A stretch of 25,866 nucleotides of DNA from a virus: positions 1 to 25,866 of the IMG/VR virus record IMGVR_UViG_3300034374_009393. One strand, written 5' to 3'. The notes beneath the pieces are model-generated. The model had not been told where the DNA came from. It ran no database searches and saw only the letters and a program-made list of their open reading frames with translations. Of the stretch, positions 1-25,866 are shown one piece after another. Both the position numbers and the translations under genes were made by a program. Within the stretch, counting starts at the first letter, position 1, and every line of letters starts with the position of its first letter.

Positions 1-300
1 GTTTATTTCTGGATCTTTAATAGAAATATCAATAATTTCGCCTATTGATTTTTTTCTTAATTCAATAAAAAGTAAAATACAATCAAATGATGGTAGTTTT
101 TCAATATCAGTATTTTCAGATAAAATACAATTTTTTAAAATTTGTATATAATTTTCTATTATTGTATCAGTTTCTTTCGTTTCCATACTTGTTAATAATA
201 TTTTTTCTTCTTTTACAAGAAAAGGTCTAAATAAAATTTCTTTATTATTAGAAATTAATTTTGTTTTATATACTGGTGTTTGTAACTGAGGTAAATTCAT
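1..300 (-). CDS. gp26: Baseplate hub assembly protein gp26-like (partial, C-terminus outside window)
   Basis: The first 100 codons of a leftward gene are present; the rest lies beyond the window edge. The N-terminus reads MNLPQLQTPVYKTKL, followed by KEILFRPFLVKEEKILL. A 'P-x-Y ... (L/Y)RPF(L/T)V-EEK-LL' opening is the hallmark of the T4_baseplate/gp26 family in T4-like phages of marine bacteria. In T4, gp26 takes part in building the central hub of the baseplate. The start is supported by an AAGGAAA ribosome-binding site on the minus strand, about 8 bases upstream. It lies 11 bases after the stop of the tail-tube-family gene and is probably co-transcribed with it and gp4. Family assignment is by recalled motif similarity; the missing C-terminus cannot be checked. 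Confidence 0.75.
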   Translation of the reverse strand, partial: MNLPQLQTPVYKTKLISNNKEILFRPFLVKEEKILLTSMETKETDTIIENYIQILKNCILSENTDIEKLPSFDCILLFIELRKKSIGEIIDISIKDPEIN

Positions 301-311
301 AATTTATTTCC

Positions 312-890
312 TTATATATTCAATTCATAGTATTCAAAATAAGCAAATTGTACATTCAATCTTTGATATTGATTTTCATCTGCCCAATCATATGACAAAG
401 ATTCTACTGCTAATGGATATGCACCCAAAAGACTTACTCCTGCTTTTGGCTTTCCATCTACTCCTAATTGTATAATTTGAACAGATCCTGTATATTCGTT
501 ATAATATTTTTTAGAATATCCAGTAAAAGTTGAAGGGATTTGTGGAATTTCTATTATATTTCTTAGCCATTCTGTGAATATTAATCTATATTCGTGTTTT
601 TCGTCTAATCTTATTGCAATATTTGTTGTGCCTTGTGGGGATCTAATCAAAGGAATCTGTATTCTTGGTGATTGGTCATATTGAAATTCTGTTGTTTGTA
701 TAGAAATTGCAGGTATTTCTGCTTTTTCTATTTCAATTCCCGATAAATAATTTCCCAATGATATTGCTTGGGGAGGTGCAATATTTGCTACAAAGCGATT
801 TGTTCTGGCAATACCATTCTCCTTAACAAAAGTTGGTATTGCACTACCATATGACGATGTGTTTAATCCAGCAGGTGGTTGTGGTATCAT
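312..890 (-). CDS. Tail-tube-family protein, gp54/gp19-like (baseplate tail-tube initiator candidate)
   Basis: This 192-residue protein has the look of the T4 tail-tube family (gp19/gp54/gp48 share one fold). It contains RTNRFVANI near residues 30-38 and an acidic-strand pair ending in a DENQYQRLNVQFAYFEYYEL segment. That ending resembles the family's C-terminal 'LSYxDxxxxxxFNVTFAYR' strands. The segment VQIIQLGVDGKPKAGVSLLGAYPLAVESLSYDW (quoted in part: QLGVDGKPKAGVSLLGAYP) matches the 'DGxxxxxVxLxGxxP' loop of gp19. The major tube protein normally sits next to the sheath gene, downstream of gp17. A copy beside gp26 and gp48 fits better with a tube initiator (gp54 role), but this is inference and a second tube protein is possible. 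A TAGGAAAA ribosome-binding site precedes the ATG. It lies 7 bases after gp4. Confidence 0.6.
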   Translation of the reverse strand: MIPQPPAGLNTSSYGSAIPTFVKENGIARTNRFVANIAPPQAISLGNYLSGIEIEKAEIPAISIQTTEFQYDQSPRIQIPLIRSPQGTTNIAIRLDEKHEYRLIFTEWLRNIIEIPQIPSTFTGYSKKYYNEYTGSVQIIQLGVDGKPKAGVSLLGAYPLAVESLSYDWADENQYQRLNVQFAYFEYYELNI

Positions 891-897
891 ATTTTTC

Positions 898-1338
898 CTA
901 TTTTATGTTTAGATGCTTTTCTGTTAAGATTTTAAATTTCCAATTTTTTTCTTTGGCATAATTTGAAGCATATTTCCATTTTTGTTTATTTATACTCCAT
1001 TTTTTTAATTCATTTAATTCTTTTTTTGTTATTTTTTCTGGATTTTTTATTTTTGGAGATTTACATTCTTTTAATGGTTTTATTTCAATTAAATATTCGT
1101 TGATTTCTTTTTTTGTTCTAATTCTAATCCAAAAATCAACATAATATTTTCTATATTTTTTATCAACTATTGAATAATATGGTATTATTATTTCTTCTGA
1201 TGACCAATTTATTACATTTTTATTATGATCACAAAAAATCATAAACTTTCTTTCCCATAAAGACCTATAAATAACTTTAGTAGGATCTCCTACATATTTC
1301 TGTATATTTTTAATTTTATAAAAACCTTTATATGCCAT
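898..1338 (-). CDS. gp4: Head completion protein gp4 (T4 gp4/gp50 family)
   Basis: This protein closely parallels T4 gp4, a small protein needed to finish DNA-filled heads before tails attach. Visible matches are MAYKGFYK at the N-terminus (T4: MAYSGKW), the 'YxGDPxKxxYRSxWE' block, INWSSEEIIIPYY, the YYVDFWI strand followed by YLIEIKP, and a C-terminal 'SxNxxKWxxAxxxAxxxxxxFxILTE' segment. The D...ExK arrangement (VDFW ... IEIK) is the core of PD-(D/E)XK nucleases, in line with the nuclease-like fold proposed for this family. The reading frame is open upstream to a Met at 1368, which would add 10 residues and overlap gp48. I chose 1338 because the MAY start aligns with T4. No ribosome-binding site precedes it; a late-promoter motif sits directly upstream instead. 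Confidence 0.88.
   Translation of the reverse strand: MAYKGFYKIKNIQKYVGDPTKVIYRSLWERKFMIFCDHNKNVINWSSEEIIIPYYSIVDKKYRKYYVDFWIRIRTKKEINEYLIEIKPLKECKSPKIKNPEKITKKELNELKKWSINKQKWKYASNYAKEKNWKFKILTEKHLNIK
987..994 (-). promoter_or_regulatory. Weak late promoter candidate inside gp4
   Basis: The minus strand reads TATAAATA, preceded by G. It lies within the gp4 coding region, about 95 bases before the start of the tail-tube-family gene. It could give a second transcript for that gene and gp26. It lacks the leading C of the stronger candidates, and octamers of this composition are expected by chance, so support is low. Confidence 0.2.
1265..1273 (+). promoter_or_regulatory. Late promoter candidate for the rightward gp48 operon
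   Basis: The plus strand reads CTATAAATA, an exact T4-type late promoter octamer with a leading C. It is inside gp4 on the opposite strand, 88 bases before the gp48 start at 1362. A start site near 1279 would give a leader of about 80 bases. No better promoter fits in the 23-base divergent gap, and a rightward operon must begin here, so position supports the call. Confidence 0.55.
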
Positions 1339-1343
1339 ATATA

Positions 1344-1352
1344 TATTTATAG
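1344..1352 (-). promoter_or_regulatory. Late promoter candidate for the leftward gp4 operon
   Basis: On the minus strand this reads CTATAAATA, which contains the exact T4 late-promoter consensus TATAAATA with a preceding C, as in the two best rightward candidates. In T4 the box spans about -13 to -6, so transcription would begin at or within a base or two of position 1338, the A of the gp4 ATG. That would give a leaderless message for gp4. Exact octamers occur by chance in DNA this AT-rich; the support here is position and the shared leading C. Confidence 0.5.
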
Positions 1353-1361
1353 GGAAAATAC

Positions 1362-2318
1362 ATGGCAAAACAGAAAAAAACTACAATAAAAGATTTAATT
1401 GATAGAGGAAAAAAACAAGCATCTTCTTCTACTTCCATAGGAATTAAAATTCCTTCTTTGGTAGAACAGGGAAATTCAAGTGATGCTTTAGTTTATACCG
1501 TTATAAGTGTTCTTGACGATGGAACAAATCCAGATGGAACACCGTCTTCAGGAGGAAAAATAACTTACTGTTTACCCCCTCCTATACAAATATTAGATCT
1601 ACACAGTGCTAATTGGGAAGGTATTCCTCTTTCCGAAAAAATTGCAAGGTTAAATGATGTAAAAGCAGGAAAAAATCCTCTTGTGGGTGCTGCAGAATCA
1701 GGTATTGACTTTGCAAAAAAATTAGGTCAAGATGTAGGAAATGCAGTCGCCGGATTTTTAGGAGCACAGAGTAACACATTTGGTGCTTCTGGGAGTACAG
1801 GTGCAGATACTATTTTACGCGCTAAAATAGGAGGCCAAGACTTCTATAATTTATACTCAATAGGCACTTCTACATCGTTAAATCCAAATATTGAAATGGC
1901 ATTTAGATCAGCAAATCTAAGAAACATTCAATTAAATTTCAGACTGGTTCCTTTGGATCAAAAAAATGCAAATGACATGCAACAATTTTTAGATAAATTA
2001 AAATTAATGATGTATGCAAAATCCGATAGACGATGGGCGACCGGCTATCCCTCAAGATTTACTGTTCAGGTTAAGACAAAAAATATAGGGGGAGGAACTT
2101 GGTCGGATAAAACTCTTTTTTCAATGGGCAGAGCAACAAAACCAGATTCTACAGAAAAGATTAGTTGTCTTTTAGTAGATTATCAGATTTCATATGGAGA
2201 AGGTGGGATATATTCTGGTCATTATGACGGAAGTCCTGGTATTATAGACTTAAATTTAACATTCCAAGAATCTGCTCTTTCTACAAGAGAAACAATTCAA
2301 GAAGAATATAACCTATAA
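1362..2318 (+). CDS. gp48: Baseplate tail-tube cap protein gp48
   Basis: This 318-residue protein resembles gp48, which sits on the baseplate hub and caps the junction from which the tail tube polymerises. T4 gp48 is 364 residues long. A low-complexity N-terminus (Lys/Ser/Thr-rich, residues 1-30) is followed by a Gly/Ala-rich segment at about 100-145. The C-terminal half then carries the tube-like fold: an 'F+SxxLRNIQLNFRLVPLDQKNANDMQQ' type segment near residues 183-208, parallel to T4 'xVFTWDLTPRSTEDLxxI'. The final strands contain SCLLVDYQISYGEGG and IIDLNLTFQES, like the last tube strands in gp48 and gp54. It starts the rightward operon, 8 bases before gp53, with AGGGAAA upstream of the ATG. 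A gp54 identity is the main alternative. Confidence 0.78.
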   Translation: MAKQKKTTIKDLIDRGKKQASSSTSIGIKIPSLVEQGNSSDALVYTVISVLDDGTNPDGTPSSGGKITYCLPPPIQILDLHSANWEGIPLSEKIARLNDVKAGKNPLVGAAESGIDFAKKLGQDVGNAVAGFLGAQSNTFGASGSTGADTILRAKIGGQDFYNLYSIGTSTSLNPNIEMAFRSANLRNIQLNFRLVPLDQKNANDMQQFLDKLKLMMYAKSDRRWATGYPSRFTVQVKTKNIGGGTWSDKTLFSMGRATKPDSTEKISCLLVDYQISYGEGGIYSGHYDGSPGIIDLNLTFQESALSTRETIQEEYNL

Positions 2319-2326
2319 GGTAAAAT

Positions 2327-3148
2327 ATGTTAAATAATTATTCAGGAACAATCTATAATAATATTTTAATAACAAATATATTAAAAAAAATATATTTTAC
2401 TGATAATTTTATTAAAAGCAATTTAATAGAAAATTACTTTATTGAAGATGAAGATACACCAGAGGCAATATCAACAATTCTATACGGTAAACCGTCTTAT
2501 TCATGGTTTATTTTAATTCTAAACAATATTCAAAATTTACATGAGTCATGGCCTATTCCACAAAATGTTTTATTAGAGTATAGTAAAAATAAATATTCAA
2601 CATCTTCTATAATTATAAATCCTTTAAACTTAATACAAAATAATATTAATTTATCAAATATTAAATATATTGGTAATAATGATGTATTTTTTGAAATTAA
2701 AAATTATAATAAAACTTTTAGTAAGTTAATAACAAAAACAAAAATAAATTTTTCTTTAAATCCTTTATTTGCTTCTAGTCTTGGACTATATGATAATAAT
2801 AATAATTTATTAACAACATTGTATTCTGGTTATAGAATAGTTTATGATGATTTATTTTCTATAAAATATTTTAAAAAAAATAATGATATTGTAGATCCCT
2901 TTTCTGAAGTATATTTAAGTGGTCCTTCTTATATTGAAAGTTATTCTAACGGAGAATCAGAAGAATATGTTTTTACAAATTATAATTACGAATTAGAAAT
3001 AAATGATGAAAAAAGAAATATACTTTTAATAAGGCCCGAATATATCGATCAAGTTTACAGGCAATATAGAAAGATCATGAAAGGTATAAATAAATCTAAA
3101 AATATACTTGATGTTTCAGATAATAATATTTCCTCTTTATTAGAATAA
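2327..3148 (+). CDS. gp53: Baseplate wedge subunit gp53
   Basis: This 273-residue protein is gp53, a LysM-like wedge protein that in T4 links neighbouring wedges around the hub. The diagnostic segment is EDEDTPEAISTILYGKPSYSW at about residues 42-61, followed by FILILNNI and a 'HESWP' turn. It matches T4 'PEELANAIYGNPQLYWVLLMCN' and the aromatic-rich stretch after it. The C-terminus NDEKRNILLIRPEYIDQV is the 'NxxKRxIxxLRPxY' ending common in this family. It is longer than T4 gp53 (196 residues), with an Asn-rich middle insert (about 85-215). AAGG precedes the ATG by 5 bases. Base composition is extreme: the 60 bases at 2701-2760 contain only 6 G or C. Confidence 0.88.
   Translation: MLNNYSGTIYNNILITNILKKIYFTDNFIKSNLIENYFIEDEDTPEAISTILYGKPSYSWFILILNNIQNLHESWPIPQNVLLEYSKNKYSTSSIIINPLNLIQNNINLSNIKYIGNNDVFFEIKNYNKTFSKLITKTKINFSLNPLFASSLGLYDNNNNLLTTLYSGYRIVYDDLFSIKYFKKNNDIVDPFSEVYLSGPSYIESYSNGESEEYVFTNYNYELEINDEKRNILLIRPEYIDQVYRQYRKIMKGINKSKNILDVSDNNISSLLE
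3085..3092 (+). promoter_or_regulatory. Possible internal late promoter before the gp27 hub gene
   Basis: An exact TATAAATA preceded by GG lies near the end of gp53, 59 bases upstream of the hub gene start at 3152. A start near 3098 would give a leader of about 50 bases. The hub gene has no clear ribosome-binding site. About six to seven such octamers per strand are expected by chance in a window of this composition and nine are present on the plus strand, so only position supports this one. Confidence 0.25.
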
Positions 3149-3151
3149 TAA

Positions 3152-4462
3152 ATGTCTCTATTAAATCAATACATTCTTTCGTATATCAGTGAAGTTATCA
3201 TAACTACTCCTGATGGTCAGGAATATGATATTCTTCCTTATATTAGTACTATAAATCTTTCTGAAAATTTATATAGTTATTTTGTTGAAGGTGTAATAGT
3301 TTTAGAAGATACCCCATCTACTAGATTTTTATTAAAAGTAAATACACAAGGAACATACGACACAAAAATAAATTTTTCTTTTTCAGGAGCAGAAGGAAAA
3401 GAAAAAACACCACAAGAAGAAATATCAATAAATGATTCTGATTATTCTATTAGTGAAATAGAATCATCTGCAACCCAAGATAAAACTCAGAATTTGGTTA
3501 TAAGATTTTTCCATAATAGTTTTATAGAAAATAAAAAAAAATTAATTAGTACTTCTTTTCAACAAGAAAAAATATCTTCTATTGTTCGGAAATTAGGGAA
3601 AAAAATAAACTTAAAAATGAATATTGAGGAGACATCTGACAGTATTACAACTGTTCTTCCTTATGGTACATGCACTCAACATATTGTAAATTTAACAAAA
3701 TACGCAAGAAGAGAAAAAAATAATAATGATTGTAATTATCTTTTTTGGCAAGATTTAAAAGGGAATCATAATTTTTTAAGTTTATCTGAATTGTATTCTC
3801 AACCTCCTTCATTTGGCAATGATATAAATACAGGATTTATGTTTGGAAATTATTTTTCGAATGATTACAGCATAAATAGAAGATTGGTATCCAAGCATAC
3901 ACCAATATCAAATCCAGTAACCAAAACACATTTTGGTGGTGCATATAAATCAGGAATAGTATTCGTTGACAAATTTTTAAAAAACGGGTCTGAATATATT
4001 GAATACGATTTAAGAGATGAATGGGATAAACAAACACATTTAAACGAAAATTTTATAATACCAAAAAATTCTTCTTTTTGGGAAGAAACAACATCTTCTT
4101 CTTTGACTAGATTGTATACTTCTTCAAGACATTCGTATTGTTGCAATGAAAATAAAGGTGGACAAAGAAATGAAAGATTTGTTGCATCTAGGCGAATGAG
4201 TCAACTAGCACAATTACAACAAATAGGATTAAAATTTAAAATATCAGGAAATTCCAATCTAGATGAAATTTCAGCAGGAAAAATTATATATTTTGGAAGA
4301 CCTTTAAATTATGATCCTGAAAGTATTAAACAAGAAGATATTTATTATAGTGGAAAATTTTTAATAACATCTGTTATTCATATGATAAAAAGAAACAAAA
4401 TGGGAATATATGAATATTCATGTGAAATACAATGTTTTAAAGATTCGATAGGAGAAGAATAA
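3152..4462 (+). CDS. gp27: Baseplate central hub protein gp27-like
   Basis: This 436-residue protein fits gp27 (391 residues in T4), the trimeric cylinder at the centre of the baseplate that holds the gp5 spike and continues into the tail tube. Matches along its length include an N-terminal beta domain with DGQEYDILPYISTINLSENLY, the NYLFWQDLKGNHNF segment near residues 191-204 (T4: KFVFVWQDIMGVNMM), and 'RRMSQLAQLQQIGLKFKISGNSNL' near 347-370 (T4: [22 protein letters not shown]). The C-terminal SGKFLITSVIHMIKRNK strand is equivalent to T4 'FYVDEVIHELSNNN'. It lies directly before gp5, its structural partner: the TAATG junction overlaps by one base. No convincing ribosome-binding site precedes its ATG, so translation may be coupled to gp53, which ends 3 bases earlier. 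Confidence 0.82.
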   Translation: MSLLNQYILSYISEVIITTPDGQEYDILPYISTINLSENLYSYFVEGVIVLEDTPSTRFLLKVNTQGTYDTKINFSFSGAEGKEKTPQEEISINDSDYSISEIESSATQDKTQNLVIRFFHNSFIENKKKLISTSFQQEKISSIVRKLGKKINLKMNIEETSDSITTVLPYGTCTQHIVNLTKYARREKNNNDCNYLFWQDLKGNHNFLSLSELYSQPPSFGNDINTGFMFGNYFSNDYSINRRLVSKHTPISNPVTKTHFGGAYKSGIVFVDKFLKNGSEYIEYDLRDEWDKQTHLNENFIIPKNSSFWEETTSSSLTRLYTSSRHSYCCNENKGGQRNERFVASRRMSQLAQLQQIGLKFKISGNSNLDEISAGKIIYFGRPLNYDPESIKQEDIYYSGKFLITSVIHMIKRNKMGIYEYSCEIQCFKDSIGEE

Positions 4463-5304
4463 TGGAATTATGGGAAGGAATAGTTGTTGATCGAGATGAC
4501 CCTCTTCAAGCAGGAAGAGTTCGTGTTCGTATTTTTGGATACCATTCTCCTGATATAAACGAAATTCCAAATAATCTTCTTCCTTGGGCAACGGTTCTTT
4601 TGCCTTCTACAAGTGCAAATAACAGTGGAATAGGAGAAACTCCAACAGGTTTGGTTTTAGGATCTAGGGTTTTGGGTTGTTTTTTCGATAAAGAAGCACA
4701 ACAGTTATTAGTTATAGGATCGATTATACAGCCACATTTAGATTCTGATAATACAGTTGGTTCATTTGATGGGGAAAATAATGATGGGTTTTTACCAGTT
4801 GAAGAAAATTTTCCAACTACCCCAACTGAAAATGTTTATACTGTCCCTATTCCTGGTGGTTCTCCTTTATTAATAGATAATACAGAGAAAAAATTTCCTA
4901 GAAGAATATATAAAAATAATATTTCAACTTCTAAAATATCAACAGAAACTGACCACACAGTAGAAAGAAAACAGAAAAAACTTGAAGATGGTGGTCACAT
5001 TGATACTGAAATTCCTATCGCAATATGTGATAGTGAAAAATCTCAAATAGTATCAGATGAAAACACAAATACTTCTAGGGTAAGTTTTGCAGAGTACAAT
5101 GAAGATTTATTATTTACTAGTAACAAAAAATCTATAATGGAAAATTTTTCTTCTTATAAAAAAGAGATAAAAAATACAAATGATAAATGTGTTTATACTA
5201 ATAAAATTAAAGATTATTCTGATGATATTTTATTGCAAAAAATATTAGCAAAGTTTGAAGAATTTTTACAAGAACATTTTAACGAAACACAAAACACAGA
5301 ATAA
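4462..5304 (+). CDS. gp5: Baseplate spike gp5, N-terminal OB-fold part
   Basis: Residues 1-100 are the gp5 OB-fold that docks the spike onto the gp27 hub. VVDRDDPLQAGRVRVRIFGYH near the start corresponds to T4 'VVEDRMDPLKLGRVRVRVVGLH'. LLPWATVLLPSTSANNSGIG corresponds to 'KLPWMSVIQPITSAAMSGIG', and TGLVLGSRVLGCFFDK to 'TGPVEGTRVYGHFLDK'. FPRRIYKNN (about residue 145) aligns with T4 'YPRRLGNDT', the linker before the lysozyme domain. From there the protein diverges into a polar Lys/Glu/Asn-rich tail with no lysozyme motif, and it stops at 280 residues. T4 gp5 is 575 residues long and carries lysozyme and needle domains in the same chain. The needle domain is here in a separate gene at 5713. 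A helical C-terminus (LLQKILAKFEEFLQEHF) could mediate assembly. Confidence 0.88.
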   Translation: MELWEGIVVDRDDPLQAGRVRVRIFGYHSPDINEIPNNLLPWATVLLPSTSANNSGIGETPTGLVLGSRVLGCFFDKEAQQLLVIGSIIQPHLDSDNTVGSFDGENNDGFLPVEENFPTTPTENVYTVPIPGGSPLLIDNTEKKFPRRIYKNNISTSKISTETDHTVERKQKKLEDGGHIDTEIPIAICDSEKSQIVSDENTNTSRVSFAEYNEDLLFTSNKKSIMENFSSYKKEIKNTNDKCVYTNKIKDYSDDILLQKILAKFEEFLQEHFNETQNTE

Positions 5305-5315
5305 GGTATTTTACA

Positions 5316-5711
5316 ATGTCAACAAATAAATGTGATCCTGTATTAAATATACAATCTCAACAAGTAACAATAGAGCAAATACAAAATTTATTAAATATTG
5401 CATCTAATAGACCGATAACAATACAAGATATTGATTTGCTTTTTTCTGATTCAAATCAGGAAATTCAGAATAATAATATTTCCCGAGAAACATCAGCAGC
5501 ATCAGGAGCATCACAAGAACAATCTGAATTTTCTTCTCCTAATTCAAGAGGAACTTCTGGTGCATCAGATGTATCATCTTCTCAAAAAACATCTTGTTTT
5601 TCACCAAAAACAGTAAGAGGAGGGTGGAACATGCCTGAAACTTCTCATGGAAAAGTAAATGGAGTTCCAATAGAAGAAAGAGAATTGAACTGCGACTGTA
5701 CAGGAAATTAA
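5316..5711 (+). CDS. Ser-rich small protein between the two gp5 parts, unknown function
   Basis: I do not recognise this 131-residue protein. Residues 1-50 look ordered (IQSQQVTIEQIQNLLNIAS, ITIQDIDLLF). Residues 55-95 are a Ser/Gly/Ala/Gln-rich, probably flexible stretch (AASGASQEQSEFSS, GTSGASDVSSSQ). The C-terminus has a compact TVRGGWNMPETSHGK segment and a Cys pair, CDCTGN; further Cys residues are at 6 and 97. It is exactly where T4 gp5 has its lysozyme domain, between OB-fold and needle, but no lysozyme or PAAR motif is visible. Placement suggests a spike component or linker; this is inference. AAGG precedes the ATG, and the stop lies one base before the needle gene start, so the three genes look co-translated. 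Confidence 0.7.
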   Translation: MSTNKCDPVLNIQSQQVTIEQIQNLLNIASNRPITIQDIDLLFSDSNQEIQNNNISRETSAASGASQEQSEFSSPNSRGTSGASDVSSSQKTSCFSPKTVRGGWNMPETSHGKVNGVPIEERELNCDCTGN

Positions 5712-5712
5712 A

Positions 5713-6834
5713 ATGTCAGACCAAGAGTTTTTATTTAAAAAATCAACAATATATCCATTTAATCATACTAAAAAAACAGAAAGTGGACATTCTTTTGAAT
5801 TTGATGACAATAAAGGAAGTGAAAGGATAAGATTACAACATAAATCTGGATCTGAAATAGAATTTCATCCAAATGCGGATTGTTCACATACTATTTTAGG
5901 TTCTTTTTTTTCTACAATATATTCTGATAATTGTACCCATGTTTGGGGAGCTAAAACTTTAACAATAAATCGAGAATTAAAACTAATTGTCAGTGCCGAA
6001 ACTTTAGAAAAAGAAGATGAAGATAAAGAATATAATTTAGATGTAGAATTAGGAAAAGGTTCAACTTTAAACATTACAGTAAAAAAAGGAAATTGTAATA
6101 TTATTTTAGATGAGGGTGATGTTAATTTTATCTCTAAAAAAGGAGAAGTTAATCTTTGTCAACATGATGGAAATTTCAAACATTATGTTAATGGAAATTA
6201 TAGACTTGAAGTTACTGGACAAATGGAAGTTGTTGTAGGACAAAATTATATTTCAAAAATAAAAAAAGACAGATATACAGAAATAAATGGAAAATTAGAT
6301 TGGTTAAATATGACCAATTCCGATGCCCATTTGGAATTAACAGGCAACAAACAAGCAACTATAATGAATTCTGATATTTTTTTAAAATCTAATAACTTTA
6401 TATCAAGATCAGAAGAACAAACAATTATGCAAACAGGAATAGCAGGACAAGGAGAATTCACAATATCCTCAATGGGGGATATTAATATAAGTTCTGGCTG
6501 GGATCATATAAATAAGTCAAAATCGTCTAATAATAACCCCCAATTAAATTTATTTGCAAATAAAACAACAAACGGAGGAAATCTTTCAATATTTACAGAT
6601 AATGAGTTTCATGTGATCACAAACGAAGAATGTAAATTTAACATAAAAGGTGGAAAATTTCATGTTAAAGTTGATGAATTAAAAACAAATTGGACAGAAT
6701 CCAGTTCACCCGAAACACCACCAGAAGAGTTATTTTCTCAAATTTATAATGAAAACTATATAAGAGTGCAAAACTATGATTTGTTTTTAGAAAAAGGATT
6801 TCCTGTAATAACTATAAATAAAATAATAATTTAA
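5713..6834 (+). CDS. gp5: Baseplate spike gp5, C-terminal beta-helix needle part
   Basis: This 373-residue protein corresponds to gp5C, the trimeric triple-stranded beta-helix needle that punctures the outer membrane. The N-terminus YPFNHTKKTESGHSFEFDD followed by SERIRLQHKSGSEIEFHP aligns with T4 'YPYVHTMETESGHIQEFDDTPGQERYRLVHPTGTYEEVSP', the region just before the helix. It is followed by short alternating polar/hydrophobic repeats (LNITVKKGNCNIILDEGDVNF, HYVNGNYRLEVTG, ISKIKKDRYTEINGKL) typical of helix turns. In T4 this part is made by proteolytic cleavage of the gp5 precursor; here it has its own start codon. The last 50 residues leave the repeat pattern and may form a tip or a contact to another protein. 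AGGA precedes the ATG by 8 bases. Confidence 0.85.
   Translation: MSDQEFLFKKSTIYPFNHTKKTESGHSFEFDDNKGSERIRLQHKSGSEIEFHPNADCSHTILGSFFSTIYSDNCTHVWGAKTLTINRELKLIVSAETLEKEDEDKEYNLDVELGKGSTLNITVKKGNCNIILDEGDVNFISKKGEVNLCQHDGNFKHYVNGNYRLEVTGQMEVVVGQNYISKIKKDRYTEINGKLDWLNMTNSDAHLELTGNKQATIMNSDIFLKSNNFISRSEEQTIMQTGIAGQGEFTISSMGDINISSGWDHINKSKSSNNNPQLNLFANKTTNGGNLSIFTDNEFHVITNEECKFNIKGGKFHVKVDELKTNWTESSSPETPPEELFSQIYNENYIRVQNYDLFLEKGFPVITINKIII
6812..6820 (+). promoter_or_regulatory. Late promoter candidate before the membrane GAF-like gene
   Basis: CTATAAATA sits at the very end of the needle gene, giving a predicted start near 6826 and a leader of about 23 bases to the TTG start at 6849. Exact consensus, the leading C and close spacing make this the best-placed late promoter candidate on the plus strand. 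It would let the membrane gene and the gp25-gp6 wedge genes be transcribed apart from the hub genes. Confidence 0.55.
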
Positions 6835-6848
6835 GTAAAGGTAAAATT

Positions 6849-7478
6849 TTGGAAAATATAATATTAGAATTAAAAGAACATATAAATTATTTAATTTTAA
6901 CTATTGTTTTTATAGTTCTTACTTTTTTAAAAGACTGGTTAGTTAAGCTATTTAAAATCTTTAAAGAAAAATTTGAACTTAATATAGAAAAAATTACAGA
7001 AAAAAATAATTTAATATATGATTTATTATCAGAAATTAGAGCAAAAACAGATAGTGCTAGAACTTATATAATAGAATTTCATAATGGTGAATATTATTCA
7101 AATGGTGTCCCTATTGTAAAATTTTCTATGACGTATGAATCATGTTCTCTTGGTGTATCATCCCATGCAGATACAACTCAAAATTATATTTTATCCAATT
7201 ATGATGGAATTGAAAATATTATAAAAAATACCGATGAAATCATTCATATAAATAATTTAAAATCTTCTAATTTTAAAGGATATTTACAAGAAAAAAACAC
7301 ATTAGCGATTTATTCGATGCCTATAAGGTCACATAAAAATTATGGAAATGTAATAGGATGTTTTTGTATAGAATGGTGTTCAAGTTCTAAAGTTGACAAT
7401 ATAAATAAAGAAAATGTTTATAACATAAAAGAAAAATACTTACCAATAATTCAAAATTTAGTGAATAAACAAAGATGA
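6849..7478 (+). CDS. Membrane-anchored GAF-like domain protein, unknown function
   Basis: This 209-residue protein has one predicted membrane helix at about residues 12-30 (HINYLILTIVFIVLTFLKDW). A Lys-rich amphipathic helical region at 31-68 follows, then a soluble domain at 69-205. That domain carries TYIIEFHNGEYYSNGVPIVK at 72-91 and, near the end, a GNVIGCFCIEW strand after a SMPIRSH strand. An 'EFHNG ... G-P--K-SMTYE' segment plus closing 'P-----G-VIG-FC-EW' strands resembles GAF-type sensor folds seen in some uncharacterised phage and plasmid proteins; ligand and role are unknown to me. No T4 baseplate protein matches. The start is TTG, preceded by AAAGG, and aligns with the upstream promoter candidate. 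It overlaps gp25 by ATGA, so it is co-translated with wedge genes. A holin-like or membrane-sensing role is speculation. Confidence 0.75.
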   Translation: MENIILELKEHINYLILTIVFIVLTFLKDWLVKLFKIFKEKFELNIEKITEKNNLIYDLLSEIRAKTDSARTYIIEFHNGEYYSNGVPIVKFSMTYESCSLGVSSHADTTQNYILSNYDGIENIIKNTDEIIHINNLKSSNFKGYLQEKNTLAIYSMPIRSHKNYGNVIGCFCIEWCSSSKVDNINKENVYNIKEKYLPIIQNLVNKQR

Positions 7479-7867
7479 AAAAATCAGTAAAAATCACAGA
7501 TTTGTCTTATAGTTTTCTTCCTCATCCAGTAACTGGTAATATTTCTTTAGTTAAAAATGAAGATGCAATAAAACAATCTATAAAAACACTAATTTTTTTA
7601 AATTTATATGAAAAACCTTATAAAAATGATATTAATATTGGTATAAAGTATTTTTTGTTTGAAAATATAAACGCTATAGACAAAGATGAGTTAGAAGAAT
7701 CTATATCAAATATTTTAGCAGTCTATGAGCCAAGAATAATATTAAATTCTGTACTAGTAAATTATTCAGAAAGTAATAATACAATAAATGTTGTTATAGA
7801 TTATAGTATCATAGGAGAAACACCTATTCCAGATTCCGTATCCTTCACATTTGGTATAAGTAGATGA
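7475..7867 (+). CDS. gp25: Baseplate wedge subunit gp25
   Basis: At 130 residues this is almost the size of T4 gp25 (132). It has the GPW/gp25 family pattern: an N-terminal 'DLSYSFLPHPVTGNISLVKNEDAIKQSIKTLI' type segment, then LNLYEKPYKNDINIGIKYFLFE, a central helix (DELEESISNILAVYEPRI) and closing beta strands with IPDSVSFTFGI. gp25 binds gp6 and is the sheath-initiating wedge protein; its homologues are TssE in type VI secretion and gpW in P2. The first codons overlap the end of the membrane GAF-like gene, and its own stop overlaps the gp6 start (ATGA at both ends), so synthesis is tightly coupled. Confidence 0.92.
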   Translation: MKKSVKITDLSYSFLPHPVTGNISLVKNEDAIKQSIKTLIFLNLYEKPYKNDINIGIKYFLFENINAIDKDELEESISNILAVYEPRIILNSVLVNYSESNNTINVVIDYSIIGETPIPDSVSFTFGISR

Positions 7868-9726
7868 AAAATAAAAATTTAAGAATAACAGAAACTGATA
7901 TTTTAGGAATTAAACAAAACTTTATATCATTTTTAAAAACGCAAGATGAATTTTCTGGTTATAATTTTGAAGGTTCTGCTATTAATGTATTATTAGATAT
8001 ATTATCTTATAATACCTACTATAATGCTTTTTATAATAATATAACAATTAATGAAATGTTTATGGATAGTGCAAATAAAAGATCTTCTATCGTATCTTTG
8101 GCAAAACATTTTGGTTATAGACCTAAAACTATAACAGCATCATCTTGTTTAATTAACATTACATATCAAACAAGTATCAATGATCCTAATATTTTTTATC
8201 TTCCAAAATATACATCATTTTTCGCAACAAAAAATGGAGAAGAATTTGAATTTAAAGTATTAGAGGATGTATATTTTACAAATGTTATAAATTCTCCGGT
8301 AAATTCTGAAACATCTATTTTAAAAACATCAGGATCTATTCTTATAAAACAAGGAATAGTAAAAACATATACATTTGTTTATGATGAAAGTAACCAAACG
8401 CAAAAATTTATTATTCCATATGAGAATGTAGATTCTAGTACATTAGTTGTTAAGGTACAACCCGATCCTAGTTCATCGACCGAAGAATTATTTACCGTTG
8501 TAAAAAATATTACAGAAATAAAGGAAGATAGTAAAGTGTTTTTCTTAGAAGAAAATTCAGACGGATTCCTTGAAATATCCTTCGGAGATGGATTGTTGGG
8601 AGAAAAATTAAGAGATTCTAGTGTTATAAGAATAGAAATTCTACAGACAGAAGGAGAGCAGGCAAATGGTATCGGCACTGTAAATTCTTCTACTATTTTT
8701 TCTTTAAGTAGAAATAATTTTTCTCCTCCGGTTTCTAATACACCTACAGTAACAGTTGTCCAACCATCTTATGGCGGCTCTCCAAAAGAAGAAAAGAATA
8801 ATATTAAAAAAAATGCTATTCGAAATTATACAACTTCTGAAAGAGCGGTCACAAAAAATGATTATAAAAATATAATATTAAAAGATTATCCACAAATACA
8901 AGACGTTATTGTTTGGGGAGGAGAAGAAAACGATCCTCCTGATTATGGAAAAGTTTTTATATCAGCAAAACCAATATCAGGAGCATCTTTATCGAATATT
9001 GAGAAAAATAATTTAATATCTACACTAACATCAAGAAGAAATATTGTTGGGACGCTAGTAGAAATAGTTGATCCAAATACAATATACTTAAATATAAACA
9101 TGAATGTTAAAATAGATCCTATTAAAACAGAATCAATAACAGATATAAAAACAAATATAAAAAATACAATTGATAATTTCTTTTCTGAATATATTAGAGC
9201 TTTTGATGCTGATTTTTATTCAGCAGAGTTGATAGAACAAATACAAGATATAGATGAATCAATTATTTCAAATGATATTTCTATTACTTTGGAAAAACAA
9301 TTTATACCAAATTTTGGAACGTCATTAAATTATGTTTTTGATTTTTCTAATCCTTTATTTTCTCCTTTTTCTGTATATAATAATATTTTAACATCTAATC
9401 TATTTGGTTATCTTGATTCTTCTGGTGTAGACCGTGATTGTAGACTTGAGGATGACGGAAATGGTAATATAATGCTTTACTATACTACAGGAAACAAAAA
9501 AGTTTATATTAATAACAAAATAGGAATTATAGATTATACAAAAGGAAAAATTTCACTTAATAATTTTAATCCTACATTTTTAATTAATAATTATCCTATT
9601 AGTTTATATGTTATCCCTAGAGACAAAGATATTATTGCATCAAAGAAAACAGTTCTTGAGTTTAACACAAAATCAGATACTTCTTTAACTATTACAGAAG
9701 AATTAATACCTTATAGAAATAAGTAA
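7864..9726 (+). CDS. gp6: Baseplate wedge subunit gp6
   Basis: This 620-residue protein matches gp6 (660 residues in T4), which forms the inner ring holding the wedges together. It belongs to the baseplate J family. Clear segments are the N-terminal 'GSAINVLLDILSYNTYYNAFYNN' type helix pair at about 39-61 with MFMDSANKRSSIVSLAKHFGY near 66-85. The middle contains the J-like core 'GGSPKEEKNNIKKNAIRNYTTSERAVTKNDY' near 303-333 and VIVWGGEENDPPDYGKVFIS after it. The C-terminus has beta strands and DKDIIASKKTVLEF. It lies in gene order gp25-gp6, as in other T4-like phages, and starts within the gp25 stop codon. The next gene starts 1 base after its stop. Confidence 0.92.
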   Translation: MKNKNLRITETDILGIKQNFISFLKTQDEFSGYNFEGSAINVLLDILSYNTYYNAFYNNITINEMFMDSANKRSSIVSLAKHFGYRPKTITASSCLINITYQTSINDPNIFYLPKYTSFFATKNGEEFEFKVLEDVYFTNVINSPVNSETSILKTSGSILIKQGIVKTYTFVYDESNQTQKFIIPYENVDSSTLVVKVQPDPSSSTEELFTVVKNITEIKEDSKVFFLEENSDGFLEISFGDGLLGEKLRDSSVIRIEILQTEGEQANGIGTVNSSTIFSLSRNNFSPPVSNTPTVTVVQPSYGGSPKEEKNNIKKNAIRNYTTSERAVTKNDYKNIILKDYPQIQDVIVWGGEENDPPDYGKVFISAKPISGASLSNIEKNNLISTLTSRRNIVGTLVEIVDPNTIYLNINMNVKIDPIKTESITDIKTNIKNTIDNFFSEYIRAFDADFYSAELIEQIQDIDESIISNDISITLEKQFIPNFGTSLNYVFDFSNPLFSPFSVYNNILTSNLFGYLDSSGVDRDCRLEDDGNGNIMLYYTTGNKKVYINNKIGIIDYTKGKISLNNFNPTFLINNYPISLYVIPRDKDIIASKKTVLEFNTKSDTSLTITEELIPYRNK

Positions 9727-9727
9727 T

Positions 9728-11437
9728 ATGATTAAAATTAATATTAAAAATCCTATTTCTGATTCTATAATTTTTACCAAATCTTTAGTTGTAAGATATG
9801 AAACAACAGGATCTGATGTTAATTTTAATAAATTTTTATTTTTAGTAAATGGACAAAAATACGAAAACAGTAATTATTATGGATCTTTTTCTATAGACAA
9901 TTTAATTATAGGAAAAAATGAAATTATATATTATGCTGTAAACAAAAATAATAAAAAAATAATTAATACCGAAAACAGAATGACATTTGAAGTAAGAGAA
10001 GCAACCGTTGCTTCTATTACTCCAATGTCGTTATTTTCTAAGATGTCGATTCCTGATTTTATTAAGGACGATTACGCATCTTTCACTAATTTTATACAAA
10101 AATATTATAAGTTTTTAGAAACATCAAATGTTCCATATTTAGTTCCTTATGCACAATCAGATTTTATAGACATAGACACTACTTCCGATTATTTTAAATC
10201 TTATTTTAGATCACAATTTTTATCAGAATTTCCACAAAAATTAGGTATTGATAGACAAACAGGAAATCCGTTAAATTTAAATGTTGTCATAAAAAACATT
10301 AAAAGATTTTACGAATCAAAGGGTACTCTTGATTCGTTTAAATTCTTATTTCGAATGTTATATGATACAGAAATTGATATAAAATATCCAAGAGAAAAAA
10401 TAGTAAAAACTTCTTCTTCAAGATGGACACAAAGAAAAAGTATAAAAATATATTCATTTAATGATAATTTATCTACAGAAATAAACAATAGATTTATATA
10501 CCAATTGGACGAAAACGGAAACAGAGTCGCAAATGCTAAAGTTTCTGATGTTGAAATATACAGAATAGATCAATATAAAGTTGCTGAATTGTTTTTAGAA
10601 GACTATACAGGAACTTTTGATATTTTTAGAAAAATATATTGCGATACTATTATATTAGGAGCAAATGAAAGATTAGAATTTTATACTGCATATTGTCCCA
10701 AAAATGTAGAAATTGTTTTTGGTGGTTATAATTATAAAGTAAACGATTTTATAAAATTAAGACCAGTGCAATATGTTTCTGTTGATGGTGTTTTTTATGG
10801 AAGTCAGGATTACAGTTCATGGACAGAAGGAGAACTGAATGTTGGCAATATTGATGGGCAAACTTTAAATCAATACTTAAATAATTTACCAGATACAGAT
10901 ACAACAATATACGATTTGGATGGATTTAGTTTTTCTCCTTTTCCAGAAGAATATTGGACTTTTGATTCTAGAGATTTTGGATTCTCTTTCCGAATTCCTG
11001 GAATGCTCAGAACGAAAGGAAAAGGATATCTTGCTCGAGTTTCTGAAGTAGGACCAAAGGGAGAAATATTAAAGATAGATCCTATAAGTTTTGGATTTAA
11101 TTATGAATCTAAATTAAATGATCTCTATGTTATAGACATAGAAACCGAAAAAGGAACATCATTTAATGGAAATCTTTATTATGATGTAATTTGTGATTAT
11201 TCTCCTTATTATTCAGGATCAAAAAATCTATTAGGATATAACAGTGTCCTACAGGATAATTTTTATTATCAATCACATTCATATGAGATACAAAGTGAAA
11301 TTGATATCGTAAAATACGAAGCTAATGTTAAAAAATTAGTTCATCCGGTTGGCTATAAAATGTTTGGTAAAAATGTTATAAATAAAAAGAATATAAACAC
11401 ACAAACACATTTTTCTCAAATATCAGAGATAAGCTAA
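9728..11437 (+). CDS. Baseplate wedge protein, gp7-like, with N-terminal Ig-like domain
   Basis: This 569-residue protein lies between gp6 and gp8, the place of gp7 (wedge initiator). Residues 1-93 form a beta-rich, Ig-like domain: IKINIKNPISDSIIF, SLVVRYETTGSDV, NKFLFLVNGQKYEN, FSIDNLIIGKNEIIYYAV. From about 100 comes a segment typical of large structural proteins of marine T4-like phages. It contains SIPDFIKDDYASFTNFIQKYYKFLE (in part: DDYASFTNFIQKYYKFLE) and RFYESKGTLDSFKFLFRMLYD near 191-211. The rest contains beta-rich modules with RTKGKGYLARVSEVGPKGEI. T4 gp7 is 1032 residues and I see little direct similarity, so the gp7 role is inferred from gene order and family memory. It starts 1 base after gp6 and ends directly against gp8. 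Confidence 0.65.
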   Translation: MIKINIKNPISDSIIFTKSLVVRYETTGSDVNFNKFLFLVNGQKYENSNYYGSFSIDNLIIGKNEIIYYAVNKNNKKIINTENRMTFEVREATVASITPMSLFSKMSIPDFIKDDYASFTNFIQKYYKFLETSNVPYLVPYAQSDFIDIDTTSDYFKSYFRSQFLSEFPQKLGIDRQTGNPLNLNVVIKNIKRFYESKGTLDSFKFLFRMLYDTEIDIKYPREKIVKTSSSRWTQRKSIKIYSFNDNLSTEINNRFIYQLDENGNRVANAKVSDVEIYRIDQYKVAELFLEDYTGTFDIFRKIYCDTIILGANERLEFYTAYCPKNVEIVFGGYNYKVNDFIKLRPVQYVSVDGVFYGSQDYSSWTEGELNVGNIDGQTLNQYLNNLPDTDTTIYDLDGFSFSPFPEEYWTFDSRDFGFSFRIPGMLRTKGKGYLARVSEVGPKGEILKIDPISFGFNYESKLNDLYVIDIETEKGTSFNGNLYYDVICDYSPYYSGSKNLLGYNSVLQDNFYYQSHSYEIQSEIDIVKYEANVKKLVHPVGYKMFGKNVINKKNINTQTHFSQISEIS

Positions 11438-13819
11438 ATGTCAGAACTTAAAAAGAATATAAAAACAGAATTTGCAAAAAGTTTTCTTGAAGAATTTAAA
11501 AAAGAAAACAATTATTTATTTATTTCTGATATAGACAGTGAGTTGGATACAGATATTCCTATACAACCAAAAGACACCCTTTTTGAAGAAAATAACGCTA
11601 AAAAATCAATATTATGTGCATATCAATTATACGATAATGATATAAATCTAGGAATCAGAAAAGTAAATTGGCAAAGTGGAACAGTATATCAAGAATTTTC
11701 AGACAAAGAAGAACTTTCAAATTTTTATGTTTTAAATATCGTAAATGATCGGTATAGAGTTTATAAATGTTTAAATAATAATAATTCTTCTCCTTCTACT
11801 GTTCCACCAACAGGGACAAACACAGAAGAAGAATATAAAATTGAAGACAAATATGTTTGGAAATTTATGTTCGAAATACCAGACGTATTGTATAAGTTTA
11901 TAACAGATGATTATATTCCAATTCCAGTTTTAGATGAATTATTATTTACAGACGAACGATATCTTCAATCCGCTGTTCAAAGTACAGCAAAATCAGGAAC
12001 AATAGAAGAAATTAATTTTTCATACTCAACTACTAATACTAGCAATTTTAACGTATATGACATAATCAGTGAAAATTATGAAAATCCAGATGCTATTGTT
12101 GCAGGAGTTAACGCAAACGAACAAACACAAGAAATAACTCTTTCTATAAGTTTATCTTCTGTTCAGAATCCTTTGTTTCTAAATCCAAATGATGGTTATT
12201 ATAATGATAATTATATTATGACTTTTAGTACAGAACAAGAAGGTATTATAGTTGCAACTATTAAAACATATACTATAAACGAAACCGATGAAAATCTAGC
12301 AACAATTGAATTATGTGATGTTAGTGGAAATGTTTCAAATATTGATGTTGGTACTGCATATTCTATAACACCTAAAATAATTGTTAGGGGCGATGGCGAC
12401 GACAATATAATTGCAATTCCTATTTTTGAAAATAAAGAATTAGTTGATATTGAAATGATTTCTGCTGGTACAAATTATATTAAAGCAGAAGCATATTTCT
12501 TAATAGATTCTCCTTACGTTCTAAATCCCATAATTTCACCAAACGATGGTCATGGCAGCGAGGCATATTCTGAACTTTATGCAAATGCAGTTATAATATC
12601 TAAGACATTAAATAAGCACACCCAAACAGTTTCATCTGGGGATAAATATTATTTCGGAAACGGGAATAACATCCATCAATTTGGCATAATTAAAAATCTA
12701 AAGACAAAAGACAACGAAATATTAGAAAAGAATTACGCAACTAGCAATATTACATTAGTTCAATCGAATTCAACTGTTAGTATTCAAATTTTAAATTATA
12801 ATAATAATTTAGGAGATACTGATACAAATAGTGGACTTTTTAATTTAAATGATGTAATTTCTAAAGGAACATCCTACAAAAAAGATCAATTTAGAGCAAA
12901 AATAACAGAAATAACTGTAAATGGAAATGGCGAAACTACTTTAAATTGCATATTACTAAATGGTTTGTTTGATAACTATTCTACTTTAAATTTAAAAAAT
13001 GAAACAACAGGAGAGACTTTTGTTTTAGAAGAAACTCAATATGTTGTGACATATCAAAATTTACCTACTTTTGACTCATATGATACTGTTGATATTATTT
13101 TAGGAAAAAATTCTTTATTTACTTGTAAAGTTTTATCTGTTTTAGAAAATATTAACACAGATGAAAATAGTGTTACTACTATTAAATTTCAAGTTGAAGA
13201 TTTACAAAAAGAACCAATCAAATCTTATTATGATTCATATGGTGATTTAATAAAGGGAGAAAGTGTAGCATTGTTAACAAATGATACAGATGGAATATCT
13301 GTTGTTGATGATTCCTATTTACATGTATTTGATATACAAACATATAGTAGTCCTTTAAATACTGCTTATTCTTATGTTATAAAACTAACAGTAAATTCTA
13401 AAAATTTAGAATTAGGGAATAGTCAATATATTGAACCCGGTGATTATTTAGATAAATCTATTATAACAAAAGATTTATTAAATTTTGGTAAAATTGTTTT
13501 TATTGAATATTTTAATCAAGATTCACAGACTCAGTTATATGATAATGCATATGTTTACATTAAACCAGAAAAGGGTATATTTTCTGAATTTGCCGCTGAT
13601 GCGGACAGGGAATTATATATTGTGAGCGATTCTCCCTATGATAAATCTTATACTCTTGAAGAATTCAAAGGATTTTGTTCTTCTTTAGGTCCACAATATG
13701 AATCTGCTTCTAGTAATATTGATATAAATAGTGGTAAAATAGTATATTTAAATAATATAAATACTGTTACATTGAACGACACTCAATCTATTGACGCAAA
13801 AATAGTATTAGAATTTTAA
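11438..13819 (+). CDS. gp8: Baseplate wedge subunit gp8, enlarged
   Basis: The N-terminal third matches gp8 (334 residues in T4), a dimeric wedge protein that binds gp7, gp6 and gp10. RYRVYKCLNNN near residue 104 and EYKIEDKYVWKFMFEIPDVL near 130-150, followed by TDDYIPIPV, are parallel to T4 'WLVYRCLD', 'GDGYVWEYLFEIP' and 'NEYIVVPWP'. The N-terminus also has a residue-rich FAKSFLEEFKKENNYLFISD like 'IVTSKFRTEKMLNFYNSI'. The protein is 793 residues long, so about 450 residues are additional. These are beta-rich, with repeated short 'D...I' strands and GNGETTLNCILLNGLF. They may supply attachment sites to the neighbouring DUF4815 protein. It starts one base after the gp7-like stop, with AGAGATAAG upstream. 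Confidence 0.8.
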   Translation: MSELKKNIKTEFAKSFLEEFKKENNYLFISDIDSELDTDIPIQPKDTLFEENNAKKSILCAYQLYDNDINLGIRKVNWQSGTVYQEFSDKEELSNFYVLNIVNDRYRVYKCLNNNNSSPSTVPPTGTNTEEEYKIEDKYVWKFMFEIPDVLYKFITDDYIPIPVLDELLFTDERYLQSAVQSTAKSGTIEEINFSYSTTNTSNFNVYDIISENYENPDAIVAGVNANEQTQEITLSISLSSVQNPLFLNPNDGYYNDNYIMTFSTEQEGIIVATIKTYTINETDENLATIELCDVSGNVSNIDVGTAYSITPKIIVRGDGDDNIIAIPIFENKELVDIEMISAGTNYIKAEAYFLIDSPYVLNPIISPNDGHGSEAYSELYANAVIISKTLNKHTQTVSSGDKYYFGNGNNIHQFGIIKNLKTKDNEILEKNYATSNITLVQSNSTVSIQILNYNNNLGDTDTNSGLFNLNDVISKGTSYKKDQFRAKITEITVNGNGETTLNCILLNGLFDNYSTLNLKNETTGETFVLEETQYVVTYQNLPTFDSYDTVDIILGKNSLFTCKVLSVLENINTDENSVTTIKFQVEDLQKEPIKSYYDSYGDLIKGESVALLTNDTDGISVVDDSYLHVFDIQTYSSPLNTAYSYVIKLTVNSKNLELGNSQYIEPGDYLDKSIITKDLLNFGKIVFIEYFNQDSQTQLYDNAYVYIKPEKGIFSEFAADADRELYIVSDSPYDKSYTLEEFKGFCSSLGPQYESASSNIDINSGKIVYLNNINTVTLNDTQSIDAKIVLEF

Positions 13820-13828
13820 GGACAGAAA

Positions 13829-15871
13829 ATGCCTCTAGAACATCCAGATTTTTTAAAAAATAATCCTTACTATGATGATTTTTCGGAAGAAAAAGATTTC
13901 TTAAGAATACTATTTAAACCTGGTTATGGCATTCAGGCCAGAGAATTAACACAATTACAAACTACATTACAAAATCAAACATCAAGATTTGCTGATCATA
14001 TTTTTAAAGAAGGATCAAAAGTTTTTGGTGGTAATGTAAATACTGCAAAAGTCACATATCTAAGAATTGAAAAATTTAGAGTTCTTCCTGTAGGATCTTC
14101 CTATAGTTTTTCACAATCATCTTCAGATGATTATCTAGAAACTTTAAAAACAAATCCAAATGATGATTATATTTCTAATGACTCAGACTCCACATATACT
14201 GGATCTATAGACCATGTAGAATTAGAAGTATATTTACCAGACATCAATAATGATTATGATTTCACTACATCATCTACTACCGTCAGATTAGTTCATTTTT
14301 TGAAATCTGGTCATAGTGAAAACGATGACTACACTATTTTATTATTAAATACTGTATCAGGAAATGAAAGTTTATCTTTTGGTGCTATACTTAAAATTAA
14401 AAATCAAGATGTATATTTTAAAGTTATAGACAAACAAGTATTTACAAATACTAATATTAACAAATTACAAGCATTCGGTTCTGCTACTTTGGTTTCTGTT
14501 GAATCTGGTATTTATTATACTAATGGATTTTTTGTACGAAATAACAGACAACATTTTTGTCCTTTTTATAATTATCTTGAAGGACAAACAGAAGAAACTT
14601 TATTAAACAATCAATTATATACAGGCGCAATGCCTGATGTAAGATTGTTTACGTTTATATCATCTCGCGTTGGTTTTTATGTTGATAAAACAACCATTGA
14701 TATTCAAGACGATGCTACATTAGCTGATCCTGCAAATGGTTTTTATAATGACAATGCCCCCGGAGCAGACAGATACAAAATAAATCTTATATTGTCAAGT
14801 TATGTTTTTAATGAAGAATCTGTAGATCTTGAAAATTATGCAAACAAAGATTTTATTCAATTAGTAAAAATTGTTCGAGGCGAAATAGATTGGATTAGAA
14901 AATTAACAAGTTATTCTGAAATATTGGATTTACTTGCAAGAAGAACCCATGATGAATCGGGATCTTACACAACAAGACCCTTTGTTATGCAAGTCAAAAA
15001 CCATTTACGAAGAGATACGTTTGAATTGCTTGTCCAAAATAGTCCCACGAATAATTTTGATAATCAATTTTTAGAAACAACAGGATATATCTGGAGCACA
15101 ACAGATATAAACGGAGATCCTCCAACATTACCTCAAGGATTTCCCTACAGTATTGACGATTTCTCTGAATTTAATTTTTCTGTTGCTAAAGTTGTAGAAA
15201 TTACAGCAGCAAAAGAAGAAGATAATATTAATGTTACAAATGCAACTTCATATTCTAAGAGAATAAAAATACAACCTTTGAATAATGTCCGATTTTCATT
15301 TAATCCATCGGCTTTTCAAACTTTTAATTATATTAAGTCATCTGTATCAAATAATACAACAATAAGCGCAAAATATATTAAATTTATCACAGACAGTGAT
15401 GGGGTTTATTCTGTATATGATACACCAAAAGGCGATGTAAATAAATCAGTTTTAACATTAAGCGCAGGTAAAGCATATGTTTATGGATATGAGAAAGATT
15501 TTACAAATATTATAAACTTAGAGTATGATAAAGGAAGAAATACGAATATAGATACTATTAGTGAATTAGCAACATTATCATCTTCTAATTTTCTTGGTAA
15601 TTACGTTATAGGTGGTTTTGTTCAAGACACTTTGTCATACACAATTGATACTAATATAGATTGGGAAACTTTACCTAAATTTGAACTTCAAAGCGAAGAT
15701 ATTTTTACCCTAATAATGAGAACAGGAGACACTGAAAAAGCACAAGGAAAAATTAGATCATGGTCTCCATTTAGTCCTATTGCAACACCAGAACAAGAAA
15801 AAAGAAAAATGTTTGGAGCAGAAGACTCAAGTCAAGAATATGAAAGTGTAATTTTAATAACAGATCCATAA
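13829..15871 (+). CDS. DUF4815-type baseplate/fibre-associated structural protein
   Basis: This 680-residue protein contains the signature RILFKPGYGIQARELTQLQT at about residues 26-45, followed by 'LQNQTSRFADHIFKEGSKVFGG'. It is the hallmark of the DUF4815 family in T4-like phages of marine hosts. Other family-like parts are YYTNGFFVRN near 228-237, WIRKLTSYSEILDLLARRT near 350-370, and KRIKIQPLNNVRFSF. These proteins are virion structural components whose place on the virion is not settled; the position after gp8 suggests the outer baseplate or the fibre connector region (gp10/gp9 role), which is inference. AAGGA precedes the ATG. The partner gene begins 13 bases after its stop. Confidence 0.8.
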   Translation: MPLEHPDFLKNNPYYDDFSEEKDFLRILFKPGYGIQARELTQLQTTLQNQTSRFADHIFKEGSKVFGGNVNTAKVTYLRIEKFRVLPVGSSYSFSQSSSDDYLETLKTNPNDDYISNDSDSTYTGSIDHVELEVYLPDINNDYDFTTSSTTVRLVHFLKSGHSENDDYTILLLNTVSGNESLSFGAILKIKNQDVYFKVIDKQVFTNTNINKLQAFGSATLVSVESGIYYTNGFFVRNNRQHFCPFYNYLEGQTEETLLNNQLYTGAMPDVRLFTFISSRVGFYVDKTTIDIQDDATLADPANGFYNDNAPGADRYKINLILSSYVFNEESVDLENYANKDFIQLVKIVRGEIDWIRKLTSYSEILDLLARRTHDESGSYTTRPFVMQVKNHLRRDTFELLVQNSPTNNFDNQFLETTGYIWSTTDINGDPPTLPQGFPYSIDDFSEFNFSVAKVVEITAAKEEDNINVTNATSYSKRIKIQPLNNVRFSFNPSAFQTFNYIKSSVSNNTTISAKYIKFITDSDGVYSVYDTPKGDVNKSVLTLSAGKAYVYGYEKDFTNIINLEYDKGRNTNIDTISELATLSSSNFLGNYVIGGFVQDTLSYTIDTNIDWETLPKFELQSEDIFTLIMRTGDTEKAQGKIRSWSPFSPIATPEQEKRKMFGAEDSSQEYESVILITDP

Positions 15872-15884
15872 CAAAGAGAGAAAA

Positions 15885-18800
15885 ATGGCAACAACTACTG
15901 TTAACTTTAATTCAGACAAATACGACGTTTCTAATACACCACAAGGATGTAATGGAAGAAACTTTCCTTTCAATAATGTTGCAGGAGAAACCAGCGGCAC
16001 TAATTATAGATTTCGTATTGTATCTGATCCTGTATCTAATGTTGCAAAAATAGTATTCAACGGAATAAGATCTTCTAGCAGACATTTAACAACAGTTGAT
16101 GGTGGTATTCCTGCAGAAAATCCTTATGGAGATTTTGTCCAAGCATATGACCCAAATATAGATAAGCCTTCTACTGAAGGGCCAATAGGATTTGTAAATG
16201 GATATGATACAAATGAAAAATATACCATCAAGCAAATAGACAATAGAGATGGTAGTATAATTGCTTCGGGTAAAAGTTTGAGGTGGATACCAAAAGATAA
16301 TGAATCTGTATTATACACAGAGATGATTGGAAATGATAATTTTGACTCAACAAATGGTGGTATTTTTTTTCAAAGTTACGATGCTCCCCTTGGTGATTCT
16401 GGGTCTTTGGTTTCATGGGGAAGTAGCATAGATGCTATAGATCAATTAGAAAATGTTGTTTATCTAACATTAAATGAGAAAGAAAATACAACTTCTGATG
16501 CTCCTTGTGGGATAAATGCTCCGTATACAGGATACGGATTAATACCAAATACAGGCCAAGAACTAACACAAGTAAGACTAATAAAAGTTTCAAAAACCGC
16601 TACAGAATTAAATTCAACAGATCCTTGTGATGAATACGAATATGATAATATTTCAAACGCAACAGAACTTGGTGTTGGTTATGTTTTTGCAAAAGCAGAT
16701 AATGTAGGCATAATAACTTTGTTTGTCCATTTGCAAACAATAACAGGATCTTTAAATTATAATGCTTCTTTTGGTACTGATGAATTTTTCATCGAAACTG
16801 TAGAGCTTAATAATTCCGGTGTACCCTGTTATAGGTACACACTTGCTAATCTTGAAAGACTTGATGTTGATGATAATGCAACCACATATAAAAGAATAAA
16901 ATTTAGAGAAAATGGTGACGATGGTGTTCAATATGCCACAGGAACAAATACTGGTGGAACAAATTATAAAGTTTTTCAATGGAATGTTGGTGATTTAATT
17001 GATATTAATAATACAAATGCTACTAAAAATGAAGCCAATATGTTTAGTTGGTTGCCTTCTTTGTCCATGCTTTTTGTTCAAGAATGTGATTTTACAAAAC
17101 CATTTCAAATTTCATATGGTGCGATAGAACAATATAATAGTGGAGCAAGATTTGGTAATAAAGGCTTAACAACATCGAGATCAGAATTAACAGCAACATT
17201 AGATAACGTGAGATTTGTTAACTTAGTCAAACACATAACAGCAGATCAACTATTAAATGCTAGAGACGAAAGTCTTGTGTACCAACCAGAAAAACAATAT
17301 CTGGCAACATGGGATACTGGCGGAGAGCTTTTATCACAAACTTTATCAAAATCAAATAATTACGAATCTTCGTCTAATTATATTCCAGGTCAGAAAGTAA
17401 TCCAAATACATTCTTTGAATACAGAAGGAATTATCGAAGATTACAAATATGCATTTGGTACTGTGATATCATGGGAATATCCAGATCCCTCAAATCCAAC
17501 AGATACAAGTGCAATGAAATTATTAGTAAAGATGGACAAAAGAGGACCAAGAACCCCTGACTCTTTGTTAGGAGTAGAGGATTATGGGGATTTACAACAA
17601 TTTAAAGTAGGATCTCTTATAAATGATACAGATAATCCTCTTGAAAGTTATCCCTATAGTGGAAAAATTATTCCTTATACAGAAAGTGTATTAACGGATA
17701 GTTCTTTATTCTCTAATTGGCCTTATGATTTAGAAAGTCCCGGTCGAGTATTCTTTACTTCTAATAAAAATGGAGTATTAGTCAACGACGAAGAGGTATT
17801 TTCTGAATTAAGCGAAACTCCTGTTCCATCTTTCATAGGCGATACAAGAATTAGGGCAATTTCTCTAAATCCAACAGTAGACCCAACTGAAACTTATCCT
17901 TTATACAAAATATATCTTTTTGATTCTAATTTAATAGGACCAAACTCTTTGTTTGGTAATATTTCACATATTAGTTATAGATATCCATTAACAAATAATT
18001 CTACAGTATCAAAAAATATAATCGAAATTGCTAAAGTTACAGGAAAAGAAACATATCTAGAAGCATTTAATGGTAACACAATACAGGCAAAGCGAACTGT
18101 TATATTTGAACCAGAAAAGGACAATATGTTCATCAGGATTCCTTCTTCTGTTGCAAATAGTCCATTTGAATCTGTAATAGGTTCTTCTTCTTTGACCTTT
18201 GAAATACAAAAAATTTATAGCGTAAATTTTGAAAATACTCAAGATACTATTACTATAAATGTAGATCAGGGTTCTTCATCGGTTTCGGATGATTCCGTTT
18301 TCTTGCTACAAGATCCCGGTGTTAATTGGTATGTTATTAATAGAAAAACTGGACAAACATTTGAATTATATCCTGATCTAACAACTATTACAGATCCTAA
18401 TGATATGGGATACAGAACTTCAAATAGTTTATTGTATAATAATAACGAATTAACATTAACAAGACAAATTGATGCAAATAATAATGAAATTTTAATCATA
18501 GCAAAAATAAGTGTTACATTAGATGCTAACAATATTAAAGAAAAACAATTAGAATCACAAAATGAATTTTTAATTAATCCTTTAGTTAAAGCAACAGAAG
18601 GAAAATATAAAAATAGATATTATGTCAATTTAATGAGCGGAGCAGACCAAGAAGCACAAAAGAAAGGCATCTTAAGAAAATTAGATTCTGTTTACATTAC
18701 AGATTCTAGTGGAATTATAATATCAGGAACAAAAAATATTAAAGATTTGTTTGATATTGATTTTGGTGTAACTGATCAGAAAATTTTAAATCCAAAATTA

Positions 18801-21800
18801 ATATTAAAATCAGGTTATACAACAGCAAATGGAAAATTAAAATCTGAATATTTCGGAACTAGTGACAATCAAGAAATTGAACCTTCTTCAATAAATCTTG
18901 AAATAACATATTCATTATATCAAATATCACAAGATTCACCTGGAATTTTCTGTAGAGAATCTTTCAAATCTGGTTCCAATAATCTTGAACTTTTTGATAT
19001 TCCTTTCTACAACAGTCCAAATACAGGACAAAAATATCACTATTCTTCTTTGGTAGATTTTAGACCAACTGGGCTTTTTGATACAAGTGGTGATACACTT
19101 GGTAATTCTAAATTCGTACCACATCCTGATTGGAGTGATGCTTTAGATGTTACTTACTATCTACCAAGAAAAGATAGAGTAATATTAACAAAGAACGGTA
19201 AGTTTGAAATTGTCTATGGTAAACCAGGAATAGAAACATCATTCCCCGTTGAACCAACAGAAGCAATGTCCTTACATCTTCTTAGTAAACCCCCATATGT
19301 TTTTGATAATAAAAATATCAAAATAGTAGAACTTGACAATAAACGATATACAATGAAAGATATCGGGAAAATAGACAAGAGAGTTAAGAAATTAGAATAT
19401 TATACTGCTCTCAGTTTACTTGAAAGTTCTGCAGAGAGTTTATTGATAACAGATGAAAATGGAAACAATAGATTCAAGAGCGGTATACTTGTTGATACAT
19501 TCACAGGTCACGGCATAGGTGATGTATTACATCCCGACTATAACATTGCAGTAGATCAAAAGCAAAACTATGCAAGACCTCCGTTTATTGTACACAACTC
19601 TAAAGTAGAATTCGATTCGACCGAACAAGTAGGATTGAATAAATTTGTGGAATCCATTAAAACAGGAACAAATGGGATAGGCACAAAAATATACACTTTC
19701 CCCTTTACCACAGTTCCTTTTGCAGTTCAACCACTAGCATCAAGATCTATTTCGGTACAACCACATGAAGTTACAGACTGGAGCGGAAACGCAACTCTTG
19801 TTCCTTCATCTGATTTATGGGTAGATGAAACTCGCAACCCAGATGTAATAGTGAACATTGCAGGAAACAATGATGCATGGCAAGCATTGGCAAATGCAAT
19901 AACAGAAACAGGTTCTGGTCCTTTTGGGGCGCACTGGGGTTCATGGCAAACAATAGGAAGCACAACTAATATATCAAATTCCACTGAAAGTTCATTTATC
20001 AACAATGGAAGTCAGATATTAGATATTACCTCAGAAATAACAACAACAAACACAGAACAACAAAGAGATCAGTTCTTTACAGAACTTGTTGCAACCGAAA
20101 ATCAAAATGCATTGGGTGATAGGATTACAGATGTTTCTATTATTCCATTTATAAGAGAACAAAATATTCAAATAATCGGATCGGGCCTCAAACCAAATAG
20201 TCGTATGTATGTTTTCTTTGATGGAATTGATGTATCTGAACATTGTTTGAATTTTGCAACAGAACAGAATATGGTTTCAAATGTTAATGGATTTTCGTTT
20301 GCTTCCGCAAGTCCTGAAAATCTAACAACAGATTCACAGGGAAGAATTTATATAAGATTTAACATCCCAGGTTCTACATTCAGAACAGGAGAAAGAGTAT
20401 TCTACATTTCAGATTATTCTACAACTGATAGTTCGAAGGCAAGTTCTTATGCCTCTGCAACATTCTATTCGAACGGACTTGGTATAACAAGAGAACAAAC
20501 TATATTAACAACTAGAGATTTTGAAATTAACACAAATACAGTCGGATCAGAATCTAGAACAATAACAAATACTAGTTCTGAAATAATAAACACATCTGTT
20601 GAAAATGTTAATCAAAATACTAACTGTCCTCCTGGTACAGTATTAAGAACTTCTTGGCAACCATCTAGTTCTCCTCCATTCTGGTCTCCCACCTATTGGT
20701 GCGGACCAAACCCAGATCCATTGGCACAAACATTCTTTGTAAATGAAGCAATAAACCCTGATGGAATCTATGTAAAGAGTATAGATCTATTCTTTGCCAG
20801 AAAACCAACAGATAATGATAACCTCAATGTTTCTATTGAACTCAGACCCGTTATAAACGGTTATCCTAGTTCTTCAGAAGTATATCCCGGCTCAAAGGTC
20901 ACAAAACCTGCAAGCGAAGTGAATGTCTCATTTGATCCAAATGCAACTAATGAGGCAACAAAAACAACATTTGAATTTGACTATCCAATTTATCTTGCCC
21001 CCGGCGAACACTCAATAGTGATAAAAGGTCAATCTGCGGATTTTGAAGTTTATATTGCAGAACTAGGGGAAAATATAATAAACACCGATGTTCAAATTTC
21101 AAATCAACCATATTCAGGTGTATTCTTCACTTCTGCCAATGCAAGCACATGGAGTCCTGAACAAAATATAGATCTTATGATGGTAATAAAGAAGTGTAAA
21201 TTTAACACAAATCAAGAATATAAATTACCAGTTAAAAATGTCTTATCAAATACAGAAAACTTCTTTGAAACTTTGTTCGTACAAAGTAACTTTATAGATT
21301 TTAATTCATGTAGAGTAAGTTGGGATGCTAAATTATATCCAAGTGAATCAAATCAAGAAGTTATTGAAATTTTACCCAATGTTGATACATATTTGAATAA
21401 ACAATATTTATATGGTAATTCTTCGGGTACAAATATACCACTTAAACTTATTGTTAAAGCCAGTACAACAAATCAAGACATTTCACCTCTTATTGATTTA
21501 GAGAGATTAGGATTTATTGCAATAAACAATAGAATCGAGAGCAACCAAACAGAAAACAATGGAGAACTTCAACCATATGCAAATTATGTTTCAGGAGTAC
21601 CTCGAGCCAGATACATATCAAGAATAGTTACATTAGAAGAAGGATTTGAATCAAATAATTGTAAAGTTGTTCTCACTCTACACAAACCAAAGAATACAAA
21701 TATTCAAGTTTTTGCTAAATTACAAAGTGCCTACTCTACAAACGAGTTCCATGATAGAAACTATATAAGATTGACTCCAAGTAATTTGACTGCATTCTCT

Positions 21801-21965
21801 TCTCTTGAAAGCAATACGGAAAATGATTGGAGAGAAATAACATTTGATCTGCCACAAGAAACAGAAGAACCGTTCAATAAATTCTGTATAAAAATCTGTT
21901 TCTATAGTACAGATCCTGCCTATATACCAAGGATAAAGAATATGAGGGGTATTACTGTAATATGA
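15885..21965 (+). CDS. Giant structural protein (2026 residues), outer baseplate or tail-fibre component
   Basis: This is the largest gene in the window. It has several elements typical of the large DUF4815-associated structural proteins of marine T4-like phages. A short helix IDKRVKKLEYYTALSLLESSA lies near 1160-1180. A receptor-like beta module with VSIIPFIREQNIQIIGSGLKP and MYVFFDGIDVSEHC follows near 1418-1450. DPLAQTFFVNEAINPDGIYV comes near 1610 with IDLFFARKPTDNDNL and NASTWSPEQNIDLMM. The C-terminus carries NDWREITFDL and AYIPRIKNMRGITVI. Residues 1-560 are Asn/Thr/Asp-rich beta-type sequence I do not recognise and could be the variable, host-contacting part. A Cys/Trp/Pro-rich insert (CPPGTVLRTSWQPSS to YWCGP) lies near 1580-1605. 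AGAGAG precedes the ATG. G+C is visibly higher in the last third than in the hub genes. Confidence 0.78.
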   Translation: MATTTVNFNSDKYDVSNTPQGCNGRNFPFNNVAGETSGTNYRFRIVSDPVSNVAKIVFNGIRSSSRHLTTVDGGIPAENPYGDFVQAYDPNIDKPSTEGPIGFVNGYDTNEKYTIKQIDNRDGSIIASGKSLRWIPKDNESVLYTEMIGNDNFDSTNGGIFFQSYDAPLGDSGSLVSWGSSIDAIDQLENVVYLTLNEKENTTSDAPCGINAPYTGYGLIPNTGQELTQVRLIKVSKTATELNSTDPCDEYEYDNISNATELGVGYVFAKADNVGIITLFVHLQTITGSLNYNASFGTDEFFIETVELNNSGVPCYRYTLANLERLDVDDNATTYKRIKFRENGDDGVQYATGTNTGGTNYKVFQWNVGDLIDINNTNATKNEANMFSWLPSLSMLFVQECDFTKPFQISYGAIEQYNSGARFGNKGLTTSRSELTATLDNVRFVNLVKHITADQLLNARDESLVYQPEKQYLATWDTGGELLSQTLSKSNNYESSSNYIPGQKVIQIHSLNTEGIIEDYKYAFGTVISWEYPDPSNPTDTSAMKLLVKMDKRGPRTPDSLLGVEDYGDLQQFKVGSLINDTDNPLESYPYSGKIIPYTESVLTDSSLFSNWPYDLESPGRVFFTSNKNGVLVNDEEVFSELSETPVPSFIGDTRIRAISLNPTVDPTETYPLYKIYLFDSNLIGPNSLFGNISHISYRYPLTNNSTVSKNIIEIAKVTGKETYLEAFNGNTIQAKRTVIFEPEKDNMFIRIPSSVANSPFESVIGSSSLTFEIQKIYSVNFENTQDTITINVDQGSSSVSDDSVFLLQDPGVNWYVINRKTGQTFELYPDLTTITDPNDMGYRTSNSLLYNNNELTLTRQIDANNNEILIIAKISVTLDANNIKEKQLESQNEFLINPLVKATEGKYKNRYYVNLMSGADQEAQKKGILRKLDSVYITDSSGIIISGTKNIKDLFDIDFGVTDQKILNPKLILKSGYTTANGKLKSEYFGTSDNQEIEPSSINLEITYSLYQISQDSPGIFCRESFKSGSNNLELFDIPFYNSPNTGQKYHYSSLVDFRPTGLFDTSGDTLGNSKFVPHPDWSDALDVTYYLPRKDRVILTKNGKFEIVYGKPGIETSFPVEPTEAMSLHLLSKPPYVFDNKNIKIVELDNKRYTMKDIGKIDKRVKKLEYYTALSLLESSAESLLITDENGNNRFKSGILVDTFTGHGIGDVLHPDYNIAVDQKQNYARPPFIVHNSKVEFDSTEQVGLNKFVESIKTGTNGIGTKIYTFPFTTVPFAVQPLASRSISVQPHEVTDWSGNATLVPSSDLWVDETRNPDVIVNIAGNNDAWQALANAITETGSGPFGAHWGSWQTIGSTTNISNSTESSFINNGSQILDITSEITTTNTEQQRDQFFTELVATENQNALGDRITDVSIIPFIREQNIQIIGSGLKPNSRMYVFFDGIDVSEHCLNFATEQNMVSNVNGFSFASASPENLTTDSQGRIYIRFNIPGSTFRTGERVFYISDYSTTDSSKASSYASATFYSNGLGITREQTILTTRDFEINTNTVGSESRTITNTSSEIINTSVENVNQNTNCPPGTVLRTSWQPSSSPPFWSPTYWCGPNPDPLAQTFFVNEAINPDGIYVKSIDLFFARKPTDNDNLNVSIELRPVINGYPSSSEVYPGSKVTKPASEVNVSFDPNATNEATKTTFEFDYPIYLAPGEHSIVIKGQSADFEVYIAELGENIINTDVQISNQPYSGVFFTSANASTWSPEQNIDLMMVIKKCKFNTNQEYKLPVKNVLSNTENFFETLFVQSNFIDFNSCRVSWDAKLYPSESNQEVIEILPNVDTYLNKQYLYGNSSGTNIPLKLIVKASTTNQDISPLIDLERLGFIAINNRIESNQTENNGELQPYANYVSGVPRARYISRIVTLEEGFESNNCKVVLTLHKPKNTNIQVFAKLQSAYSTNEFHDRNYIRLTPSNLTAFSSLESNTENDWREITFDLPQETEEPFNKFCIKICFYSTDPAYIPRIKNMRGITVI

Positions 21966-22002
21966 GAGCAAAGGTAGAAAATAGGAAAAATATTGTTGTG
22001 AT

Positions 22003-22206
22003 TTGAACAATAGAGCACTTTTGTTTATTGATAAAGAAGAATTAAAAAATTATAAACAAAAAATAAATTTAGAAAATAAATACAATAAATTGTCAAAAGA
22101 ACTTACTCATGTAAAAAATGATCTAAGAATATTAAAAGATGATTTGAAGTCTATGATTTCTTTATTAAAGGAGAATTTAAGTGATGAAAAAGGTCAAAAT
22201 GATTGA
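22003..22206 (+). CDS. Small coiled-coil protein, unknown function
   Basis: This 67-residue protein is nearly all charged helix: LFIDKEELKNYKQKINLENK, NKLSKELTHVKNDLRILKDD and LKSMISLLKENL show a hydrophobic residue every three to four positions, as in a coiled coil. I recognise no family. The only start I can find in frame is TTG at 22003, since a stop at 21982 closes the frame upstream; the AGGAAAA before it is rather distant (about 17 bases), so the start is uncertain. It overlaps the next gene by 26 bases, which suggests translational coupling. Its place between the giant fibre protein and gp13 is an accessory position relative to T4. Assembly helper or fibre chaperone are possible, but unsupported. 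Confidence 0.55.
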   Translation: MNNRALLFIDKEELKNYKQKINLENKYNKLSKELTHVKNDLRILKDDLKSMISLLKENLSDEKGQND

Positions 22207-22552
22207 TGTCTATAACTCTGTTGGTGCTTTAAACAAATTACTTGAAATGAAAATGGCAGTTAAAACTAGTATGAAAGTTGTGAATATAGTCAAAGAGATT
22301 AATCTACACCTTGCAGAAGCAGAAAAATTAAGAAATAACCTTCTTCAAAAGCACGGTCGCAAAGACAAAGAAGGTACATATAATGTTCCAGATTCTAAAA
22401 AAGAAAAGTTTATAGAAGAATTAAATGAAAATCTACTTGGAACAGAAGTGGAAATTCGATCTGATTTACTAAAGGAACAAGATTTTGATGTCAATTTTAG
22501 CATTACCCCTGCTGAATTGTCATCTATCTCGTTTTTGTTAGAAGAAAATTAA
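22181..22552 (+). CDS. Small helical phage protein, DUF1617-like pattern, unknown function
   Basis: This 123-residue protein has an N-terminal helical part (VGALNKLLEMKMAVKTSMKV, VNIVKEINLHLAEAEKLRNN). A KHGRKDKEGTYNVP loop, a KEKFIEELNENLLGTEVEI helix-strand and a C-terminal ITPAELSSISFLLEEN follow. This 'KM--K-S---- ... L------ LL--HG-KD-EG-Y ... F--EL--LL--EV-I ... IT--EL----- L' pattern is like small tail-region proteins of siphophages, including the DUF1617 type, but I cannot confirm membership. Start may be GTG at 22181 or ATG at 22184; GGAG at 22170-22173 serves both (7 or 10 bases). It follows the coiled-coil gene with an overlap of 26 bases. The last helix-forming residues precede a hairpin in the following gap. 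Confidence 0.65.
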   Translation: MMKKVKMIDVYNSVGALNKLLEMKMAVKTSMKVVNIVKEINLHLAEAEKLRNNLLQKHGRKDKEGTYNVPDSKKEKFIEELNENLLGTEVEIRSDLLKEQDFDVNFSITPAELSSISFLLEEN

Positions 22553-22564
22553 ATTTTAAAAAAT

Positions 22565-22597
22565 CTTTGATACTAAATAATATAAAAGGTATCAAAG
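22565..22597 (+). promoter_or_regulatory. Perfect 9-bp inverted repeat overlapping the gp13 ribosome-binding site
   Basis: CTTTGATAC at 22565-22573 pairs perfectly with GTATCAAAG at 22589-22597, leaving a 15-base loop (TAAATAATATAAAAG). The 3' arm ends in the AAAG of the gp13 ribosome-binding site AAAGGGA, 9 bases before the ATG at 22607. No U-run follows on the plus strand, so a rightward terminator is unlikely; on the minus strand a T-run (ATTTTTT) follows, but no leftward gene is near. A translational control element or processing site is more likely. It lies in the 54-base gap after the 123-residue gene, the longest gap in the rightward operon. Confidence 0.6.
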
Positions 22598-22606
22598 GGA
22601 AAAAAT

Positions 22607-23434
22607 ATGGCAACACCCATTACGAGAGAAGAACTTAAGCAATACTGTCTCCGTAGATTAGGCTATCCTGTAATTGAAATTAATGTTGATGATGCACAGA
22701 TAGAAGACAGAATAGATGATTCTTTGCAATTTTTTGCAGAATATCACTTTGATGGTGTTGAAAAAACATATTTGCCATATCAAATATCGGCTAAAGATGT
22801 CGAACGCGAATATATTGATCTAAAAGAAGCAACAGAAGCCGACGATACAGTAACCCCTGAAATAAAAGCCGCACCTCCACTTGATCCTGATGGAAGAAGT
22901 ATCATAAGTGTGGTGAGGCTTTTTCAATTGTTTGATACTCTTGGTGGAACAGGAATGTTTGATGCGAGGTATCAAATTGCATTAAATGACCTTTATGGTC
23001 TTAGAACTAACACATATAGCAATTCTCTTCAAATTTATAATTACACACGAAGCCACATGCAGATGCTTCAAGACCTATTAACTCCAGAGAAATCTATAAG
23101 ATTTAGCAGAGTTACAAATAGAATCTATATTGATGCTGATTGGAAAACACACGCAATTCCTGGTCAATTTTTTATGTTTGAGGCTTACAGGATATTAGAT
23201 CCAGAGTTGTATGGAGAAATATATAATGATCGTATTCTTAAACAATATGTTACGGCAAAAATAAAAGAACAATGGGGAAGAAATTTATCAAAATTTGATG
23301 GTGTTTCTTTACCGGGTGGTGTTTCTTTAAACGGTCTTAGAATTTTAAATGAAGCACAAGACGAAATTCGTAAACTGGAAGACGAAATACAACTTAAATA
23401 CGAAGAGCCTCCAATTTTCTACATAGGGGGTTAA
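22607..23434 (+). CDS. gp13: Neck protein gp13 (head completion)
   Basis: This 275-residue protein matches gp13 (309 residues in T4), which with gp14 forms the neck joining the filled head to the tail. ELKQYCLRRLGYPVIEINV then QIEDRIDDSLQFFAEYHFDG near 30-50 is parallel to T4 '[42 protein letters not shown]'. The centre has SVVRLFQLF and SHMQMLQDLLTP, like 'YMGMMQDMLSP'. The end has YVTAKIKEQWGRNLSKFDGV, LPGGVSLNG and ILNEAQDEIRKLEDEI, all gp13 hallmarks. The ribosome-binding site is AAAGGGA, partly in a hairpin arm. It uses more G and C than the hub genes. The next gene starts one base after its stop. Confidence 0.93.
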   Translation: MATPITREELKQYCLRRLGYPVIEINVDDAQIEDRIDDSLQFFAEYHFDGVEKTYLPYQISAKDVEREYIDLKEATEADDTVTPEIKAAPPLDPDGRSIISVVRLFQLFDTLGGTGMFDARYQIALNDLYGLRTNTYSNSLQIYNYTRSHMQMLQDLLTPEKSIRFSRVTNRIYIDADWKTHAIPGQFFMFEAYRILDPELYGEIYNDRILKQYVTAKIKEQWGRNLSKFDGVSLPGGVSLNGLRILNEAQDEIRKLEDEIQLKYEEPPIFYIGG

Positions 23435-23435
23435 T

Positions 23436-24128
23436 TTGGCTATAAACCCATATTTCAATAACTATAACTATGCCCCAACACAAGATCTTATAGAAGAAAT
23501 TGTATTGGAATCTATTAAACAATACGGGATAGATGTTTACTATATTCCCAAAAAATTTAATAAATTAGATAATATTTTTGGTGAAGATATACTGCAAGAG
23601 TATAAAAATATATTTAATATAGAAATGTATCTTGAGAATTTTGCTCAAATGGCAGGCGAAAGAGAAATAATTTCAAAATTTGGTCTTGAGATTAAAGATG
23701 AATTTTCTCTTATTGTTTCTAGAAAAAGATTTGAACAAGAATCAGCAAAATTACCACTAATGGATTCTAGACCTGTTCAAATAGAATCTCCTATGATGGG
23801 AGATTTGATATATTTTCCTCTTACTAAGGGGTTGTTCGAAATAAAATATGTAGATAATAAGCACATATTTTATCAACAAGGTAAACTATACACATATAAA
23901 GTGGATTGTGAACTATACAAATATTCATATGAAAGATTCAATACAGGAGTTGATGACGTTGATTCTATTGAGAAAAATCTGACTAAAGGTATTGACGTTG
24001 ATAGCGATGGCGTTCCTGATTATATAACCAAAAATCAAGGACCAGATGACAATACAACTGTTCAAGACGATGGAAATGATATCATAGATTTTTCAGAAAT
24101 AGATCCTTTCTCAGAGGGTAACTACTAA
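23436..24128 (+). CDS. gp14: Neck protein gp14 (head completion)
   Basis: This 230-residue protein matches gp14 (256 residues in T4), the second neck component. Visible marks are NPYFNNYNY at the N-terminus, 'QDLIEEIVLESIKQYGIDVYYIPK', DNIFGEDILQEY, EMYLENFAQMAGEREIISKFGL, and 'MMGDLIYFPLTKGLFEIKYVDNKHIFYQ'. These are all standard in this family. The start is TTG, one base after the gp13 stop, with AGGGGG 5 bases upstream, which supports it. The tail from about 183 to 230 is very acidic and contains DVDSDGVPDY at 187-196. That resembles a calcium-binding DxDxDGxxD repeat, which I do not recall in T4 gp14. The next gene starts in its stop codon (TAATG). Confidence 0.92.
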   Translation: MAINPYFNNYNYAPTQDLIEEIVLESIKQYGIDVYYIPKKFNKLDNIFGEDILQEYKNIFNIEMYLENFAQMAGEREIISKFGLEIKDEFSLIVSRKRFEQESAKLPLMDSRPVQIESPMMGDLIYFPLTKGLFEIKYVDNKHIFYQQGKLYTYKVDCELYKYSYERFNTGVDDVDSIEKNLTKGIDVDSDGVPDYITKNQGPDDNTTVQDDGNDIIDFSEIDPFSEGNY

Positions 24129-24817
24129 TGTTTTCTACTTTCTATCATGAACTAACTAAAAAAACAGTTGTAGCCTTTGGTACTCTGTTCAATAATATTT
24201 TTATTGAAAGAAGGGATAGCAACGGACAAGAACAACAAAAAATAAAAATACCATTAACATATGCTGCAAAAGAAAAGTTTATGCAAAGACTAAGCATAAA
24301 TTTAAACGATCCTTCTGCATATGCTGCTCAAATAATATTACCCGCCATGTCTTTTCAAATGGTAAACATAGTTTATGATAAAGAAAGAAAGAAAAATAGT
24401 ATACAAAAAAGATATGCTCAAGATTTAGAAATTACAGATGATATTGTCATTAATTATCATTATTCTGATGTCCCATACAATATAAATTTTCAATTATCAT
24501 TATATTCTAGAAATATAGATGATGGATTACAAATAATGGAACAAATATTACCATTTTTTACTCCTGAATTTACAATAACAATAAAACCAAAAGTATTAAA
24601 AGATGAATATGAAAAAATAGATGTGCCTATAGTTTTAAATGAAGTAAAATATACAGAATTATTCGAAGGAGAATTAGTCAAAGAAAATACTCGATTTTTG
24701 ACGTGGGATTTTGTTTTTACTGCAAAAACATATATGTATGGACCAGTAAGACAAACAGGACTAATCAAGAATATCGATATCAATATCTTTGATAAATTTC
24801 CAGAGGATTATGAATGA
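24128..24817 (+). CDS. gp15: Tail sheath stabiliser and completion protein gp15
   Basis: This 229-residue protein matches gp15 (272 residues in T4), the hexamer that closes the tail tube and sheath and docks to the neck. MFSTFYHELTKKTVVAFGTLFNNI is parallel to T4 'MFGYFYNSSFRRYATLMGDLFSNI'. IPLTYAAKEKFMQRL corresponds to 'VPITYASKEHFMMKL', and SRNIDDGLQIMEQILPFFTPEF to 'TRYEDDMFQIVEQILPYFQPHF'. MYGPVRQTGLIKN near the end corresponds to 'MYPPVDDAEGLIR'. T4's Pro-rich C-terminal tail is absent. GAGGG lies 11 bases before the ATG. It overlaps gp14 by one base and the following 55-residue gene by four bases (ATGA). Confidence 0.93.
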   Translation: MFSTFYHELTKKTVVAFGTLFNNIFIERRDSNGQEQQKIKIPLTYAAKEKFMQRLSINLNDPSAYAAQIILPAMSFQMVNIVYDKERKKNSIQKRYAQDLEITDDIVINYHYSDVPYNINFQLSLYSRNIDDGLQIMEQILPFFTPEFTITIKPKVLKDEYEKIDVPIVLNEVKYTELFEGELVKENTRFLTWDFVFTAKTYMYGPVRQTGLIKNIDINIFDKFPEDYE

Positions 24818-24981
24818 ATAGAATAGAAAACATCAATATAAAGCCCGTTGTTTACCTAAAAGATACAAATGGTGATTATATATTGGACACTGAGGGTAAT
24901 AAAATAATAGATAAAATAGGAACAGAAGTTTCACCTTATGATGATTATGAAATTTTAACAACAATAACTGAATTTATTTAA
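24814..24981 (+). CDS. Small protein (55 residues) between gp15 and gp16, unknown function
   Basis: An ATG overlapping the gp15 stop (ATGA) opens a 55-residue frame ending with TAA at 24979-24981. It begins MNRIENINIKPVVYLKDTNG and contains DYILDTEGNKIIDKIG near 22-37 and a helical or beta end, DDYEILTTITEFI. The 'D--G-YI-D--GN-I' pattern suggests a small beta hairpin protein. The gap would otherwise be 173 bases, much longer than others in this operon; the ATGA overlap and the short 9-base spacing to gp16 support a real gene. I recognise no family. The AGAGGATT before the ATG could serve as a ribosome-binding site. Confidence 0.72.
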   Translation: MNRIENINIKPVVYLKDTNGDYILDTEGNKIIDKIGTEVSPYDDYEILTTITEFI

Positions 24982-24990
24982 AGGTTTGTA

Positions 24991-25467
24991 ATGGAAAAAA
25001 ATAATTTTGAAAAAAATATGGAAGAAATATTTGATTTACCCACGGAAATAGAAGCAGAAGAAATAATACCAGAATCTGTAAAAGATATAATTCCAAAAAA
25101 CACAGATCAAACAGAAGATTTAGAAAAAGATTATAAAAAAGCACGACAAAACTTTAACGATTTAATAAATAAAGGTGCAGAGGCAATTGATGGTATTCTT
25201 ATGGTTGCTTCTGAAGGACAGTCTCCAAGAGCATATGAAGTCGCTTCTCAATTAATAAAAACGGTTTCAGATGCAAACAAAGATTTAATAGATCTACATC
25301 TCAAAATGAAACAAATACAAGAGAGCGAAAACGTCTCTCGGGGGCCATCCACTGTAAATAATTCTATTTTTGTGGGAAGCACAAAAGAATTACAAGAATT
25401 ATTAAAAGCAAAGAAAAAGAAACAACTAGAACAGTTAGACCAAGAGGATCTTGGAGAAAATGACTGA
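24991..25467 (+). CDS. gp16: Small terminase subunit gp16
   Basis: This 158-residue protein matches gp16 (164 residues in T4), the packaging regulator that helps gp17 begin packaging of the concatemer. IFDLPTEIEAEEI near 13-25, EDLEKDYKKARQNFNDLINKG near 42-62, and SEGQSPRAYEVASQLIKTVSD with LIDLHLKMKQIQESE cover the central coiled-coil core. T4 has 'DLEDDYGVVRRNM', '[21 protein letters not shown]' and 'ILKLHKDMKDI'. NNSIFVGSTKELQELL corresponds to T4 'NATVFMGSPTELMDEI'. AAAGG lies 6 bases before the ATG. It overlaps the large subunit gene by 8 bases, a common coupling in T4-like phages. Confidence 0.93.
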   Translation: MEKNNFEKNMEEIFDLPTEIEAEEIIPESVKDIIPKNTDQTEDLEKDYKKARQNFNDLINKGAEAIDGILMVASEGQSPRAYEVASQLIKTVSDANKDLIDLHLKMKQIQESENVSRGPSTVNNSIFVGSTKELQELLKAKKKKQLEQLDQEDLGEND

Positions 25468-25866
25468 AAAAGAAAAATCATATCTTGGTAATGAAAACAT
25501 TAAAGGTTCGAATGTAAAGGTTCCCTTTACTCAAGAACAAGTCGATGAATTTATCAGATGCTCCGAAGATCCAATTTATTTTATTGAAAATTATGTTAAA
25601 ATTGTAAACCTTGATGAGGGTCTTGTCACATTTCAGATGTATGATTTTCAAAAAGAACTCATACAAACAGTCCATGACAATAGATTCACAGTAGCAAAAC
25701 TTCCACGTCAAACAGGAAAAAGCACGTCGGTTGTCTCCTATCTTTTATATTTTGTACTATTCAACGATAATATGAATGTTGCAATTTTAGCTAACAAACA
25801 AGATATTGCTCGAGATCTTCTTAGCAAAGTTAAAGTTGCATATGAGTATCTTCCAAAATGGCTCCA
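25460..25866 (+). CDS. gp17: Large terminase subunit gp17, N-terminal part (runs off the window end)
   Basis: 135 complete codons are present. gp17 is the packaging ATPase-nuclease; the ATPase domain is first, so only it is partly in view. PFTQEQVDEFIRCSEDPIYF at 22-41 and YVKIVNLDEGLVTFQMYDFQ at 45-64 precede the Walker A motif at 82-89, PRQTGKST. The motif is canonical for this enzyme family: T4 has the deviant 'SRQLGKTT'. A NMNVAILANKQDIARDLLSK segment at 104-123 lies after it, like T4 'VGILAHKGSMSAEVLDR'. Walker B and the C-terminal nuclease domain lie beyond the edge. GGAG lies 5 bases before the ATG, and the start overlaps gp16 by 8 bases. Confidence 0.93.
   Translation, partial: MTEKEKSYLGNENIKGSNVKVPFTQEQVDEFIRCSEDPIYFIENYVKIVNLDEGLVTFQMYDFQKELIQTVHDNRFTVAKLPRQTGKSTSVVSYLLYFVLFNDNMNVAILANKQDIARDLLSKVKVAYEYLPKWL

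Follow-up and report, generated by a model that had tools for sequence, protein, structure and literature searches.

A viral family of GAF-fold proteins with a predicted membrane anchor and a possible link to phage lysis

Cyclic nucleotides or other small molecules are common ligands of GAF domains; the GAF domains of cyanobacteriochromes and PDEs are grouped in Pfam family PF01590. A GAF-like soluble domain, preceded by a single membrane helix and a connecting helix, is also the architecture of holin T of phages T4 and T5 (class III, PF11031). The T4 protein is oriented N-in, C-out: its N-terminal amphipathic helix lies in the cytosol and its globular domain in the periplasm (PMC12162936; PMC8385771). 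Its pores require the amphipathic helix (PMC12162936). In T5-type phages, holin T precedes the endolysin gene and overlaps it by 4 nt. The protein family described below corresponds to phrog_14038, phrog_30125 and phrog_38864, which are listed in PHROG as being of unknown function; its fold, predicted topology and gene neighbourhood are new here. A literature search on GAF domains together with phage holins returned nothing relevant.

The gene and its setting in the baseplate operon

The window, i.e. the whole stretch of 25,866 nucleotides that was analysed (virus record IMGVR_UViG_3300034374_009393, positions 1 to 25,866), is a T4-like run of structural genes reaching the small terminase. Tail tube and head-closure genes lie on its minus strand and are followed by the tube cap, gp53, a gp27-like hub gene, the gp5 OB domain, a 131-aa ORF, the gp5 beta-helix, the GAF gene, gp25, gp6 and more tail genes (Table 1). 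The location of the GAF gene inside a baseplate operon, as proposed in a sequence-only reading of this DNA, was thus borne out, with gp5-type spike genes on its 5' side and gp25 and gp6 on its 3' side. In the upstream region (4462-6834), gp5 is divided between two genes, one for the OB domain and one for the beta-helix. The 131-aa ORF separating them was without family match, and no lysozyme domain was found in this region.

Table 1. Features of the GAF gene, its product and its immediate neighbours in the window
Feature	Position	Strand	Basis or remark
Membrane-anchored GAF protein CDS	6849..7478	+	209 aa, TTG start; homologues, dN/dS
Predicted transmembrane helix, about residues 11-32	6879..6944	+	Hydrophobicity, model; K/R-rich stretch follows
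GAF domain, residues 46-208	6984..7472	+	AlphaFold2, structure matches; Pfam GAF in relatives
Strand 1, EFHNG turn, strand 2 (most conserved element), residues 71-99	7059..7145	+	Alignment
AAAGG, likely ribosome-binding site	6837..6841	+	7 nt 5' of TTG start; sequence
gp5 beta-helix/spike gene	5713..6834	+	Directly upstream of GAF gene
gp25 baseplate wedge gene	7475..7867	+	ATGA overlap with GAF gene

The position between gp5 and gp25 was conserved within the window lineage. Likewise, the TTG start and the ATGA overlap (7475-7478, the last four bases of the GAF gene, shared with the start of gp25) were kept in relatives that are only 58-61% identical. A TTG start is in itself no special feature of this gene, since 3 of the 19 long plus-strand ORFs have one. 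The gene had further been credited with a promoter candidate of its own, TATAAATA (6813-6820). As a late promoter, this candidate was rejected because the motif was not enriched over shuffles (13 occurrences in the window for 9.0 expected, 14 of 100 shuffles reaching 13) and because the site was not conserved, being absent upstream of the L003-L005 homologues.

The GAF gene is under purifying selection in its own lineage. Comparison of L003 with L005 gave a dN of 0.08 and a dS of 0.70 (dN/dS about 0.12), and this low dN relative to dS indicates a real and constrained gene; for gp25, the same pair gave a dN of 0.22 and a dS of 0.63. Identity along these two sequences (L003 1-4375 versus L005 2244-7016) dropped from 99.7% in the gp5 beta-helix to 85.6% in the GAF gene and 64.3% in gp25, a pattern suggestive of a recombination breakpoint within the GAF gene or close to it.

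Fold, conserved core and predicted topology

The AlphaFold2 model of the window protein (51 sequences, pLDDT 92.5) displayed a long helix (residues 2-42) that includes the membrane segment, a second helix and then an alpha/beta domain. Solved GAF domains dominated the matches of this model in both Foldseek, with E-values down to 1.4e-6, and VIA-align, where Z ranged from 13.5 to 16.1 among the 50 matches listed, all GAF proteins (16.1 over residues 44-208). The GAF-like domain initially suspected from the letters is therefore confidently predicted at the level of structure. At the sequence level, Pfam GAF (PF01590) was recorded at E<=1 in 34 of the 51 family members (lowest E-value 1.2e-8); taken by itself, the window protein gave no match at E<=1 and did not reach the curated cut-off. 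The model of L098, a relative of the P12024S protein, was also a GAF domain (pLDDT 91.2).

The window protein has its fold in common with the GAF domains of PF01590 but is a stand-alone domain on a membrane helix, without output domain, and carries a conserved EFHNG hairpin that is specific to the phage family. The F, H, N and G of this motif were invariant across the 51 sequences, and mean identity was about 0.8 in strand 1, the EFHNG turn and strand 2, versus 0.43-0.69 elsewhere. The motif singled out in the sequence-only reading is thus the conserved core of the family.

One N-terminal hydrophobic helix was predicted, in agreement with that reading. The amphipathic linker that it had also described was abandoned, its amphipathicity being no higher than that of shuffles, and the same was observed for the approximately ten residues preceding the hydrophobic core. 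Five K/R residues occur in the 15 positions after the core in the window protein and one before it. Mean values were 5 after the helix and below 1 before it in the window lineage (n=6), the marine group (144 loci) and the Mel-JY01 group (81 loci), and in 238 of the 241 loci, among them those of the window lineage, more K/R followed the helix than preceded it. Given the positive-inside rule, this K/R excess makes a cytosolic GAF domain the most likely orientation, topology being predicted here from charge only. Arash and L086 displayed the opposite charge pattern and P12024S was ambiguous.

Among the Foldseek matches was also T4 holin T, in the form of its periplasmic domain (6px4_B, E 2.5e-4, TM 0.68 by target length; a chain length of 141 agrees with the holin construct of 142 residues), and the matches in BFVD included T holins from Proteus and Serratia phages. 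Both types of protein have the same succession of membrane helix, connecting helix and soluble domain within a similar length (200-220 aa). Direct membership in the holin T family was nevertheless rejected. The Phage_holin_T (PF11031) profile matched neither the window protein nor the family members, whereas T4 T itself scored 1.5e-118, and hhalign against the T holin alignment placed the C-terminal strands and helix in register (P 0.0012-0.003) with a probability of only 10-19%. The charge pattern predicts an orientation opposite to that of T4 holin T, and the GAF protein is without the N-terminal amphipathic segment present in the latter. Since no profile match was obtained and the predicted topology and N-terminal features do not correspond, the GAF protein should not be classified as a holin.

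Distribution and lysis-gene neighbourhoods

The family is large, unstudied and almost purely viral. Matches were recorded in 225 IMG/VR contigs in one scan and 107 in another (both sets may overlap), and in a single one of 84,980 prokaryote genomes, the patterns used in the latter search reaching close relatives only. Relatives of the EFHNG protein, for which a profile search had been suggested, are thus encoded in hundreds of viral contigs. The 241 loci that were read formed nine sequence clusters. All 51 family members scanned matched phrog_14038 (5e-8 for the window protein), 50 matched phrog_30125 and 41 matched phrog_38864. No sequence-profile match to the family was obtained in P-SSM2, T4 and T5, nor for the RaK2, GAP32 and pT24 proteins, which were found by fold in BFVD, and no viral relatives were found for L086.

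Lysis genes adjoined the GAF gene in four of ten lineages, namely marine phages, LE1, P12024S and P12002L, the relative in the last one having been found by fold only. This proportion is modestly above chance and suggestive only: its probability would be 0.024 at a rate of 12% per lineage and 0.061 at 16%, both rates being assumed (guesses). In LE1, a phage of the saprophyte Leptospira biflexa, the GAF gene is followed by an M23 endolysin gene with a 4-nt overlap, an arrangement like that of holin T in T5-type phages. In the Nonlabens phage P12024S, it is followed by an M15 endolysin and then by a holin (phrog_3427, E 3e-31), and P12002L displays a 2-helix protein, the GAF-fold protein and an M15 endolysin. 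No lysis gene was found near the GAF gene in the window lineage, L007, the 81-locus group of the Microcystis phage Mel-JY01, LMM01 and Arash.

In large marine phages, a 60-aa holin-like ORF, a 144-aa membrane protein, a lipoprotein and the GAF gene succeed one another with short overlaps. The full set of four genes occurred in a minority of loci. The 144-aa protein was located upstream of the GAF gene in 82 of the 144 marine loci and the lipoprotein-like protein, whose membrane helix is C-terminal, in 62 (overlaps mostly 4-8 nt); the 60-aa ORF was present in 11 of these marine loci, one member matching holin family phrog_9987 (E 1e-9), and PhoH was found upstream instead in 54 of the 144. A lipoprotein ending in a membrane helix has the architecture of a unimolecular spanin. 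To label the 144-aa protein a holin would be a guess, because it matched nothing in Pfam and nothing convincingly in PHROG, and BLAST showed no similarity between it and the holin of P12024S.

An overlapping operon of this marine type (L045 5100-7712) comprises the 60-aa holin, the 144-aa membrane protein, the lipoprotein, the GAF protein, a zinc ribbon and a sigma-like protein, and some lipoproteins of such operons carry an EF-hand-like loop. A second large subfamily (81 loci; L008 5052-7232 and its relatives L112-L191) is located between capsid-region genes and PhoH, which there lies on the other side of the GAF gene than in the 54 marine-cluster loci.

Possible roles of the GAF protein

The best single reading, which we put forward tentatively, is that of a membrane-anchored regulator or partner of phage lysis: the GAF protein may help set the time at which the host bursts, since its relatives repeatedly adjoin cell-lysis genes. 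As a small late-region protein, it would be anchored in the inner membrane of the host through its one N-terminal helix, with the GAF domain most likely facing the cytosol. A cytosolic cue, possibly a ligand, would be read through the conserved EFHNG hairpin or a pocket. The protein would then alter the assembly of membrane lysis proteins, putatively holin or spanin, and this change would set the time of lysis. T4 holin T offers an analogy, as its periplasmic domain takes the lysis-inhibition input; the GAF protein would act from the opposite face of the membrane. Its baseplate-operon position in the window lineage would give late expression together with the tail genes. Lysis timing had already been proposed for the window gene on its own; what favours it now, if indirectly, comes from the four lineages with lysis neighbours and from the fold similarity to T4 holin T, and not from the surroundings of the window gene, where such neighbours are missing.

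A broader version of this idea, according to which phage inner-membrane GAF sensors regulate lysis from the cytosol and share ancestry with the holin T domain in reversed topology, is speculative and on the unlikely side. If true, GAF-gated control of lysis would have evolved in phages towards either side of the membrane.

The baseplate-operon position, together with the 4-nt overlap with gp25 conserved in related sequences, could also point to a virion-associated tether that either fixes the assembling baseplate to the inner membrane or travels in the particle and interacts with the membrane during DNA entry. Arash Gp232, a relative encoded inside a tail operon, was indeed detected in purified particles, through 9 unique peptides and 172 spectra, values similar to those of its tail-gene neighbours (PMC10585845). 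Yet this is weak evidence that the protein is structural, because the Arash particle list of 116 proteins includes ribonucleotide reductases and other enzymes (PMC10585845). Arash is moreover a distant member, in which the charges flanking the helix are distributed differently, and in other lineages the gene is found away from tail genes, in the company of PhoH, a sigma-like gene, thymidylate synthase or endolysin. The sequence-only reading had opposed its membrane sensor to an ordinary virion protein; particle detection bears on that opposition solely through this distant relative. A role as tether is judged unlikely.

Unlikely, too, is a cytosolic sensor or sponge at the membrane that would bind a nucleotide or other small molecule, so as to block either a response of the host or a second phage. 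The ligand-binding habit of GAF domains and the positive charges that predict a cytosolic domain in 238 of 241 loci are compatible with such a role, but no anti-defence neighbours were seen and the gene occurs in structural or lysis regions. Superinfection exclusion, one of the functions suggested earlier, received a weak hint only: the P12002L fold relative (L099 26905-27528) weakly matched the SieA-like superinfection exclusion family phrog_7745 (E 0.0014). 

That the GAF protein is itself a class III holin, directly related to holin T of T4 and T5, is improbable: the shared fold class, the single membrane helix, the endolysin downstream in LE1 and P12024S and the lack of any T holin or GTA-type holin among 12 contigs with the GAF gene speak for it, but profile, predicted topology and N-terminus disagree as described above and, unlike holin T, some family members stand beside separate holins or holin-like ORFs (P12024S and 11 marine loci).

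Even without a link to lysis, the GAF family is viral, widespread and conserved, and has had no function assigned so far. If regulation of lysis is its role, hundreds of environmental phages would carry a dedicated sensor able to couple the timing of lysis to host metabolic state, and T4 holin T, a classic subject in phage biology, would represent one branch of a GAF-domain superfamily. The lysis timing of marine and freshwater phages would then become directly testable via one short gene.
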